Shown: positions 1 to 64,000 of the stretch, in pieces
How the letters are laid out: every line of letters begins with the position of its first letter
Position numbering within the stretch: the first letter of the stretch is position 1
From: Elusimicrobiota bacterium
GTDB lineage: Bacteria > Elusimicrobiota > Elusimicrobia > Elusimicrobiales > UBA9959
Reading direction: 5' to 3'
DNA length: 64,000 nucleotides
NCBI GenBank assembly: GCA_009773155.1
Contig: WOVA01000008.1
Location: 1-64,000 of the forward strand
Made by a program: the position numbers and the translations under genes
The notes under the pieces: model-generated
What the model saw: the letters and a program-made list of their open reading frames with translations, nothing else
What the model was told of the DNA's origin: nothing
The model's database searches: none

Positions 1-95
1 GGTCTCTGAAGACTTCCGAACCGCCGTATGCCGAACGGCACGTACGGTGGTGTGGGAGGACGGCGGGTGAACTAATCACCCGCCTCCTACCCGAT
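1..95 (+). mobile_element. Group IIC intron, 3' end (domains V and VI)
   Basis: The first 95 bases fold as the last two domains of a bacterial class C group II intron. Domain V pairs 21-28 with 43-50, has a CG bulge at 41-42 and a terminal 4-bp stem (29-32 with 37-40) closed by GAAC; the lower stem carries the CGC triad typical of class C. Domain VI pairs 62-70 with 76-84 around ACTAA, then ends in CCTCCTACCCGAT, the usual class C 3' terminus, so the intron probably ends near 95. The body and any reverse transcriptase lie upstream of the window. Class C introns normally insert behind intrinsic terminators, so a terminator should lie upstream of the missing 5' end. Confidence 0.85.
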
Positions 96-106
96 TTGGT
101 AAATAC

Positions 107-119
107 TATAATGTAGGCG
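107..119 (+). promoter_or_regulatory. -10 box directly upstream of cysE
   Basis: TATAAT at 107-112 is followed by 7 nt and then the cysE ATG, with no Shine-Dalgarno sequence. Transcription would start at or next to the A of the ATG, giving a leaderless message. No good -35 is visible; it would fall inside the intron's domain VI. Confidence 0.55.
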
Positions 120-737
120 ATGTTCAACTTCGCCGAGGATATAAACACAGTTTTCCGCAAGGACCCGGCCGCGCGAGGCATGCTGGAGGTGCTCACCTGC
201 TACCCGGGCCTGCACGCCGTCTGGCTGCACCGCCCGGCCCACCGGCTCTGGACTGCCGGCTGGTGCACCACGGCCCGGCTGATATCGCATATCGCGCGCT
301 TCTTCACCGGCGTCGAGATACATCCCGGCGCGACTATCGGCCGGCGCTTCTTCATAGACCACGGCATGGGGGTCGTTATCGGTGAAACCACCGAGATCGG
401 CGACGATGTCCTGCTCTACCAGGGCGTCGTGCTGGGCGGCACTTCGCTGGAGCATAAGAAGCGCCATCCCACGCTCGGCGACGGGGTGGTGGTGGGCGCG
501 GGCTCGATCATACTGGGCGCCATAAATATCGGCGCGCGGTCCAGGGTCGGCGCCGGCTCGGTGGTCCTGCAGGCCGTGCCGCCGGACAGCACCGTTTTCG
601 GCGTGCCGGCCCACGCCAAGGCCTCCCCGGCCGAGAGGGGCACGCAGCTGGACCACGATAAGGTGTCGGATGTCTGCTGGGACGAGTTGGAAGCCCTGCG
701 GGCGGAAGTGGACGCCCTCAAAAAGAAGGTCGGATGA
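120..737 (+). CDS. cysE: Serine O-acetyltransferase
   Basis: Acetylates L-serine with acetyl-CoA to give O-acetylserine, the first step of cysteine synthesis in the cytoplasm. The 205-residue protein has the short-form N-terminus seen in many bacteria ([19 protein letters not shown]) followed by the left-handed beta-helix hexapeptide repeats ([37 protein letters not shown]). The DH of IDHGMG is the expected catalytic Asp-His pair. It ends in ATGA shared with cysK, so the two enzymes of the pathway are co-translated. The start is the only ATG near the family N-terminus, and it sits 7 nt after a TATAAT box. Confidence 0.95.
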
Positions 738-1654
738 AATACGCTCCCGACATCACCTCCCTTATCGGCGGCACTCCGCTGCTGTGCCTAAATAAAGTGG
801 TCCCGGCCGGCCGGCTGGCGCTGGCCAAGCTGGAAGCGTTCAACCCGATGGGCTGCGTCAAGGACCGCGCCGCCTTCGGCATGCTGTCCGCCGCCAGGGA
901 GGCGGGACTGCTTAAGCCGGGCGGTACTGTGGTGGAACCCACCTCGGGCAATACCGGCATAGGCCTGGCCTGGCTCTGCTCGCTGTGGGGATATCGGATA
1001 ATACTGACTATGCCCGATACGATGAGCGCCGAGCGCCGGGCCCTGCTCAAGGCGCTGGGCGCGGAACTGGTCCTCACGCCGGGCGCGGAGGGCATGCCCG
1101 GCGCGATAAGGAAGGCGGAGGAGATAGCCGCCGCCACGCCCGGCGCGTATATCCCGCAGCAGTTCGAGAATCCCGCCAACCCGGATATACACCGCCGCAC
1201 CACCGCTTCGGAGATCTGGCGGGATACGGACGGCAAAATAGACATTTTCATAGCGGGTGTGGGCACCGGCGGCACCATAACCGGAGTAGCGGCGGCGCTT
1301 AAGGCGCGCAAGCCGGACCTGCGGGTCGTGGCCGTGGAGCCCGCCGCCTCGCCGGTGCTCTCCGGCGGCGCCAGGGGGCCGCATAAGATACAGGGTATAG
1401 GCGCGGGTTTCGTGCCGGGCGTCCTGAAGCGGGAATTGATAGACGAGATAGTGCGTGTCAAGGACGCCGACGCTGCCGATATGACCCGCCGCCTGCTGCG
1501 CGAAGAGGGAGTCTTCGCCGGCATTTCGTCAGGCGCGGCAGCCTGGGCCGCCGCCCGGCTCCTCTCCGCCCCGGAGGCGGAGGGCAAGACCGCCGTTATA
1601 ATTTTCCCCGATACCGGGGAGCGCTACATGAGCACAGGGGTGTTCGGGTCATGA
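734..1654 (+). CDS. cysK: Cysteine synthase (O-acetylserine sulfhydrylase)
   Basis: PLP enzyme that makes cysteine from O-acetylserine and sulfide. It has 306 residues, the usual length. The PLP lysine is K43 in NPMGCVKDR; the substrate loop [11 protein letters not shown], the phosphate-binding loop [10 protein letters not shown] and the C-terminal SSGAA are all present. The GC in front of VKDR is closer to CysM-type NPAGSVKDR than to classical CysK, so CysM-like preference for other sulfur donors cannot be excluded. It overlaps cysE by 4 bp and the Nudix gene by 4 bp. Confidence 0.94.
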
Positions 1655-2109
1655 AGCTGGCCACGCTCTGCTATGTCCGCAGCGGCGGCCGCACGCTGAT
1701 GCTGCACCGCGTCAAGAAGAAGGACGACGTACACGAGGGCAAGTGGAACGGGCTGGGCGGCAAGCTGGAGCCCGGCGAGAGCCCCGAGGACTGCGTGGTG
1801 CGCGAGATACGCGAAGAGGCGGGGCTCAGAATAAAGAACCCCTTGCTCAAGGGCGTCCTGACCTTTCCCGATTTCGCGAAAGGCGAGGACTGGTATGTCT
1901 TCGTCTTCACGGCCTCCGCTTTCAGCGGTGAACTGATAGATTCGACGGAGGGGGAGCTGCGTTGGATCCCCGACCGGGACCTCCTTAAGCTGAATCTATG
2001 GGAGGGAGACCGGGTCTTCCTGCCGCTGCTGCGCCGCCGCGGCCATTTCTCCGGCAAGTTCCATTACCGCGCCGGCCGCCTGGTCAAATACAAAGTGGAG
2101 AAGTACTGA
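1651..2109 (+). CDS. Nudix hydrolase (MutT/8-oxo-dGTP diphosphatase-like)
   Basis: A 152-residue protein with a complete Nudix box, GX5EX7REUXEEXGU, seen as [13 protein letters not shown]...REIREEAGL at about residues 36-58. The pattern (N-terminal [22 protein letters not shown] and a [16 protein letters not shown] segment) matches the 8-oxo-dGTP/2-hydroxy-dATP diphosphatase subgroup. Its likely role is sanitising oxidised nucleotides, but Nudix specificity cannot be fixed from sequence alone. The start overlaps the cysK stop in ATGA and the gene ends 2 nt before anmK, so it is in the same operon. Confidence 0.88.
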
Positions 2110-2111
2110 CT

Positions 2112-3242
2112 ATGGAGAGAACGGTTAAGGCGCTGGGACTGATGAGCGGGACTTCGGCCGACGGGCTGTCGGTCGCCTGTTGCGAGCTAAAGGGCCGTTC
2201 CCTGAAGGTCCGGAAATTCGCCAATTACGCCTACCCGTCGTCCCTCCAGGCACGGATAATAGCCGCCAAAGATATGCGGGCGCCGGAGCTTTCGGCGCTC
2301 AATTTCGAACTGGGCCGCCTCTGGGCCGGCATGATCGGAAAATTCTGCCGCGCCAACAGTATCTCTCTGAAGTCCCTGGATGTAATAGGCTCGCACGGCC
2401 AGACCGTCTGGCACGCCCCGGGCCGGAAAGGCCACACGCTGCAGATAGGCGACCCCGCCTTCCTGGCCGAGGCGACCGGCGTCCCGGTGGTCTCGGACTT
2501 CCGGCCCGCCGACATGGCCGCCGGCGGCGAGGGTGCCCCGCTGGTCCCTTTCATGGACGAGTACCTCTACGGCGGCGGCGCGCCCGTCGCACTCCAGAAC
2601 ATAGGCGGCGTGGGCAATATCTCTTTCGTCGGGAAAGGAGTGAAGACCTTCGGCTTCGACACCGGCCCCGGCAATTCGCTGATGGATACCGCTGTCGGCG
2701 AGCTTTCGGGCGGGAAACTCTCCTGCGATCGCGGGGGGAGCTGGGCCGCCTCCGGGTCGCCGGACATGAAGAAAGTACGCGCCCTGCTCGAGGCGCCGTT
2801 CTTCCTCCGCCGTCCGCCGAAATCGCTGGACCGCAGCGAGTATACCCTGGCCTTCATAAGGAAGAACTTCGGCGCCATGTTCAGCCGCAGCCGTTCGCGC
2901 GACCTTCTGGCTACGCTCAACGCTTTCACGGCGGCTTCGATAGCGCTCGCTTTCAGGGACCGCTCCCCGCGCGGAACGCGGGAACTCATAGTCGCCGGCG
3001 GCGGCGCGCTCAATCCCGTGCTGATGGAGAATATCTCGGCCCTCCTGCTGCCGCTGGGCGCCCGCGTCCGCTCCTGCGCTGAACTGGGTCTGCACCCGCT
3101 GGCCAAGGAGCCGGCCTGCTTCGCCCTGCTGGCCGCCCTGGCGCTGCGCGGGCGCGCCAATCACTGCCCCTCCGCCACCGGCGCCCGCGCGGCGAGGACG
3201 CTGGGCCGGGTATCTTCGCCTTACCCCGGTCGGCATATTTAG
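2112..3242 (+). CDS. anmK: Anhydro-N-acetylmuramic acid kinase
   Basis: Phosphorylates and opens 1,6-anhydro-MurNAc to MurNAc-6-phosphate during cell-wall recycling. The 376 residues match the family. The N-terminal GLMSGTSADGLSV motif, the GDPAFLAEATGVPVVSDFRPADMAAGGEGAPLVP stretch around residues 115-150 (cut here to key parts) and the GFDTGPGNSLMD motif are diagnostic. The ATG at 2112 is preferred because GTGGAGAAG lies just upstream and it begins the conserved domain; upstream in-frame codons run through the Nudix gene. No etherase murQ is seen here. Confidence 0.93.
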   Translation: MERTVKALGLMSGTSADGLSVACCELKGRSLKVRKFANYAYPSSLQARIIAAKDMRAPELSALNFELGRLWAGMIGKFCRANSISLKSLDVIGSHGQTVWHAPGRKGHTLQIGDPAFLAEATGVPVVSDFRPADMAAGGEGAPLVPFMDEYLYGGGAPVALQNIGGVGNISFVGKGVKTFGFDTGPGNSLMDTAVGELSGGKLSCDRGGSWAASGSPDMKKVRALLEAPFFLRRPPKSLDRSEYTLAFIRKNFGAMFSRSRSRDLLATLNAFTAASIALAFRDRSPRGTRELIVAGGGALNPVLMENISALLLPLGARVRSCAELGLHPLAKEPACFALLAALALRGRANHCPSATGARAARTLGRVSSPYPGRHI

Positions 3243-3251
3243 TAAAATTTC
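3243..3251 (+). promoter_or_regulatory. -10-like box at squalene synthase-like gene start
   Basis: TAAAAT at 3243-3248 lies 3 nt before ATG 3252 and 6 nt before a second ATG at 3255. The second ATG is where a leaderless transcript would begin. No -35 or Shine-Dalgarno is evident, so this is tentative. Confidence 0.35.
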
Positions 3252-4325
3252 ATGATGCCGCAAAAGAAACAGGACCCCCCTCCCGGCAACCTGACCGCGA
3301 CGCTCAAGTCGGTCTCGCGCACCATTTATTTCAGTTTCAAAGTACTGCCGCCGGACGTCCGGCTGCCGATGTCGCTCGGCTACCTTATATGCCGGGCCCT
3401 GGATACGGCGGTGGATTCTTCCTCCGCCGGCAGGGCTGAAAAGAAGCGTTTCCTCGACCTGGTCTCCGCCATAGGCCCGGGTTTCGATCCGGCCCCCGCC
3501 GCCGAAGCCGCCGCCGCTTTCCTTCCCGGCGTCAAGCATAAGGGTGAGCGGGAGCTGCTCGGCTCCATGGACTTCGTTTTCAAAGAGGCGCTGCGTCTGG
3601 GAGGGCCGGACCTGGCCGATCTTCGCGAGGCCGTGACGGGCGTGGCGTCCGGCATGGAGATGGACCTGGCCGCTTTCGCCGGCGGTTCGCCCGCCGCGCC
3701 CAGCGCCCTGTCCGACGACGACGCCCTGTTGCGCTACTGCGACCTCATCGGCGGCAAGCCGGGCCTTTTCTGGGCGGGCCTGTACCAGCGCCGTCTCCGC
3801 GAAACATTACCGGAGGCCTCCGGTCTGCCCTCGGCGCGGGACGGGGGGATGATAGGCTCGGCTCTGCAGGTCACCAATATACTCAAGGACGCGGCCGCCG
3901 ACCTGGCCATAGGGCGCTGCTATTTCCCGTCGGCCGACCTGGCCGCGGCGGGCCTCGCGCCCGCCGACCTGCGCGACCCCGCCTCCATGCGGAAGTTCCG
4001 CCCGACGGTAAATAAATGGATCTCCTGGGCCGTCGACCAGCTGGACATCTGCGAGACCTTCGTCGCCGCCATCCCGAAATCGGAACTGGGTATGCGGGCC
4101 GCCGTGATCTGGCCCGTCTACTGGGCCATGGACACCCTGCTGGAGGTCGCGAAGGCCAATGTCCTCGATCCCCGCGCCAGGCCCAGGATAAGCAAGAGGC
4201 GCGTCTATACCACCATCGCCGCCACGCCGCCGCTGCTGCTTAGCAATACCGCCTTCACGCGCGGCTACAGGTTCAGACGCGAGACCCTGATCGTGGCGAT
4301 ATCCGGAACGGAGGCCCCCATATGA
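3252..4325 (+). CDS. Squalene/phytoene synthase family protein (farnesyl-diphosphate farnesyltransferase-like)
   Basis: A 357-residue class I head-to-head prenyl synthase. The first Asp-rich motif is DTAVD in YLICRALDTAVDSS (near residue 52), and the second is NILKDAAADLAIGRCYFP (about residues 210-230). Both belong to the bacterial squalene/presqualene synthase group. It should condense two isoprenoid diphosphates, probably farnesyl diphosphate. A hydrophobic C-terminal segment (TTIAATPPLLLSNTAF) may contact the membrane. It precedes a Pal lipoprotein by a 4-bp overlap. A second member of the family lies at 20584-21396. Product (squalene, presqualene or phytoene) is not determinable here. 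Confidence 0.8.
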   Translation: MMPQKKQDPPPGNLTATLKSVSRTIYFSFKVLPPDVRLPMSLGYLICRALDTAVDSSSAGRAEKKRFLDLVSAIGPGFDPAPAAEAAAAFLPGVKHKGERELLGSMDFVFKEALRLGGPDLADLREAVTGVASGMEMDLAAFAGGSPAAPSALSDDDALLRYCDLIGGKPGLFWAGLYQRRLRETLPEASGLPSARDGGMIGSALQVTNILKDAAADLAIGRCYFPSADLAAAGLAPADLRDPASMRKFRPTVNKWISWAVDQLDICETFVAAIPKSELGMRAAVIWPVYWAMDTLLEVAKANVLDPRARPRISKRRVYTTIAATPPLLLSNTAFTRGYRFRRETLIVAISGTEAPI

Positions 4326-4810
4326 GAAACCTGATACCGGTACTGCTGGCTCTCTCCCTGGCCGCCTGCGGGGGCCGCGCTCTTACGGACGCGGAAGCCG
4401 AGGAGCGGCGCCGGGGTGAACTGGACCTGCAGTCCGTGCTGGACATGGTCACCACCAGGCAGGTCAAACCGATAGAGTTCGAGTTCAATTCGGACGTTCT
4501 GCTGCCCAGCTCCCTGGACCTGCTGGACCGCGTGGCCTCCGTGCTGCGGGGCCGGCCGCGGCTAAAGCTCATAGTCGAGGGACATACCGACGACGTGGGA
4601 GACGACGATTACAATATGGAACTCTCCCGCTACAGGGCCGACGCGGTCAAGTCCTACCTGGTGAAGAAGGGCATACACCCTGAGACCATACTCTCGCGCG
4701 GCTACGGTGAGACCCGGCCGATCAGCCCGGGGAAAACCGAGAAGGACCGGGCCCTGAACCGCAGGGTGGAATTTAAGATAACTACCCGAGACTGGGGCAC
4801 CGTCTTCTGA
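4322..4810 (+). CDS. OmpA-family peptidoglycan-associated lipoprotein (Pal-like)
   Basis: A 162-residue lipoprotein: signal peptide MRNLIPVLLALSLAAC with the lipobox LAAC (Cys16), then an OmpA C-terminal domain from about residue 50. The peptidoglycan-binding features are visible (EFNSDVLLPSSLDLLDRVA, IVEGHTDDVGDDDYN, LSRYRADAVKSYL, SRGYGETRP, ALNRRVEFKI). It anchors the outer membrane to the wall. No tolB or tolA lies nearby, so equivalence to the Tol-Pal protein is not shown. The gene ends at a strong bidirectional terminator shared with obgE. Confidence 0.87.
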   Translation: MRNLIPVLLALSLAACGGRALTDAEAEERRRGELDLQSVLDMVTTRQVKPIEFEFNSDVLLPSSLDLLDRVASVLRGRPRLKLIVEGHTDDVGDDDYNMELSRYRADAVKSYLVKKGIHPETILSRGYGETRPISPGKTEKDRALNRRVEFKITTRDWGTVF

Positions 4811-4832
4811 AGATCCTGCTCCCGTGAAAAAC

Positions 4833-4861
4833 AAAACCCCGCCGGGAGGCGGGGTTTTTTT
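4833..4861. terminator. Bidirectional intrinsic terminator between pal-like gene and obgE
   Basis: The stem AAACCCCGCC/GGCGGGGTTT with loop GGGA is flanked by A-rich sequence on the left and T6-7 on the right. It can therefore end both converging operons, and it overlaps the obgE stop. Confidence 0.85.
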
Positions 4862-6260
4862 ATCGTCTGCCGCGGGGCGGCTCACTTTTGCGGAACTTCT
4901 TTTTGCGCCTGGCCTCGAGTTTTATATTGTGCTTGTACTTGTAGGCGAACTTGCCGATCCTGCCGGCGGGGGGCAGCGGGTCCTGCCACTCGAACTCCCA
5001 GCCTTCCACCGAGACGATGTCGCCCTCGGCCGCGCCGGCCTTTTTGAGGGCCTTGTCCAGGCCGATGCCCTTGAAGATGCGGCGCAGGCGCTCCAGCGAG
5101 TCCGGCTGCACGAAATTGGTCATGGCCAGCAGCGTCTTCAGCCGCGGCCCGCGCACGTTCCAGCGGTTATCCCCGGAATTCTCCACCCTGAAGCCCTTGT
5201 CCATCCTGAGTTCCAGCACGGGGCCCTTCTCTTCGGGCTTGTAGAGTTCGGGCACCGGCAGCGAGGGCAGCAGCTCTATGACGCGGTCCATGAGCTTCGA
5301 CACCCCTTCGCCGGTAACGCCGGAGATCAGGAATACCTCGTCCTTTTTGAACTTCTTTTTTATGGAGGCGTAGGCCCCGGCGGCCTCGGGCAGGTCGGCC
5401 TTGGTGACGGCCAGCAGCCTTTTCCTCGCCCCCAGCTCGGGGTTGAATCCGGAGAGCTCGGAGGCGATGACCTTCACGCTCTTCTCCGGCGTGACGCCGC
5501 CGAAGCCCTGCGGGTCCACCAGCTGTATGATGAGGCGGGTGCGCAGTATGTGGCGCAGGAAATCGTCGCCCAGCCCCTTGCCCTCGTGCGCGCCTTCGAT
5601 GAGGCCCGGGATATCGGCCACCACGAAGCCGGCGTACTTATGCGTGACCACGCCCAGGTTCGGGTTCAGCGTGGTGAAAGGGTAGGCCGCGATCTTGGGT
5701 CTTGCTGCGCTGACGCGGGAGAGCAGCGTGGACTTGCCGGCGTTGGGGAAACCGGCCAGCCCCACGTCGGCCAGCAGGCTGAGCTCCAGGTCCAGTGCGG
5801 ACTCTTCGCCCGGCTCTCCCTTCTCCGAGATCATGGGCGCGGTGTTGAACTGGGTCTTGAACATGACATTGCCGCGGCCGCCGCGGCCGCCCTTGGCGGC
5901 CAGAAAAGAATCGCCTTCGGCGCGCAGGTCGGCCACCACGCGGCCGTCTTTGAGGACCATTGTGCCGGCGGGCACCGGGATTATAGTGTCTTCGCCGTTG
6001 CGGCCGTAGAGGTTCTTGCCCTTGCCGTTGCCGCCGTCCGGCGAGATCACGTGGGGGTGGAAAGAGAGCTCGGTGAGGGTATTGCAGCCGGCAGAGGCGC
6101 GCAGTACTATGTCGCCGCCCTCGCCGCCGTTGCCGCCGTTGGGCCCGCCGTAGGGTACGTACTTTTCGCGACGCATGGCGGCGCAGCCGTCGCCGCCCTT
6201 GCCGGCCTTGAGGAATATCCTGACCTGGTCTATGAATCCGCCGCGTTCTCTTTCAGCCAT
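4860..6260 (-). CDS. obgE: Obg GTPase (ribosome assembly)
   Basis: An essential-type GTPase of 50S assembly and the stringent response. The 466 residues show the Gly-rich Obg domain (KAGKGGDGCAAMRREKYVP, PNGGNGGEGGD), the G domain (G1 GFPNAGKST near residue 170, G3 DIPGLIEGAHEGKGLG, G4 TKAD) and a C-terminal OCT domain (FRVENSGDNRWNVRGP...WEFEWQDP), followed by a basic tail. It is the last gene of rplU-rpmA-obgE, the conserved arrangement. A terminator lies between rpmA and obgE, so its expression may be partly uncoupled. Confidence 0.96.
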   Translation of the reverse strand: MAERERGGFIDQVRIFLKAGKGGDGCAAMRREKYVPYGGPNGGNGGEGGDIVLRASAGCNTLTELSFHPHVISPDGGNGKGKNLYGRNGEDTIIPVPAGTMVLKDGRVVADLRAEGDSFLAAKGGRGGRGNVMFKTQFNTAPMISEKGEPGEESALDLELSLLADVGLAGFPNAGKSTLLSRVSAARPKIAAYPFTTLNPNLGVVTHKYAGFVVADIPGLIEGAHEGKGLGDDFLRHILRTRLIIQLVDPQGFGGVTPEKSVKVIASELSGFNPELGARKRLLAVTKADLPEAAGAYASIKKKFKKDEVFLISGVTGEGVSKLMDRVIELLPSLPVPELYKPEEKGPVLELRMDKGFRVENSGDNRWNVRGPRLKTLLAMTNFVQPDSLERLRRIFKGIGLDKALKKAGAAEGDIVSVEGWEFEWQDPLPPAGRIGKFAYKYKHNIKLEARRKKKFRKSEPPRGRR

Positions 6261-6285
6261 ATGATGTCCCGTCGACTTTAATTTT

Positions 6286-6321
6286 CAAAAAAAAACCTCC
6301 CAACTCGGGAGTCGGGAGGTT
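6286..6321 (-). terminator. Terminator behind rpmA
   Basis: On the minus strand the stem AACCTCCC/GGGAGGTT (6314-6321 with 6294-6301) is followed by a run of T (complement of A at 6287-6293). It lies between rpmA and obgE and probably reduces read-through into obgE. Confidence 0.75.
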
Positions 6322-6340
6322 CTTGTCCTGGACGCGCTCC

Positions 6341-6604
6341 TTACTTGGACGCGACCGGGTAGACGCTGATCTGCTTCCTGCCTTTGTCGCGCCACTCGAA
6401 CTTGATGACGCCGGCGGCCTTGGCGAACAGCGTGTCGTCCGAGCCCTTGCCCACGTTGAGGCCGGGGTGGAACTTGGTGCCGCGCTGGCGCACTATGACC
6501 TCTCCCGCCTTGACGAACTGGTCGCCGTAGCGCTTGACGCCCAGCCTTTGGCCGTGACTGTCGCGCCCGTTACTAGATGAACCTTGTGCTTTTGTTCCGG
6601 CCAT
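6341..6604 (-). CDS. rpmA: 50S ribosomal protein bL27
   Basis: 87 residues of the bL27 family, with the conserved block [34 protein letters not shown] (quoted in part) and the [16 protein letters not shown] core. bL27 reaches the peptidyl transferase centre with its N-terminus. The N-terminus here starts [10 protein letters not shown] directly, without the cleaved extension found in Firmicutes. It lies 25 nt after rplU. Confidence 0.96.
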
Positions 6605-6629
6605 TTCTTTTACCTCTTTAAAGCCGTCT

Positions 6630-6941
6630 TCAGGACAGCCGTATATCCTTTATCTGGAGCTCGGTAAGCCCCTGGCGGTGCCCGGCGCTCTTCTCGTAGG
6701 CCTTCTTGGGCCGGCGCTTGAAGACTATTATCCTGGGGCCGCGCAGGTGGCGAAGCACCTTGGCCGTTACGTTGGCGGAGAGGGGATTAGCGCCGGCTTT
6801 TTCCTCCGTGCCGGAGGCCGCTGACCAGAGGGCCTTGATGCTTATCTCCTCGCCTTCCTTGGCCGAGAGCTTCTCAACCTGTAAAATCTCACCGGGCACT
6901 ACCCAGTACTGTTTCCCGCCTGTCTGTATAATAGCGTACAT
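6630..6941 (-). CDS. rplU: 50S ribosomal protein bL21
   Basis: 103 residues with the family N-terminus [14 protein letters not shown] and the C-terminal [19 protein letters not shown]-binding tail. A short insertion ([18 protein letters not shown]) lies in the variable loop. It is the first gene of the rplU-rpmA-obgE unit. There is no Shine-Dalgarno; the start codon lies 9 nt behind a -10 box. Confidence 0.95.
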
Positions 6942-6979
6942 AGTGAGGATATGATATCAAAAAAGACGGGAGTATGCAA
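6942..6979 (-). promoter_or_regulatory. rplU promoter, near-leaderless
   Basis: Reading the minus strand: TTGCAT (6979-6974), 17 nt, TATCAT (6956-6951), 9 nt, ATG. The predicted start point leaves an untranslated leader of about 2-3 nt. The same TATCAT-9-ATG geometry occurs at rplM. Confidence 0.7.
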
Positions 6980-6986
6980 AGGCGCT

Positions 6987-7067
6987 GGGGTCAGGTCTTT
7001 ACTTTTGACCTCCGTAAGCGCCACAGTATTCGTCTCGGGTGCAGACCAAAAGTAAAGACCCGACCCC
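6987..7067. repeat. Family C intergenic hairpin (GGGGTC type)
   Basis: The left arm 6987-7010 (GGGGTCAGGTCTTTACTTTT...) is the near-perfect inverse of 7044-7067, with 33 nt between. Differences are transitions that keep most pairing. Size and G-rich ends match the hairpins at 12879, 29877 and 50783. It lies upstream of rplU and the secreted-protein gene without interrupting either. Confidence 0.8.
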
Positions 7068-7138
7068 GGCTCCACAGTAGGCCTCTTGGCCCGCTCCGCG
7101 TAGGACATTAGCCACTTCCGGCCAGCCCCCGCAGCTTG

Positions 7139-7144
7139 TATAAT
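7139..7144 (+). promoter_or_regulatory. -10 box for the insert-rich secreted protein gene
   Basis: TATAAT at 7139-7144 lies 85 nt upstream of the start at 7230. No clear -35 is visible 17 nt upstream. Confidence 0.4.
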
Positions 7145-7229
7145 TTAAGCACAGGCAGCAGCCGGCAGTCAAGGCTATGCCGGGTGCCGCAAACGAGCTC
7201 TGCTCAGCAAGCGGCCAATGGAGAAAACG

Positions 7230-7775
7230 ATGAAAAAAAGCACCGCCACCATAGTCCGGATCTTCACCGCCGCACTTCTCGCGACGGTTTTTTCATTTCC
7301 CGCCGCCTACGCGGCCGGCAGCGTGGACGATCTCAAGTCCGCCGCATCAGCGGGGGACATCATTCGGGGTGGTGTATCAGCGGAGGACACCATGCCGCAT
7401 GGTGTCCCAGTTCCGACTGGCCGCACCGCCTTCGACGAATTCAGCGTGATAGGCGACCCGCTTTACAGGCAGGGTTCGATAGAGTTCCTGAAAAAGGCCG
7501 TGGAGGCCGGCAAGGAGAAGGAGAAGTCCGCGGCCGGCAAGGAGAAGGCCGCGGCATCAGCGGGGGACACCATTCGGCATGGTGTCCCAGTACCTTCTTC
7601 GGCGGAGAAGAGCAAGCCCCTCCCCGCGCTTAAAAAAGCGGCCCCTTCGGCCCGTCCCTCCGATCTGCGCGACGCGCCCTCGGACATACGCAAAGCCCTG
7701 CCCGCCCCCAGGATGAAGGCTCCGGCCCCTAAGCCCGTACCCTCCGATCCCGTGGCGCCCAGGAAGACTTCCTGA
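7230..7775 (+). CDS. Small secreted low-complexity protein carrying three palindromic-element inserts
   Basis: I do not recognise a family. The 181-residue product has a signal peptide (MKKSTATIVRIFTAALLATVFSFPAAYA), then a short charged region and a Pro/Ala/Lys-rich C-terminus. ATG 7230 is chosen over 7218 because GGAG lies 7 nt upstream of it. Three peptides derived from family A elements (two joined copies at about residues 39-61 and one at about 109-122: SAGDTIRHGVPVP) make up roughly a fifth of the protein. The only segment that looks ancestral is around RTAFDEFSVIGDPLYRQGSIEFLKKAVEAGKEKEKS. A terminator follows directly. Confidence 0.6.
   Translation: MKKSTATIVRIFTAALLATVFSFPAAYAAGSVDDLKSAASAGDIIRGGVSAEDTMPHGVPVPTGRTAFDEFSVIGDPLYRQGSIEFLKKAVEAGKEKEKSAAGKEKAAASAGDTIRHGVPVPSSAEKSKPLPALKKAAPSARPSDLRDAPSDIRKALPAPRMKAPAPKPVPSDPVAPRKTS
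7344..7414 (+). repeat. Family A palindromic element, composite of two joined copies, in frame
   Basis: A truncated copy (7344-7375, starting GCATCAGCGGGGGACATCATTC) runs straight into a second (7376-7414, ending GGTGTCCCAGTTCC). Both are read as SAGDIIRGGV / [13 protein letters not shown], the same frame as every other coding copy. The first copy has drifted from the palindrome; the second retains CACCATGCCGCATGGTG. Confidence 0.88.
7554..7594 (+). repeat. Family A palindromic element, full-length reference copy
   Basis: The 41-bp element from GCATCAGC to CAGTACC contains the palindrome GGGACACCATTCGGCATGG with its partner. It is 40/41 identical to the copy at 19948-19988 (reverse orientation). 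It encodes ASAGDTIRHGVPVP in frame within the secreted protein. Confidence 0.92.
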
Positions 7776-7792
7776 TCCTTTTTATTGCGCCC

Positions 7793-7827
7793 GCCCCGTC
7801 CGCCCCTGGCGGCCGGGGCTTTTTTTT
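7793..7827 (+). terminator. Intrinsic terminator after the secreted protein gene
   Basis: GCCCCG...CGGGGC stem (7793-7819) with internal pairing GCCCCTGGC and followed by T8 at 7820-7827. Confidence 0.75.
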
Positions 7828-7902
7828 GCCCGCCGCTTTGAACCCCGCCCGCATAAATATATAGAATAAGGCTTCGCGGATCCAAGGAGGACAGCCCAAG
7901 CC

Positions 7903-8583
7903 ATGCTCAAAGACATCTCCAATCTTTTCGTCCAGCCCGTGCTCAACGTCTGGCATATCTTCGCCAACTACCTGCCCAACGTCATCGCGGCCCTCATCTT
8001 CATACTCTTCGGGCTTTTCATGGCCCGGGTGTTCAGCTCCGTCGCCGAGAACTTCCTGCGCCGGCTCAAGCTCGACTCTTATACCAGCCGCATCGGCGTG
8101 AACGAGGTGCTGGCCCGTTTCGGGCTCGGGAAGTCGCTGGTCACCGTGATCGGCTTCGTCATCTACTGGTCGCTGATACTGGTGTTCTTTGTTTCGGCCG
8201 CCAACGTTCTAAATCTCACCGTGATCTCGGCCATACTCGAGCGTTTCATCATGGATTTCATGCCCAGGATAACCGCCGCTATCTTTATAGCCTTCGGCGG
8301 CCTGCTCTTCGCCAGGTTCCTTTCCGAGGTCGTGAGTAATTCGGCCACCGCCAACAACCTGCGCGGCGGACGAGTCCTCTCGCAGATAGTTTATTTTACC
8401 GTCATCGTCTTCGCGGCCATCATAGCGCTGGAGCAGATGGGCATAGCGATGGAGACTATACGCTCCAGCCTGAGCATAGTGCTGGGCTCCTTCGGCCTTG
8501 CCTTTGCCATAGCCTTCGGGCTCGGCGCCAAGGACGCGGCCGCCTCCCTGATAAAGACCATGTTCCAGGACGATAAGAAATAG
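7903..8583 (+). CDS. Mechanosensitive-channel-related TM-helix protein
   Basis: 226 residues with four hydrophobic helices. The last (SSLSIVLGSFGLAFAIAFGLGAKDAAASLI) resembles the pore helix TM3 of MscS, and an internal repeat (VIAALIFILFGLFMARVFSSVAENF / ITAAIFIAFGGLLFARFLSEVV) is typical of the 'conserved TM helix' family. The beta domain and cytoplasmic vestibule of MscS are absent; the protein stops right after the pore helix. A role in osmotic or envelope stress is inferred from family only. AAGGAGGAC lies 12-19 nt upstream of the ATG. Confidence 0.75.
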   Translation: MLKDISNLFVQPVLNVWHIFANYLPNVIAALIFILFGLFMARVFSSVAENFLRRLKLDSYTSRIGVNEVLARFGLGKSLVTVIGFVIYWSLILVFFVSAANVLNLTVISAILERFIMDFMPRITAAIFIAFGGLLFARFLSEVVSNSATANNLRGGRVLSQIVYFTVIVFAAIIALEQMGIAMETIRSSLSIVLGSFGLAFAIAFGLGAKDAAASLIKTMFQDDKK

Positions 8584-8600
8584 GTCCGGGTCCCGTCGTC

Positions 8601-8642
8601 AAAAGAAGAGGCCCCGGGGTGACCCGGGGCCTCTTCTTTTTT
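8601..8642. terminator. Bidirectional terminator between the TM-helix gene and rpoD
   Basis: An 18-bp perfect stem AAAAGAAGAGGCCCCGGG with its complement, GTGA loop, A-run on the left and T-run on the right; it serves both converging genes. Confidence 0.88.
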
Positions 8643-8659
8643 GCCGGCGCGGCGGCGGC

Positions 8660-10369
8660 TCAGTCTATGTAGTCCCTGAGCATCTTGCTGCGGCTGGGGT
8701 GGCGCAGCTTGCGTATGGCCTTAGCCTCGATCTGGCGCACGCGCTCGCGCGTGACGCGGAAGATCTTGCCGACTTCTTCGAGCGTCCGGGGATAGCCGGT
8801 CTCTATGCCGAAGCGCAGCTTGATTATCTTGGCCTCGCGTTCGGTCAGCGTCGAGAGTATCTTGGTGACCTCGCGGCGGCGCAGCAGCTCGATGGCCGAG
8901 TGGGACGGCGGGAGGCCGGTCTTATCCTCGATGAAGTCCTCCAGGTGCGAGTCCTCGTCCTCGCCTATAGGCGTGGAGAGCGAGATCGGGTCCTGCATGA
9001 TCTTCAGCGCGTTCTTCACTTTATCCATCGAGATATGCATATGCTTGGAGTATTCCTCGATGTTGGGGTCGCGGCCGAACTCCTGGCGGTAGCGGCGCGT
9101 GACCTTCATGAGCTTGGAGACCAGTTCCTTCATGTGCACCGGGATGCGGATGGTGCGCGCCTGGTCGGCGATCGCGCGGTTGATGCTCTGGCGTATCCAC
9201 CAGGTGGCGTAGGTGGAGAACTTGAAGCCGCGGTTGTACTCGAACTTCTCGACGGCCTTCATCAGGCCGAGGCCGCCCTCCTGTATCAGGTCCGAGAGCT
9301 CCAGGTTGGAGTTGACGTGCTTCTTGGCTATCGAGACCACCAGGCGCAGGTTGGCCTTGATCAGCTTGAGCTTATCCTGCAGGATCTGGTTCTCGAGGAA
9401 GGTTATCTTGTCGTTGAGCGAGAGGAACTCGTCGGCGCCCAGCGGCAGCGTGCGCAGCAGGTGATACTCGCGGTCCTTGATCGCGCGGATGTTCTCCAGC
9501 GCGGCGTCGAGCTCGGGGGGATTGTAGCCCCACTTGGAGCGGAAGACCGCCGGCTTAAGACGGCCCTTCTTTACCAGGTTGTGGTCCGACTGTATCTTGT
9601 CGAGGTCGCCGTAATGCTTCTGGTAGCGCTCCAGCTCGATCCGGAACTCCTTGACCTTGTGCGCCAGGTTCTTGATCTTGTTGGTCAGGCGCTTGATCTT
9701 CTCCTGGTTGAGGTTGAGGTTGATGATGTTCTTGACGATGTCCTTGCGCTTCTTGTCCATCTCGTGCGAGAGCTTCTTCTTCTGCTCGTTGGGCAGGTTG
9801 GGTTTCCTGGCGCGGGCGTCCAGGGCGGCGAGCTCCTTTTCGGTGCGGGTGATGAGGTGCGCTATGTTCTTCATCTTGCGCTTCATCGCCGAGAGCTCCT
9901 GGTTGGACTTGCGGCCGCGGGGCATGAGCTCCTTGGTCGTCATCTCGTCCTGCTCTATGAGCATCTCCCAGCTGCGGATCTCGCGCATCGTGATGGGCGA
10001 TTCCAGCACCAGCATGCGCAGTTCCTTCTCGCGCTCGCGGATGTTGCGGGCCAGCGTGACTTCTTCGTCGCGGGCCAGCAGCGGCACCTTGCCCATCTCG
10101 CTGAGGTACATGCGTATCGAGTTGGAGACGTCGGGGGCCGCGTCCCACTCCACCGTGTAAGCCTCGCGCTCGGCGGCGGCGACCAGCTTGAACTTCTTGC
10201 GGTCGACGACGTCGATGCCGAGGTCCTCCAGCGTGGTCATCAGGTTGTCTATCTCCTCGCTGGACATCGAGGCGTTGGTCAGCGAGCGGTTCATCTCCTC
10301 GAGGGTGATGTAGCCGTGCTCCTTGCCGAGCTCGACGAGGTCCCTTAAAGCTTTTTTTGGCTGGGCCAT
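8660..10369 (-). CDS. rpoD: Primary RNA polymerase sigma factor (sigma-70)
   Basis: The housekeeping sigma factor; 569 residues. Region 1.1 is at about residues 1-65, region 1.2 follows ([19 protein letters not shown]), then a large lysine-rich non-conserved insertion. Regions 2.1-2.4 contain [17 protein letters not shown] and [17 protein letters not shown], region 3 contains IPVHM onward, and region 4.2 is the helix-turn-helix [23 protein letters not shown]. Region 2.4 residues support recognition of TATAAT-type -10 boxes, as seen throughout the window. It is the last gene of hinT-rpsU-dnaG-rpoD, 10 nt after dnaG. Confidence 0.97.
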
Positions 10370-10379
10370 TTCTTTCTCC

Positions 10380-12125
10380 TTAACGTTTCTTTTTCGGGGA
10401 GGATTTTATCTCCGCCGTGATTTCCTGGAATTCCCTGAGCTGGTCCGGGTCGAGAGAGGCCATGGAGGACTTTAGTTCCTTCCAGCGCCGTTCCCGGGCG
10501 AACCGGGTTATCATCTTCGCGGCCTGTATCACGTCCGAGGCCGGGTCGGACTCGGACTCCAGCTCCTGCACCGAAAGCTTCATCACCAGCGCCGCGGCCT
10601 CCGGGCTGTCCCCGGCGAGGGCTTCCGCCAGGCCGGCGGGGGAGGCGGCCGGCGCGGCGCGCATGGCGGCCAGTACCGCGCGCGCGTCGCGATGGGACAG
10701 GTGTTCCTCCGGCAGTTCCCTGACATGGTCGCAGAGGCCGGGATTCCTGAGCAGCAGCTGCAGAAAGCCCAGCTCTATGGCCGGCGGCGCGTCCGCGCGC
10801 GCCTCGGCCGGCCGCTCGGGCCGGACATACTCGCCGGGCGCGGCCTTGGCCAGCTGGCGGGCCAGGGCCTCTTCGGGCACGGCCAGTTTGGCCGCTATGA
10901 TCCTGAGCCATTCGCTCTTGACTATCTCGTCGCGCTGCCGGGCGACGGTGTCCAGAAGTTTCGCCGCCAGGCGCGCCTTGTCCTGCGAAGAAAGTTTGTC
11001 GGCGCCGCCGGGGGCCAGCAGCCGCAGCTTGAACTCCACCGGGTCCATGCCGGAGGTCAGGCGCTTCTCCAGCTCCGCCGCGCCGGACTTGATCGCCAGT
11101 TCGTCGGGATCCTTGGCGGGGGAGAAATCGGCGGCCTTGACGTAGAGGCCGGCGTCCATGAAGATCTCGGCGGCGCGCACGGCCGCGTTCCTGCCCGCGT
11201 TGTCGGAATCGAAGGCGATCGTTATCTCCGCCGAATAGCGCGAGAGCTGGTGGGCGTGGTCGGAGGTCAGCGCCGTGCCCAGGGGCGCCACGGCGAAGGA
11301 GGCGCCGGCCTGGTGGCAGGCGATGACGTCCATGTAGCCCTCCACCACGGCGACCCGGCCCTTCTTGCGTATCTCGGGCAGGGCCTCGTAAAGCCCGTAG
11401 AGCGTGCGGCGCTTGGGGAAGAGGACGGTCTCCGGCGAGTTGAGGTACTTGGGCTCGGAGGAGTCCAGTACCCGGCCGCCGAAGGCTATGACGTCGCCCG
11501 CCGGGTTGCGTATCGGGAATATCACCCGTTCGCGGAAATAGTCGCTGATCCTGCCGCCGTCGCGCGTGGAGGCCAGGCCGGCCATGAAGAGCAGATCGGC
11601 GGAGAAGCCGCGAGACTTTAGTTCCCTGGCTACCGGGGCGTCGCCGCCAGGCGCCCAGCCCAGCATGAAGCGCTCTATGGTCTCGTCGGAAAGCTGGCGG
11701 TCCCGCAGGTAGGCGAGGGCCGTTTTGCCCTCGGAGGAAAAGAGAAATTTGGAGTACAGGGCCGCGGCGGCGGTCATTAGCTTCTTGAGCTCGGTGCGCT
11801 CTTTTTCGCGCGCGGAGAGGGCGCCGTCCCGGTCCCGCTTCCACTCCACGCCGGCCCGCTGGGCCAGACGCTCGGCGGCCTCGGGGAAACTCAGCCCCTC
11901 TATGTCGCGCAGGAAGGTGAAGATGTCGCCGCCCTTGTTGCAGCCGAAGCAGTAGAAGATCTGCTTGTCCTGGCTGACCGTGAACGAGGGAGTCCGCTCG
12001 CTGTGGAACGGGCAGCAGGCCTTGTAGTTCCTGCCGGCCCGCTTGAGCGAGGGGACATAGTCGCGCACCAGGTCGACTATGTCGACCCGCGTGCGGATCT
12101 CGTTTATGGGGTCTTCGGGGCGCAT
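10380..12125 (-). CDS. dnaG: DNA primase
   Basis: Synthesises RNA primers for replication. 581 residues from ATG 12125, which is preferred over an in-frame TTG at 12152 because AGGAAGAA lies just upstream. The CHC2 zinc finger is C38-x2-H41 ... C59-x2-C62 ([11 protein letters not shown]...FYCFGC). The Toprim domain contains [17 protein letters not shown] and the acidic [11 protein letters not shown] motif. The C-terminal helicase-binding domain is present but diverged. It lies between rpsU and rpoD as in the classical macromolecular synthesis operon. Confidence 0.96.
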
Positions 12126-12152
12126 GCGTTCTTCCTGAAGAATAAGGCGCAA

Positions 12153-12179
12153 CGCCTTCCCCCCGGAGGGGGGAAGGCG
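12153..12179. promoter_or_regulatory. Perfect 12-bp hairpin in the rpsU-dnaG gap (possible attenuator/processing site)
   Basis: CGCCTTCCCCCC pairs with GGGGGGAAGGCG around a 3-nt loop. On the minus strand it is followed by TTGCGCCTTATTCTT, only mildly T-rich. A second GC-rich hairpin (about 12208-12233, GGCCCGC/GCGGGCC) precedes it. In E. coli the same gap carries a partial terminator that lowers dnaG relative to rpsU; a similar role is inferred. Confidence 0.55.
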
Positions 12180-12241
12180 CTACGCGGCTGCCTTGTGTTC
12201 GCTTAGGGCCCGCGCCGCGGGAGCCGCGGGCCGTGGGCGCT

Positions 12242-12430
12242 CTAGTAGCGCCGGCCCTTGCGCATCTTGCGCCGGGCTTCCTGGGACTTGAGCTTGCGCT
12301 TGGCGCCGGGAGACAGGTAATGTTCCCTGCGCTTTATCTCCTTAAGGATGCCGTTGCGCTCGCACTCGTGCTTAAAGCGCCTCAGGGCTTCCTCTACGGA
12401 TTCTTCGTCGCGTACTTTTACGAATACCAC
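12242..12430 (-). CDS. rpsU: 30S ribosomal protein bS21
   Basis: 62 residues: VFVKVRDEESVEEALRRFKHEC (in part) is the family signature, followed by a basic C-terminus (KRKLKSQEARRKMRKGRRY). The start is GTG with AAGGTGGTG upstream. It sits between hinT and dnaG and two hairpins separate it from dnaG. Confidence 0.95.
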   Translation of the reverse strand: MVFVKVRDEESVEEALRRFKHECERNGILKEIKRREHYLSPGAKRKLKSQEARRKMRKGRRY

Positions 12431-12480
12431 GTTATCACCACCTTGTCGCGTAAACCGTCGTTATCAAATTTTTCCGCCGC

Positions 12481-12822
12481 CTAGCCCGGGGGCCATTGCA
12501 GGCGCCTGCCGCCGAGGAGGTGGTAGTGGAGATGGTCCACCGCCTGGCCGGCCTTGCGCCCGTTGTTGACTACCAGCCTGAATCCGTCGCCTATGCCCAT
12601 CTGCGCCGCTATTTTGGCTGCCGCCAGCTGAATGCGGCCCAGCATGGCCTCGTCCTCCGGAACTGCGTCCGAAAGCTTCGCGATGTGCTTCTTGGGCACT
12701 ATGAGAACGTGGGTGGGGGCCTGGGGGTTGAGGTCCAGGAACGCCACCAGGTCCCCGTCGTCCAGGACTATCCTGGCCTTGGCCTCTCCAGAGGCTATCT
12801 TGCAGAAAATACAGTCGGACAT
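12481..12822 (-). CDS. hinT: HIT-family purine nucleoside phosphoramidase
   Basis: 113 residues of the HinT type: the N-terminal CIFCKIASGE motif with the Cys-x2-Cys pattern, and the histidine triad HLHYHLLGGR near the C-terminus. It hydrolyses AMP-lysine-type phosphoramidates; its physiological role is not clear in most bacteria. It is the first gene upstream of rpsU. A TAAAAT box lies 12 nt before the ATG and there is no Shine-Dalgarno, so its leader would be only about 5 nt. Confidence 0.92.
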   Translation of the reverse strand: MSDCIFCKIASGEAKARIVLDDGDLVAFLDLNPQAPTHVLIVPKKHIAKLSDAVPEDEAMLGRIQLAAAKIAAQMGIGDGFRLVVNNGRKAGQAVDHLHYHLLGGRRLQWPPG

Positions 12823-12878
12823 GCGCGAGGGTCTATTTTATCTTATTAATAGGCGGCAGGCAATAAGGAGAACATAAA

Positions 12879-12971
12879 GGGGACGTTGTTTAGTTCTTTA
12901 GTTTTCGCTGTTTCAGTGGCTTAATAGGGGCCTCTGGAGGGTCGAAAACTAAAGAACTAAACAACGTCCCC
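12879..12971. repeat. Family C intergenic hairpin, perfect 29-bp arms
   Basis: Arms 12879-12907 and 12943-12971 are perfect inverse complements (GGGGACGTTGTTTAGTTC...), separated by 35 nt. Same arm length and nearly the same spacer as the copy at 29877, but a different arm sequence apart from the GGGGAC end. It lies between hinT and the pseudophosphatase gene. Confidence 0.9.
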
Positions 12972-12980
12972 CTGCCGCGC

Positions 12981-13565
12981 CTACAGGCGGGAGAGGGGGA
13001 GAGTGGTTTCGCCGTAGCGGCCGGGGGTCTGGGCCGCCGTGAACCGGGACTTGGGGTTCTTCAGCACCCGGACCGGGGTTATGTCCAGCTGCCTGGCCAG
13101 CGTCACCTGTTCGTCCGAGACGGCAAAATAGAGGGTATAGTCCTTTTTCCTGAGCAGGTCCGCCCTTTCCTCCGCGGAGATGAAGTGCATCTCCGCGGCC
13201 GGGGGCATTCGCCGGGCGGCGAGGGCTTCGGACCCTTCGCGGCCCCGCTCGGCTATGAGCTCCACCCTGAAGCCGGCCAGGCGCAGCGCCCAGGACGCCA
13301 GCCAGGGGGCCGGTTTGGTCCGCTCGGGGCCGTCGGAGCGGTTGACCAGGTTCCAGTAATCGGCGGAGCCGCCGGGCAGGCCCCGCGCGTCGGCTTTGGC
13401 GAAGACGGGGGTGGTCCAGGCGTAGCCGTCGTCGTACTCGAAGGCCGCCGAGGCGCCCAGGACGGTGGAGGTGGCGAAGATCACCGCCCAGGTGGCGGCG
13501 AAGAAGACGAAGGTCCTAAACCAGAAGAGTCCGCTCATGAGGATGCCTGTGATCCAGACGGGCAT
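12981..13565 (-). CDS. Degenerate class B (AphA-like) HAD acid phosphatase, membrane-anchored
   Basis: 194 residues. An N-terminal hydrophobic segment (FWFRTFVFFAATWAVIFATS) is followed by a domain that lines up with AphA-type class B phosphatases: FEYDDGYAWTTPVF for the FDIDDTVLFSSP motif and YFAVSDEQVTLARQLDITPVRVL for [23 protein letters not shown], and it shares the C-terminal P-x2-GxYGE-type ending. The nucleophile Asp is Glu, the following Thr is Gly, the motif II Thr is lost and motif IV keeps one of three acidic residues. It is probably not catalytic. GGAG lies 7 nt upstream of the ATG; the preceding gene ends 1 nt before it. Confidence 0.65.
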   Translation of the reverse strand: MPVWITGILMSGLFWFRTFVFFAATWAVIFATSTVLGASAAFEYDDGYAWTTPVFAKADARGLPGGSADYWNLVNRSDGPERTKPAPWLASWALRLAGFRVELIAERGREGSEALAARRMPPAAEMHFISAEERADLLRKKDYTLYFAVSDEQVTLARQLDITPVRVLKNPKSRFTAAQTPGRYGETTLPLSRL

Positions 13566-13566
13566 A

Positions 13567-14997
13567 TCAGAACTCCATTCCCGCCATCGCGGGCCTCGCC
13601 GGCTGGCGGTGGCCCAGGCACCAGCGCAGCGTGTCGCGCACCGGGTGCCTGGAATTGGAGAACTCCATCGCCGTGGAGAGGATGGTGTATTCGGTCTCGC
13701 TGACCATTGAGTCGGGTATCGCCACCCGGTAGAGCCGCCCCGGCTGTATCGGCTGGCCGTCGGCCTCCCCGGCGCCGCTGGCCGCGTCGTAGGAGACTCC
13801 CGCGTAGGAGAGACGCCGGCCCGCCGAGTCGCGCAGGAATTCCAGCAACTCCTGACCGCGTATCTTGACGAAGACCACGCTGTTCTCGCCTGGGAGCGCC
13901 CTGTAGAGGTCCCCGAGTTTCACCTCGCCGCGCGGCAGGGGAGCCCGCATATCGGCGGGGTCGAAGATGGCCGCGTCGCCGCGGGCCCAGCGCTTCAGGC
14001 AGGCGGCGGCCCAGGCGCCCGCGGTGGAGGGGCCCGAATTGCCGGGTTCAAGAGGGTAGGGTAATGTGCCTATCACCCGGTCCAGCGTGGCCTGTGCTCC
14101 GCTGCGGTGTGAGTCCAGCATGGCCTCTACGGCCGGGTCCGAGCCATGCTTCTCCGCGTCCAGCCGGATGGTCCCGTGGGAGGCGTCGGCGAGGCCGCCT
14201 TTCGGCGAGAGCCTGAGCTCCACCCGGTTGAGACCGTCGAGCACCGGCACGACCAGCGTGCCCTTGTAAGTGAAGCGTTTCGTCACCGCGGGCGACTTAA
14301 CCAGCGCCAGGTTCACCCGGCCGTTGAAGTGGCCCAGGAAATACTTGAGAAACTCCATGGCCCCGTCGCCTTCGCCTATCTCCAGCAGGACGGCCTTTAT
14401 GCCGGCTCCGGCGGCGGACATTTCCTTGAGCGCCAGTTCGACCTCGTAGGTCTCCTTCTCGAACTTATAGCGGACGCCGTACTTGGGCCAGACGAGCTTG
14501 TCCGGCTGCGGGGCGGTGAGGACCGCCAGCCCGAGGGAAGTGCCGCCGACGGCGGAGGTGACAGAGCGGCCGGCGAAAGGGAGCCTCTTGCCGCTCTTGA
14601 GATACAGGTTGGAGCCGAGCAGCGGGAGGGGTGAGTCTTTAAGGGCCCGCTCCACGCGGGCCGGGTCCAGGTCCAGGTCTTCGCCGAGCAGTCCCGCCGC
14701 GGCGTAGGGCATGCCGGCCATGCATTCGGCAGCGGCCTTGGCGCGCTGGGGCAGGCTCTCCGGCGGGCCGGAGAGCCACGGGCCGGCGTGGAAAAGCAGA
14801 AAGGGCCGCTCTTCATTCTCGATGACTTTCTTGAGAACGGGGAAGCCGGCCGGCGCGGGCCCTTCGTCCTCGGGGGAGCGGAGCGTCCAGCCCCGGGCGT
14901 CGGATGTGAGGTAAACGACCACCGAATCCCGCCAGGAGCAGGAGGCGAGCAGCAGCGGAGCGGAAAGGAGGAGCGCTCTAAGCGTTCTTTTAGTCAT
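13567..14997 (-). CDS. Lipoprotein paralogue of 5'-nucleotidase with a lost active site
   Basis: 476 residues with signal peptide and lipobox LLLASC (Cys20). It matches the neighbouring UshA-like protein end to end. VVYLTSDARGW replaces VYHTSDVHGW (His lost), HAGPWLSG replaces GGDMFQG (Asp lost), and GEDLD replaces GNHDYD (Asn-His lost); no GGHNH motif is found. The C-terminal nucleotide-binding domain is better kept (GEVKLGDLYRALPGENSVV). It may bind a nucleotide or scaffold its paralogue rather than hydrolyse. It overlaps the upstream gene by 8 bp. Confidence 0.7.
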   Translation of the reverse strand: MTKRTLRALLLSAPLLLASCSWRDSVVVYLTSDARGWTLRSPEDEGPAPAGFPVLKKVIENEERPFLLFHAGPWLSGPPESLPQRAKAAAECMAGMPYAAAGLLGEDLDLDPARVERALKDSPLPLLGSNLYLKSGKRLPFAGRSVTSAVGGTSLGLAVLTAPQPDKLVWPKYGVRYKFEKETYEVELALKEMSAAGAGIKAVLLEIGEGDGAMEFLKYFLGHFNGRVNLALVKSPAVTKRFTYKGTLVVPVLDGLNRVELRLSPKGGLADASHGTIRLDAEKHGSDPAVEAMLDSHRSGAQATLDRVIGTLPYPLEPGNSGPSTAGAWAAACLKRWARGDAAIFDPADMRAPLPRGEVKLGDLYRALPGENSVVFVKIRGQELLEFLRDSAGRRLSYAGVSYDAASGAGEADGQPIQPGRLYRVAIPDSMVSETEYTILSTAMEFSNSRHPVRDTLRWCLGHRQPARPAMAGMEF

Positions 14998-16552
14998 CCA
15001 GTCTGACTATCCTGCCGGCGTCCGCGGGGGCGGAGACGGTGCCGGCCGACTTCACGTAGGCTATCAGCGCGTCGCGCACGGGGACCATCGTGTCGGTAAG
15101 GGCCTCTCCTTCGGTGAAGACGGCGCCGCCGGTGCCGCCGGTGGTGAGGTAATTATTGGTGACTACCTTGAACTTGTCGCCGGTCTTTACGGCGCGGCCG
15201 CCGCGCTCCAGGCGTATCTCGCCGCCCTTGCCGGGTTTGAAGGAGACCTTGAGGCCGGATACCTGCAGCCCGGCCTTGCCGCCGCGGATATTGTCGCGCA
15301 GCAGTTTCTCCAGCTGGGCGCCGGTCATGGTGACCGTGACCAGCGTGTTCTCAAAAGGCATGACCTGGTATATCTCCCGCATGCGCACCGGGCCTTTCTT
15401 TATCTCGGACCTGATGCCGGCCGTGTTCTGGAAGGCTATGTCCGCCTTGACGTGGGCCTTCATCGCGTCGGTCATCCAGTTGCCGACGGCGGAATCCAGG
15501 CCCTCGAGGCTGTAGCCCAGGTCCGCGGCGGCCTCGCCGAGCTTCCGGTCCATCTCCTTGTCCACTTCGGCGGAGAAGGCCGCGATTATCTTTTTTACGT
15601 CCTCGTCCTGGCTGCTCTCGTCGGTCCAGAGCGGCACGAGCTCCGCCTTCGCCCCTTTGAACTTCCCGGTCTTGTCGTCGAAATCCAGCTCGACGCGCGT
15701 CACGTCGGTGAGACCGTAGAAACTTTCGCTGAGCAGTGTGGAGCTTTTTTCGTCGTAATAGCCCTTGAGGAGGCCGGTATGGTTGTGGCCGCCGAGCACC
15801 ACGTCTATGCCTTCCGCGGCCCGCGCGACCGCGAGAGTGCCGCCCTTGCCGCAGTGTTTCTCAAGGGCGCCGGCCGTCCAGGTGGAGACGTCCACCTTCC
15901 GGGAGGACATGCGGCCGCAGAGGCCGAAGTGCGTCAGCACTACCACGGCGTCGGGTTTGAGCGGGCGTATCTCCTCCATCCACCTGGCGGTTTCGGCCTT
16001 CTCGTCCCTGAATTCCAGGTGCTTCACGTTGAGCGGCAGCGTGGAAGTGACGGTATGCTCGCCGGCCAGCCCCAGTACCGCTATCTTTTTGCCGCCCTTC
16101 TCGAAGATCTTGTAGGGCTTGAGGTAATCCGTCCTTTCGCCGGTATCGCGGACATAGACGTTGGCCCCCAGCATCGTGAAGCTGGAGCTGGAGATCATGG
16201 TCCTGAGGCTGTCCTCGGTATAATCGTAGTCGTGATTGCCGACCACCGCGGCGTCGTAGCCGAGCGCGTTCATCAGCTCGACGGTGGTCATGCCGCGCGT
16301 GAAATTGCCTTCCGGCGTGCCCTGGAACATATCTCCTCCGTCGAGGAGCAGGTAGGGGTTTTTCTCTTTTTTGAGCAGCGCCGCGAGCGCGGGGAAGCCG
16401 CCTATCAGGCGGGAGGGGTCTTCCTTATTCCACTTGGCGGGCCTGGCGCTGTACCAGCCGTGCACGTCGCTGGTGTGGTAGACGGCTACGGTGCCCGCGT
16501 ACGAAACGGGGGCCAGGCAGAATACGAGGGCTGCTGCTATGATCTTTTTCAC
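14990..16552 (-). CDS. Secreted 5'-nucleotidase/UDP-sugar hydrolase (UshA family)
   Basis: 520 residues. The GTG at 16552 is chosen because AGGAG lies 7-8 nt upstream and it begins a signal peptide (KKIIAAALVFCLAPVSYA). All metallophosphatase motifs are intact: D29-x-H31, GGDMFQG (D74), GNHD (N106, H107), THFG and GGHNH. The C-terminal 5'-nucleotidase domain has VGNWMTDAMK and NTAGIR. It should release phosphate from extracellular nucleotides in the periplasm. It leads a three-gene set with two degenerate phosphatase relatives. Confidence 0.9.
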   Translation of the reverse strand: MKKIIAAALVFCLAPVSYAGTVAVYHTSDVHGWYSARPAKWNKEDPSRLIGGFPALAALLKKEKNPYLLLDGGDMFQGTPEGNFTRGMTTVELMNALGYDAAVVGNHDYDYTEDSLRTMISSSSFTMLGANVYVRDTGERTDYLKPYKIFEKGGKKIAVLGLAGEHTVTSTLPLNVKHLEFRDEKAETARWMEEIRPLKPDAVVVLTHFGLCGRMSSRKVDVSTWTAGALEKHCGKGGTLAVARAAEGIDVVLGGHNHTGLLKGYYDEKSSTLLSESFYGLTDVTRVELDFDDKTGKFKGAKAELVPLWTDESSQDEDVKKIIAAFSAEVDKEMDRKLGEAAADLGYSLEGLDSAVGNWMTDAMKAHVKADIAFQNTAGIRSEIKKGPVRMREIYQVMPFENTLVTVTMTGAQLEKLLRDNIRGGKAGLQVSGLKVSFKPGKGGEIRLERGGRAVKTGDKFKVVTNNYLTTGGTGGAVFTEGEALTDTMVPVRDALIAYVKSAGTVSAPADAGRIVRLDD

Positions 16553-16593
16553 GGTGTTCTCCTGTTCGCGGAAGGGCGGGTGCCGGCCCCGGG

Positions 16594-17103
16594 TCAAGGC
16601 CGGGCGAGGCGCTCCGCCTCTTCTTCGGCCCGGAAAAAACAGTTTTCCAGTCCGGAATATATGTTACTAAATTTAAGATTTTCGACGAACCTGTCCGGGT
16701 CGCTCTCCGCGGCCCGGCGGGCCAGCCTGAGTTCACGGGCGAAAGAGGCCGTGAGGGCCCCGATCTGCCCCGCGTCCGCCGGCCCGGCCTTCCCGGCGGC
16801 CAGGTCCGCTGTCAGGCGCAGGACCCGGCCGAGGCCGGCCAGGGCCTGAGGCAGCGGTTCGGGCAGAGGCGGCGGGGGGAGCAGGGCCGAGGTGCGCGCC
16901 AGGACGGCCAGCAGGGTTTCCAGCGGCTCCAGCAGGCCGGGGGCCGAAGGGTCTTTTGAAACGGCGGCGCGGGCCGCCGCCGCGACGGGGGGCAACGCCG
17001 CCAGCTCCGCGGCGTGAGGGCGGCCCGAGGCCAGGGCTTCGGCCAGGGAGGCTCCCGCGGCGGCCGCCGCTGAGACCGACTTGAGTGTGGTTCTTGTCGC
17101 CAT
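16594..17103 (-). CDS. Alanine-rich helical protein of unknown function
   Basis: No family is recognised. 169 residues, about a third Ala, mostly predicted helical, with a proline stretch (LLPPPPLPEPLP) in the middle and a more conserved-looking C-terminus (SDPDRFVENLKFSNIYSGLENCFFRAEEEAERL). There is no signal peptide. The ATG follows within a few bases of the T-run of the rpsI terminator and has no Shine-Dalgarno, so expression depends on read-through or an unseen promoter. It lies 41 nt upstream of the 5'-nucleotidase. Codon usage resembles the neighbours. Confidence 0.5.
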   Translation of the reverse strand: MATRTTLKSVSAAAAAGASLAEALASGRPHAAELAALPPVAAAARAAVSKDPSAPGLLEPLETLLAVLARTSALLPPPPLPEPLPQALAGLGRVLRLTADLAAGKAGPADAGQIGALTASFARELRLARRAAESDPDRFVENLKFSNIYSGLENCFFRAEEEAERLARP

Positions 17104-17106
17104 GGT

Positions 17107-17143
17107 AAAAAAAAGACCGCGGGAGGACGGGCCTCCCGCGGTC
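17107..17143 (-). terminator. Terminator behind rplM-rpsI
   Basis: On the minus strand GACCGCGGGAGG pairs with CCTCCCGCGGTC around CCCGT, followed by T8. It ends the ribosomal protein operon just before the 169-residue gene. Confidence 0.88.
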
Positions 17144-17162
17144 GGCAGCTCTCAGGAGGCGA

Positions 17163-17561
17163 TCACCTCTTGGAGAACTGGAAGCGTTTGCGCGCTTTGG
17201 GCTGGCCGGGCTTCTTGCGCTCGACCATGCGGGGGTCGCGGGTCAGGTAGCCGGCCTTCTTCATCGGGCCGCGGAAGGTGTCGCCCAGGCTGGCTATGGC
17301 CCGCGAGATGGCGTGGCGTATGGCGCCGGCCTGGCTGGAGACGCCGCCGCCGTTGACCTTTATCACGCAGTCGAACTTCTGGTCCTTGACCAGGTCGAAG
17401 GGGGAGTTGATGACGTGCTTCAGCCGGCTGTTATTGCCGAAATATTCGTCGAGGCTCCTGGCGTTGACGGTCATCTTGCCGCTGCCGCCCTGAAGCATTT
17501 TTACCTGCGCCACGGAGGTCTTGCGCCTGCCGGTGGCCAGTATGAGATTGGTGTCGCTCAT
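17163..17561 (-). CDS. rpsI: 30S ribosomal protein uS9
   Basis: 132 residues with ATGRRKTSVAQVKM at the N-terminus, GGGVSSQAGAIRHAISRA in the middle and the C-terminal basic tail RDPRMVERKKPGQPKARKRFQFSKR (in part), whose final Lys-Arg contacts P-site tRNA. It overlaps rplM by 4 bp, the usual coupling. Confidence 0.97.
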   Translation of the reverse strand: MSDTNLILATGRRKTSVAQVKMLQGGSGKMTVNARSLDEYFGNNSRLKHVINSPFDLVKDQKFDCVIKVNGGGVSSQAGAIRHAISRAIASLGDTFRGPMKKAGYLTRDPRMVERKKPGQPKARKRFQFSKR

Positions 17562-18013
17562 TGTGTTTTTATCCTCTCGTCCGTGTTGCTTTTCTCCAGG
17601 CCGGCGAAGCCGTGCTCCGCGCCGGGATAGATCTTGAGCCGCTTGAGCCTGCGGGCCCGCAGCTTATTGTCGTCGAGCATCCGCTTGACCGCCAGCATGA
17701 CGACCTTGGTCGGGTCGTTCTCCATCTGGCGCTTGTAGGGGATGGTCTTGGCGCCGCCGGCGTAGCCGGAGTGCCTGAAGTAGAACTTATCTTCCGCCTT
17801 GGAACCGGTCAGTCTCACCCCGGAGGCGTTGGTGACCACCACGAAATCTCCGCAGTCCATCGAAGGAGTGTAGATCCTTTTGTGCTTGCCGGCGAGGAGC
17901 ACCGCTATGCGGGTGGACATCCTGCCGAGCACCTGGTCCTTCGCGTCGAGGAAATGCCATTTTCTTCCGGCTTCGACTTTCTTGAGTTCGGGTAAAGTTG
18001 TTTTCTGTATCAT
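17558..18013 (-). CDS. rplM: 50S ribosomal protein uL13
   Basis: 151 residues, with the family motifs WHFLDAKDQVLGRMSTRIA, GDFVVVTNASGVRLTG and the MLDDNKLRARRLKRLKIYPG tail. First gene of the rplM-rpsI operon. No Shine-Dalgarno; the start is 9 nt after a TATCAT box. Confidence 0.97.
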   Translation of the reverse strand: MIQKTTLPELKKVEAGRKWHFLDAKDQVLGRMSTRIAVLLAGKHKRIYTPSMDCGDFVVVTNASGVRLTGSKAEDKFYFRHSGYAGGAKTIPYKRQMENDPTKVVMLAVKRMLDDNKLRARRLKRLKIYPGAEHGFAGLEKSNTDERIKTQ

Positions 18014-18051
18014 AGGGGATATATGATAGCAAATCGTCCGCGGGCGCGCAA
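18014..18051 (-). promoter_or_regulatory. rplM promoter, near-leaderless
   Basis: On the minus strand: TTGCGC (18051-18046), 17 nt, TATCAT (18028-18023), 9 nt, ATG. Same geometry and same -10 sequence as rplU. Confidence 0.7.
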
Positions 18052-18065
18052 CACGGGGGAGGGGG

Positions 18066-20030
18066 TCATTCGGCCACCCTGCCGTCCACGCAGAGCTTAG
18101 GGGGGGCGACGCCCGCGCGCCCGAAGAAAGCGGTCCCGCCCGTGGTTTGTATGTGGGTGTTGCCGGCCCTGTAATCCTCTATCTTTAAAGCTATCAGTTC
18201 GGTTATCTTGTTGCTGTAGGCGCAGGAGACGCAGATGAAGTAGCGGATCCGCGCGGGCGTCCTGATCTCTTTCATGAAGATGGGGGATTCCAGCATCACC
18301 TCCTGAGGGCAGTCCGTGGCCTTCATCAGCCAGAGGTACTCGGGCTCGAAGATCTCTTTGTAGCCCCCGGAGACGAGCGAATCCGTCTCGGTCTTCGCTT
18401 TTTCCACGGCGGGGGAGGCGGGCACGTCCTCGTAAGGCATTATCCACGACTCGCTTCCCCCGAGTGCCGCCAGGTAGGCCGAGGCTCCCCTGCGCGTCAG
18501 CCTGCCCCCTTTCTCGAAGAAAGGGGCGCCTTCCTTGTCGCGCAGGGAGAAGATGTGGCGGAAGTCCATTCCTTTCTTCTCGAAGAACTTGACCGCGTCC
18601 CTGGTGCGCAGCGTCAGCCAGGACTCGAAACCCTTGTGCGTCAGCAACAGCCGCAGCTTCCCGCTCCCGTCCTGCCTCTCCAGGGTCAGGCCGGTGAGCC
18701 TGCCCAACTTCTCCTTGAGGTGGTCGACCGCACCGGAGGCCTCGGCCTCGCGCATGGAGGACAGGATCTCCCGGTTTTCCGGGCCGGACTTCCTCTTGCC
18801 GTCGAGCGGGACGCCGCGCGACTCGAGCTCGGCGGCCAGGTCTTCCGCGGACATGGCGGGCACCTCCAGCTCGTCGCGCTTCCTGCGGACGCCGGCGTCG
18901 CCGGGGCGCAGTTCAAGCAGCCTGGAGTAGAGATCGAAGGCTCCTTTGTGGTCGGAGCGTGTCTCCCTGAAATCCGCCAGTTCGCGCAGCAGGACCTTGT
19001 CCTCCGGCCCGGCCAGCAGGGCTTCCTCATAGGACTCCTTTGCTTTAGCCTCCGCTCCCATGCGCAGGTGTATACCTGCCTTCTTCCTCAGGACGCGGGC
19101 TATCAGGGCCCTGTCCTTTTTAGCGTAGGAGGCCGCCTTGGCATAACCGTCGAGGGCGGATTCGTAATAGCCCAGAGCGAAAGAGGCGTCCGCGAGAACT
19201 TCGAGCAGCCCGGCGTGGCCGGGCGTCCTGCGGAGGCAGGCCGCCGCGGCCTCCTCGGCCTCGCGGTGCCTGCCGGCGGCGTTATCGGCCGCGGCCTTCT
19301 CCGCGCAGTCGTCCGCCCCGGCGCGGCCCGCTCCGCGAGCGGCGGACGGCGCTTTTCTTTCGGCCGCCGCCAGGGCCGAGGTGTAGGACGATGCGCGCCG
19401 GCGCCACGCCGGGGCCTCCGGGTCTTTGGACCTGGCGGCCAGGGCGGAGGCGCGGGCGAGGGCCGTCCTGGCGCCGGCGAAATCAGCGTAGCGGGAACGG
19501 AGCCTTCCGAGTTCCGCGAAAGCTTTGTAGCCGCCGGAGATCTCGGCCCACTGGGCCGCGGTTTCCAGCGCCCTGCGACTGTCGCCGGCCGCTTCGTAGG
19601 TCAGCGCGAGTTCGCGGTAGGAGGGGTGGAAAACGGGGTCCAGTTCCAGGGCGGCCCGGCAGGCCGCCTCTGCTTTTTCCATGTCTCCGGCCGCCCGGTA
19701 AGATTTGCAGAGGCCCAGGTAGTAGACCGGGTTCGTCGGGGATTTTTTGAGGTTCCCGCGGGCCGTCTCCTCGAGCGGGGCGGCGGCGGCGGGAGAGGCG
19801 TCCGGCAGTATTTCGAGGAGGAAGGAGTAGGCGTCCTCGTCGGAGGGGTTTGCCTTGAGGGCCGCGGCCAGAGCCTCACGGGCTTCCGCCTCGCGGCCGG
19901 CGCCGTAGAGCAGGCGGGCGTCCGCCGCGCCCGCCGCCGGAGGAAGCGGTACTGGGACACCATGCCGCATGGTGTCCCCCGCTGATGCGGCGGCGTAAGC
20001 CAGCAGGAGGATGAGCGCCAGCGCCCTCAT
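18066..20030 (-). CDS. Secreted TPR protein with unknown C-terminal domain
   Basis: 654 residues. The start at 20030 overlaps the dcd stop in ATGA and begins the signal peptide [18 protein letters not shown] family A element encodes the residues directly after it ([13 protein letters not shown]), at the expected cleavage point. About ten TPR-like helical pairs follow to residue 440. The C-terminal 200 residues are an unrecognised globular domain containing four cysteines (TDCPQE, CVSCAYS). It probably acts as a periplasmic or surface scaffold. It is the last gene of an operon starting at 25184 or 22779. Confidence 0.75.
19948..19988 (-). repeat. Family A palindromic element at a signal-peptide boundary
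   Basis: Minus-strand copy, 40/41 identical to 7554-7594, with palindrome arms 19954-19964 and 19968-19978. It is oriented with the gene so that it encodes [14 protein letters not shown], immediately after the hydrophobic core of the signal peptide. Confidence 0.92.
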
Positions 20031-20590
20031 CGCCGTCGCAGTATCCTGGGCAGGGTCACGCCGCGCTGGGACTGGTACTTGCCCTTGCGGTCCTTGTAGG
20101 AAGTCTCGCATTCCGTGTCGGAGCCCAGGAAGACGAGCTGTGCTATGCCCTCGTTGGAATAGATCTTGGCGGGCAGCGGCGTCGTGTTGGAGATCTCCAG
20201 CGTAAGATGACCTTCCCACTCGGGTTCGAGGGGGGTTATGTTGACGACGATGCCGCAGCGGGCGTAGGTGCTTTTGCCGATGCACAGGCCGATGACGCCG
20301 CGGGGTATGCGGAAGTATTCCACGGAGCGCGCCAGGGCGAAGGAACGCGCCGGTACTATGCACCAGGGCGCCTTTATGTCCACGAAGGACTCGGGCCTGA
20401 AATCCTTGGGGTCGACCACGCAGTTGTGGACGTCGGTGAAGACCTTGTACTCGTCGGCCACCCTTATATCGTAGCCGTAGGAGGAGAGGCCGTAGGAGAC
20501 CTTGTCCTTCGCCACCAGCTTCTCGGAATACGGCGTTATCATCCGCCGCCGCTTGCACATCCCGCGTATCCAGGAATCGGGTTTCAGCAT
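20027..20590 (-). CDS. dcd: dCTP deaminase
   Basis: Converts dCTP to dUTP (or to dUMP in bifunctional forms) for dTTP synthesis. 187 residues from ATG 20590, preferred over 20602 because GGAG stands 6 nt upstream. Conserved blocks are [15 protein letters not shown], the catalytic-Glu segment [18 protein letters not shown], and GIAQLVFL. It overlaps the preceding prenyl synthase by 7 bp and the following TPR gene by 4 bp. Confidence 0.94.
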
Positions 20591-21396
20591 ATTATTCTCC
20601 ATGCCCTCCAGGCCGCGGCGGCTTTGCCGGCCGCTCCCGTCCGGGGCCGTGCCCCGTCGAAGGCGTTCTTCTCCATCGTCTCGAGCTGGTCCAGGTAGAG
20701 TTCCCCCATGAAGAAGGCCGGGAATACCCCGGTCGCGCCCCTGGCCGCCAGGCAGGCCTCGCGGTAGAAGCCGCGCGCCCGGCCGGCCTCGAATTTCATT
20801 AATTCTACAAAATCTGGAGTGCCGGGCGAAGCCGCCGCCCTGCCGGGCTCTATGCCGAAAGAGAGCAGGTCCTCTTCCGGTATGTATACGCGCCCCATCC
20901 CGGCGTCCTCCCGGAAATCCCGGATGATGTTTATGAGCTGCACGGCGCAGCCCATGTTCCCGGCGAAGCGGGGAAGGTCTCCGCCGCGCGCGCCTAAGAC
21001 TGGCAGCGACAGCAGGCCGGGGGCCGCGGCGACCCGGGACATGTATCGTTTGAGCTCCGCTATGTCGCGGTAGCGGCGGGGCTCGGCGTCCATGCCCATG
21101 CCTTCTATAAGGAAAAGGAAATGTTCTTTTTCAAGTCCGAACTCCCTGACGGGCCCGGCCAGCCAGGCCAGGGCTCCGCCGTCCCCGCCCGCGTAAAGGG
21201 ACTCTATGTCCGCGGCCAGCCGCGCCAGGCGCGACCGTTTCTCCGCCGGGGGCAGGGACGGTTCGTCGGCGATATCGTCGGCCAGCCGCGCGAAGGCGTA
21301 GACGGCCGACAGCGCGCGCCTGCGGCGGGGAGGGAGGAAAAAGAAAGCCGGTCCAAAACTGGATCGGCTTTCGGGAGGTGCTGCCGCGGAGATCAA
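20584..21396 (-). CDS. Squalene/phytoene synthase family protein (HpnD-like)
   Basis: 270 residues, a compact head-to-head prenyl synthase. The first Asp-rich motif DDIAD ([12 protein letters not shown], about residue 37) and the second [18 protein letters not shown] (about residues 158-175) are intact. It resembles presqualene diphosphate synthase HpnD or phytoene synthase. A separate, longer family member lies at 3252-4325, so the pair could act as HpnC/HpnD, but the HpnE oxidase and squalene-hopene cyclase are not in this window. It lies 3 nt after the protease gene. Confidence 0.82.
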
Positions 21397-21399
21397 TGC

Positions 21400-22779
21400 T
21401 TACTCCAGGTTCTCCATATACTTTATAAAGGAGCTCCAGCCGGAAGCTTTTTCGAAGGCCAGGTCGCCGTAGGAGGGATAGTAGCCGATGAGGTCGCCCT
21501 TGAGGCCGGGTATATTGAGCGCTATGCCGCGGGTGGCGGAAAAATCCTTACCGGTCCTGTCGCGGCCGAGGAAGACGTTGCGTATCACCAGCTTATTGTC
21601 TATCCAGTCGCGCAGGTCCCTGCCTGCCGCTGCCGCGGCCGCGGCGCCGGGGCGGGACTTATCCATCGCGGCTTCGTAGAGCGAGGTGAAATGGTGGATG
21701 TCGGCGTAGAACGAGATCAGCTTGTCGGGGTCGGTGGTCTCGTCGCCCACCTCGAAGCGCAGCACGTCCCTGCGGGCGGAGCGCAGCGCGGCGTCGTCGC
21801 CGTTCTTCAGCGCGGCCCGCGCCCATTTGCCGGCGCGCGAGGCGAAGCCTTCCAGGGCTGAGCCGCGTATCGCCGAGAGTTGCGCGCCGAACTTATACTC
21901 CGCCAGCATCGCCGAATGCTCGGGCCTGGCGTACATCTCGATGTAGGTGTCAGCCAGGTAGGTCCCGGCCTTCTCGGGCCCCGCTCCGGGGTCGGCGCTG
22001 AGGGCGGCCAGGAAATCCTCGAAGTTGAAGGTCGGGAACATCACGACCTCCTCGGAGCCTACTATGACGTCCGCCAGGGCCTTGAGCTCGTAGGCGACCT
22101 CGCCCATCTGCATGAAGCAGGCCACGGAGGCGTAGAGGTCGACCCGGCCGGCTTCTTTGAGTATCTTCCCTATCTCGGTGGTCCTGATGTAGTTGCCGGT
22201 CTCGAAATCGTGAGAGATGGACTTGGCGGCGCCGCTGGCCAGATTGTCGCCGGGCTTGAGCGGGTCCAGCCAGCCCCAGCCGTGGTCCCAGATGATGAAC
22301 ATGAAGCGTTTGGCGGGATAGGCCTCGCGGGCCCAGAGCACGAACTTGGCGGCTTCTCGCCAGTCGCCCATATCGGAAGCGCCGAGGTCCTGCAGAACGG
22401 GGGAGCCGATGTTGTCAGGGTCGGAGTCCTTCGTCACCAGGTAGCGGCGCACGCCGGCCCAGTCGCCTTCCGCGTCCGTGTCGTTCTCCAGGCCCCTGGA
22501 GCGGCCGAGCTCCGCCACTATATTGACCTTCTCCGTGGAGCCGACGGTCTCCAGGCGGTTCATGTCGCGCAGCGCGAACGGCTCCAGGTTGCTCTTGCCG
22601 TTCATGTAAATCATCACTGTCCACTCCGCCGGTTCCAGGCCGGGCGCGGCGGGGGCGGGAACGGCGGGTATCCCGGCCTTTACGGCCGATACGGAGTCGC
22701 GGCCGGCGGAATCGAGTCCGAATCCGGAGGAATAGGCGAAAGCGGGCAGGGCGGTGAGGAGCGCGAAGAATATTTTCAT
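21400..22779 (-). CDS. Clostripain-like (C11) cysteine peptidase, secreted
   Basis: 459 residues with a signal peptide (MKIFFALLTALPAFAYS). The C11 fold is marked by WTVMIYMNGKSNLE, the catalytic His in FMFIIWDHGWGW and the catalytic Cys in VDLYASVACFMQMGEVAYEL (quoted in part), both at family positions. Such peptidases cut after Arg or Lys and are often calcium-dependent. The usual CLMG around the Cys is CFMQ here. It is in the same orientation as, and close to, the two TPR proteins. Confidence 0.85.
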   Translation of the reverse strand: MKIFFALLTALPAFAYSSGFGLDSAGRDSVSAVKAGIPAVPAPAAPGLEPAEWTVMIYMNGKSNLEPFALRDMNRLETVGSTEKVNIVAELGRSRGLENDTDAEGDWAGVRRYLVTKDSDPDNIGSPVLQDLGASDMGDWREAAKFVLWAREAYPAKRFMFIIWDHGWGWLDPLKPGDNLASGAAKSISHDFETGNYIRTTEIGKILKEAGRVDLYASVACFMQMGEVAYELKALADVIVGSEEVVMFPTFNFEDFLAALSADPGAGPEKAGTYLADTYIEMYARPEHSAMLAEYKFGAQLSAIRGSALEGFASRAGKWARAALKNGDDAALRSARRDVLRFEVGDETTDPDKLISFYADIHHFTSLYEAAMDKSRPGAAAAAAAGRDLRDWIDNKLVIRNVFLGRDRTGKDFSATRGIALNIPGLKGDLIGYYPSYGDLAFEKASGWSSFIKYMENLE

Positions 22780-22829
22780 GGACTAAGAGTTTAATAACTA
22801 TGACGGGGGGCGGGCAAGGGCCGAAAGGC

Positions 22830-25184
22830 TCATGCCCCGGCGGACTTCAGTTTCTCTTCCGTCAGCTTGTCGTAGTACTCCAGCAGGTCCTCGCCGGTAG
22901 AGGCGGTCTTGTAGATCTTGCCCAGGGGGAAGGAGTAGGTGTTCCAGGGGAACCTGAGCGACCAGCCCCCGTCGCTCCCGTCGGTATTGTGCCAGGCCCC
23001 CTTGAAATCCTTTATCAGTATCGACGCGAAGAGGTGGCCGTAGCAGCGCAGCAGCTTCCAGCCGTCGGAAGTGGGGGGAATGTCCGGCTTGAACCGCTCC
23101 TTGAGGGCCTGGCCGATCCTGGCGACCCCCGTCCGCGAGATCGCTATCTCGGAAGTTTCGGACAGCGTGGCGGCCAGGATTACGATGTGCCTGTGCTCGG
23201 TCTCCGCGTCGGTCAGGCGCTCGGGGTGGCTGCGCACGCGACGCTTTACCGCGTCCGCGCCGGTGACCTTTGCCGAGGGGGAGCGTATCTCCGACTCCGC
23301 CCATTGGGCGTACCTGGTGAGCCAGCCCGGTTCCGGCAGCGTCCGGTCCCAGATCAGCCTCCAGACCCGCTGCACGGGGTAGGTCAGGAAATCCTGGCCC
23401 GGCAGCACCAGCGGCCAGGCCCAGGGGTCGAAGTCCGCGAACTTGAGGAGCCTCGCCCTGTAGCGCTCCTGGAAGAAATAAGAGAGGAAGGCGGCGGCCG
23501 AGAGGATAATCTCGGTGGTCTCCCCCGGGTTTCCTTCTTCCTTTATGAACGTCAGGCGCAGTTTTTTCTCGACTTCGGTTATTCCTTCCACGCTGAAGTA
23601 GATCTTCCTGCCGGTCTCTTCCTCCAGGCTGGAAGCCAGGCGGAGGGCCCGGTTCATGAAATCGTCGCCGCGGGCCTGGTCGGGTTTGGAGGCGGCCGCC
23701 GCCTCGAAAAGTTCTCCGTAGTCCTCGAACTGCACTTCGGAAGACCTCGCGCGCTTCGCTTCAGGCGCGGGCTCGTTTGCGGCCCCGGCTCCCGCGGCCG
23801 CCGGCGTCGCGGCGGAAGGCTCTGCGGGTGGGGGCGGTTGTGTCCTGCGGGAAACCGTCGGGGCCCGGCTGGAAATATCGGCCCTTTCCAGTGACGCCGA
23901 AGGCGCGGCTCCGGGAGCCGGCTCTTTCTTCATCGCGTCGAAATAATCGAATACGCTCTCTTTTTCGCCGAAGCCGGCGGCCTGCGTGGCGGTCCGCGGC
24001 GGCGCGGCCGCCGGGGAGGCCGCGGGGGCCGCGGTTTTCCTGGGGGCGGGGCCGGCGGCGATGGCGTCGTCCGGCACGGCCGAGACCAGCCCCTCCGCGG
24101 CGGCCGCGTCCCAGGGCGACAGGTCGGCGGCGGCGGCGAGGACCTCTCCATAAGACCGCAGGCTTATCAGCGCCGCGCCGGCATTGGCCAGCAGGGCGGG
24201 CATGGGCGCCAGGGCGAAGGCGTTGGTCCAGTTCTCCTCCGCTTCCCTGAAATCGCCAAGCGAGAATTTTATGGAGCCGAGCAGCGAAAGGGCCTTGAAG
24301 GCGGTCCCGGGACGGGCGGCCGCCGCGGAGGCCAGGGTCCTGGCCTCGTCGAGGGCCACCCTGTCTCCGGGCGCCGAACGGTACAGAATGGCCGCCAGGC
24401 CGCAGGAGGCTTCCGCCGCCAGCGGCCCCGGTATCATCGCGCGCAGGGGGTCCTGGAAGCCGGAGCCTCCGGCCGAGGCCTTCAGCAGGGCCGTCAGCAG
24501 CGTGCGGCGGTCCTCCAAAGAAGTTCCGGCCGGCACCCGGGCCAGGAATTCCGCCGCGTGGGGGAGGTCGCCGGTCTCGAAATAGATGAAAGCCAGGTTG
24601 CACCAAGCCTCGGGTGTGGCCAGGTCCTTGAGCATGAAATAGGCCTGCCGGTGCTGCCCCAGCTCCATGAGGACCCGCGGGTAGAGGGCAGTTATCTTGT
24701 CCTGCCCTTCCCGCTCGAAGATCCTGTAGAAAAGGTAGTTGGCTTTGTGGAATTCCCCGGCCGCCAGCGCCCCGGCGGCCGCCGCGTGCAGGTCCGCCGG
24801 TTCCTGCGGGGTGTCGAGGAAGCCCAGTATGAGCGACAGCTTCATCCTGTCCAGCTTTACTTCTGGCCCCGGTTCCTTCACCAGCGGGCCCTCGGGGTTG
24901 AAGACGGCGTTCCCGGCGGCGGGGGCGTAGAAAAGCCTGGACAGCGCGTCCTTTACCGGTATCGTCAGGCAGGGCCCGGCCGCGATCTTCTCGTCGGTGA
25001 TCACCGGGAAGCAGGGGTCGCCGTCGCGCTCGACTGCCTGCACCGTACCGAGCGCGAAGCCGCGGGACTTCTTTTCGCTTACCGGGAAAGACAGGGAGGA
25101 GAAGCCGCGGAAGCAGGACATGATCTCGTCCAGCGAGGCCGAGGAGAGCTTAAAAATGTTAAAATCGTTGCCGGACGGAGACAT
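22830..25184 (-). CDS. Large cytoplasmic TPR protein with proline-rich linker and unknown C-terminal domain
   Basis: 784 residues, no signal peptide. Residues 1-115 form an unrecognised N-terminal domain, about 130-385 are TPR-like helical repeats, 390-500 are a Pro/Ala/Glu-rich linker, and 510-784 are a compact C-terminal domain with many aromatic residues (FADFDPWAWPLVLPGQDFL, LRFPWNTYSFPLGKIY). The C-terminal domain is the kind of uncharacterised region worth a profile search. It is divergent from the XTP pyrophosphatase gene and starts 6-8 nt after its -10 box. A role is not assigned. Confidence 0.6.
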   Translation of the reverse strand: MSPSGNDFNIFKLSSASLDEIMSCFRGFSSLSFPVSEKKSRGFALGTVQAVERDGDPCFPVITDEKIAAGPCLTIPVKDALSRLFYAPAAGNAVFNPEGPLVKEPGPEVKLDRMKLSLILGFLDTPQEPADLHAAAAGALAAGEFHKANYLFYRIFEREGQDKITALYPRVLMELGQHRQAYFMLKDLATPEAWCNLAFIYFETGDLPHAAEFLARVPAGTSLEDRRTLLTALLKASAGGSGFQDPLRAMIPGPLAAEASCGLAAILYRSAPGDRVALDEARTLASAAAARPGTAFKALSLLGSIKFSLGDFREAEENWTNAFALAPMPALLANAGAALISLRSYGEVLAAAADLSPWDAAAAEGLVSAVPDDAIAAGPAPRKTAAPAASPAAAPPRTATQAAGFGEKESVFDYFDAMKKEPAPGAAPSASLERADISSRAPTVSRRTQPPPPAEPSAATPAAAGAGAANEPAPEAKRARSSEVQFEDYGELFEAAAASKPDQARGDDFMNRALRLASSLEEETGRKIYFSVEGITEVEKKLRLTFIKEEGNPGETTEIILSAAAFLSYFFQERYRARLLKFADFDPWAWPLVLPGQDFLTYPVQRVWRLIWDRTLPEPGWLTRYAQWAESEIRSPSAKVTGADAVKRRVRSHPERLTDAETEHRHIVILAATLSETSEIAISRTGVARIGQALKERFKPDIPPTSDGWKLLRCYGHLFASILIKDFKGAWHNTDGSDGGWSLRFPWNTYSFPLGKIYKTASTGEDLLEYYDKLTEEKLKSAGA

Positions 25185-25221
25185 CTGAATATTGTATATA
25201 TTTAGTTTTGAGAGGTGTCAA
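25185..25221 (-). promoter_or_regulatory. Promoter of the 784-residue TPR gene, leaderless
   Basis: On the minus strand TTGACA (25221-25216), 17 nt, TATACA (25198-25193), 8 nt, ATG; TACAAT two bases further on is an alternative -10, 6 nt from the ATG. Either way the leader is 0-2 nt. The AT-rich stretch also offers a -10 (TATATT) to the divergent gene. Confidence 0.7.
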
Positions 25222-25238
25222 GACCGTCCGCCCGCGCC

Positions 25239-25856
25239 ATGAAAAAACCTTCCAAAAAGATAGTCGTAGCCACCGCCAACAGGCATAAGGCCGCGGAACT
25301 TTCCGCGCTGCTCTCCCTGCCGGGACTGGAGTTCGTCCCGCTGTCGGATTTCCCCGGCGCGGGGCCGGTGGAGGAGGATGGCAGGACGCTGGAGGAGAAC
25401 GCGGTCAAGAAGGCCCGTTCGGCCGCGGCCGCGACCGGCCTCCGGGCGCTGGCCGACGACACGGGGCTCGAGGTGGAGGCGCTCGGCGGCGCGCCCGGCG
25501 TCTATTCCGCGCGCTACGCCGGGGAGGGCTGTTCCTACGCCGATAATAACGCCAGGTTGCTGCGCGCGCTGGCCGGCGTTCCCGCCGAGGCCAGAAGGGC
25601 GGCCTTCCGCTGCGTGATCGCTCTCTGTTCGCCGGATGGCTCGACAGTGACGGCGGAGGGCAGGGTTTCCGGCCGCATACTGGAGGAGCCTCGCGGCGCG
25701 GACGGCTTCGGCTACGACCCGCTGTTCCTTCCCGACGGCAGCGAGTCGTCCTTCGCGGAACTGGCCGCCGAAGAAAAGAATTCCCTGAGCCACCGGTACG
25801 CCGCCGTCAGGAATATGCTCCCTCACCTGGAGAAACTCGCCGATGAACAGGACTGA
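25239..25856 (+). CDS. rdgB: XTP/dITP diphosphatase (RdgB/HAM1 family)
   Basis: House-cleaning pyrophosphatase for non-canonical purine nucleotides. 205 residues from ATG 25239; an in-frame GTG at 25215 is possible. Family motifs: VVATANRHKAAEL (substrate loop), EDGRTLEENAVKKARSAA, ALADDTGLEVEALGGAPGVYSARYAG (in part) with the metal-binding DD, and GFGYDPLFLPDG. It overlaps the next gene by 14 bp. Confidence 0.93.
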   Translation: MKKPSKKIVVATANRHKAAELSALLSLPGLEFVPLSDFPGAGPVEEDGRTLEENAVKKARSAAAATGLRALADDTGLEVEALGGAPGVYSARYAGEGCSYADNNARLLRALAGVPAEARRAAFRCVIALCSPDGSTVTAEGRVSGRILEEPRGADGFGYDPLFLPDGSESSFAELAAEEKNSLSHRYAAVRNMLPHLEKLADEQD

Positions 25857-26388
25857 GAGGAGGCGGGGGGGAGGGGGCCGGGTGGTGCTGGCGCTGCTGA
25901 TGCTCCTCGCCGGCGCTTTCACGGCGGGCTACATGACCGCCGAGCGGCCAGCCGCGCTTGCCTACGGACTTCACGGTCCTTTCCCCGGCGCTCAGCCCGG
26001 TTCCGGCAGGCTTAAACGCTCTTTCTACGACGCCGCGGCCAGGCTGAAGGAGCATAAGAACGTGCTGGAGCGCTCCATAGAGGACCGCGCCTCCGCCCCG
26101 CCCTACGGCCCGGACGACATCGGGGCGCTGCGGGAGGAACTTGAGAAGATCGAATCCCTGCTGGTACCCGCCATGTCCGCGGCGATGCCTGAGGCCATAG
26201 CCTCCCAGGCGGCCGCGGCCGGCCAGGCCCGGCGCGAGACCCTGCTGGCCTGCGCCAGGATGTCCGTTCTCGTCAAAGGCGGCGAGCCAGGCAATTCGTC
26301 CAGGTCGCGCGCGGCCAAAACGACGCTTGAGAGGGAAGTGGACCGCCTGCAGCATCACCTCTCCGGTCTCGCCCGCCTGCTTGACTAG
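25843..26388 (+). CDS. Membrane-anchored coiled-coil protein of unknown function
   Basis: 181 residues. After a basic N-terminus ([12 protein letters not shown]) comes a single hydrophobic helix (VVLALLMLLAGAFTAGYM), then an extracytoplasmic part that is mainly helical and charged (REELEKIESLL, TLEREVDRLQHHLSGLARLL). No family is recognised. The 14-bp overlap with rdgB and closeness to the downstream histidine kinase suggest co-expression; a link to the kinase is only a guess. Confidence 0.55.
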   Translation: MNRTERRRGGGGRVVLALLMLLAGAFTAGYMTAERPAALAYGLHGPFPGAQPGSGRLKRSFYDAAARLKEHKNVLERSIEDRASAPPYGPDDIGALREELEKIESLLVPAMSAAMPEAIASQAAAAGQARRETLLACARMSVLVKGGEPGNSSRSRAAKTTLEREVDRLQHHLSGLARLLD

Positions 26389-26399
26389 AGATAGTAATG

Positions 26400-26418
26400 T
26401 ATAATTGAGAACTGAAAC
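26400..26418 (+). promoter_or_regulatory. -10 box at the histidine kinase start
   Basis: TATAAT at 26400-26405 is 13 nt from the ATG. A TTGACT at 26381-26386 is only 13 nt upstream, too close for a normal -35. No Shine-Dalgarno is seen. Confidence 0.45.
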
Positions 26419-28548
26419 ATGCGCCTCAAGCTTTTCCCTAAATTCCTTATCGTGATGTCGCTGGCCGCGCTCGTGCCGCTGGCCCTGCTGGGCTACCGGC
26501 TCATAGACATCGGGCAGCTCGGGGTGAAAACCGCGATACTGGAGCTGCACCTGGGCATGGCCGACAACGTGGCTTCGGCCTACCGTGCCAATATCGATAA
26601 GATCCATTCCAAGGTCGTCTTCCTGCGCGACACCATCGGCCGCATGGACTGGGACGCCAGGCAGGCCGTTCTCACCTCCTTCGTCGACTCCAGCCCGGAA
26701 ATACTCGAGGTCTCGCTGGTCTCGGGCCAGGGCGCCGAGGTCATGAAAGTATTCAGCCCGTCCAGGGGCAAGGATTCCCCGCTCGGTAATTATTCCGGGG
26801 ATCCCGGTTTCCGCTCCGCCCTGGATTCCAAGGTCCGGCATATCTCCATCTCCTCCTCTACCGCCGAAATGGTCTTCTTCTACCCGCTGGGCAACGCCGC
26901 GGCCATGAGGCTGACGGCCGACATCTCCGCTTTCTCCGCCACCGCAGGCGTGAAGACCATCGGCGACACCGGCTACGCCCTGGTGGTAGGCCCCGGCGGC
27001 CGGCCGCTGGCCCTGCCGCCGGGCCTCGCGGAGGAAGAGGCCGCCGGTATCCCGGCCTGGCCCATCGTCGCCGCCGCGCTTGCCGCGCCGGCCGCCGGCT
27101 CCATGGAATACGCCGACCTGGCCGGCAGGGAGCAGATAGGCGCCTACGCGCCCATCCCCGACATCGGCGCCGCCGCCGTGGTGAAGCAGTCCCGCGAAGA
27201 GGCCTATATGTCGGCCATCTTCATGAAGGACCAGGCCGTGTACGCGATACTGTTCTTTGCCGTGCTGGTGATAATAGCCGCGTACCTGCTGAGCCGGCAG
27301 CTCTCCAGGCCCATCATCGACGTCACGCGCGTGGCCGAGCACGTCGCGTCCGGCGACTTCACTCATACCGTTCAGGTGGACACCGGCGACGAGCTCAAGG
27401 ACCTGGGCGAGACCTTCAACAAGATGATACGCCAGCTCAAGACGTATTCCGACATGCAGGTGGACCGCATCATACGCGAGCAGAAGAACACCGAGGCCGT
27501 CCTGTTCTCCACCGAGGACGCCATCGCCATGGCCGACCACGACGGCAAGATACAGCTGGTCAACCGCAAGGCCCGCTCGGTGCTTGGCCTGCCGGCGGGG
27601 GAACTGGTCGGCATGAAATTCCTGGACTCTATCCCGGACGAGAAGGTCAGGGGAGTTGTAGGCGAGGTCATGTCCTCCGAGGAACCCGGCTTTTTCCGGG
27701 AACTGGACCTGTCCAGCGCCACGGCCCGCACAGTCTACCGCTGCACCGCCACGCCGATACGGGACCCCAAGAAGAAGGCGGACCTGGGCCTGCTGGTGGC
27801 GCTGCACGACATAACCCTCGACAAGGAACTGGCCCGCCTCAAGGACGAGTTCCTACACTCCATCACCCACGACCTGCGCAACCCCATGGGCGCGGTCAAG
27901 GGCTTCGTGGAGTTCATGCTCAAGGAGATCCCCGGCCCCATAACCGACGGCCAGCGCAAGATGCTCATCTCCATAGACCGGGCCTCTTTCCGGCTGCTGG
28001 GCATGATAAACAATATCCTGGACGCGGCCAAGATGGAGGCCGGCAAGATGGAGATCTCCCTGGCGCCGGTCAATATGGGCGAGGCCGCCAGGCGCGTGGT
28101 GGAGCTGATGGAGTCGCTCGGCCAGCGCAAGCGCATAAAGTTCGCCGTCGACGCCCCGCCCGACCTGGTGGTCAGCGCCGACCCCGGCCTGATGGAGCGC
28201 ATGTTCACCAACCTGGTCGGCAACGCCATAAAGTTCACGCCCGAGGACGGCACTATAACCCTGCGCGTCTCTTCCGCCGGCGGCATGGTGACGGGGGAAG
28301 TCGAAGATACCGGCGACGGCATACCGCAGGAGTACCTGGGCCGGATCTTCGAGAAGTTCGAGCAGGTCAAGGGACAGAAGGCCGGCGGCACCGGCCTTGG
28401 GCTGACCATCTGCAAGAACGTCGCCGCCTCCCACCTGGGGAAGATCTGGGCGGAGTCCGAGTCCGGCAAGGGCGCAAGATTCATTTTTTCCTTCCCGGCC
28501 GACCTCCGCAAGGACGAGTCGGGCGCGGTGAAGCCGGGGGGTGCGTGA
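26419..28548 (+). CDS. Membrane sensor histidine kinase (Cache-HAMP-PAS-HisKA-HATPase)
   Basis: 709 residues. An N-terminal TM helix is followed by an extracytoplasmic Cache-like sensor (about 35-270), a second TM (YAILFFAVLVIIAAYLLSRQL), a HAMP domain, a PAS domain (about 360-470), the phospho-acceptor H box HSITHDLRNPMGAVKGF and the ATPase N, G1 and G2 boxes (NLVGNAIKFTPEDGTI, EDTGDGIP, GGTGLGLTICKNV). No response regulator is encoded nearby, so it is an orphan here. Its TGA overlaps the ATG of the LysM gene. Confidence 0.92.
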   Translation: MRLKLFPKFLIVMSLAALVPLALLGYRLIDIGQLGVKTAILELHLGMADNVASAYRANIDKIHSKVVFLRDTIGRMDWDARQAVLTSFVDSSPEILEVSLVSGQGAEVMKVFSPSRGKDSPLGNYSGDPGFRSALDSKVRHISISSSTAEMVFFYPLGNAAAMRLTADISAFSATAGVKTIGDTGYALVVGPGGRPLALPPGLAEEEAAGIPAWPIVAAALAAPAAGSMEYADLAGREQIGAYAPIPDIGAAAVVKQSREEAYMSAIFMKDQAVYAILFFAVLVIIAAYLLSRQLSRPIIDVTRVAEHVASGDFTHTVQVDTGDELKDLGETFNKMIRQLKTYSDMQVDRIIREQKNTEAVLFSTEDAIAMADHDGKIQLVNRKARSVLGLPAGELVGMKFLDSIPDEKVRGVVGEVMSSEEPGFFRELDLSSATARTVYRCTATPIRDPKKKADLGLLVALHDITLDKELARLKDEFLHSITHDLRNPMGAVKGFVEFMLKEIPGPITDGQRKMLISIDRASFRLLGMINNILDAAKMEAGKMEISLAPVNMGEAARRVVELMESLGQRKRIKFAVDAPPDLVVSADPGLMERMFTNLVGNAIKFTPEDGTITLRVSSAGGMVTGEVEDTGDGIPQEYLGRIFEKFEQVKGQKAGGTGLGLTICKNVAASHLGKIWAESESGKGARFIFSFPADLRKDESGAVKPGGA

Positions 28549-29678
28549 TGAAGAAACTGCTGTCCGTTCTGCTGGTCCTGGCTTTCCTGTCCTCGCCTTC
28601 TGGCGCGGAGGAGCTGCAGACCATAGTGGTGAAGCCCGGCGACACGCTCTGGAGCATCGCCAATACCTATCTCAAGGACCCCAAGCGCTGGAACGAGATA
28701 CTGCGCTACAACAAGCTGCCTTCGGCCGACCCTTCCATCGCGCTGCCCGGCATGCCGCTCAAGATCCCCGTCCGGCTCATAAAGGAACAGTTCCGCGCCG
28801 CCAAGCTGGTCTACCACATCAACGAGGTCTTCTTCAGGCCCGTCGGCGGGGCCAGGTGGGACGGCGTCAGGACCAACATGGACCTTTACCGCAACGATAC
28901 GCTGCGCACCACGGTCAACGCCAGGGCCGACGTCAAGTTCTATACGGGCGAGGAACTTAACCTGATGCCCAACTCGATGGCCGTGCTGCGTCCGCCGCAG
29001 AAGGACGCCGACGTGCAGCTGCTCTCCGGCGAGATGCGCGGCGTGCGGTCGCGCGTGGTCACGGCCTCGGCCCGCATTATCCCCCGGACCAAGGACACCG
29101 AGTTCGGCGCCAGGATCAAGGACGACCTTACGACGCTCGTGCAGGTCTATAAGGGCCGGGCCGCGGTAGAGGCGCAGGGCAAAGTGGTCGAAGTCCCCGA
29201 GGGCTTCGCCTCGGAGGTCAAGATGGACCTGCCCCCGTCCCAGCCGGTCAAGCTGCCGCCGCTGCCGGAGTTCACCGGCGCGGGGACGCAGTTGGCCCGC
29301 ACCGGCCAGCCGCAGGTCAGAATGAGCGGCAATATCGTCTCTCTCGACGTGAGCAAAGCTCCGCGCGCCGGCGCCGGCGCGCCCGCGCCCAAGGCCGGGG
29401 AGGGCGCCCCCAAGCCCGGCGACGCCTCGGCGATAGACGCCGATGAGATCTCCAAGATGATAACCGTGGCCAACCCGGTGCAGGGCTACCATATACAGGC
29501 CGCGAAAGACCAGGCCTTTTCGAATATAGCGCTCGACCGGACCTACGACGTTTTCGACCGCATCGACCTGTCCGATTATCTGCCGGCGGGGACCTACTGG
29601 GTGCGCATATCGTATATCGACCTCCTGGGCTTCGAGGGAAAATTCAACGCGCCGCGGCAGGTCACCGTCCGGAAGTGA
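28548..29678 (+). CDS. Secreted LysM-FecR domain protein
   Basis: 376 residues. Signal peptide KKLLSVLLVLAFLSSPSGA, then a LysM peptidoglycan-binding module (VVKPGDTLWSIANTYLKDPKRWNEI, in part), a FecR-like beta domain (about 110-220, VNARADVKFYTGEEL...VVTASARI), an Ala/Pro/Gly linker and a C-terminal beta-sandwich repeat. The combination is common in deltaproteobacterial and Elusimicrobiota-type envelopes. Translational overlap with the histidine kinase suggests it could feed wall signals to it; that is inference. Confidence 0.82.
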   Translation: MKKLLSVLLVLAFLSSPSGAEELQTIVVKPGDTLWSIANTYLKDPKRWNEILRYNKLPSADPSIALPGMPLKIPVRLIKEQFRAAKLVYHINEVFFRPVGGARWDGVRTNMDLYRNDTLRTTVNARADVKFYTGEELNLMPNSMAVLRPPQKDADVQLLSGEMRGVRSRVVTASARIIPRTKDTEFGARIKDDLTTLVQVYKGRAAVEAQGKVVEVPEGFASEVKMDLPPSQPVKLPPLPEFTGAGTQLARTGQPQVRMSGNIVSLDVSKAPRAGAGAPAPKAGEGAPKPGDASAIDADEISKMITVANPVQGYHIQAAKDQAFSNIALDRTYDVFDRIDLSDYLPAGTYWVRISYIDLLGFEGKFNAPRQVTVRK

Positions 29679-29700
29679 CGCTGCCAATACGCTGTCAACA

Positions 29701-29729
29701 TTGACAAGTCAAGGTCTATCTGCTATACT
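29701..29729 (+). promoter_or_regulatory. Consensus promoter of a putative small RNA
   Basis: TTGACA at 29701-29706, exactly 17 nt, TATACT at 29724-29729. This is the best sigma-70 promoter in the window, and no ORF follows it before the terminator. Confidence 0.85.
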
Positions 29730-29735
29730 AGCTCT

Positions 29736-29862
29736 GTAAATGGTTCTGAGGGAGGCTGCGGCGGCCCGCAGGTCGTCCGGCGGGCGTGCCCTGTGCGGTG
29801 CAGTCGTGTGGAGGGAGCACGAAAGGCGTAGGCGCAATCCTTTCGTGCTCCCTCTCTTTTTG
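29736..29862 (+). ncRNA. Putative small RNA, about 126 nt, own promoter and terminator
   Basis: The transcript should begin near 29736 and end in the T-run after a perfect 16-bp terminator stem (29811-29826 with 29839-29854, 12-nt loop, then TCTTTTT). The interior has GC-rich hairpins such as CTGCGGCGGCCCGCAG near 29756-29771. I tested it by eye against SRP RNA (no GGAAGGA loop), 6S RNA, RNase P and tmRNA without a match. It could instead be an attenuated leader of the TPR gene at 30006, but a complete terminator and a family C hairpin stand between them. Confidence 0.7.
29811..29862 (+). terminator. Strong intrinsic terminator of the small RNA
   Basis: A 16-bp perfect stem GAGGGAGCACGAAAGG with its complement, 12-nt loop, then TCTTTTT. 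Confidence 0.9.
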
Positions 29863-29876
29863 GGATAGGGGGGATA

Positions 29877-29970
29877 GGGGACGCTGATTACTAAATGACT
29901 AATTGCGGGCGGCCCTTCCCGGTTTATAGGCTAAATGGTGACAATTAGTCATTTAGTAATCAGCGTCCCC
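29877..29970. repeat. Family C intergenic hairpin, perfect 29-bp arms
   Basis: Arms 29877-29905 and 29942-29970 are perfect inverse complements (GGGGACGCTGATTACTAAAT...), spaced by 36 nt. With the small RNA unit, it accounts for the 327 bases between the LysM gene and the TPR gene. Confidence 0.9.
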
Positions 29971-30005
29971 TTGTTAAACTAATCTTTAATTAATTAAATG
30001 TTCAT

Positions 30006-31691
30006 GTGAAACTAGCCCTGCCAGCGGCTTTTGCCGCGCTCTGCGTCCTTGCTCCCGCCGCTTTCCCGGCGCTGCCGGCGGCGCCGCCTCCCGGCGAGCG
30101 CACTATCTGGGACGAGATAATGAAGGAGCAGAGCCGCATCAATCTCCGCAAGGGCTACGCGCTGATGAACGCCGGCGACCACGCCGCCGCTGCCGCCGAA
30201 TTTTCCCGGGCGCTGGCCAAATCCCCTGCGGATCCCGACGCCATACTATTATACGGCTCGAGCCTTTACTGGCTGGGCGAGGTGGACCGCGCGATAGGCG
30301 AATACCTGCGCGTAATAGAGATGGCGCCGTCCAACGCGCTGGCCTGGCAGCTCAAGGGCATAGCTCTCGCCTGGAAAGGCGACGCGGAGGGGGCACTGGA
30401 AGATTTCCTGAAGGCGCAGAAGTTCGACCCCGTCCGCTCCGACGTCAAGATGAACATAGGCTCGGTCTATCACTCGTTGGGACTCTACGGCTCGGCCCTG
30501 GAATATTTCCGCGCCGCGGCCGCCTCCGATCCGGAGAACCCGCTCTACCATTACCAGCTCGGCCTGCTCTATTCGCGCCTTGGCCGCAACGCCGAGGGCA
30601 AGGCTTCGCTGCGCGCGGCGCTCAAGTACTTCCGTTCCTACGAGGACGCCATGCTGGAGCTGGCTGTGCTCGAGGAGCGCGACGGGAACCTGGCGGCCGC
30701 CGTCTCCCTCTACCGCGACGCGCTGCGCATAAAGCCGCGCGATTCCGTGGCCCGGCTGCGGCTGGGCCTGGCCCTGCTCAAGCAGGGAAAGACCGGGGGC
30801 CTCGCCGGCGAGCTCGAGCCCGCCTTCCTGCTCAGCCCGCGCAACGAGAAGGGAGGTATCTCGCTTTCGATGTCCTACGCCGGCGGCAGGAGCCGGGAGG
30901 ACGAAGCCGGGGATGGCCGGATACTTTCTTCGCTGCGCCGTCTGCCCGCGGATGAGGAAGTCCGGGTGCGGCTGGAGCTCATCAGGCTGCCGCGGCTGGA
31001 AACCAAAGCCTCAGGCGCGGAATCTCTCTCCGGCGCGCTGGCCCGCGCGGTGGAGCGCCCCCGTCTTTCCTACGTCAAAAAGGAGTACGCCGTGGCCGCC
31101 GGCGCGGCGGGCCGCTCCGCGCGGCTGAAGGAGACGGCCGACGAGATAGAGCGCCTGATCGCCGCCGCCTCGGCCGAGGGCGACGTAAAAGTCAGCCTGG
31201 ACATAGAGACCATAAAGCCGGCCGCCAAGACCGAGGCCCGCGTGGTCTACGAGCCCCGCTCCGTAGGCAACGACATGGGGCTATGGGTGGTGGGCAATAA
31301 CTGGCTCGAGAACGTGGAGGAGGCGCTGGCCGAGATGAACGACCTGCCGCAGGCCGCCGGCTCCCCGGGCGCTGCCGCGCTGCTGCGGGGGCTCGGGTTC
31401 CTGCTCGGAGGAGAGCATTCGCTCGCGGCCGAGAGTTTCGGCGCGGCCGCCGGCCCGTACCGGCATCTGTCGCTGCTCGGTTTATGCGTGGCCGCCGTTC
31501 AGAAGGGTGACGAACCTGGCGCCCTGGGGCTGGCGAAAGAAGCCCTCGCCGCAGCGCCGGGCAGCCTGGTCGCGAAAGAGAACCTGCGCTGGCTCGAAAA
31601 GACGGAGAAGCCCCCGGCCGCGCGCAGAGCTTGCGGCACCGACTGCGGGCATAGCCGCCCTGATCCGCCGGGCGGGGACAAGCCCGAATGA
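30006..31691 (+). CDS. Secreted TPR protein with a family B element at its C-terminus
   Basis: 561 residues from GTG 30006 (the nearby ATG at 30004 runs into a stop). Signal peptide KLALPAAFAALCVLAPAAFPALPA, then TPR units from about residue 47 to 270 (for example ALMNAGDHAAAAAEFSRALAKSP), a linker, and further helical repeats to 540. The last 20 residues (GTDCGHSRPDPPGG...) come from a family B repeat. No Shine-Dalgarno is visible. It overlaps the THEP1-like gene in ATGA. Function is unknown; TPR arrays usually mediate protein contacts. Confidence 0.75.
   Translation: MKLALPAAFAALCVLAPAAFPALPAAPPPGERTIWDEIMKEQSRINLRKGYALMNAGDHAAAAAEFSRALAKSPADPDAILLYGSSLYWLGEVDRAIGEYLRVIEMAPSNALAWQLKGIALAWKGDAEGALEDFLKAQKFDPVRSDVKMNIGSVYHSLGLYGSALEYFRAAAASDPENPLYHYQLGLLYSRLGRNAEGKASLRAALKYFRSYEDAMLELAVLEERDGNLAAAVSLYRDALRIKPRDSVARLRLGLALLKQGKTGGLAGELEPAFLLSPRNEKGGISLSMSYAGGRSREDEAGDGRILSSLRRLPADEEVRVRLELIRLPRLETKASGAESLSGALARAVERPRLSYVKKEYAVAAGAAGRSARLKETADEIERLIAAASAEGDVKVSLDIETIKPAAKTEARVVYEPRSVGNDMGLWVVGNNWLENVEEALAEMNDLPQAAGSPGAAALLRGLGFLLGGEHSLAAESFGAAAGPYRHLSLLGLCVAAVQKGDEPGALGLAKEALAAAPGSLVAKENLRWLEKTEKPPAARRACGTDCGHSRPDPPGGDKPE
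31635..31674 (+). repeat. Family B element, copy 1 (C-terminus of TPR protein)
   Basis: GGCACCGACTGCGG, 5 nt, CCGCCCTGATCCG: read as GTDCGHSRPDPPGG in the same frame as the copies at 55348 and 63924. Upstream GCGCAGAGC is also shared with the copy at 55348. Confidence 0.8.
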
Positions 31692-32239
31692 ACGATTTTC
31701 CCGCCGTGCTGCTGATACGGGTCCGTTCCGAAAAGCTCAAGAAATTCTTCCTGGGTCCGCTGGTCTCGTCCTACCGCGGCTGGTTGGGCGGTTTTGTGAC
31801 CGAGGAGATCCGTGACGGCAACTCCCGCTCGGGCTATTCCCTGCGGACGCTCGACGGCGAGACGGCCGTGCTCGCTTCCAGGGCGCTGGTCTCGCCGGTG
31901 TCCTTCAACAAGTACGGCGTCAACCTGGACGCGCTCAATGTCACGGCCGCCGCGGCGCTGCGGCGCGCGCGGGCGGACAAAGCCGCGGCTGTGGTGGACG
32001 AACTGGGTTCCATCAGCCTTAAAGCCCCGGCCTTCATGGACGAGGTGATCTCCCTTTTTTCCTCGGGTTTCCCCGCGCTGGTCACCGTGCGCGAAGGGGC
32101 CTCGCTCTTCCTCGACACCGTCTCGGCCCTGAAAGGATGCGTGCCCGTCGAGCTTACGGAAGAGCGAGTCGCGGACGCCGACGGGGCGGCCCGGGCCTGG
32201 CTGGATTTTCACATAAGGATGAAAGGGGTCTCAAGATGA
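31688..32239 (+). CDS. THEP1-like nucleoside-triphosphatase relative lacking the P-loop
   Basis: 183 residues that align with the THEP1/NTPase_1 family from residue 34: GGFVTEEIRDGNSRSGYSL, KYGVNLDAL, a Walker B-like VVDELGSISLKAPAF, and FPALVTV. The N-terminal Walker A (GxPGxGKT in the family) is replaced by LLIRVRSEKLKKFFLG with no glycine-lysine loop. The upstream overlap shows no frameshifted P-loop. It therefore probably does not hydrolyse NTPs in the usual way. It overlaps both the TPR gene (ATGA) and murC (ATGA). Confidence 0.7.
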   Translation: MNDFPAVLLIRVRSEKLKKFFLGPLVSSYRGWLGGFVTEEIRDGNSRSGYSLRTLDGETAVLASRALVSPVSFNKYGVNLDALNVTAAAALRRARADKAAAVVDELGSISLKAPAFMDEVISLFSSGFPALVTVREGASLFLDTVSALKGCVPVELTEERVADADGAARAWLDFHIRMKGVSR

Positions 32240-33621
32240 TCTGGAAGGCCGGTTTCTCGCTGGCGACCTGCGGCAGGATACATTTTATAGGCATAGGCGG
32301 AATAGGCATGAGCGGCATAGCCCGGCTGCTCAGGCTGGAGGGCTTCAAGGTCAGCGGCACCGACGAACGCGCCAGCGAGATAACGCGGCGGCTGGCGGCC
32401 GAGGGCTGCCGCGTGGGCATAGGCCACAGGGCGGCGGCCGTGCGCGGCGCCGGGGTGGCCGTAATAAGCTCGGCGGTGAAAGAGGATAATCCGGAGGTGC
32501 GCGAGGCGCGCCGCCTGGGCATCCCCGTCGCGCAGCGCGCGCAGATGCTGGCCGAGCTGGCCGCGCTCAAGAAAACGATAACTTTCAGCGGCAGCCACGG
32601 CAAGACCACCACCTCCTCCATGGCCGCGGCCGCTTTTACGGCCGCGGGCGCGGACCCCACGGCCGTCGTCGGCGGGATACTGCGCTCTCTCTCCTCCAAT
32701 GTCCGCCGGGGCGGGGGGGAATATCTCGTCATGGAAAGCGACGAATCCGACGGCTCCTTCCTTCATTATTCGCCGCTGGTCGCCTGCGTGACCAACATCG
32801 ATTCCGACCACCTGGACTTCTACCATGACATGGGCCGGCTCAAGGACGCCTTCGTCGAGCATCTCTCGCGCGTACCTTTCTACGGCGCGGCCGTGCTCTG
32901 CGGCGACGATCCGGGCGTGCGTTCGATACTGCCGCGCGTCGGCTGCCCTTTTATCACCTACGGCTTCGGTCCCGGCTGCGACTGGCGCGCCGGCGATATG
33001 CGCACCGGCCCGTCGGCGACGTCCTATACGGCTTATTTCAAGGGCGAGCGCCGCGGGCCCGTGCGGCTGCGCACCGGCGGCTCGCACAATGTCCTCAACT
33101 CGCTCTGCGTCATCGCCGCCGGCGCTTACCTCGGCCTGCCCTTCGAGGGGACGGCGCGCGGCCTGGCCGGTTTCGGCGGGGTTAAGCGCCGGCTGGAGCC
33201 GCACGGCGAGGCCGGCGGCGTTAAGTTCTTCGACGACTACGGCCATCATCCGACTGAGATACGCAATACGCTGGCCGCGATACGCGCGATACACCGGCCG
33301 CGCAGGCTGATAGCGCTGTTCCAGCCGCACCGGTATTCGCGTACCTCGCTGCTCTACCGCGAGTTCGCCCGCGAGCTGCGCGCGGCGGACAAGGTCTGCC
33401 TGATGGAGATCTACCCCGCCGGCGAGAAGCCTCTCAAGGGCGTCACCAGCGGCCTGATACTGAAGTCCGCCGGCCGCGGTTCCAAGATCGTTCCTTACCC
33501 GGGCGTCCTCGAGGTGGCCAAAGACCTGCGCCCCGGCGACCTGCTGCTCAGCCTGGGCGCGGGTGACGTCTGGAAGTCGCTGGAGGAAGTAAAATCCAAG
33601 TTCGAGCTGATCGGCGGATGA
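32236..33621 (+). CDS. murC: UDP-N-acetylmuramate--L-alanine ligase
   Basis: Adds L-Ala to UDP-MurNAc in peptidoglycan synthesis. 461 residues from ATG 32236, which overlaps the preceding stop and begins the family N-terminus. Motifs: HFIGIGGIGMSGIARLL (UDP-binding), the ATP loop SGSHGKTTTSSM, NIDSDHLDFY, and FDDYGHHPTEI with FQPHRYSRT in the C-terminal domain. murC stands apart from a dcw cluster; it is followed by a family D repeat and ksgA. Confidence 0.96.
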   Translation: MIWKAGFSLATCGRIHFIGIGGIGMSGIARLLRLEGFKVSGTDERASEITRRLAAEGCRVGIGHRAAAVRGAGVAVISSAVKEDNPEVREARRLGIPVAQRAQMLAELAALKKTITFSGSHGKTTTSSMAAAAFTAAGADPTAVVGGILRSLSSNVRRGGGEYLVMESDESDGSFLHYSPLVACVTNIDSDHLDFYHDMGRLKDAFVEHLSRVPFYGAAVLCGDDPGVRSILPRVGCPFITYGFGPGCDWRAGDMRTGPSATSYTAYFKGERRGPVRLRTGGSHNVLNSLCVIAAGAYLGLPFEGTARGLAGFGGVKRRLEPHGEAGGVKFFDDYGHHPTEIRNTLAAIRAIHRPRRLIALFQPHRYSRTSLLYREFARELRAADKVCLMEIYPAGEKPLKGVTSGLILKSAGRGSKIVPYPGVLEVAKDLRPGDLLLSLGAGDVWKSLEEVKSKFELIGG

Positions 33622-33636
33622 AAAGGAATAACTATT

Positions 33637-33775
33637 CCGGGGGCATGACGGCGCGACAGCCCGCGGGGTACGGACTCGCGCGCATAGCGCGTCGGTCCTC
33701 GGCTCTCGCCGCTCGCGCTTACGATGCTCGCGGCTCCGAGGCGCCCCCGCCGGGCTGTCGCGCCGTCTCCCCCGG
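33637..33775. repeat. Family D structured intergenic element, copy 1
   Basis: The outer helix pairs 33637-33643 with 33769-33775. A perfect 17-bp helix pairs 33647-33663 with 33751-33767 and continues through GCGGGG/CCCCGC. The interior holds two smaller hairpins: GGAC...CGCGC-ATA-GCGCG...GTCC, and CCTCGG...CCGAGG with inner GCCGC/GCGGC. The interior is about 90% identical to copy 2 at 40883, while the stems differ in sequence but stay paired. It fills the murC-ksgA gap (33622-33813). Confidence 0.88.
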
Positions 33776-33813
33776 CTGTCTCCTTATGGAGCGCTGGACG
33801 GTGAGATAATTCT

Positions 33814-34608
33814 ATGCGTAAATTCAGCCAGGTGTTCCTGACAAACGAAAGCGCCGCTATCCGCATCGCGGAGGCGGCCTGCGGCATAGCGGCCGATCAT
33901 CTCGTAGAGATCGGCCCCGGCCGCGGCGCGCTGACCAGTCACCTCTACGCCCTGCGCCTCTGCCCGCTGACCCTGGTCGAGATAGACCGCGACCTCGCCC
34001 CGAAACTTTCGCCCCGGTATCCCGAGGCGCGCGTCATCAACGCCGACTTCCTGCGCGTGGACCTGGAAAAAGAATTCCCGTCGGGCCGCGTCGCTTTCGC
34101 CGGCAATCTGCCCTACGACTGCGCCACGCCCATACTCGACCGCGTCCTCTCTTTTCCCCGCTTCGCCGGCGCGGTGCTCATGTTCCAGAAAGAAGTCGTC
34201 GATAAGGCGCTGGCCGCCCCGGGCGATTCCGCGTACGGCTACCTCTCCGTCATGACCGCCGTCCGCTCCTCGGCCCGCAGGCTTATGGACCTGGGCCCGG
34301 GGAGCTTCAGTCCCCAGCCGAAGGTGGATTCTTCCGTAGTGATTTTCTCCCCGCTGACGGAGCCCTTCCTGCCGCAGGGAATGGAGGCCATATTCGTCCG
34401 CGCGGTCAAGGCCGCCTTCATGCACCGCCGCAAGACGGTCCTTAATTCCCTGTCGGCCGCCGGGGACACCATGCTGCATGGGGTCCCCCGTATCGCCGCC
34501 GCGGCGGCCCTGGAAAAAGCCGGCATCGCCCCGACCCTTCGCGCGCAGGCCCTCTCCCCCGCCGATTTCCTCAGGCTGGCCGGGGCACTGCGGGGGAGGG
34601 GACGTTGA
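33814..34608 (+). CDS. ksgA: 16S rRNA dimethyladenosine methyltransferase RsmA with a family A insert
   Basis: SAM-dependent dimethylation of A1518/A1519 in 16S rRNA. 264 residues. Motif I is EIGPGRGALTSHL, motif IV is NLPYDCATPIL, and the C-terminal region FMHRRKTVLNSL is clear. Between KTVLNSL and ALEKAGI lies AAGDTMLHGVPRIAA, encoded by a family A element, in the C-terminal helical domain away from the active site. The final residues and stop (GRGR-TGA) come from a family C half-element. GATAAT sits 3 nt before the ATG and there is no Shine-Dalgarno. Confidence 0.92.
   Translation: MRKFSQVFLTNESAAIRIAEAACGIAADHLVEIGPGRGALTSHLYALRLCPLTLVEIDRDLAPKLSPRYPEARVINADFLRVDLEKEFPSGRVAFAGNLPYDCATPILDRVLSFPRFAGAVLMFQKEVVDKALAAPGDSAYGYLSVMTAVRSSARRLMDLGPGSFSPQPKVDSSVVIFSPLTEPFLPQGMEAIFVRAVKAAFMHRRKTVLNSLSAAGDTMLHGVPRIAAAAALEKAGIAPTLRAQALSPADFLRLAGALRGRGR
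34462..34488 (+). repeat. Family A element inside ksgA
   Basis: Arms GGGGACACCATG (34462-34473) and CATGGGGTCCCC (34477-34488) around CTG, with one mismatch. Read as GDTMLHGVP, the frame used by all other coding copies. The flanks have diverged from the 41-bp reference. Confidence 0.85.
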
Positions 34609-34624
34609 TGAATAGATGACTAGA
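34598..34624 (+). repeat. Family C half-element at the ksgA stop
   Basis: GGGGACGTTGATGAATAGAT looks like the left arm of a family C hairpin, but no inverse partner follows. Its TGA at 34606-34608 is the ksgA stop codon. The rest of the gap to 34724 is GC-rich sequence, then an AT-rich tract, with no recognisable gene. Confidence 0.55.
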
Positions 34625-34724
34625 AAGCCTGAGCCGCGCCCCCCCAGCGCCCCCCCCGCTGTTGCCGGGGCGCTTAAATTAAAATAAAATAGCCGGGTAC
34701 GACTTTCCCTAAGGGAGGCCCCGC

Positions 34725-35762
34725 GTGACCACGAACGAGAAGAGGCTCAGGCAGCTGCAGTCGCTGCTTAAGAAGAACGACCTCGACGCCCTCGCCGTCT
34801 CCCGGCCCCTCGAGGCCGGCTTCCTGACCGGTTTCCACCTGGAAGGCCCGCACCTGCTGGTGACCCGCGACGGCGCCTGGGCCTTCCTGCCCAAAATGCT
34901 GCTGGAGCATTTCAAGGCCCGTGTTCCGTTCGTCCAGGCCGAAGCCTCGGACGATATGCCCGGGTCGGTGATAGCGCGCATAAAAGAGAAGGGCTGCCGC
35001 AAGTCCGCCTTCGAGCCGGAGACGGAAACCTATCTGGGCGGCTCTTTCTGGAAAAAGAAAGGCCTGGCCGAGTTCGGCGGGCTCACCGCCTCGCTGCGCC
35101 AGTGCAAGGAAGGCTCGGAACTCGCCGCGCTCCGCAAGGCCTGCGCCATAGCGGCCAAAGCTTTTCGCGTGATAAAGCCCCGTATAAAGACCGGCCGCAC
35201 CGAGCTCTCCGTCGCCAGGGAGCTCGAGGATATCATGCAGGCGATGGGCGCGACCAAGACCTCTTTCGCCACCATCATCGGTTTCGGCCCCAACGCCGCC
35301 ATGCCGCATCACGAGACCTCGGAGCGCCGGCTGAAGAAGGACGAGGCCGTACTGATGGACTTCGGCTGCGTCTACGACAACTACTGCTCCGACATGACCC
35401 GCACCTATTTCCACGGCCGCCCGACGGAAGAGTTCCGGAAAGTGCACGCCATAGTGCAGAAGTCGCACGACCTGGGGATAAAAGCCGTCAGGCCCGGCGC
35501 CTCTACGATAGGAGTGGACAAGGTCTGCCGCGATCATATAGCCGACGCCGGCTACGGCCAGTATTTCATCCACGGCACCGGCCACGGCGTGGGCCTGGAG
35601 ATACACGAGCCGCCGCGCCTCAATACCCGCTACAAGGGGACCTTGAAGAAAGGCATGGCGGTCACGGTGGAGCCCGGCATCTACCTGCACGGCAGGTTCG
35701 GCGTGCGCATAGAAGACACGGTCCTGGTGACCGGCGCCGGCCGCGAGATTCTTACGAAGTAA
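34725..35762 (+). CDS. Xaa-Pro aminopeptidase (M24 family)
   Basis: 345 residues from GTG 34725, with AAGGGAGG at a good distance upstream. The C-terminal pita-bread domain has the metal ligands: Asp in VLMDFGCVYDNYCSDMTRTY, His in HGTGHGVGLEIHE, Glu in VTVEPGIYL and Glu in GVRIEDTVLV. The N-terminal creatinase-like domain is complete. It should remove N-terminal residues preceding proline. It may be co-transcribed with lemA, which begins 20 nt later. Confidence 0.92.
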   Translation: MTTNEKRLRQLQSLLKKNDLDALAVSRPLEAGFLTGFHLEGPHLLVTRDGAWAFLPKMLLEHFKARVPFVQAEASDDMPGSVIARIKEKGCRKSAFEPETETYLGGSFWKKKGLAEFGGLTASLRQCKEGSELAALRKACAIAAKAFRVIKPRIKTGRTELSVARELEDIMQAMGATKTSFATIIGFGPNAAMPHHETSERRLKKDEAVLMDFGCVYDNYCSDMTRTYFHGRPTEEFRKVHAIVQKSHDLGIKAVRPGASTIGVDKVCRDHIADAGYGQYFIHGTGHGVGLEIHEPPRLNTRYKGTLKKGMAVTVEPGIYLHGRFGVRIEDTVLVTGAGREILTK

Positions 35763-35782
35763 AAGTCTAGGGAGGTTAGAAA

Positions 35783-36346
35783 ATGACTGTATTAGCGATA
35801 GTGCTGGGCCTGCTGGCCGTCTGGCTGGTCTTCACGTTCAACAAGCTGGTGGGGCTCAAGAACCAGGTGCTCAACGCCTTCAGGCAGATCGACGTGCAGC
35901 TCAAGCGCCGCCACGACCTGATCCCCAACCTGGTCAACGCGGTCAAGGGCGAGATGAAGTTCGAGAAAGAGACTCTCGAGAGCGTGGTCCAGGCCCGCGC
36001 GGCCGCGGTCAACGCCGGCCAGGGCGGCAATATGAACGAGGTGCTGGCCAAGGAAGGCATGCTGACGCAGGCGCTCGGCAAGCTCTTCGCCCTGACCGAG
36101 AATTATCCCAACCTCAAGGCCGTAGAGGTTGTCCGCACCCTGATGGAAGAACTGCGCACCACGGAGAACCAGATAGGCTTCTCCCGCCAGTTCTACAACG
36201 ACATCGTGACCCGCTTCAACATACAGCAGCAGGTGTTCCCGACCAACATGTTCGCCGCCATGCTGGGCTTCCAGCCCGCGGCGCTCTGGGAGCTCCCGGC
36301 CGACTCGGTCGAGCGCAATGTCCCCAAGGTGGACCTGACCGTCTGA
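35783..36346 (+). CDS. lemA: LemA family protein
   Basis: 187 residues. N-terminal TM helix (LAIVLGLLAVWLVFTFN), then the LemA coiled bundle with the highly conserved RQIDVQLKRRHDLIPNLVNAVKG (in part), ENYPNLKA and ENQIGFSRQFYNDIVTRFN. LemA proteins are membrane-attached and often sit next to htpX, as here. The biochemical role is not established. AGGGAGG lies upstream of the start. Confidence 0.92.
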   Translation: MTVLAIVLGLLAVWLVFTFNKLVGLKNQVLNAFRQIDVQLKRRHDLIPNLVNAVKGEMKFEKETLESVVQARAAAVNAGQGGNMNEVLAKEGMLTQALGKLFALTENYPNLKAVEVVRTLMEELRTTENQIGFSRQFYNDIVTRFNIQQQVFPTNMFAAMLGFQPAALWELPADSVERNVPKVDLTV

Positions 36347-36362
36347 ACGGCGTAAGTCGTAC

Positions 36363-36419
36363 GGGGACACCATGCCGCATGGTGTCCCCCGCGGATACGC
36401 TGTGCCGCATGGTGTCCCC
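36363..36419 (+). repeat. Family A element plus partial second copy at the htpX start
   Basis: A perfect 27-bp palindrome, GGGGACACCATG-CCG-CATGGTGTCCCC (36363-36389), is followed by a half copy ending GCCGCATGGTGTCCCC at 36404-36419. It lies between lemA and htpX and is open in the htpX frame, reading MPHGVPRGYAVPHGVP before the conserved htpX ATG. Confidence 0.9.
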
Positions 36420-36428
36420 ATACAACCG

Positions 36429-37466
36429 ATGAATATCTACGAGCAGCAGGAAACCAACCGCCGCACCACCATGGTGCTGCTGGGCGCTTTTCTCCTGCTT
36501 TTCCTGGCGGTAGGCGCCGGCTTCGATTTTTTCTATCTTTCGTTCAACCCGATCGCGGGCGAGCCTTCGTACAAGCTCAACTCCGCCGGATATTACGAAG
36601 CGCATAACGCCCGGCCGCAGATGATACCCTACGGCACCATCGCGGCCCTCCTCTTCGGCATAGCGATGGTCCTCAACAGCGTCTTCAACGGGCCCAAAAT
36701 GGTCCTGCGCTCCACTATGGCCCGCCGCGCCGTCTCCACCGATCCGGACGAGAAGCAGTTCATCAACGTCGTGCGCGAGATGTCCATCGCCTCCGGAGTG
36801 CCGATGCCGGGCACCTACGTTGTGCCGGACCCGGACGCCAACGCCTTCGCCGCCGGCTTCAGCTACGACAACGCCGTCATAGCCGTAACGGAGGGCCTCC
36901 TTAAGAACCTCAACCGCGAAGAGCTGCAGGCCGTCGTCGCGCACGAGATGAGCCATATCCGCAACTACGACATGCGCGTGATGACCGTGGCGGCCGCGTT
37001 GATGGGGGCCATAGCCCTTATAAGCGACTTCGCCGGCCGCTCGGCCCGCTACGGAGGCAGGTCGCGGGGGCGTTCCTCCGGCGGAGGCAGGAGCGGCAAA
37101 GGCGGCGGCGCCGCCGTGCTGATACTCTTCGTGGTCTGGCTATTCCTGGTCATACTGGCGCCCCTGTTCTCGCGCATGCTCGCCATGGCCATCTCCCGCC
37201 AGCGCGAGTTCCTGGCCGACGCCTCGGCGGCCGAGCTGACCCGCAACCCTATGGGACTGGTTTCCGCTCTGGAGAAGATACGGTCCGCGGTCCAGCCGAC
37301 CCAGGCCATCAATAACGGCGTCGCCCACATGTGCATCACCGATCCCAGGGGCAGCCTGATAGAGGAGAAATCCGGTTTCGCGGCGGACCTGCTGGCCACG
37401 CACCCGCCGATGGAGAAGCGCATACTCGCGCTCAAGATGATGGCCTACCAGAAGGCTTCGGCCTGA
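36429..37466 (+). CDS. htpX: HtpX-like membrane zinc metalloprotease (M48)
   Basis: 345 residues. Membrane quality-control protease: two N-terminal TM helices, the zinc motif HEMSH (VAVVAHEMSHIRNYD region), a third ligand Glu in QREFLADASAAELT, and a Gly/Ser/Arg-rich loop (GGRSRGRSSGGGRSGKGGG) between the zinc motif and the next TM. ATG 36429 starts the conserved sequence but has no Shine-Dalgarno. The in-frame ATG at 36372 inside the family A element has GGGGA upstream, so an element-derived 19-residue extension is possible. Confidence 0.9.
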   Translation: MNIYEQQETNRRTTMVLLGAFLLLFLAVGAGFDFFYLSFNPIAGEPSYKLNSAGYYEAHNARPQMIPYGTIAALLFGIAMVLNSVFNGPKMVLRSTMARRAVSTDPDEKQFINVVREMSIASGVPMPGTYVVPDPDANAFAAGFSYDNAVIAVTEGLLKNLNREELQAVVAHEMSHIRNYDMRVMTVAAALMGAIALISDFAGRSARYGGRSRGRSSGGGRSGKGGGAAVLILFVVWLFLVILAPLFSRMLAMAISRQREFLADASAAELTRNPMGLVSALEKIRSAVQPTQAINNGVAHMCITDPRGSLIEEKSGFAADLLATHPPMEKRILALKMMAYQKASA

Positions 37467-37495
37467 GCTTCAGCACGACATCCCGGAGGAGACTA

Positions 37496-38062
37496 ATGAT
37501 ACTCGCGGTAGATCTTAAGAACGGAAATATATTCGAGAACGAGAACGGGCAGATGGTCACGGTCATCAGCTACCAGCATCACCGCAAATCCCAGTCCCGC
37601 GCCGTGATCCGCGTAAAGGTGCGCAACCTGGAGACCGGCTCCGTCATCGAGACCGCCTACAGGCCGGAGGATAAGTTCAAGGAGGTCTCGGTGGAGAAGC
37701 GCCCCAAGACCTTCCTCTACTCCGACGGAAAGATGGCGCATTTTATGGACGATCAGAGCTATGAGCAGCTGGAATGTCCCGTCGGGAAGATGGGCGACGC
37801 GCTCAAGTTCCTCGCCGAGAACATGAAAGTTGAGGGGCTCTATCTCAACGACAAGTTCTTCAATATCGAGCTGCCCGCCAACCTGGTCCTGGAAGTGACC
37901 AGCACCGTCCCCGGCGTCAAGGGCGACACCGTCTCCAACATGATGAAGATGGCCACGCTCAACACCGGCCTCGAGATAAAGGTCCCGCTCTTCATCAAGG
38001 AAGGCGACAAGGTCCGGGTGGACACCCGCACGTTCGAGTACGTAGAGCGCGTCACCCAGTGA
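37496..38062 (+). CDS. efp: Elongation factor P with glutamine at the modified-residue position
   Basis: 188 residues: three OB-like domains with DLKNGNIFENENGQMVTV, RVKVRNLETGSVIETAYRPEDKFKEV and a canonical C-terminus (TSTVPGVKGDTVSN...GDKVRVDTRTFEYVERV). EF-P rescues ribosomes at polyproline. In an ungapped alignment of this loop with common EF-Ps (YQHVKPGKGGAFVRTK), the local sequence is YQHHRKSQSRAVIRVK, which puts Gln33 where the modified Lys (or Arg) normally stands. GGAGGAG lies upstream of the ATG. Confidence 0.9.
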   Translation: MILAVDLKNGNIFENENGQMVTVISYQHHRKSQSRAVIRVKVRNLETGSVIETAYRPEDKFKEVSVEKRPKTFLYSDGKMAHFMDDQSYEQLECPVGKMGDALKFLAENMKVEGLYLNDKFFNIELPANLVLEVTSTVPGVKGDTVSNMMKMATLNTGLEIKVPLFIKEGDKVRVDTRTFEYVERVTQ

Positions 38063-38085
38063 CGCGCGCCCCGGGGAGAGGCCAG

Positions 38086-38769
38086 ATGGTCAAAGCGGTC
38101 ATTCTCGACATCGACAATACCCTGATGGACTTCATGCGCATGAAGCGCGCGGCCGTCGACGCCGCCGCCGACGCCATGATAGACGCCGGCCTGATCATGG
38201 GCAAGGAAGACCTGCGCGGGAAGATCTTCGAGATCTACTGGAAGGAAGGCATCGAGGACCAGAACATCTTCGACAAGGTGCTGATGAAGGAGTTCGGCAA
38301 GGTGGACCACAAGATCCTCGCCGCCGGCATCATCGGCTACAAGCGGGCCAAGGAAGGCCACTTCACGCTGTACCCGCACGTGAAGATGGCGCTGACCGAC
38401 CTGCTGAGGATGGGCGTGCGCATGGGCGTGGTCAGCGACGCGCCCCGCCTCTCGGTCTGGATGCGCATCGTCGGCCTGGGCCTGCACCATTACTTCGACC
38501 ACGTCGTCACCTTCGACGATACCGGAGAGAAGAAGCCCTCCCCGAAGCCGTTCGAGAAGATCCTCTCGCTTATGGGTTGCGAGCCCGCCGAAGCCATCAT
38601 GGTGGGCGACTGGGCCGAGCGCGACATCAAGGGCGCCAAGGCTCTGGGCATGAGGACGGCCTGGGCCAAGTACGGCAACGAGTTCGACACGCCCGTCTCC
38701 GGCGCCGATTTCGAACTCAACGATATTTACGACCTGGTCGGGATACTCAAAGAGATCAATGCGGCTTAA
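38086..38769 (+). CDS. HAD-superfamily hydrolase
   Basis: 227 residues with the nucleophile motif DIDNTLMDF (Asp8, Asp10), motif II VVSDAP, the motif III Lys in KKPSPKPFEKIL and motif IV GDWAERDIKGAK; an alpha-helical cap lies between. This is a phosphatase of the subfamily I type; the substrate is not predictable. GGGGAGAGG precedes the ATG. It overlaps the next gene by 11 bp. Confidence 0.85.
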   Translation: MVKAVILDIDNTLMDFMRMKRAAVDAAADAMIDAGLIMGKEDLRGKIFEIYWKEGIEDQNIFDKVLMKEFGKVDHKILAAGIIGYKRAKEGHFTLYPHVKMALTDLLRMGVRMGVVSDAPRLSVWMRIVGLGLHHYFDHVVTFDDTGEKKPSPKPFEKILSLMGCEPAEAIMVGDWAERDIKGAKALGMRTAWAKYGNEFDTPVSGADFELNDIYDLVGILKEINAA

Positions 38770-39292
38770 TCTGTTGCTTCTCCCGCTGCTGCTGGCCGCC
38801 CCCGCCGGCGCGGCGGAGCTTACCGCCTGGGAGATAGGCTCCTCCTGTCCTTCCGTCCTGTCCGGAGATTTCGTATTCGCCGGCGCGCTGGAAGTCAGGG
38901 GCGTGGAGATGCGGCCGGAAGGCCTCTTCATGCCTTCCGAGGAATTCGGCGGCCGTACCTACCGCGACGTTAAGCTCCTCTCGAAGACCGCATATGCCGC
39001 GCTGGACGCCGCTTTCAAAGCGGGCGCGGGGAAGAGGAAGGCCGGGAAAAAGTCCGGCAAGGTCTCCTGGACGGTTAAAGAGCTGCGCAAGATGGGCGGT
39101 AAGTCCCGCAAGGCCAATATCGACGTGGAATTCGACGGCGACCTGCTGGTCACGGCCGGCCTTATCCTTTCAAAGCGCACGGGGGAGAAGTACTGGGTGG
39201 CCTGGCCCCGTTATTTCGTTTTCCTCGACAAGAAGCTCAAGAAAGCCGTGGAGAAAGCCCTGCTGGAGAAAGCCGCGAAGGAGGGCCTGTGA
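38759..39292 (+). CDS. Small secreted protein of unknown function
   Basis: 177 residues with signal peptide RLNLLLLPLLLAAPAGAA. The mature part is basic (KRKAGKKSGKVSWTVKELRKMGGKSRKA) and ends in a region (LVTAGLILSKRTGEKYWVAWPRYFVFLDKKLKKAVEKAL) that faintly recalls SpoVG-like beta-sheet plus helix, too weakly to assign. It overlaps the HAD gene and the subtilase gene (GTGA), so it is translationally coupled to both. Confidence 0.55.
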   Translation: MRLNLLLLPLLLAAPAGAAELTAWEIGSSCPSVLSGDFVFAGALEVRGVEMRPEGLFMPSEEFGGRTYRDVKLLSKTAYAALDAAFKAGAGKRKAGKKSGKVSWTVKELRKMGGKSRKANIDVEFDGDLLVTAGLILSKRTGEKYWVAWPRYFVFLDKKLKKAVEKALLEKAAKEGL

Positions 39293-40872
39293 TCCGCTCC
39301 CTCGGCCTGGCCGCCGCTCTCCTGTTCGCTTTCTCTCCGGCGGCGGCGCTGGAAATCGAGCGGCATATGTCGGTTTCAGCTTCCGGCAAGTCGCGCCAGG
39401 TGGAGGTAGTGAAGGGGGAGGTGCTGGCCCGGTTCTCGTCCGCGACCTCCTCGGGCGCGGTCAGGGCCGCCGCCAGGGCCCGCGGCGGCGACGATGGCGG
39501 CGCGCTGGCTCTGCCCGGCTGGCGGCTGCTCAAACTCCCGCCCGGTATGCGCGTGGCCGACGGCCTGGGGCAGTTCAAAAGTCTGCCGGGGCTCGAGGTT
39601 ATACAGCCCAACCACGCCTATCGTCCCACGCGCGTTCCCAACGACCCTTTCATTAACTCGCAGTACGCTCTTTCCCGTATGAGCGCCTACGCCGGCTGGG
39701 AGTACGAGGTCGGAAATTCCAGCCGCGTCACCGTAGCGGTGATAGATACCGGTATAGACGGCACGCATCCCGAACTCTCCGGTAAATTCGGGGCCACAGT
39801 CAGCCAGTACTGCAATCCGGGCCCTACTGATGCTCCCGGAGATAATATCAACTGCGTCCCCCAAGGCCCTTCGGCGGTCTGCAACCACGGCACAATGGTG
39901 GCCGGCCTGGCGGCCGCGGCTTCCGACAATGCCACCGGCATCGCGGGAATCTCCTGGGGCGCGCAGGTAGTTTCCATAAAGATCTTCCGGGACAGCGATT
40001 GCGTGAACTGCAACCCGAATTCCTGCTTCACGGATGACCAGGCCATAGCTCACGCGCTACTGTCCCTAATATCGAAGCACAACACTCCGGACTACGGAAA
40101 AGTAGTGGCCAACCTGAGCCTTGGCGGAGGCGGCGCCTGTTCGGCCCTGGTGCAGTCCGCCGTGACCTCTGCGCGCACCGCCGGAATATTGGTGGTCGCC
40201 GCTACCGGCAACGATTCATCGCTCGTAAATTCTCCAGCCAACTGCGACTATGTTCTGCCCGTGGGGGCCACGGACTCCGAAGATAAACTGGCGTATTTTT
40301 CCTCGCGCGGCCCCGAGATGGCGCTTCGGGGCGTCTCGGCTCCGGGTGTGGGGGTCTACACCACGGACATGGGCGGCGGTTATACCACCGCCGACGGCAC
40401 CTCTTTCGCTTCGCCGCTGGCGGCGGGCGCGGCCGCGCTGGTCTGGGCGGCCAAGCCCGTCTATACCTCCACCGACGTGGCCAATGCCCTGCGCAATACC
40501 GCCGACGACCTGGGCGCCTCCGGCCCCGATAATAATTTCGGCCACGGCCGCGTCAATATCCACCGGGCGCTGCGCTACGCCGTGGAGGGGACGCTCTCCG
40601 GGTTCAAGGGCGAGAGCAAGGCCATCGCCTTCCCCAGTCCTTTCCGCCCCGCTTCCGACCGGATACTGTCTTTTTCGTTCCCGGCCGATACCGCTGGCTC
40701 GGGGCTGACCGTGGAGATCTACACGATGGAGGGGGAACTGGTGAAGAAGCTCGACGGCCTGACCTGGAACGGCCTCAACGCCGCCGGCAATCCCGCCGCT
40801 ACCGGCGTCTATCTCTTCATGGTCAGGTCCGACAGCGGCAAGTCCCGCGGCAAATTCGCCATCATCCGGTAA
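39289..40872 (+). CDS. Secreted subtilisin-like serine protease (S8) with C-terminal sorting-type beta domain
   Basis: 527 residues from GTG 39289 (GGAGGG upstream). Signal peptide, an inhibitor-type propeptide (about 35-110, VLARFSSATSSGAVRAAARARGG), then the catalytic domain with Asp in AVIDTGIDGTHPEL, His in CNHGTMVAGLA, Asn in AATGNDSS and Ser in DGTSFASPLAAG. Several Cys pairs suggest disulfides. The C-terminal 80 residues form a FlgD-like/type IX-like Ig domain (YTMEGELVKKLDGLTWNGLNAAGNPAATGVY, in part) ending FAIIR. Extracellular protein degradation is likely. Confidence 0.9.
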   Translation: MIRSLGLAAALLFAFSPAAALEIERHMSVSASGKSRQVEVVKGEVLARFSSATSSGAVRAAARARGGDDGGALALPGWRLLKLPPGMRVADGLGQFKSLPGLEVIQPNHAYRPTRVPNDPFINSQYALSRMSAYAGWEYEVGNSSRVTVAVIDTGIDGTHPELSGKFGATVSQYCNPGPTDAPGDNINCVPQGPSAVCNHGTMVAGLAAAASDNATGIAGISWGAQVVSIKIFRDSDCVNCNPNSCFTDDQAIAHALLSLISKHNTPDYGKVVANLSLGGGGACSALVQSAVTSARTAGILVVAATGNDSSLVNSPANCDYVLPVGATDSEDKLAYFSSRGPEMALRGVSAPGVGVYTTDMGGGYTTADGTSFASPLAAGAAALVWAAKPVYTSTDVANALRNTADDLGASGPDNNFGHGRVNIHRALRYAVEGTLSGFKGESKAIAFPSPFRPASDRILSFSFPADTAGSGLTVEIYTMEGELVKKLDGLTWNGLNAAGNPAATGVYLFMVRSDSGKSRGKFAIIR

Positions 40873-40882
40873 ACCGCACAAT

Positions 40883-41068
40883 GCCCGGCAAAAAAGGAGA
40901 ACTATTCGGGGGCATGTCGGCGTGCCAGCACGCAGGACACGGACTCGCGCGCATAGCGCGTCGGTCCTCGGCTCTCGGCGCTCGCGCTTGCGATGCTCGC
41001 GCCTCCGAGGCGGTCCTGCTTAGCTGGCACGCCGCCTCCCCCGATTTTTTCCTCATGGGTTGCCGGGC
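40883..41068. repeat. Family D structured intergenic element, copy 2
   Basis: Nested helices: 40883-40890 with 41061-41068, 40906-40912 with 41038-41044, 40919-40928 with 41024-41033, and 40932-40938 with 41013-41019. The conserved interior (40940-41010) matches copy 1. Stem differences from copy 1 are compensatory: C-G to T-A in the outer helix, C-G to G-C in the inner hairpin (GGCGC/GCGCC against GCCGC/GCGGC), and a wholly different but paired main stem. It fills the gap between the subtilase and DUF192 genes. Confidence 0.88.
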
Positions 41069-41089
41069 AGTACCGGACAAAGTCTGCTT

Positions 41090-41425
41090 ATGATATTCCG
41101 CAGGAAGAGCGACGGGCTGGTGATAGCCGATAAGGCGGAGAAGGCGGAGACCTTCAGGACACGCCTGCTCGGCCTCATTCCCCGCAAGTCCCTGGAGCCC
41201 GGCGAGGCCCTCTGGCTGGAGCCCTGCACCGGCATACACACCTGCTTTATGAGCTTCCCCATAGACGCCGTCTTCCTGGACCGGGACCTGAAGGTCCTGC
41301 GGGTAGAGCGCGCCATGCGCCCCTGGCGGCTCTCCGCCTTCGTGGAGGACGCCAGGAGCGTCCTGGAGCTGCCGCCCGGGGGGGCGGAGGCGCTGGCCGA
41401 GGGCGACGTCCTCGAGACCGCCTGA
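41090..41425 (+). CDS. DUF192 family protein
   Basis: 111 residues from ATG 41090, which starts the conserved domain; the in-frame TTG at 41060 is inside the repeat. Family hallmarks are KAETFRTRLLGLIPRKSL, the GIHTCFMSFPIDAVFLD motif and VLELPPGGAEAL. The Cys-bearing TCFM variant replaces the common T-xFM. Function of the family is not established; halophilic and deltaproteobacterial members are small cytoplasmic or secreted proteins. No clear Shine-Dalgarno is seen. Confidence 0.8.
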   Translation: MIFRRKSDGLVIADKAEKAETFRTRLLGLIPRKSLEPGEALWLEPCTGIHTCFMSFPIDAVFLDRDLKVLRVERAMRPWRLSAFVEDARSVLELPPGGAEALAEGDVLETA

Positions 41426-41433
41426 AAGCCTTG

Positions 41434-41462
41434 TTGCCAACCGGCGAATATATAAATATAAT
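41434..41462 (+). promoter_or_regulatory. pilB promoter
   Basis: TTGCCA at 41434-41439, 17 nt, TATAAT at 41457-41462, 48 nt upstream of the pilB ATG. Confidence 0.65.
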
Positions 41463-41510
41463 TAAACCAAACCCAAAAGGGGGGCGGCCGGGTCCGTCTT
41501 CCGGGTTATT

Positions 41511-43298
41511 ATGGCAGTAGGAAAAGGCTTGCAAAGAAAACGAAACGTCAGGGAGATCCTGATCGAGGATAAGTTAGTCCCCGAGGACAAGCTTACCGCC
41601 GCCGAGGAACTCTCCCGCAAGGAAAACAAGCATCTCCACCAGGTGCTGGTCGAGCTGAAGCTCATCCCCGAGCTTAAGCTCCTCAAGGTCCTCGCCGACG
41701 AGTGGGGCTTCAAGGCCGTAGACCTGACCAAGATGAAGTCCGAGCCGGAGGTGGTCAACCTCATCCCCGAGCAGATAGCCAGGCGCCAGGTCTGCGTCGC
41801 CTTCGCCCGCCAGGATAACACTCTTTTCGTGGCCATGGCCGATCCCCGCGACTTCCTGGTCGTGGAGGATATCGGCCTGCGCACGGGTCTCGAGATAAAG
41901 CCCTACCTCGCCCTGGCCCACTGGATAAACAAGATCCTCGGCGATACCTACGGCGGGGCCGACAGCGCCCAGCTCGACAAGCTGATGGAATCCGTCTCCC
42001 AGGCCAAGCCGCAGGAGGAAGAGGGCTTTTCGCTCGCGGCCGCCGCCGCCGAGAAGAAAGACATCAGCGAGGTCGACGCCAGCGCCCCCGAAGTGGAGAA
42101 GATGGTCAACGCCGTCATCCTGGGCGCGCTGTCGATGAAGGCCTCCGACATCCACGTGGAGCCTTTCGAGGACCCCAACGGCAAGAACTCCAAGGTGATG
42201 GTCCGCTACCGCGTGGACGGCATGCTGCGCCCCGCCACGTTCACCATACCGTGGTCCTTCCGCAACGCCATAGTCGCCAAGATAAAGATCATGGCCAGCC
42301 TCAATATAACCGAGCGCCGCATCCCGCAGAGCGGGCGCATACAGATTATCGCCAAGGGCAACCCGATAGAGTTCCGCGTCGAGATGGTGCCGACCGTTTT
42401 CGGGGAGTCCTGCGTCATGCGCATCCTCGACCGCGCTTCCGTGCGCGTCGACATCAAGATCATGGGCTTCCTGCCCGACACCGAGAAGAAACTGCTGGAC
42501 CAGTTCGCCGGCATCGGCGGCAAGAAGAACTTCGGCCTGGTGCTGGTCTGCGGCCCCACGGGTTCCGGCAAATCCACCACTCTTTACGCCTGTCTCAACT
42601 ACGTCAACCGGCCCGACATCAAGATCCTGACCGCCGAGAATCCCGTCGAATACAATATCGACGGCATCATCCAGGTCCCGGTCAACCCGGACGTCTCGCT
42701 GGGCGGCAACAAGAAATTCGACTTCGCCAGCGCGCTGCGCTCGTTCATGCGCCTCGATCCCGACGTCATCATGGTCGGCGAAATCCGCGACGAAGAGACG
42801 GCGCATATAGCTCTGGAAGCCGCCATGACCGGCCACCTCGTTTTCTCCACGATCCACACCAACGACGCCCCTTCGGCGCTGGAGCGACTCACGCAGATGG
42901 GCCTGCCGCGCTTCGTCGTGGCCAATACGATGAAAGCCGTGCTGGCCCAGCGCCTGGCGCGCCGCCTCTGCAAGGACTGCAAGAAGGAAGGGGAGATGAC
43001 CCCCGAGGAGATAGCCGTTTTCGACGCCAACAGGATCACCGTCAAGCCGGGCACGAAGATTTTCAAGGCCGTGGGCTGCGACACCTGCAAGGGCAGCGGC
43101 TACAAGGGCCGCGTCGGCATGCACGAACTGCTGGTCCTCAACGACGAGATCCGCCAGCAGCTGCTCGACGACCCGTCGGCCATCCCGGTCAAGAACATGG
43201 CCATCAGGAACGGCATGCGCCTGCTCTCGCAGGACGGCCTGGAGAAGGTCCTGCAGGGGCATACCACCGTCAAAGAAGTACTGGGAGGCGCGGGATGA
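41511..43298 (+). CDS. pilB: Type IV pilus assembly / type II secretion ATPase
   Basis: 595 residues of the GspE/PilB family: N-terminal MshEN-type domain (about 1-150), an Ala/Glu-rich linker, then the ATPase core with Walker A GPTGSGKST, the Asp box LRSFMRLDPDVIMVGEIRDEETA (in part), the His box HLVFSTIHTND, and a zinc finger with four Cys (C-x2-C ... CDTCKGSG). It powers pilin polymerisation. No pilC or pilT lies beside it, but the pilin and prepilin peptidase genes follow within 3 kb. It overlaps the next gene in ATGA. Confidence 0.92.
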   Translation: MAVGKGLQRKRNVREILIEDKLVPEDKLTAAEELSRKENKHLHQVLVELKLIPELKLLKVLADEWGFKAVDLTKMKSEPEVVNLIPEQIARRQVCVAFARQDNTLFVAMADPRDFLVVEDIGLRTGLEIKPYLALAHWINKILGDTYGGADSAQLDKLMESVSQAKPQEEEGFSLAAAAAEKKDISEVDASAPEVEKMVNAVILGALSMKASDIHVEPFEDPNGKNSKVMVRYRVDGMLRPATFTIPWSFRNAIVAKIKIMASLNITERRIPQSGRIQIIAKGNPIEFRVEMVPTVFGESCVMRILDRASVRVDIKIMGFLPDTEKKLLDQFAGIGGKKNFGLVLVCGPTGSGKSTTLYACLNYVNRPDIKILTAENPVEYNIDGIIQVPVNPDVSLGGNKKFDFASALRSFMRLDPDVIMVGEIRDEETAHIALEAAMTGHLVFSTIHTNDAPSALERLTQMGLPRFVVANTMKAVLAQRLARRLCKDCKKEGEMTPEEIAVFDANRITVKPGTKIFKAVGCDTCKGSGYKGRVGMHELLVLNDEIRQQLLDDPSAIPVKNMAIRNGMRLLSQDGLEKVLQGHTTVKEVLGGAG

Positions 43299-44008
43299 CG
43301 CGCTGCGCCGCCGCTTTTCTGGCCCTGCTGGCTTTCGCCGCGCCCGCCCGCGCGGCGGACTACGATAATTTTATCGCCGTTAACGGGGCGGGTCTCAGGC
43401 CTTTCGCCAAAGATATAGGCGGCCTGCTGGGAGCGGCCTCCAATCACACGGCCAGGAGCCTGGGCTTCTCCGGTTTCGACATGGGCTTCAGGAGCGCCAT
43501 ACAGCTCAAGCCTTCTTCCGGCAACAATGTTCTGCCCTCCGAAAGAGCGTTCGGGTTCAACTATTTCCAGGCCGAGATAGGCATGCCGTACCGCATAGAC
43601 GGCTTTGTCAGGGCGGGGGGCGACGACGGCCTGGTGGTTTCCGCTGCCGGCCTGCGCTACGGGCTCCGGGCGATATCGGACCAGCCTTATTACATGCACG
43701 CGATGCTGGAGGCCTTCGGCTCGCTGGCGGCGCATAAGCACTTCTACGCCAGGCATTTCGGCGCCAACCTGCGCCTTTCCATGAATCTCAAGTTCGCGGC
43801 GCTCTACGCCGGCGCGGGCCTGGATAATACCGTCCTCACGGTGCAGAACGCCAGCGACGCCGGCCTGGTGGGGAAAAACGTGAACACGGCCGAGCCCCGC
43901 TGGTTCGCGGGGCTCAAGAAGAAGGTGCGCTACGGTTACTTTTCGGCCGGTTACGCCGAGGCGCATGGCCGCGGCATCGTGGAAGGTGCCCTGGGCCTGC
44001 GGTTCTGA
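43295..44008 (+). CDS. Secreted outer-membrane-type beta-barrel protein
   Basis: 237 residues with a signal peptide (TRCAAAFLALLAFAAPARA). The mature part alternates polar and hydrophobic residues and ends in a strand with terminal Phe (RGIVEGALGLRF), as in outer membrane barrels. No family is recognised. Translational coupling to pilB suggests involvement in pilus or secretion function, but this is inference. Confidence 0.6.
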   Translation: MTRCAAAFLALLAFAAPARAADYDNFIAVNGAGLRPFAKDIGGLLGAASNHTARSLGFSGFDMGFRSAIQLKPSSGNNVLPSERAFGFNYFQAEIGMPYRIDGFVRAGGDDGLVVSAAGLRYGLRAISDQPYYMHAMLEAFGSLAAHKHFYARHFGANLRLSMNLKFAALYAGAGLDNTVLTVQNASDAGLVGKNVNTAEPRWFAGLKKKVRYGYFSAGYAEAHGRGIVEGALGLRF

Positions 44009-44014
44009 GACGGC

Positions 44015-44500
44015 TCAGCCTTTGAATTTTTCCTTGAAGTCCCGCCTGATCTCCCTGTCGATGTCCCGCTTCTTTATCTGCTCGTGCTTGTCGTGGGTCT
44101 TGCGGCCCCGGCAGACGCCTATCGTCAGTTTGGCCCAGCCGTTCCTGAAATAGAGCTCAAGCGGTATGAGGGAGAACCCCTTGTTCTGCACCGAATTGCG
44201 GAGCTTGCGCAGCTCGGCGGACTTCATGAGGAGCTTCCGGGTCCTGGTCTGGTCTATCTCCGTGAGGGAGTTGTAGGCGTAGGGGGAGATCTGCACGCCG
44301 TAGAGCCACAGGGCGTCTCCGTCGAACCGCGCGAAGCCCTGGTTTATCACGGCCTGCTTCCGGCGCAGCGACTTGACCTCGGGCCCTTCCAGTATCAGGC
44401 CCGCCTCGTGGGTGGAGATCACCTCATAGTCGTGGCGGGCCTTGCGGTTGGTCGCCACGGTCTCGATGCGGGCCTCGCCTTCCTTCTTTTTTCCTTTCAT
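44015..44500 (-). CDS. smpB: SsrA-binding protein
   Basis: Binds tmRNA for ribosome rescue. 161 residues: NRKARHDYEVISTHEAGLIL, GPEVKSLRRKQAVINQGFA (SmpB signature), PLELYFRNGWAKLTIGVCRGRKTHDKHE (in part) and the basic C-terminal tail that enters the mRNA channel. No ssrA gene is found in the window. No Shine-Dalgarno; it starts 9 nt behind its -10 box. Confidence 0.95.
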   Translation of the reverse strand: MKGKKKEGEARIETVATNRKARHDYEVISTHEAGLILEGPEVKSLRRKQAVINQGFARFDGDALWLYGVQISPYAYNSLTEIDQTRTRKLLMKSAELRKLRNSVQNKGFSLIPLELYFRNGWAKLTIGVCRGRKTHDKHEQIKKRDIDREIRRDFKEKFKG

Positions 44501-44538
44501 CGTTGTTTTATGTTACCAAATATCCTAAACTAGAGGAA
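44501..44538 (-). promoter_or_regulatory. smpB promoter, near-leaderless
   Basis: On the minus strand: TTCCTC (44538-44533, weak), 17 nt, TAACAT (44515-44510), 9 nt, ATG. It overlaps the divergent tRNA-Leu promoter. Confidence 0.5.
44503..44531 (+). promoter_or_regulatory. tRNA-Leu promoter
   Basis: TTGTTT at 44503-44508, 17 nt, TAAACT at 44526-44531. The 5' leader of the pre-tRNA contains a hairpin with GGGCCC arms at 44541-44546 and 44568-44573. Confidence 0.6.
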
Positions 44539-44579
44539 TCGGGCCCGGCATGTATTCCTGTATGGCTGGGCCCGCGGAT

Positions 44580-44663
44580 GCGCGGGTGGCGGAACTGGCA
44601 GACGCGCACGGCTCAGGACCGTGTGGCCGCAAGGCCTTATGGGTTCAACTCCCTTCCCGCGCA
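44580..44663 (+). tRNA. tRNA-Leu (anticodon CAG)
   Basis: Acceptor GCGCGGG/CCCGCGC with discriminator A; the anticodon stem CACGG/CCGTG encloses CTCAGGA, giving anticodon CAG. A long variable arm (GTGGCCGCAAGGCCT region) and T loop GGTTCAACTCC are present. The 3' CCA is not encoded (ATTT follows). Confidence 0.95.
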
Positions 44664-44675
44664 TTTAATTTAAAA

Positions 44676-44698
44676 ACAGGCCCTTTCGGGCCTGTTTT
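44676..44698 (+). terminator. Terminator after tRNA-Leu
   Basis: ACAGGCCC-TTTC-GGGCCTGT stem followed by TTTCA, and A5 on the other side. Confidence 0.8.
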
Positions 44699-44717
44699 CA
44701 TTAGGCGCGGGCCTTAA

Positions 44718-44733
44718 TGTGACACAAGTCACA
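44718..44733. promoter_or_regulatory. CRP/FNR-family operator-like palindrome upstream of the pilin gene
   Basis: TGTGACACAAGTCACA is a perfect inverted repeat (TGTGAC/GTCACA) and fits TGTGA-N6-TCACA exactly. Its centre is about 53 bp upstream of the predicted pilin start point, a plausible activator position. Confidence 0.6.
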
Positions 44734-44743
44734 AAAATATTAT

Positions 44744-44772
44744 TTGACATCCATTGCCGTATTAGTTACATT
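44744..44772 (+). promoter_or_regulatory. Pilin promoter
   Basis: TTGACA at 44744-44749, 17 nt, TACATT at 44767-44772. Predicted start near 44779, giving a 60-nt leader with AGGGGAGG before the ATG. No sigma-54 GG/GC motif is seen. Confidence 0.75.
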
Positions 44773-44838
44773 ATGGATAGTAAATCCTCATACGGCATCA
44801 TACATCCATTATCCGTAAAGAGGGGAGGAACATAATAA

Positions 44839-45291
44839 ATGAAAAACAGCAAAAAGGGCTTCACCCTGATAGAGCTCATGATCGTAGTCGCGATCATCGG
44901 TATCCTGGCCGCGATAGCCATACCGAAGTTCGCCGACCTGATCAATAAGTCCAAGGAAGGCGCCACCAAGGGCGCGCTTTCTTCCGTCAGGAGCGCCATC
45001 AACGTGTACTACGGCGACAACGAGGGCTGGTATCCGGCCGGTGCCGTGGCCGCGAACTCCACGGTACTCTCCGGCGCGCTGGCTCCGAAGTACATCAACG
45101 CGATACCCCAGGCCAAGCTGCCTGGCACCACGCATGCCGACAGTTCAGTGGTCGCTCTTACTTCGACCACCGTCACCGACGCCGCCGGCTGGGCCTACTT
45201 CGGCAACTCCGGCGACAACGTGCGCTGGGGACAGTTCGTCGCGGGCTGCACCCATGCCGACCTGAAGGGGACGGCCTGGTCTACTCACTAA
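44839..45291 (+). CDS. Type IV major pilin/pseudopilin
   Basis: 150 residues. The class III signal is MKNSKKG with cleavage before FTLIELMIVVAIIGILAAIAIP; the Glu at mature position 5 is present. The C-terminal globular part (NVYYGDNEGWYPAG...FGNSGDNVRWGQF) resembles short GspG-like pilins. It has its own strong promoter, a good Shine-Dalgarno and a terminator, so it is likely made in large amounts. The adjacent gene is the peptidase that processes it. Confidence 0.93.
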   Translation: MKNSKKGFTLIELMIVVAIIGILAAIAIPKFADLINKSKEGATKGALSSVRSAINVYYGDNEGWYPAGAVAANSTVLSGALAPKYINAIPQAKLPGTTHADSSVVALTSTTVTDAAGWAYFGNSGDNVRWGQFVAGCTHADLKGTAWSTH

Positions 45292-45304
45292 AGACCAGTT
45301 CCTG

Positions 45305-45347
45305 AAAAACACGCCCCGCACCTCAAAGCGCGGGGCGTGTTTTTTTA
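45305..45347 (+). terminator. Terminator after the pilin gene
   Basis: ACACGCCCCGC/GCGGGGCGTGT stem followed by T7; A5 on the left. Confidence 0.88.
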
Positions 45348-45351
45348 ACCT

Positions 45352-46137
45352 ATGCAGGAAGCGATAATCCTGATTGCCCCGGCGGTCCTGGGCCTGATTA
45401 TAGGCAGCTTCCTTAACGTCTGTATCGCCAGGTTGCCCGCCGGCCAGTCGGTGGTGCGTCCCCGTTCCCGCTGCCCCTCCTGCGGCAAGCTTATCCGGTT
45501 TTACGACAATATCCCGGTGCTCAGTTTCCTGCTGCTGGGCGGCAAATGCCGCGCCTGCTCCTGCCGCATCTCTTTGCGCTACCCCGTTATCGAGGTCCTG
45601 ACCGGGGCGCTCACCTGGCTATTTTTCTGGAAATGGGTCTCTTCCCCGCTGTGGATGGCCGCGGCTCTGCTCGCCGTCTACGTGCTGATAGTGATAGCAG
45701 TGATAGACCTGGAGACCATGCTGATAGCCGACCTGTTCTCTTTCCTGCTGGGGGCGACAGGGCTGGCCGCCTCGCTGGTCAATCCTTATTTCCACGGCGG
45801 GGCGGCGGACCGGCTCCTGGCTTCGGCCGGTGGGCTGGTCTTCGGGGCCGGCGTTATCTGGGCGCTGGCCTGGCTGGGAAAGAAGATATACAAAATGGAC
45901 GCGGTCGGAGAGGGGGACATCTTCCTGATGGGCGGGCTGGGCGCGCTGCTGGGCTGGCAGGGAGTGGTCTCCACGCTGATGATGGGCGCTTTCTTCGGTT
46001 CGGTCTACGGCATCGGCCTGCTGCTCATGAAGAAGGCCGGCCGCCGCGATCATATGCCCTTCGGCCCATTCCTCGCCCTCGGCGGCGTCATAAACCTCTA
46101 CTCCCTGGTCAGCCCCGCCTGGTTCCTGTTCTTCTGA
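45352..46137 (+). CDS. pilD: Prepilin peptidase / N-methyltransferase
   Basis: 261 residues of the A24 family. N-terminal [12 protein letters not shown], a zinc-binding C-x2-C ... C-x2-C set ([12 protein letters not shown]), then the transmembrane aspartates in [11 protein letters not shown] and [17 protein letters not shown]. It cleaves and methylates prepilins at the inner membrane. It starts 5 nt beyond the pilin terminator, so it is probably expressed at low level by read-through. Confidence 0.94.
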
Positions 46138-46162
46138 CCGCCGGACGATCGTCCCGGCAATT

Positions 46163-46192
46163 AAAAAGAGCGCGGGGCACGCGCTCTTTTTT
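46163..46192 (+). terminator. Terminator after prepilin peptidase
   Basis: AAAAAGAGCGC/GCGCTCTTTTT stem with GGGGCAC loop; it also faces the tRNA-Ser gene from the other strand. Confidence 0.75.
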
Positions 46193-46211
46193 ACTGTCCG
46201 CCTTTGATATC

Positions 46212-46302
46212 TGGCGGAAGGGGAGGGATTCGAACCCTCGAAGCCCTTTTGGAGCTTACAGACTTTCCAGGTCTGCGCCTTCAACCGCTCGGCCACCCTT
46301 CC
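46212..46302 (-). tRNA. tRNA-Ser (anticodon GGA)
   Basis: Minus strand: GGAAGGG...CCCTTCC acceptor, discriminator G, encoded CCA. Anticodon stem CAGAC/GTCTG with loop CTGGAAA gives GGA. Long variable arm and GGTTCGAATCC T arm. Confidence 0.96.
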
Positions 46303-46309
46303 ATTTTTC

Positions 46310-46506
46310 GGGCCCTCCCTTCGGTCGGGTTATCCTCGCTCCGAAAAGAATACTCCGCTCGGCCCTGCTACAAGGGGAACCCAGGTTCCCCGTTTCGTCG
46401 TCGTTCGCTTATCCGGCCATCGAAGGCCGGAATCGCTCACTGAACCCCTCCTGTAAGGAACCCGCGCTCACTACGAAGGAACTCGCGCGGGCTTACAGGA
46501 TAAATC
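46310..46506. other. Hairpin-rich spacer between tRNA-Tyr and tRNA-Ser
   Basis: No gene is supported. Three tight hairpins stand in a row: 46374-46391 (GGGGAACC/GGTTCCCC), 46413-46430 (CCGGCC/GGCCGG) and 46449-46500 (TCCTGTAAG-GAA-CCCGCGC against GCGCGGG-CTTACAGGA). It may be a transcribed spacer processed between the tRNAs or a further repeat element. Confidence 0.5.
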
Positions 46507-46593
46507 TGGTGGTTGGGATAGGATTCGAACCTATGTAGGGCGTAGCCCGACGGTTTTACAGACCGTTGCTTTTGACCGCTCAGCCACCCAACC
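46507..46593 (-). tRNA. tRNA-Tyr (anticodon GTA)
   Basis: Minus strand: GGTTGGG/CCCAACC acceptor, discriminator A, encoded CCA. Anticodon stem ACGGT/ACCGT with loop CTGTAAA gives GTA. Long variable arm (CGGGCTACGCCC) and GGTTCGAATCC T arm. Confidence 0.96.
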
Positions 46594-46679
46594 TTTACAC
46601 CCGGGCCGCGTATGAAAAACCGTTTCGCCGCCCGACTTACGGACAATAGTATATCAAAATCAGGGAAATCCAAAAATAG

Positions 46680-46685
46680 TATAAT
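46680..46685 (+). promoter_or_regulatory. -10 box of the hyp operon
   Basis: TATAAT at 46680-46685, 24 nt before the hypC ATG, with TAGGAGG as Shine-Dalgarno between. No convincing -35. Confidence 0.5.
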
Positions 46686-46709
46686 TACTTTCGCCCCCTA
46701 GGAGGCTAT

Positions 46710-46937
46710 ATGTGTCTGGCTGTTCCCGGAAAAATACTCTCTAAGACCGACGCTTCGGCCGAAGTGGATTTCGGCGGCACCCGCCGCCAGATCGCGCTGG
46801 ACCTGGTGCCCGCCGCCAAAAAGGGCGATTATGTGCTGGTCCACGCGGGTTTCGCCATACAGGTGCTCGACCCCGACGAGGCGAAAAAGACCCTCGACGT
46901 ATTCCAGGAGCTCTATGAAAAAGGCTTCAGGCCTTAA
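46710..46937 (+). CDS. hypC: [NiFe]-hydrogenase maturation chaperone HypC
   Basis: 75 residues starting MCLAVPGKI, where Cys2 is the essential residue exposed after Met removal. HypC holds the Fe(CN)2CO unit with HypD and hands it to the large subunit. First gene of the hyp operon; overlaps hypD by 23 bp. Confidence 0.95.
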   Translation: MCLAVPGKILSKTDASAEVDFGGTRRQIALDLVPAAKKGDYVLVHAGFAIQVLDPDEAKKTLDVFQELYEKGFRP

Positions 46938-48051
46938 GCTCCCGGCCGACACGGCCCCGCTTTTCCGCGACAGGGCCCTGGCCGCGCGGATGGTAGCGGC
47001 CGTTAAGGAAAAAGCCTCCCGCCTCGCCGCCTCCGGCCCGCGCCGCGCCAACTTCATGGAAGTCTGCGGCACCCATACCATGGCCATAGCCGCGGCCGGC
47101 CTGCGCCGCCTGCTGCCGCCCCCGGTTAAGATGCTCTCGGGCCCCGGCTGCCCCGTCTGCGTCACCTCGCAGGGGGATATAGACCGGCTGATAGAGCTGG
47201 CGCTCATCGATGGCGTGACGGTCGCCACTTTCGGAGACATGCTTAAAGTTAAAGGCAGCAAGGGCCTCGACCTGCAGGCCGCCCGCGAGAAAGGGGCGGA
47301 CGTGCGGGTGGTGTATTCTCCTCTCGACGCCCTGGAGATCGCCCGGACGGAGCCCTCCCGCAAGATCGTCTTCATCGGCGTCGGCTTCGAGACCACCGCC
47401 CCGGTCATCGGCGGCGTCCTTGTAAGGGCCAGAGCCGCCGCCCTTAAGAACTTTTTCGTAGCGCCTCTCTTTAAACTGGTGCCGCCCGCGCTGGAGGCGC
47501 TGCTCTCCGCCGGGGATATCGAGGTGGACGGCTTCATAATGCCGGGCCATGTCAGCGCGATAATAGGCCCCGAGCCTTACCGTTTCGTCGCCGAGAAATA
47601 CAAGGTCCCCTGCGTCATAGCCGGCTTCGAGCCCCTGGACATACTGCGCGGCGTCGACGCCCTGCTCGGCCAGATGCTCTCCGGCCGCCCGGAAGTCGAC
47701 ACCGAGTACAGCCGCGTGGTAAAAGCGGGAGGCAATCCCGCCGCGCTCAAGCTGATGGCGGAGGTGTTCGCCCCGGCCGACGCCTCCTGGCGGGCCATCG
47801 GCCGGATCCCCGGCTCCGGCCTGTCCCTCTCGCCCGCCTACCGGAAGTTCGACGCTTTCGCGCAGTTCGGCGTGAAGGAGCGCGAGGCTCCCGAGCCGAA
47901 GGGCTGTATCTGCGGCCTGGTACTGACCGGCAAGGCCTCGCCGCCGGATTGCCGGCTCTTCGGCAAGGCCTGCACTCCGTCGTCGGCGGTCGGCCCGTGC
48001 ATGGTCTCCTCGGAAGGCGCCTGCGCGGCCTGGTTCAAGTACGGCGGCTAA
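46915..48051 (+). CDS. hypD: [NiFe]-hydrogenase maturation protein HypD
   Basis: 378 residues. The start at 46915 lies inside hypC and fits the family N-terminus. Motifs: FMEVCGTHTMAIAAAGLR, SGPGCPVCVTSQGDID (redox and [4Fe-4S] cysteines), GFETTAP, PGHVSAIIG, and the C-terminal Cys cluster CICGLVLTGKASPPDC...FGKACTP. It scaffolds assembly of the Fe(CN)2CO group. Confidence 0.95.
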   Translation: MKKASGLKLPADTAPLFRDRALAARMVAAVKEKASRLAASGPRRANFMEVCGTHTMAIAAAGLRRLLPPPVKMLSGPGCPVCVTSQGDIDRLIELALIDGVTVATFGDMLKVKGSKGLDLQAAREKGADVRVVYSPLDALEIARTEPSRKIVFIGVGFETTAPVIGGVLVRARAAALKNFFVAPLFKLVPPALEALLSAGDIEVDGFIMPGHVSAIIGPEPYRFVAEKYKVPCVIAGFEPLDILRGVDALLGQMLSGRPEVDTEYSRVVKAGGNPAALKLMAEVFAPADASWRAIGRIPGSGLSLSPAYRKFDAFAQFGVKEREAPEPKGCICGLVLTGKASPPDCRLFGKACTPSSAVGPCMVSSEGACAAWFKYGG

Positions 48052-48965
48052 TGATGACGATAGAGACGCTCAAACTCTTCCGCGACCTCGCCGACACCGG
48101 CAGCTTCTCGCGCGCCGCCGAGCTCAACGGCGTCACGCAGTCGGCCGTCAGCCAGCAGCTCAAGAAACTCGAGCAAACCTTCCGCTGCCCGCTGGTCAAC
48201 CGCGGCCGCGACGGGGTCACGCTCACCGAAGAGGGGGCCTCGCTCTACGAGGCGGCCAAAAAGATCTCGGCCCTCTACTCCTCGGCCCTCGCCTCCATCG
48301 TCAAGTCCCATCCCGGCAAGTCCGCCGGCTCGGTGCGCATCTCCACCATCTACAGCACCGGCCTCTACCTCCTGCAGGGCTATATAAGCCGCTTCATGTC
48401 TGCCCGCCCCGAGATTAAGGTCAGCGTCGAGTACAGGCAGTCGGAGCAGGTAGCCGCCGACGTGCAGGCGGGCCGCGCGGATTTCGGCTTCCTGGCCTGC
48501 GCTCCCAAAAAGCAGGGCGACATCTCCTACCTGCCGGTCTGCGCCGAGGAGATGATGCTGGCGGCCCCGGAGAATTCCGAGGCCGCGCGCGCCGCCGATA
48601 TCGGCCGCGATGCGCTGCGTTCGCTGGACTTCGTCCTTTTCGACAAAGCCTACCCGTCGAGAAAGTTCATAGACGATTTCTTCGGCAAGGAAGGCCTGGC
48701 GCTGAAGGTTAAGATGGAACTCGACGATATCGAGACCATAAAGACCGCGGTGCGTTCCGGCGTGGGCGCCTCTATACTGCCGGTTTCCGCCTTCGGAGGA
48801 GGGGACTCGCGCGGCATAAAGGCCGTGAAGTTCCGCGACCTGGATATCCGGCGTACCGTCTACCTGCTCCGCTCCCGCACGCGCAAGCTCAGCCCGGCCG
48901 CGCGGCATTTTCTCAATACCGTCTTTGAAAAAGGAAAGCCTCTATGCCCGGAAAGAACGGACTGA
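48051..48965 (+). CDS. LysR-type transcriptional regulator inside the hyp operon
   Basis: 304 residues. N-terminal winged helix-turn-helix (ETLKLFRDLADTGSFSRAAELNGVTQSAVSQQLKKLE, in part) and a LysR substrate-binding domain (about 95-295). The start overlaps the hypD stop (TAATG) and the end overlaps hypE by 22 bp, so it is firmly part of the operon. It may sense a metabolite linked to hydrogen metabolism and regulate this operon or hydrogenase genes elsewhere; the ligand cannot be told. Confidence 0.9.
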   Translation: MMTIETLKLFRDLADTGSFSRAAELNGVTQSAVSQQLKKLEQTFRCPLVNRGRDGVTLTEEGASLYEAAKKISALYSSALASIVKSHPGKSAGSVRISTIYSTGLYLLQGYISRFMSARPEIKVSVEYRQSEQVAADVQAGRADFGFLACAPKKQGDISYLPVCAEEMMLAAPENSEAARAADIGRDALRSLDFVLFDKAYPSRKFIDDFFGKEGLALKVKMELDDIETIKTAVRSGVGASILPVSAFGGGDSRGIKAVKFRDLDIRRTVYLLRSRTRKLSPAARHFLNTVFEKGKPLCPERTD

Positions 48966-49966
48966 AAGTACCGGCGAAGATCTCGCTGGCCTACGGCAGC
49001 GGCGGCCGCCTCACCCACGAACTGGTCTCAGGACTATTCGCCCGCGCCTTCGCCAACAAAGCGCTCGCGGAACTGGCCGACGCCGCCGAGATCCAGGCCG
49101 GGCGCGAGCGGCTGGCCTTCACCACCGACGGGTACGTGGTCAGCCCGCTCTTCTTTCCGGGCGGAGACATCGGCAAACTCGCCGTCTGCGGCACCGTCAA
49201 CGACCTGGCGGTAAAGGGCGCGCGGCCGCTGGCGCTGTCGGCCTCCTTTATAATCGAGGAGGGCTTCGACGGGGAACTGCTTAAGAAGGCCGTTCTGTCC
49301 ATGAAGGCGGCGGCCGCCGAGGCCGGCGTCGATATCGTCACCGGCGACACCAAGGTGGTCGACAAGGGCAAGGCCGACGGCCTGTTCATCTCCACGGCCG
49401 GGGTCGGGCTCATCCCCGCCGGCAGGAAACTCGCTTTCGCTAACCTGCGGTCCGGCGACGAACTGATAATCAGCGGCCCTCTGGGCGACCACGGCGTGGC
49501 CGTCATGAACGCGCGCAATAACCTGGGCCTCAGCGGCCTTAAGAGCGACTGCGCCCCCCTCAATGCCATGCTGGAGAAGGCACTCGCCGCCGGCGCGGTG
49601 CGCGCGATGCGCGACCTTACGCGCGGCGGCCTGGCCACCTCGCTCAACGAGGCGGCCTCCGCCGCGGGGCTCTCTATCGAGCTCGACGAGGAGAAGGTCC
49701 CGGTCTCGCCGGTGACGGCCAATGCCTGCGCCCTGCTGGGCCTGGACCCGCTTTATTCGGCCAACGAGGGCCGGGCGATGCTCTTCTGCCCGCCGTCCTC
49801 TTCCGCGAAAGTCCTGCGCGCCCTGCGCTCCCACCGCTACGGCCGGGGCGCCGTCAGAGCTGGCCGCGTCCTGGGCAGGGGCGGCGACGTCTCGCTGCGC
49901 ACCGCCGTCGGCGGCTCGCGCCTGCTGCGCATGCTCGAAGGCGAGCAGCTGCCGCGGATCTGCTGA
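48944..49966 (+). CDS. hypE: [NiFe]-hydrogenase maturation protein HypE
   Basis: 340 residues of the PurM-like family. SLAYGSGGRLTHELV, FTTDGYVVSPLFFPGGDIGKL and GTVNDLAVKGA are family blocks; VDIVTGDTKVV is the ATP-site segment. It ends in PRIC, the invariant C-terminal Cys that becomes a thiocyanate after HypF transfers carbamoyl. It overlaps lysR and ends in TGATG with the next gene. Confidence 0.95.
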   Translation: MPGKNGLKVPAKISLAYGSGGRLTHELVSGLFARAFANKALAELADAAEIQAGRERLAFTTDGYVVSPLFFPGGDIGKLAVCGTVNDLAVKGARPLALSASFIIEEGFDGELLKKAVLSMKAAAAEAGVDIVTGDTKVVDKGKADGLFISTAGVGLIPAGRKLAFANLRSGDELIISGPLGDHGVAVMNARNNLGLSGLKSDCAPLNAMLEKALAAGAVRAMRDLTRGGLATSLNEAASAAGLSIELDEEKVPVSPVTANACALLGLDPLYSANEGRAMLFCPPSSSAKVLRALRSHRYGRGAVRAGRVLGRGGDVSLRTAVGGSRLLRMLEGEQLPRIC

Positions 49967-50781
49967 TGAAAAAAACAGCTTACTGGTTCATAGCCCTGCT
50001 GGTCACGCTTTTCTTCGCCGTCTTCCAGCGGGCGACCGGGCCCACCTACCCGATAAAAGGGAAAAACCTCGACTTTGCCGGGGCGGAGCTCTTAGCCTAC
50101 CGCCTGCCGCGCAGCTGCACCGTCGGCGGAAAGGATTGTTTGGTCAACATAAAGAGCGCTGACCCCATGCAGGGCGCCTTAAGCTGGAAGCGCCTGGGCG
50201 CCGATGAACCGTTTTCCGTTATAGAGATGACCTATAAGAACGGCTGGCTCTCCGGCTGGCTGCCTCAGCAGCCGCCGGCCGGCAAGCTGGAATATTCCGT
50301 CACGCTGCGCCGCGGCGGCGAGACCATGCTACTGGGGCCCGAGAGAATAGTGACGCGCTTCAAAGGCGCGGTGCCCGGCTGGATACTCATTCCCCATGTG
50401 CTGCTGATGTTCCTTTTTATGGTCCTTTCGGCGCGCATCATGATAGCGCTTTTTGCCAGGGACATGGAGCTGCGTCACGCCGTGGCCTGGAACACGGCCT
50501 TCCTGGTCCTGGGCGGTTTTATTTTCGGCCCGCTGACCCAGTATCACGCCTTCGGCCATTACTGGACAGGCTGGCCCTTCGGCTACGACCTCACCGACAA
50601 TAAAACCCTCGTCCTGCTCCTCTTCTGGCTCGCCGCCCTGTGGGCCTCTTTTAAAGCGAAAAATCTTAAGCCCTGGCTCATCGCCGCCTTCATCGTCACC
50701 CTCCTCGTCTATTTCATCCCGCACAGCATATACGGCAGCCAGCTCGACTACACCACCGGCCAGGTCATCACCGGGAGATAA
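49966..50781 (+). CDS. Conserved-looking polytopic membrane protein in the hyp operon
   Basis: 271 residues, no family named. One N-terminal TM (WFIALLVTLFFAVFQ), an extracytoplasmic beta-rich domain (about 25-125, with YRLPRSCTVGGKDCLV and LPQQPPAGKLEYSVTLRRGG), then four more TM helices (ILIPHVLLMFLFMVL, AFLVLGGFIFGPL, LVLLLFWLAALWA, LIAAFIVTLLVYFIP). A His-rich membrane stretch (YHAFGHYW) could bind metal or haem. The TGATG overlap with hypE suggests a function linked to hydrogenase, but that is inferred from position only. Confidence 0.65.
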   Translation: MKKTAYWFIALLVTLFFAVFQRATGPTYPIKGKNLDFAGAELLAYRLPRSCTVGGKDCLVNIKSADPMQGALSWKRLGADEPFSVIEMTYKNGWLSGWLPQQPPAGKLEYSVTLRRGGETMLLGPERIVTRFKGAVPGWILIPHVLLMFLFMVLSARIMIALFARDMELRHAVAWNTAFLVLGGFIFGPLTQYHAFGHYWTGWPFGYDLTDNKTLVLLLFWLAALWASFKAKNLKPWLIAAFIVTLLVYFIPHSIYGSQLDYTTGQVITGR

Positions 50782-50782
50782 T

Positions 50783-50852
50783 CCGGGGACAGTATATCTA
50801 TTTCACTCCCCGTCCTAATTTTAAAATTGTCAAATAAGTATACTGTCCCCGG
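50783..50852. repeat. Family C hairpin abutting hypF
   Basis: Arms 50783-50806 (CCGGGGACAGTATATCTATT...) and 50829-50852 are imperfect inverse complements with 22 nt between. The right arm ends 1 nt before the hypF ATG and occupies the place of its Shine-Dalgarno. Confidence 0.85.
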
Positions 50853-50853
50853 A

Positions 50854-53160
50854 ATGATTAGGAAACGGATAATCGTAAAAGGCGTGGTGCAGGGCGTCGG
50901 CTTCAGACCGAACGTCTACAAACTCGCCCTTGAACACAAGATCTCCGGCTGGGTCCGCAACGACCTCGGCGGCGTCACCATAGAGGCCCAGGGTCTTTCC
51001 CACGCCGTCGAAGCCTTCATCGCCGCCATAAAGCATAACTCGCCGCCCCAGTCCCGCATAGACTCCCTGACCGTCTCCGCGCTCAAGCCCGGCCCGGCCG
51101 GACCTTTCACGATAAAGGAAAGCGGCTCCGCCGGGGCCTCCTCCGCCATGATCCCGGCCGACCTGGGCCTCTGCGCCGACTGCCGCCGCGAAATGCTCGA
51201 CCCGAGCGATCGGCGTTATCTTTATCCTTTCACTAACTGCACCAACTGCGGCCCGCGCTTCACCATAGTAAGGACCCTCCCATACGACAGGCCCAAGACC
51301 ACCATGGCCGGCTTTAAGATGTGTCCGGCCTGCGCGAAGGAATACCACGACCCGCTCGACCGCCGCTTCCACGCCCAGCCCAACGCCTGCCCGGTCTGCG
51401 GCCCGCGCGTCCATTGCTTCTCCGGCGGGAAGAAGGTCGGGGAGGGGGAAGCCGTGACCCTTGCCGCCGCCGCGCTGGCCAAAGGGCGGATAGTCGCGTT
51501 AAAAAGCCTCGGCGGCTTCCACCTGGCCTGCGATGCCTCAAGCCCGACGGCCATAGATCGCCTGCGCGCGGCCAAGCGCAGGCCGCATAAGCCGCTGGCG
51601 ATAATGGCCCCGTCGCTGCGGTGGGCGCTGCGCCATTTCGATATCTCCGCGCGCGAGCGGGAATTGCTGACCTCGCCTCTGGCGCCCATAGTGACGCTGC
51701 GCAAGCTGCGCCCCGGCTCCTTCGGCGGCGCCGCGCCGCGGCTCTCCTCCGTCGGCGTTATGCTTCCCTATACCCCTCTGCACGAAGCCCTTTTCGCCGC
51801 CCTTGCCGCGCGAGGCTTTCCCGGGGCGCTAATCATGACCTCCGGCAACAGGCGCGACGAGCCGATCTCGAAGGATGACGACGAGGCTCGGGCGGCGCTC
51901 TCGGGCCGCGGGACCGGCCCTTCCGCCGGCATAGCGGACTTCTTTCTCTTCCATGACCGCCCCATACACAACCGTATCGACGACAGCGTCGTCTTCGTCG
52001 GGGCGGGCGAGCCGCGGTATATCCGGATGGCGCGCGGCGCCGTGCCTGCGGCGGTCAGGCTTCCATTCAAGCCGAAGTCGCCGCTCTATTGCGCCGGCGC
52101 GGACCTCAAGAGTTCTTTCTGCCTCACGCGCGGCAGCGAGGCCTATCTTTCGCAGTATATAGGCGACCTGGAAGAGGCCGGCAACAGGGATTTCCACCTC
52201 GAAACTTACCGCAAGATGACGGCGCTGCTGGGAGTGAAGCCCCGCCGCGCCGTCGCCGACCTGCACCCCGACTATTTCTCCTCCGCCCTGCCCGCGCGGC
52301 TGGGCCTGAAAGCGGACCGCTGCCAGCATCACCTGGCCCACCTGCTCTCGGTCGCCGCCGAGAACGGCCTCAAGCCCCCTTTCTGCGGAGCCGCTTTCGA
52401 CGGCACCGGGTACGGCTCCGACGGCACTATCTGGGGAGGGGAATTCCTCTCGGTGACCGGCCGGTCCTGGCGCCGGGAGGGCCGTCTGCGCCCTTTCCGC
52501 CTGCCCGGCGGCGACGCCGCCGGGGTGGAGCCCTGGCGGCCGCTGCTGGCCATGGCCGCCGACTGCGGGCCGGCCGCGCTGGCCAGGGCTTTCAGGCTGG
52601 CCCCGTCGGCCTCCGCCGCCTCCACGGCGCTTAAGATGACCTCGGCGGGGGTGAATTCCCCGGTTTCCTCTTCTATGGGCCGGCTCTTCGACGCCGTCGC
52701 CTGCGCGGCCGGCCTCGGTTCCGTCTCCACTTACGAGGCGCAGGGGCCGATGGAACTTGAAAGTCTCTGCGGCCCCCGCAATAGCTCAGGGTATAAGTTC
52801 GGGATATCGGATAAAGACGGGAGCATCGAACTGGACTGGCGGCCGGTCCTGGCCGCCGCGCTTGCCGAGAAAGGACCCGCCCGTGCCGCGCGTATATCCG
52901 CCAAATTTCACCTCGGCCTGGCCGCGGCCGCGGCGGATATCCTCGCCCGGCTGGCCCGCCGCCTGGGCACTAAAGATGTCGTACTCTGCGGCGGCGTCTT
53001 CCAGAACCGCGTCCTGCTGGAATGGACCTCCGAACTTCTGGCCGCGCGCGGCCTCAGGCCCTTGGCCAACCGCCTCTCCCCCGTCAACGACGGCTGCATA
53101 GCCCTGGGTCAGGCGTACTTTTCCGCGGCGGGCATCGCCTCCTCCCCTTCCTCCAAATAA
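50854..53160 (+). CDS. hypF: Carbamoyltransferase HypF
   Basis: 768 residues; makes the cyanide ligands of the [NiFe] site from carbamoyl phosphate. Domains: acylphosphatase (VVQGVGFRPNVYKLA), two C-x2-C...C-x2-C zinc fingers (CADC, CTNCG, CPAC, CPVCG), YrdC-like domain (about 190-370) and Kae1-like C-terminus (HHLAHLLSVAAE, AFDGTGYGSDGTIWGGEF). ATG 50854 is used since it starts the acylphosphatase fold. hypA and hypB are not in the window. Confidence 0.95.
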   Translation: MIRKRIIVKGVVQGVGFRPNVYKLALEHKISGWVRNDLGGVTIEAQGLSHAVEAFIAAIKHNSPPQSRIDSLTVSALKPGPAGPFTIKESGSAGASSAMIPADLGLCADCRREMLDPSDRRYLYPFTNCTNCGPRFTIVRTLPYDRPKTTMAGFKMCPACAKEYHDPLDRRFHAQPNACPVCGPRVHCFSGGKKVGEGEAVTLAAAALAKGRIVALKSLGGFHLACDASSPTAIDRLRAAKRRPHKPLAIMAPSLRWALRHFDISARERELLTSPLAPIVTLRKLRPGSFGGAAPRLSSVGVMLPYTPLHEALFAALAARGFPGALIMTSGNRRDEPISKDDDEARAALSGRGTGPSAGIADFFLFHDRPIHNRIDDSVVFVGAGEPRYIRMARGAVPAAVRLPFKPKSPLYCAGADLKSSFCLTRGSEAYLSQYIGDLEEAGNRDFHLETYRKMTALLGVKPRRAVADLHPDYFSSALPARLGLKADRCQHHLAHLLSVAAENGLKPPFCGAAFDGTGYGSDGTIWGGEFLSVTGRSWRREGRLRPFRLPGGDAAGVEPWRPLLAMAADCGPAALARAFRLAPSASAASTALKMTSAGVNSPVSSSMGRLFDAVACAAGLGSVSTYEAQGPMELESLCGPRNSSGYKFGISDKDGSIELDWRPVLAAALAEKGPARAARISAKFHLGLAAAAADILARLARRLGTKDVVLCGGVFQNRVLLEWTSELLAARGLRPLANRLSPVNDGCIALGQAYFSAAGIASSPSSK

Positions 53161-53178
53161 AAAAGCCGCCCGCCTTGA

Positions 53179-53222
53179 GGCGGACGGCAGGCGGACGGCA
53201 GGCGGACGGCAGGCGGACGGCA
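53179..53222 (+). repeat. Four tandem copies of an 11-bp unit
   Basis: GGCGGACGGCA repeated four times (53179-53189, -53200, -53211, -53222). The preceding AAAAAAGCCGCCCGCCTTGA can pair with the first unit, so the array may have grown from one arm of a hairpin. It lies between hypF and the metal-efflux genes and has no ORF. Confidence 0.85.
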
Positions 53223-53294
53223 GCACTTGACAGTCCCCGGAAGATTTGCCATCATTATGCCGGTGAAGAAGTCCCCGCGGCTTTTTCCCGCAAG

Positions 53295-53702
53295 ATGACA
53301 CTGCCGATAAACTCCAGCCGCTCCCCCGCCCGCCGCGCCCTCAAATCGGCCGCGCTGGTTTCGGCTTTCTGCCTGTTCGCGGCCGCGGGACCTTCCGTGG
53401 CCCACGCGCTGTTGCACGCCGCGGTTTCCGCGCCGGAGCATTCCGAAGACGGGAAAGATTGCTGCCATCTCCACGATTTCGGCCATCATCACGCGCGGGG
53501 TGAGGAATTCCTGCCTCCGGCCCTGCACAGGCGCGCTTCGGCGCCCTGCCCAATCCCCGTCTCCGCCGTATCTGCCGCGCGCCCGGCCTGCCGCGCCCCG
53601 GTCAGGAGTTCGCCGGCCATTCGCAGGGTAAAACCGCACAGGCCCGCTCTGCCGGAAAATCCCCCGCAGTTGTCTTCCCAGCCTCCTCCCTCCGCCGGAT
53701 AA
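53295..53702 (+). CDS. Small secreted His/Cys-rich protein upstream of the metal exporter
   Basis: 135 residues. A basic N-terminus and hydrophobic segment (SAALVSAFCLFAAAGPSVAHALLHA) suggest export. The mature part has HSEDGKDCCHLHDFGHHHARGEE, a cluster of eight residues able to bind metal, then a Pro/Arg-rich tail. Small proteins of this kind often precede HME-RND operons and may deliver or sense the metal. No family assigned; the tail is compositionally odd, so the true end of function is unclear. Confidence 0.55.
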   Translation: MTLPINSSRSPARRALKSAALVSAFCLFAAAGPSVAHALLHAAVSAPEHSEDGKDCCHLHDFGHHHARGEEFLPPALHRRASAPCPIPVSAVSAARPACRAPVRSSPAIRRVKPHRPALPENPPQLSSQPPPSAG

Positions 53703-53809
53703 AATCGCGCTGCCAGGGAAGCGCCGCTTCCCGGAATTACGCTATATCCATCCCCGCCATTTCAGCGGGTCCTCGCAAGCCGCAGGATAATGCGGCGCTG
53801 GAGAAAAAC

Positions 53810-55012
53810 ATGAAACTGTATGCCGTTTTAGCTTTTATGCAGGGCGCGGCCCTGGCCGCCGCCGCGCCGGTCTCCGCCTTGCCCCCGGTCCTGACCGAGT
53901 CGCAGGCGACGACCATTTTTTACTCAGTCAGCCCGGCCCTTAAATCCGCCCGCGCCGCGGCCGCCGCGGCGGCGCGGGCGCGGCAGGCCGCGGGTCCGGC
54001 CGCCGACCCGGTCCTCGCCCTGGACCGCGACAGCCTCGGCGCCGGAGAGAATTCCTTTCTGCTGGAATGGACGCCGGATATTTCCGGCGGACGAGGGCTG
54101 TTGCGCGCCGCGGCCGGCGCTTCGGCCTCCGCCGCGGAAAGCGCCGCGCGATTGGCCGGGCTGGGCCTGCGCGCGGAAGTTCTCCGGGCTTTTTACGCCC
54201 TGCTGCTGGCTCAGGAAGTTTCGCGGGAACACCGTTCGGCGGCCTCCCGGCTGAAAGCGCTGGCGGGAATAACGCGCGCCGCGCCGGCCGGGCGGAACGC
54301 CTATGACCGCCTGCGCCTGGAGGTGGAGTTCGCGGCGGCGCAGGCCGAGGCGGGGGACGCCTTCGCCCGGGTAGAAGAAACCCGCTGCGCGCTTTCCGCG
54401 CTGCTGGGTTCGGCGGATTGCGCCGAGCTGCTGGCCCAGGGGACGCTGCTGCCGCCGGTCATGGGGCCGGCGCCTTCGCCGGCGGCGGAGCCGGCCGGAC
54501 CGCGGCCTCATCCCGCGCTCGAGATGCTCTCCGCCGAAGCCGATGTCAGAGACGCGGAGCGCCGTTTCGCGCTCAGCCGGAATATTCCCGGGCTGTCGCT
54601 CAGGGGGGGGCTGAAAACGTCCGACGGAGATTCCGCGGGACAGGCCGGAGTGGCGCTCTCCCTGCCGCTATCCGGCTCCGGCCGCCGGGCAGCGGAGGCC
54701 GCCGCCGGCCGCCGCGACGAGACGCTTGCCAGACTTGAGGAAGCGCGCCTGGGGCTCTCGGCCGCCGGCGCCGCGGCCCGGCTCCGCCTGGAGAAGAGGA
54801 TGGCGGCCGCCGCCGCCCGCGGCTCCGAAGTCCTGCCGCAGGCCGAGCGGCTGGAGAGGGAAGCAGCCCTGGGCTATACCGAGGGCCGCCTGGGCGTTCC
54901 GGAACTCGTGGACGCGTTCAGGACCGCCCTGCGGGTCAGAGTGGCCCTGCTGGAAGCCGCCTACGAAGCGCGCCTGGCCTATATCGGCCTGAAGCTCGCC
55001 GGCGGCGAATGA
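53810..55012 (+). CDS. TolC/CusC-like outer membrane efflux protein
   Basis: 400 residues with signal peptide and long amphipathic helices rich in Ala/Arg (outer membrane factor family). VSPALKSARAAAAAAARARQAAGP and the second half HPALEMLSAEADVRDAERRF mark the two repeats. It forms the exit duct of the RND complex. Shorter than E. coli CusC (about 450-460). GGAG precedes the ATG; TGA overlaps the next ORF by ATGA, although the better cusB start is 27 nt further on. Confidence 0.82.
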   Translation: MKLYAVLAFMQGAALAAAAPVSALPPVLTESQATTIFYSVSPALKSARAAAAAAARARQAAGPAADPVLALDRDSLGAGENSFLLEWTPDISGGRGLLRAAAGASASAAESAARLAGLGLRAEVLRAFYALLLAQEVSREHRSAASRLKALAGITRAAPAGRNAYDRLRLEVEFAAAQAEAGDAFARVEETRCALSALLGSADCAELLAQGTLLPPVMGPAPSPAAEPAGPRPHPALEMLSAEADVRDAERRFALSRNIPGLSLRGGLKTSDGDSAGQAGVALSLPLSGSGRRAAEAAAGRRDETLARLEEARLGLSAAGAAARLRLEKRMAAAAARGSEVLPQAERLEREAALGYTEGRLGVPELVDAFRTALRVRVALLEAAYEARLAYIGLKLAGGE

Positions 55013-55038
55013 AAACTATTTCGGGATGGAGGAGATAT

Positions 55039-56418
55039 ATGAACAAGTACGCTGAATTCACGCTGATAGCGGCCCTGCTGGCGGCCGCTCTGACGCTGTC
55101 CGGCTGCCACGGTCACGATACGCCGGGGCACGCCGACCACGCCGAGCCGTCTGCGGAGGCAGCGTTCGCCCTGACCAGGTGGACGGACAGGACGGAGCTG
55201 TTTATGGAATATAAGCCGCTCGTCGCCGGCAGAGAAGCCTCCTTCGCCGCTCACCTGACCGAGCTGGGCGGCTTTAAGCCCGTCAGGTCCGGCAAATTTA
55301 CGCTGACCTTCACCGGCCTGGCCGGCGCGGCCGGGCGCAGAGCACCCGGCACCGACAGCGGACAAAGCCGCCCTGTTCCGGCCGGGAAAAGCTACGCCTG
55401 TTCCGCCGAAGGTCCTTCCAGTCCCGGTATTTTCCGTCCCGCCATCTCCATCCCGGAGCCCGGCCGCTACCGGCTGCGCGCCGAACTGGTTTCCGGGACT
55501 TTGCGCGACCGCTACGACGGCGGCGAAGTGGAGGTTTTCGCGGCCGCGGCGGCCGCCGCGGCCGCGGGCGCGGAGAAGGCGGATGACGGCGCCATAACTT
55601 TTCTCAAAGAACAGCAATGGCGCTTCGATTTTATGGTGGCCGCGGCCGAACGCCGCAGTCTCGCGGCGCGGTTCTCCGCCGCCGGCCTCGTCCGGGCGCC
55701 GGCCGGAATGCAGTCCGGGGTCCCGGCTCCGGCGGCCGGCACAGTGCTGCCGGGGAGCGCCGCCGTCCCGGGCGCCCTCGTCGCCGCCGGAGCGGCGCTG
55801 GCCGTAATACGCGGCGACGACGGGACGGAGACCGCCGTGCGTTCCCCGGTGGGCGGGGTGGTCAGCCTGGTCCAGGCGGCGGGCGGGGAGCGCGTGGAAA
55901 AAGGCTGGAAGCTCTTTGAGATAACCGACCTCTCCAAGGTCTGGGTGGAGGCGCGGATATACGAAACCGAGGCGGCCGCCCTGCCGGCGGTGGCTGGCGC
56001 GCTGGTCTATTCGCAGGCGCTTGAACGGCCGCTTAAATCCTCCCGCGTGGTAAGCGTCGGCGCCTCGCTGGACAGCGAGTCCGGCACCATCCCGCTGGTG
56101 CTGGAGGTGCCCAATCCGGGCGGGCGGCTGCGCATCGGCTCGCACGTTACTCTCTCGGTGGATTCCGGCCCGGCCCGGACGGCGCTGGCCGTGCCGGCCG
56201 GGGCGCTGGTGGACGAGGAGGGTTCGTTCGCCGTCTATGTGCAGGACGGGGGGGAGACTTTCTCCCGCCGTCTTGTCGAGACCGGCCTGCGCGACGGAGA
56301 CCTGGTCGAGATAAAGAGCGGCCTGCGCGCCGGGGAGCGGGTGGTGACGCGCGGGGCCTACAAGGTGCGCCTGGCGGCCGCCTCTTCCGCGCTCCCGGCC
56401 CACGGCCACGCTCATTAA
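55039..56418 (+). CDS. Membrane-fusion (periplasmic adaptor) protein of the metal exporter, with a family B insert
   Basis: 459 residues from ATG 55039, preferred for its GGAGGAG; an upstream ATG at 55009 overlaps the outer membrane gene. Lipobox LSGC, then HGHDTPGHADHAEPS metal-binding tail. An N-terminal beta domain carries the family B peptide PGTDSGQSRPVPAG at about residue 105. The barrel-sandwich domain (VPAPAAGTVLPGS...VRSPVGGVVSLV) and the membrane-proximal domain (GLRAGERVVTRGAY) are typical of CusB/CzcB. It ends AHGHAH. Confidence 0.85.
   Translation: MNKYAEFTLIAALLAAALTLSGCHGHDTPGHADHAEPSAEAAFALTRWTDRTELFMEYKPLVAGREASFAAHLTELGGFKPVRSGKFTLTFTGLAGAAGRRAPGTDSGQSRPVPAGKSYACSAEGPSSPGIFRPAISIPEPGRYRLRAELVSGTLRDRYDGGEVEVFAAAAAAAAAGAEKADDGAITFLKEQQWRFDFMVAAAERRSLAARFSAAGLVRAPAGMQSGVPAPAAGTVLPGSAAVPGALVAAGAALAVIRGDDGTETAVRSPVGGVVSLVQAAGGERVEKGWKLFEITDLSKVWVEARIYETEAAALPAVAGALVYSQALERPLKSSRVVSVGASLDSESGTIPLVLEVPNPGGRLRIGSHVTLSVDSGPARTALAVPAGALVDEEGSFAVYVQDGGETFSRRLVETGLRDGDLVEIKSGLRAGERVVTRGAYKVRLAAASSALPAHGHAH
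55348..55386 (+). repeat. Family B element, copy 2 (adaptor protein)
   Basis: GGCACCGACAGCGG, 5 nt, CCGCCCTGTTCCGGCC, read as GTDSGQSRPVPAG. The core hairpin is GCGG/CCGC; the flanks CCCGGC and GGCCGGG extend pairing. Confidence 0.8.
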
Positions 56419-56442
56419 GGGTAGAGGGTATAAGGAACTATC

Positions 56443-59400
56443 ATGATAGAGAAAATACTCAAGTGGTCTCTGGACAACCGGGCCCTCGTGCTGGCCCTCG
56501 GGGGAGCGATGCTGCTCTGGGGAGGGTGGACCGCCGCGCGGATGCCGGTGGACGTGTTCCCCGATCTCACGGCCCCTACCGTGACGGTGATGACCGAGGC
56601 GGCCGGCATGGCCCCGCAGGAGGTCGAGTCGCAGGTCACTTTCCCCATAGAGAGCGCCCTGAACGGCGCCCCGGGCGTGCGCAGGGTCCGCTCCTCCACG
56701 GCGGTAGGCATCTCGGTGGTCTGGACCGAGTTCGACTGGGGCACCGATATTTACGCCGCCCGGCAGGTAGTGGCCGAAAAACTGCAGCTGGCCGCCCAGT
56801 CGCTGCCGCCCGAGGCCGCGCGGCCGGTGATGACCCCCATCGCCAGCGTGATGGGGGAAGTGATGTTCCTCGCCCTCGACTCGGACGGTCATACCCCGAT
56901 GGAGGTGCGCACCGAGGCCGACTGGACCGTGCGCCGCAGGCTCCTCTCCGTGCCGGGCGTGGCGCAGGTCACGGCCATCGGCGGCGAGGAGAAGCAGTAT
57001 CAGGCCCTGCTGGACCCCGCCCGGATGGCGGCGCGCGGCGTCTCCGTGGCCGAGGCGGCCGCGGCCCTGGCCGGCGCCAACAGGAACGCCTCCGCCGGCT
57101 TCATAGTCGCCGGCGCGCAGGAATACCTGGTGCGCGGCGTCGGGCGGTTTACCTCCACCGCCGATATGGAGGAAACGGTCGTGGCGGTGCGCGGCGGGCA
57201 GCCGGTGCTGCTGCGGCATATCGGCCGGGCCGCCATAGGGCCGGCCCTCAAGCGGGGCGAGGGCTCTTTGAACGGAGCGCCCGCTGTTATATTATCGGTG
57301 CAGAAACAGCCCGGTTCCAACACGCTGGCGCTCACGCGCGACCTCGACAAGGCGCTTGATGACCTGCAGCGGACCCTGCCGGCCGGGATGCGCCTGGAGC
57401 GCAATATCTTCCGCCAGGCCGATTTCATAGAGGTGGCGGTGGGCAATGTCGTGGCGGCCCTGCGCGACGGCGCCGTCCTGGTGCTGATCGTGCTGCTGGT
57501 TTTCCTCGGCAGCGCCCGCGCGTCCGGCATCTCGATGATGGCCATACCGCTCTCGCTGGTGGCCGCCGTGCTGGCGCTTAAAGGCGCGGGCGCCACCATC
57601 AACACGATGACGCTGGGCGGGCTGGCCATAGCCATAGGCGCGCTTGTGGACGACGCCATCATCGACGTGGAGAATGTCATGCGCCGCCTGCGGCAGAACG
57701 CCGCCCTGGCGGGCGGGGGGAAGCCGGCGCTGTCGGTCATTCTCTCGGCAACCCTGGAGATACGGCCGTCCATAGTTTTCGCCACGCTCATAATCATGCT
57801 CGTCTTCCTGCCGCTCTTCTTCCTGACCGGCGTGGAAGGCCGCCTGATGCGCCCGCTGGGTTTCGCCTACGTGGTGGCCCTGTTCGCCTCGCTGATCGTC
57901 GCGCTGGTGATCACGCCGGCCATGTGCTGGTACCTGCTGCCTGGCTCGCGCGCCATGCGGCGCGGTGGTGAGAGCCGGGCGGTGGTGTGGCTCAAAGGGG
58001 TTTACCGGCCCGCGCTGCTCTGGTCGATGCGCCGCGCCGCGCTGCTGGCCTGGGTCTCCGCCGGGCTTTTCGCCGCCTCCGCCGCCGGCTGGTTTTACCT
58101 GGGGCGCGCTTTCCTGCCGGAATTCAACGAGGGCGCCCTCACCGTAAGCGCCGTCACTCTGCCCGGCACTTCGCTGGCCGAGTCGGATTCCCTGGGCCGC
58201 GCCGTCGAGCAGGTAATGCTCGCGCAGCCGGAGGTGGCGGCGGTGGCGCGGCGCACCGGGCGGGCGGAGCTCGACGAACATTCGATGGGCGTGGAGTCGG
58301 CGGAGCTCGACGTGAGGCTTGAAATGAAGGAGCGCTCCAGAGCCGAATTCCTCTCCGCCCTGCGCGCCGCCCTGGCCGCCGTGCCGGGCGTCAATATCGT
58401 GATCGGGCAGCCCATCTCCCACCGCATCGACCACATGCTTTCCGGCACGCGGGCCAGCCTGGCCGTCAAGATCTTCGGGCCGGACCTCTACGAGCTGCGG
58501 CGGACGGCCGCGCGCGTGCGCGATGCGGCGGCCGGCGTGCCCGGGATCGCCGATCTCGCCGTGGAACAGCAGTCCGATATTCCGGCGCTCAAAGTGCGCT
58601 TCGACCGGAAAGCCATGGCCGTCCACGGCCTGCGCGCGGCCGATATAGCGCCGGCGCTGGAGGCCGCTTTCAAGGGGCTCGTGGTCTCCAGGGTGCTGGA
58701 GGGGTCGAACTCCTTCGACCTGTCGCTGCGCTACGGCCGCGAATTGCAGCTGCACGAGGCCGGGGACCTGCTGATAGATACCCCGGCCGGGCGCCGCGTC
58801 CCGTTGAAGGCCCTCGCCGAGCTTTCCCGGGAGAGCGGGCCCAACTCCATAAGCAGGGAGAACGCGCAGCGCAAGATAGTGGTGATGGCCAACGCTTCCG
58901 GCCGGGCTATAGGGGACGTGGTCGGGGACGTCAGGCGCGCCGTGGAGGCGGAGGTGAGCCTGCCCGCCGGCTACCGGATAGAATACGGCGGACAGTTCGA
59001 GGCGGAGGCCGAGGCTTCGCGCGTGCTGGCCGCGCTGGGCGCCGCCGTCGTGCTGGGCATAGGGCTGCTGCTCTGGCTCGCGTTCCGCTCGTACAGGGAC
59101 GCGCTGTTCATCATGCTCAACATGCCGCTGGCCCTGATAGGCGGCGTGGCGGGGGTGATCCTCTCCGGCGGCACGCTGTCGGTCGCTTCGCTGATAGGCT
59201 TCATCGCCCTTTTCGGCATCGCCGTGCGCAACGGCATCATGCTGATCTCGCATATCCGCCACCTGCACGAGAAGGAAGGCGAAGCCGACTTCACCCAGGC
59301 TGTGTTACGGGGCAGTATGGAGCGCCTGTCCCCCATACTGATGACGGCGCTCTGCGCCGGCCTGGCGCTGGTCCCCCTGGCCCTGGGCGGGGACAAGCCC

Positions 59401-59523
59401 GGCAGCGAGATACAGACGCCGATGGCACTCGTCATCCTGTCCGGCCTCGTGACTTCGACCGTGCTGAACATGCTGGTGGTGCCGGCGCTTTACGCGCGCC
59501 TGCGGGCGGCCGCGGCGGACTGA
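56443..59523 (+). CDS. Heavy-metal efflux RND transporter (CzcA/CusA family)
   Basis: 1026 residues, 12 TM helices expected. N-terminal DVFPDLTAPTVTVMTEAAGMAPQEVE (in part) is the HME signature; the TM4 proton-relay acidic residues are in AIGALVDDAIIDVENV; PEFNEGAL starts the second half. The methionine pair that marks copper/silver CusA is not obvious and the neighbours are His-rich, so zinc, cobalt or nickel are at least as likely as copper. With the two upstream genes it forms a complete tripartite pump. The 228 bases after it contain no convincing gene. Confidence 0.93.
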   Translation: MIEKILKWSLDNRALVLALGGAMLLWGGWTAARMPVDVFPDLTAPTVTVMTEAAGMAPQEVESQVTFPIESALNGAPGVRRVRSSTAVGISVVWTEFDWGTDIYAARQVVAEKLQLAAQSLPPEAARPVMTPIASVMGEVMFLALDSDGHTPMEVRTEADWTVRRRLLSVPGVAQVTAIGGEEKQYQALLDPARMAARGVSVAEAAAALAGANRNASAGFIVAGAQEYLVRGVGRFTSTADMEETVVAVRGGQPVLLRHIGRAAIGPALKRGEGSLNGAPAVILSVQKQPGSNTLALTRDLDKALDDLQRTLPAGMRLERNIFRQADFIEVAVGNVVAALRDGAVLVLIVLLVFLGSARASGISMMAIPLSLVAAVLALKGAGATINTMTLGGLAIAIGALVDDAIIDVENVMRRLRQNAALAGGGKPALSVILSATLEIRPSIVFATLIIMLVFLPLFFLTGVEGRLMRPLGFAYVVALFASLIVALVITPAMCWYLLPGSRAMRRGGESRAVVWLKGVYRPALLWSMRRAALLAWVSAGLFAASAAGWFYLGRAFLPEFNEGALTVSAVTLPGTSLAESDSLGRAVEQVMLAQPEVAAVARRTGRAELDEHSMGVESAELDVRLEMKERSRAEFLSALRAALAAVPGVNIVIGQPISHRIDHMLSGTRASLAVKIFGPDLYELRRTAARVRDAAAGVPGIADLAVEQQSDIPALKVRFDRKAMAVHGLRAADIAPALEAAFKGLVVSRVLEGSNSFDLSLRYGRELQLHEAGDLLIDTPAGRRVPLKALAELSRESGPNSISRENAQRKIVVMANASGRAIGDVVGDVRRAVEAEVSLPAGYRIEYGGQFEAEAEASRVLAALGAAVVLGIGLLLWLAFRSYRDALFIMLNMPLALIGGVAGVILSGGTLSVASLIGFIALFGIAVRNGIMLISHIRHLHEKEGEADFTQAVLRGSMERLSPILMTALCAGLALVPLALGGDKPGSEIQTPMALVILSGLVTSTVLNMLVVPALYARLRAAAAD

Positions 59524-59751
59524 AGTCTCATTGTTCACGCGGAAGGCGTCAGCCGTTTTTCATTGCAATGGACGGAAATTATGGACGGAATCCCCGGATA
59601 GTGCAAGGCGGAGCCGATTTCAGGCTCATTATGCGCTGGATAATTCTGTTTCTGGCGGCGCCGCCGCATTTTATGATAGAGTCATACCGGACCTGGGCTC
59701 AGGCTTTCGCCCGACGGCCGGACAGCGGAATCAAAGCGAGGATAAAACCAA

Positions 59752-60297
59752 ATGCAATTCGTTCCCAAAGAGATATTCCTGACCAAGGGCGTGGGCCGCC
59801 ACCCCGAAAAGCTGGCGAGTTTCGAGGAAGCGCTGCGCGACGCCAAGATTGCCCGGTTCAACCTCGTGCACGTATCCAGCATCTTCCCGCCCAAGTGCAA
59901 GCTGATCTCCCCGGCCAGGGGCCTGGCGCATCTCAAGAGCGGCCAGATCGTCCACGCCGTGCTGGCCCGCAACGCCGTGCAGGAGAACCACCGCCTGGTG
60001 ACCGCCTCCATAGGCATGGCCATCCCCAAGGACAGGAAGAACCACGGCTACATCTCCGAGCATCACAGCTGGGGCGAGACCGACAGCAAGGCCGGCGAAT
60101 ACGCCGAGGACCTGGCCGCGTTGATGTTGTCCACCACCCTGGGCATAGAATTCGATTGCGACGCCACCTGGGACAAGAAGGAAGAGGTCTGGGAGATGAG
60201 CGGCAAGATAGTGCGCACGCTCAACATGACCCAGAGCGCCATCGGCCGCGAAGGCATCTGGACCACCGTGGTCTCGGCCGCCGTCTTCGTCCGCTGA
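59752..60297 (+). CDS. pdaD: Pyruvoyl-dependent arginine decarboxylase
   Basis: 181 residues. Makes agmatine, the first step of polyamine synthesis. The proenzyme cleavage site is HVSSIFPP: cutting between the two Ser converts the second to the pyruvoyl group. Downstream GMAIPKDRKNHGYISEHHSWGE carries the family Glu and aromatic residues. The length fits the archaeal/Chlamydia/Elusimicrobia type. AGGA stands upstream. No agmatinase or speE is adjacent. Confidence 0.9.
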   Translation: MQFVPKEIFLTKGVGRHPEKLASFEEALRDAKIARFNLVHVSSIFPPKCKLISPARGLAHLKSGQIVHAVLARNAVQENHRLVTASIGMAIPKDRKNHGYISEHHSWGETDSKAGEYAEDLAALMLSTTLGIEFDCDATWDKKEEVWEMSGKIVRTLNMTQSAIGREGIWTTVVSAAVFVR

Positions 60298-60316
60298 ACT
60301 TCGATATCGTGTAAAG

Positions 60317-60348
60317 AAAGAGGCCGGCTCGTGAGAGCCGGCCTCTTT
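60317..60348. terminator. Bidirectional terminator between pdaD and metG
   Basis: AAAGAGGCCGGCTC/GAGCCGGCCTCTTT with GTGA loop, A-rich on the left, T-run on the right. Confidence 0.87.
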
Positions 60349-60368
60349 TGCGTTCGGACGCGGAGGGG

Positions 60369-62063
60369 TTATTTCTTCGCGGCTGCGGCCTCGGACATCT
60401 CCCGCATCTTCTCCACCTCGGCCTTGACCTGCCCGGGCAGTATCTTGGCGAAGAGGAGCGAGGCGTCGCCGCCCAGCGTCACGCCGTCCAGGCTTCCTTC
60501 GAAAGGCTTGAAGGCCGGGGCGCCTTCCGGAGCGGGCAGTCCCGCCTTGGCCAGTATCTTCAGCGCGGTGGAGGGCACGATCGGGTACAGCAGGACGGCC
60601 GCGTTGATTATCGCGCGCGAGGCCACGTTGAGCACGGTGCCGCAGCGGGCCATGTCGGTCTTGCGCAGCGCCCACGGCGCGGTGTCGTTGACGTACTTGT
60701 TGGCGGCTATGGCCAGCGCCATGGCGCGCGAGGCGGCCTGGCGCACCTTGTAGTCGCGGTAGAAACCGCCCGTCTCGGCGAAGGCGGGGGAGAAGAGGTC
60801 CATGAGGGCCTTGTCCTCGTCCTTGAGCTCTCCCTGGGCGGGGATCCGCCCGTCAAAATTCTTCTTCATGAAAGAGAAGCAACGGTTGACCAGGTTGCCC
60901 AGCGTGTCGGCCAGCTCGTTATTGGCCGCCTGGAAGCCCTCCCAGGTGAACTGCGAGTCGGCGGTCTCTGGCGCGTTGCTGGCTATGGCGTAGCGCAGCG
61001 CGTCCACGGAATATTTCGAGAAGAAGTCGGCCGTGTCTATGTACCAGCCCTCGGACTTGGAGAACTGCTTGCCTTCGAGATTGTAGAACTCGTTGCCCGG
61101 CACATTGTCGGGCAGTATGTACGGCTTGTCCTGCCCCATTATCAGCGCGGGCCAGATTATCGTGTGGAAAACGATATTGTCCTTGCCGATGAAGTGCACC
61201 AGTTTCGAGTTCTTGTCGAACCACCAGTCCTTCCAGGCCTCGGGCCTGCCGTTCTTCTCCGCCCATTCGATAGTGGCGGATATATAGCCGATAGGCGCCT
61301 CGAACCAGACATAGAGCACCTTGCCCTTCGCCTCGTCGAGCGGGACCGGCACGCCCCAGGTCAGGTCGCGGGTGATGGCGCGCCTGATGAGCCCCTCGTT
61401 TATCATCGACAGGGCCTTGTTGCGGACATTGGGCTTCCAGTCGGTCTTTGACTCCAGCCAGGCTTTCAGTTTCGGCTCGAAGGCGGGGAGGTCCAGGAAA
61501 TACTGGGTGGCCGAACGTATCCCGGGCTTGGAGCCGCAGACCTTGCAGGAGGGGGAGATTATTTTGGACGGCTCCAGCCATTCGCCGCAGACCGTGCATT
61601 CATCGCCGCGCACATTGGGGGCGGAGCACTTGGGGCAGGAGCCCGAGACATAACGGTCGGCCAGGAAGCGGTCGCATTTTACGCAGAAGAACTGTTTCTC
61701 CACGGCCGCCGCGATATGGCCTTTCTTGTAGAGGTCGGTGAAGAATTCCTGCGCCAGCGGATAATGGGCGGGGATGGTAGTGCGTGAGAAATGGTCGAAC
61801 TCGATGCCGAGCTTGTCGAAGAAGGCCTTTATCTCGGCGTGGTACTTGTCCACGTATTCCTTGTACGGGATCCCGGCCTTTTCGGCGTTTATCGTGATGG
61901 CCACCCCGTGCTCATCGGTGCCGCAGATATAGAGGGATTCGTCGCCGCTCTGGCGGAGGAAGCGGTTGAAGATGTCGGCCGGGAGATAGGCCCCCGCTAT
62001 ATGGCCGAAATGTATCGGCCCGTTGGCGTAGGGCAGCGCGCTTGTAATGAGGTATTTAGCCAT
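60369..62063 (-). CDS. metG: Methionyl-tRNA synthetase
   Basis: 564 residues from ATG 62063, the family N-terminus (KYLITSALPYANGPIHFGHIAGAYLP, in part, with the HIGH-like HFGH). A zinc finger with four Cys pairs (CVKC, CPKC, CTVC, CKVC) marks the MetG1 type. The second class I signature is KFSKSEGWY, here QFSKSEGW. The C-terminal tRNA-binding OB domain of longer MetGs is absent. A TATAAT lies 6 nt before the ATG with no Shine-Dalgarno, so the message is probably leaderless. Confidence 0.96.
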   Translation of the reverse strand: MAKYLITSALPYANGPIHFGHIAGAYLPADIFNRFLRQSGDESLYICGTDEHGVAITINAEKAGIPYKEYVDKYHAEIKAFFDKLGIEFDHFSRTTIPAHYPLAQEFFTDLYKKGHIAAAVEKQFFCVKCDRFLADRYVSGSCPKCSAPNVRGDECTVCGEWLEPSKIISPSCKVCGSKPGIRSATQYFLDLPAFEPKLKAWLESKTDWKPNVRNKALSMINEGLIRRAITRDLTWGVPVPLDEAKGKVLYVWFEAPIGYISATIEWAEKNGRPEAWKDWWFDKNSKLVHFIGKDNIVFHTIIWPALIMGQDKPYILPDNVPGNEFYNLEGKQFSKSEGWYIDTADFFSKYSVDALRYAIASNAPETADSQFTWEGFQAANNELADTLGNLVNRCFSFMKKNFDGRIPAQGELKDEDKALMDLFSPAFAETGGFYRDYKVRQAASRAMALAIAANKYVNDTAPWALRKTDMARCGTVLNVASRAIINAAVLLYPIVPSTALKILAKAGLPAPEGAPAFKPFEGSLDGVTLGGDASLLFAKILPGQVKAEVEKMREMSEAAAAKK

Positions 62064-62075
62064 GTGTAAATTATA
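62064..62075 (-). promoter_or_regulatory. metG -10 box, leaderless
   Basis: On the minus strand TATAAT (62075-62070) is followed by TTACAC and the ATG. The predicted +1 is the A of the ATG. No clear -35. Confidence 0.65.
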
Positions 62076-62135
62076 CAACTTCCCGGTTGGCTTCCCTGAG
62101 CCGGCGCCGGAAAGCCGGGACAGGCGGGTTTTTAT

Positions 62136-62149
62136 TATAATCCTGGTGC
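62136..62149 (+). promoter_or_regulatory. -10 box of the Cache-PAS protein, near-leaderless
   Basis: TATAAT at 62136-62141 is 8 nt before the ATG at 62150; no Shine-Dalgarno. It is divergent from metG. Confidence 0.6.
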
Positions 62150-64000
62150 ATGGATATTGACCACGGCCCCGCCGGCGGCAGCTTCGCCGCAAGGATCGCG
62201 CTGCCCAGCGCGCTGGCGATAATCCTTTTCGTCGCCGCCACCTTCCTCTACATCATCCCTTCTTTCGAGCGGAACATGATGGACCGCAAGCGCGAGACCA
62301 TCACGGAGCTGACCAAGTCCGCCCACAGCCTGCTGGCCCGGTTCCACGCCGAGGAAAAAGCCGGGCGCCTGACCGCAGCCCAGGCTAAAAAACAGGCCGC
62401 GGACGCCGTCCGCGCGCTCCGCTACGGCCCGGAGGAGAAGGACTATTTCTGGATAACCGACCTCGGCCCGCGGATGATCGTTCATCCCTACCGGCCCGAC
62501 CTCGACGGCAAGGACCTGTCGGATTTCCGCGACTCGCACGGCAAGCTGATGTTCGTGGAATTCGCGGAGGTCTGCCGGCGCGAAGGCGCGGGCTACGTGG
62601 ACTATATGTGGCAGTGGAAGGACGAGGCCGACCGGATAGTGCCCAAGCTCTCGTACGTGAAACTTTTCGAGCCCTGGGGCTGGGTCATAGGCACCGGCAT
62701 CTACATAGAGGACGTGCTCGAAGAGATAAAGCGCCTCGAGGCCGATCTCATCAAGATCTCCCTGCTCATGGCTTTCATCATCGCCGGCATACTGGTCTAT
62801 GTCAACCACCAGAGCCTGCGCGTGGAACGGTCCAGGCGCGAGGCCGAGAAGCGGCTGGCCGAATCCGAGGAGAAATACCGCAAGCTGGTCGAGGCCGCCA
62901 CCGAGGGGATAATCATGGTCCTCGACGGGCGTCCCGCCTATTCCAACCGCATGGTCCTCGACATGCTCGGCTATTCCGCGGAGGAGCTCGAGCGGCTCGA
63001 CCTCTCCGACCTGCTGCATCCCGAATCCTCCGCGACCGTGGAGTACCTGGCCGAACTGCTCGAGACCGGCGACGCTCCGCCGCAGATGGAGGCCCGCCTC
63101 CGCCGCCGCGACGGCGAGACGCTGCGCGCGCTGCTGACCGCGTCGGGGCTGGTCTTCGGAGGCCGCAAGGGCTTCATTCTTACCGTGAAAGATATAGACA
63201 GCCACAAGCGCACCGAGGAGGAGCTCAGCGCCAGCCGGGAGAGGTTCCGCCTGCTGACCGACAGCATCGACCTGGGCGTGCTGCGCGCCGACCTCGCCGC
63301 CGGCAAGGTGACCGAGGCCAATCCCGCCGCCTGCCGCATACTGGGCTACGCCGCGCCGGAGGGGCTGGCCGCCGCGGGCCGGTCGCCGCTGGCGCCGTTC
63401 GAGGAACTTTTCGAAGAAGCCTCCGCCGGCCGGACCATAAATGAAGCCAGGGTTTCGCTGCTTTCGGACACCGGCCCCCGCGCGCTGCTGGTCTCCATAA
63501 CGGGCCTGCCCGGAGAAGGCGCGCAAGCCAGGGTCTTCGACTGCCTGCTGGAGGACGTGACCGTCCGGGAGCGCGCCGAGGCCGAGCGTGAGAAACTGCT
63601 CTCCGACCTGCAGCTCTCGCTGGGCTCGCTGAATCAGTCGGCCCGCGGCGTGGCGCGCCCGGCCCCGCGCTGCGGCCTCTCCGCCTCCGTAGGTAAAGCC
63701 GCTGAGATAATGACCGCCGCCGGGAGCAGCTCGGTTCTGGTCGAAAGCGAAGGCGAGGTCATCGGCATACTTACCGACCACGACCTGCGCGCCCGGGTCC
63801 TGGCCAGTCGCAGTGCTCGGAACAACGAGCCTCGGAACAGCGGCACTGCCGCCACAGGTGTCGGAGGCTATGCCGACGACCCGGCTCCACAGGTGCCGGG
63901 CGCTGTGTCGCCCGGCCCCGGCCCCGGCACCGACAGCGGCAAATGCCGCCCTGATCCGGCCGGCGGCGTTGGGGCCGAGTTGCCGGTGTCGCGCGTCATG
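62150..64000 (+). CDS. Cache-PAS-PAS-CBS signalling protein, partial (runs off the window)
   Basis: At least 617 residues without a stop. TM1 (IALPSALAIILFVAATFLYII), an extracytoplasmic single-Cache domain (KDYFWITDLGPRMIVHPYRPDLDGKDL...EPWGWVIGTGIYI), TM2 (ISLLMAFIIAGILVYVN), PAS at about 245-350 (YRKLVEAATEGIIMVLDG), a second PAS at about 360-470, a coiled linker and a CBS motif (AAEIMTAAGSSSVLVESEGEVIGILTDHDLRARVLA, in part). The CBS domain is interrupted in frame by about 58 low-complexity residues that include a family B element, then resumes at PVSRVM. The output domain is outside the window; a nucleotidyltransferase or kinase would be typical. Confidence 0.8.
   Translation, partial: MDIDHGPAGGSFAARIALPSALAIILFVAATFLYIIPSFERNMMDRKRETITELTKSAHSLLARFHAEEKAGRLTAAQAKKQAADAVRALRYGPEEKDYFWITDLGPRMIVHPYRPDLDGKDLSDFRDSHGKLMFVEFAEVCRREGAGYVDYMWQWKDEADRIVPKLSYVKLFEPWGWVIGTGIYIEDVLEEIKRLEADLIKISLLMAFIIAGILVYVNHQSLRVERSRREAEKRLAESEEKYRKLVEAATEGIIMVLDGRPAYSNRMVLDMLGYSAEELERLDLSDLLHPESSATVEYLAELLETGDAPPQMEARLRRRDGETLRALLTASGLVFGGRKGFILTVKDIDSHKRTEEELSASRERFRLLTDSIDLGVLRADLAAGKVTEANPAACRILGYAAPEGLAAAGRSPLAPFEELFEEASAGRTINEARVSLLSDTGPRALLVSITGLPGEGAQARVFDCLLEDVTVRERAEAEREKLLSDLQLSLGSLNQSARGVARPAPRCGLSASVGKAAEIMTAAGSSSVLVESEGEVIGILTDHDLRARVLASRSARNNEPRNSGTAATGVGGYADDPAPQVPGAVSPGPGPGTDSGKCRPDPAGGVGAELPVSRVM
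63924..63964 (+). repeat. Family B element, copy 3 (inside a CBS domain)
   Basis: GGCACCGACAGCGGCAAATG onward contains a perfect GCGGCA/TGCCGC hairpin and ends CCCTGATCCGGCCGG; read as GTDSGKCRPDPAGG. It sits within a longer inverted-repeat-rich insertion (about 63805-63985). Confidence 0.82.

Follow-up and report, generated by a model that had tools for sequence, protein, structure and literature searches.

Architecture of the locus

The window analysed here is a stretch of 64,000 nucleotides from an Elusimicrobiota assembly (2.76 Mb, 93 contigs). Two genes of the same strand, for a LysM/FecR-domain protein and a TPR-repeat protein, flank an intergenic region with the following features.

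28545..29678, + strand: upstream neighbour, exported protein with LysM and FecR domains (Pfam PF01476, PF04773)
29701..29729, + strand: sigma-70 promoter with an extended -10, conserved across genera
29701-29706, + strand: -35 box TTGACA, perfect consensus
29701..29712, + strand: palindromic element TTGACAAGTCAA, putative operator with arms TTGAC/GTCAA, overlapping the -35 box
29721-29722, + strand: TG of the extended -10, one base upstream of the -10 box
29724-29729, + strand: -10 box TATACT, one mismatch, 17-nt spacer to the -35 box
29736..29861, + strand: small non-coding RNA of ~126 nt, its start placed from the -10 box and its end from the T-run
29746..29756, + strand: conserved 5' motif CUGAGGGAGGC with the core GAGGGAGGC, candidate interaction site
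29811..29854, + strand: intrinsic-terminator hairpin of 16 bp, stem 29811-29826 / 29839-29854, all pairs perfect
29831-29838, + strand: conserved segment GGCGCAAU inside the terminator loop
29855..29861, + strand: T-rich terminator tail
30006..31691, + strand: downstream neighbour, TPR-repeat protein (Pfam TPR families), apparently with its own promoter

The promoter TTGACA-17-TATACT and the perfect 16-bp terminator stem, followed by its T-rich tail, lie where the first-pass annotation had placed them. Its description of the promoter as the best sigma-70 site in the window holds in part: the score is indeed 11/12, and in the 20 kb scanned this is the sole 11/12 site among nine sites scoring at least 9/12 (2.5 such sites per 20 kb being expected in dinucleotide-shuffled sequence), but on the hexamers it is tied with a site at 41434 (TTGCCA-17-TATAAT, 11/12), which has no TG. 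The terminator loop is CGTAGGCGCAAT, and the consensus terminator scan missed the hairpin because the loop limit of that scan is 8 nt. The predicted folding energy of the segment 29736-29862 is -61.5 kcal/mol, compared to -50.8 in shuffles (z = -2.95). The same annotation had seen no open reading frame between the promoter and the terminator; this was not strictly accurate, as the window sequence contains a 42-codon ATG frame starting from 29740, though its start codon is absent in the congeners.

Conservation and independence of the RNA

With a covariance model derived from ten sequences, we searched 59 genomes of the Elusimicrobiota family and found homologues in 18 of them, covering 10 of 13 genera; the many-genome search ran with strict filters, so that divergent homologues (for instance, in genus g4) may be missed, and the genomes mostly are MAGs, any of which may seem to lack the RNA because its assembly is incomplete. 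In 248 genomes of the phylum, the model yielded no convincing homologue outside the family, all extra matches being weak. Three candidates outside the family (L067, L068 and L069; E from 6.6e-4 to 5e-3) have neither the promoter nor the 5' motif and were rejected as chance matches. Matches in Paraburkholderia, Actinomycetospora and Granulicella, obtained by an exact motif search in named genomes, are presumed to be chance 20-mers.

A search at the DNA level recovered the gene from three congeners (90-92% identity) and pieces of it from other genera in the family. Identity within the genus is 94-98% over the RNA and 87-97% over the promoter, compared to 75-83% over the adjoining 340 bases in the LysM gene and, mostly, about 45-75% over the flanking intergenic DNA. 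The RNA has changed more slowly than the coding sequence beside it, and this level of identity against less conserved flanks, together with the 18 homologues in the family, argues decisively against chance.

Across the ten genera, the promoter, the 5' motif and the terminator are kept, and the middle of the RNA varies both in sequence and in length. The core GAGGGAGGC is invariant in the A2 alignment and present in 16 of the 18 homologues; it is altered in L054 and L056, the two members of genus g11, whose status as homologues we consider provisional. The most conserved structural part is the terminator hairpin, and its primary sequence, the loop segment included, is kept beyond the needs of a terminator. 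In the 18-sequence alignment, which was fitted to the covariance model and hence leans towards the helix, 98.3% of cells in the terminator helix are paired and 9 of 16 pairs have double-sided changes, which none of 500 shuffles equalled. An independent MAFFT alignment of ten sequences gave 98.1% pairing and five pairs with double-sided changes.

In most genomes the RNA is situated between the LysM/FecR gene, syntenic at 14 homologous loci, and the TPR gene. The copies predicted by the first-pass annotation upstream of TPR genes were seen in 15 of 18 genomes, just upstream and on the same strand. The RNA and the TPR gene nevertheless occur separately. Genomes without the RNA, those of genus g4 and G022 among them, retain the TPR gene, with the LysM gene directly next to it; be the RNA present or absent, a TATAAT-like box commonly lies a few bases upstream of the TPR start codon. 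Vice versa, the RNA has no adjoining TPR gene in G007, G013 and G021, and is thus independent of the downstream gene. In G007, a convergent gene seems, from the other strand, to have its 3' end downstream of the RNA; by eye, we tentatively read this gene as gatB; in G013 and G021, neither a LysM nor a TPR gene occurs within 1.5 kb.

The RNA thus has a promoter and a terminator of its own within intergenic DNA, both conserved in the homologues, and across the 18 homologues there is no conserved start codon or frame. With the conserved 5' motif and the covarying terminator, these observations agree with the initial description of a stand-alone small RNA gene, and we are highly confident that it is a real and previously uncatalogued one.

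As to known families, an all-Rfam scan of the window gave nothing here at gathering thresholds, and a scan of the segment at E up to 10 returned only implausible matches. The proposed Infernal check against Rfam therefore gives no significant match to a known family, and the impression, originally gained by eye, that the RNA is not SRP, 6S, tmRNA or RNase P is upheld by covariance models in both scans. A limited literature search found no described Elusimicrobiota small RNA.

The common partners of small RNAs were sought in the same group. Hfq (PF17209), the defining partner of the Hfq-dependent sRNA class, was found in 0 of 59 family genomes, the positive controls being found. CsrA (PF02599), required for the CsrB/RsmZ family, was detected in one of 41 relatives and not in G000, with positive named-genome controls; the sole positive relative is a genome without the detected RNA. 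The 6S RNA (RF00013) was absent at the gathering threshold, at E up to 10 and across the 59 family genomes, again with positive named-genome controls. A conserved, strongly promoted sRNA in bacteria where Hfq and 6S are undetected and CsrA is nearly absent thus offers an entry point to RNA-based control that operates without its usual partners.

The palindromic promoter element and its putative regulon

The palindrome, within which the -35 box is located, is present at nearly all homologues of the RNA. Its position suggests that expression of the RNA, proposed in the first-pass annotation to be abundant, is regulated, and not simply constitutive. That annotation had noted neither the palindrome nor the 5' motif nor the sister RNAs that follow the element elsewhere. 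In most family-f1 genomes tested, TTGACAWGTCAA occurs 3-9 times versus 0-1 in the sister family f2, these counts being below the raw rows where TTGACATGTCAA was reported on both strands; G009 (g7) has zero sites. The reversed control of TTGACAWGTCAA produced one match in 15 genomes. Each family genome contains 0-2 copies of the full promoter, that is, the element together with TCTGCTATA; the reversed control of this longer sequence gave no match. The palindrome was not found in the literature searched.

In the window's genus, the palindrome precedes at least six units, this sRNA among them. The other units observed behind it, the first five in this genus and the remainder in other genomes, are as follows.

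L144, - strand: leader hairpin with a U-tract, then a predicted membrane protein without a Pfam match
L143:1640-1950, + strand: GCGGT-rich RNA of about 300 nt with a strong terminator
L140 (G000:C38 near 10074), - strand: GCGGT-rich RNA of about 300 nt with a strong terminator
L142: membrane protein
L141:1191-1269, - strand: c-di-GMP-I-GGC riboswitch, then an outer-membrane protein
L024:1408-1497, - strand, another genus: c-di-GMP-I riboswitch
L147, L155: further sRNA, then a protein beginning MGKFVECVPNFSEGRDLS
L148, L152: clostripain-family protease, trypsin-like protease

At L141, a separate TTGACA...TCTGCTATAAT promoter closely follows the palindrome; this arrangement argues for an operator rather than a mere component of the -35 box. 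The RNAs of L143 and L140 are apparently non-coding, conserved in G001 and G002, contain 9-16 GCGGT repeats in 400 nt and have no Rfam match. The L144-type leader hairpin is possibly an attenuator or an sRNA.

Several short RNAs recur behind these promoters. The leader hairpin ACUUU-CCUUGAAC...GUGUYAAGG-AAAGU with a U-tract was also seen in L018, L019, L022, L090, L096, L097 and L099. A short RNA with a GCGAAAACCCGCCAAAAGCGGGTTTTCGC-like terminator follows the same promoter in L017, L091, L105, L108, L109, L113, L147 and L155, often before the gene starting MGKFVECVPNFSEGRDLS. In genus g4 (L100, L101, L102, L103, L106), the same promoter precedes a roughly 65-nt hairpin RNA, GGGYCCGCRGCCCCUYUCAGUGGGUU...GGGCCC.

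The c-di-GMP-I riboswitch leaders of these bacteria have the palindromic element and a TCTGCTATA-type promoter in common with the present RNA, but they are cis-acting aptamers, whereas the RNA is free of aptamers and does not depend on a gene downstream. The presence of riboswitches behind the palindrome in two genera hints that the regulon may be tied to c-di-GMP signalling. Rather speculatively, one transcription factor acting on TTGACAWGTCAA could control unrelated non-coding RNAs along with exported and outer-membrane proteins, making up a post-transcriptional network that works without Hfq and CsrA and is linked to c-di-GMP and the cell surface; its non-coding set, equally conjectural, would comprise this sRNA, the two GCGGT-repeat RNAs, other short sRNAs, leader hairpins and c-di-GMP-I leaders. 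The common palindrome makes such a regulon testable and offers a route to the regulator and its signal.

Possible modes of action

The best reading of the locus, which we hold with a little less than even confidence, is a stand-alone, operator-controlled, Hfq-independent trans-acting sRNA. Pairing with mRNA is the default mode for such sRNA genes, and base-pairing through the 5' motif is somewhat less likely than not, no target having been found. Starting from what is seen directly, that is, the sequence anatomy, the conservation and covariation, the separateness from the TPR gene and the common element, one may envisage the following course. RNA polymerase with the housekeeping sigma factor would initiate near 29736, and a dedicated transcription factor, controlling a small regulon, probably binds TTGACAAGTCAA on the -35 box. 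The conserved hairpin would end transcription near 29861 and would also shield the 3' end. As the most likely action, the conserved purine-rich 5' segment CUGAGGGAGGC would then pair, independently of Hfq, with pyrimidine-rich stretches of mRNAs, perhaps those of co-regulated exported proteins, whose translation or decay would be altered.

Like trans-encoded bacterial sRNAs with sigma-70 promoters and intrinsic terminators, the RNA is intergenic, has its own promoter, falls within about 100-150 nt, carries a short near-invariant segment and has a family-restricted distribution. Unlike them, it occurs in a family without detectable Hfq, its conserved segment is G-rich and not C-rich, and the terminator hairpin itself is conserved in sequence.

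The search for targets, conducted in G000-G003, revealed neither enrichment nor conservation of seed complements. With the gene itself excluded, there are 1, 0, 4 and 3 perfect complements, GCCTCCCTCAG, in G000, G001, G002 and G003, respectively, and 0-3 in the reversed controls; the extra sites are mostly non-homologous. Duplexes with seven local candidates score no further than about 2 sd from shuffles, and predicted folds leave the 5' motif unpaired only in part (mean unpaired probability 0.08-0.68). A GCCTCCC complement near the TPR start was discarded as a target site, being present only in the window and L046. A closing helix between GAGGGAG and a pyrimidine tail was likewise rejected: it is formed inconsistently, in some folds (L040, L043, L048), and the invariant GGC is left unpaired by anything.

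The main rival to mRNA pairing is a protein partner: GAGGGAGGC and the hairpin with the GGCGCAAU loop would bind a protein, which would be titrated or guided in the manner of CsrB/RsmZ, the protein being a different one. We regard this as unlikely, albeit deserving serious attention. It would account for a hairpin and a loop segment conserved beyond the needs of termination and for a 5' motif that is near-invariant yet has no complementary targets found, and it is in line with the 9-16 GCGGT repeats per 400 nt carried by the sister RNAs that the element precedes in the genus of the window. On the other hand, the motif occurs once per RNA, and the known partner CsrA is missing, apart from the one relative in which the RNA was not detected. 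The likeness to CsrB/RsmZ-type RNAs is thus limited to GGA-bearing purine motifs and possible protein titration; instead of an array of GGA hairpin loops there is one unpaired candidate motif, and CsrA was not found in the host.

It is improbable that the RNA is a divergent 6S-type RNA binding RNA polymerase. That role is unfilled, given that Rfam 6S was detected in none of the family genomes, and both are small stand-alone non-coding RNAs; still, there is no covariance-model match even at E up to 10 and no long bulged hairpin, nor do the 16 homologues folded consistently pair their 5' and 3' ends in a long helix with a central bubble. Moreover, the RNA is shorter than 6S, and its distribution is patchy, many nearly complete family genomes being without it.

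Just as poor a candidate is an attenuator- or riboswitch-type 5' leader of the TPR gene with the hairpin serving as a conditional terminator, as the position of the RNA in 15 of 18 genomes might suggest. The TPR gene survives without the RNA, usually with its own TATAAT-like box, and the RNA occurs without a TPR neighbour, in G007 seemingly followed by a convergent gene, so that it is not always upstream of a regulated gene as a cis-leader would be. Besides, no conserved antiterminator helix accompanies the terminator, which is the most conserved structural part.

The remaining alternative, an mRNA of a small protein encoded by the ATG frame from 29740 of the window sequence, is very improbable, as G001-G003 lack the start codon, the homologues have no matching frame, and the hairpin loop contains frame-shifting indels. 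A Shine-Dalgarno sequence of a short frame was also dismissed, no conserved start codon being at a usable distance.

Plant and animal microRNA models gave shape-only matches, far below cut-offs, to the hairpin and to an inverted repeat downstream. At the edge of the window, positions 19-95 match a group II intron fragment in Rfam. The inverted repeat (29876-29971; GGGGACGCTGATTACTAAATGACTAATTG...) is near-perfect, 96 nt long and MITE- or REP-like; it is missing at that place in L011 and L012, and at least a dozen partial copies are present in the genome.
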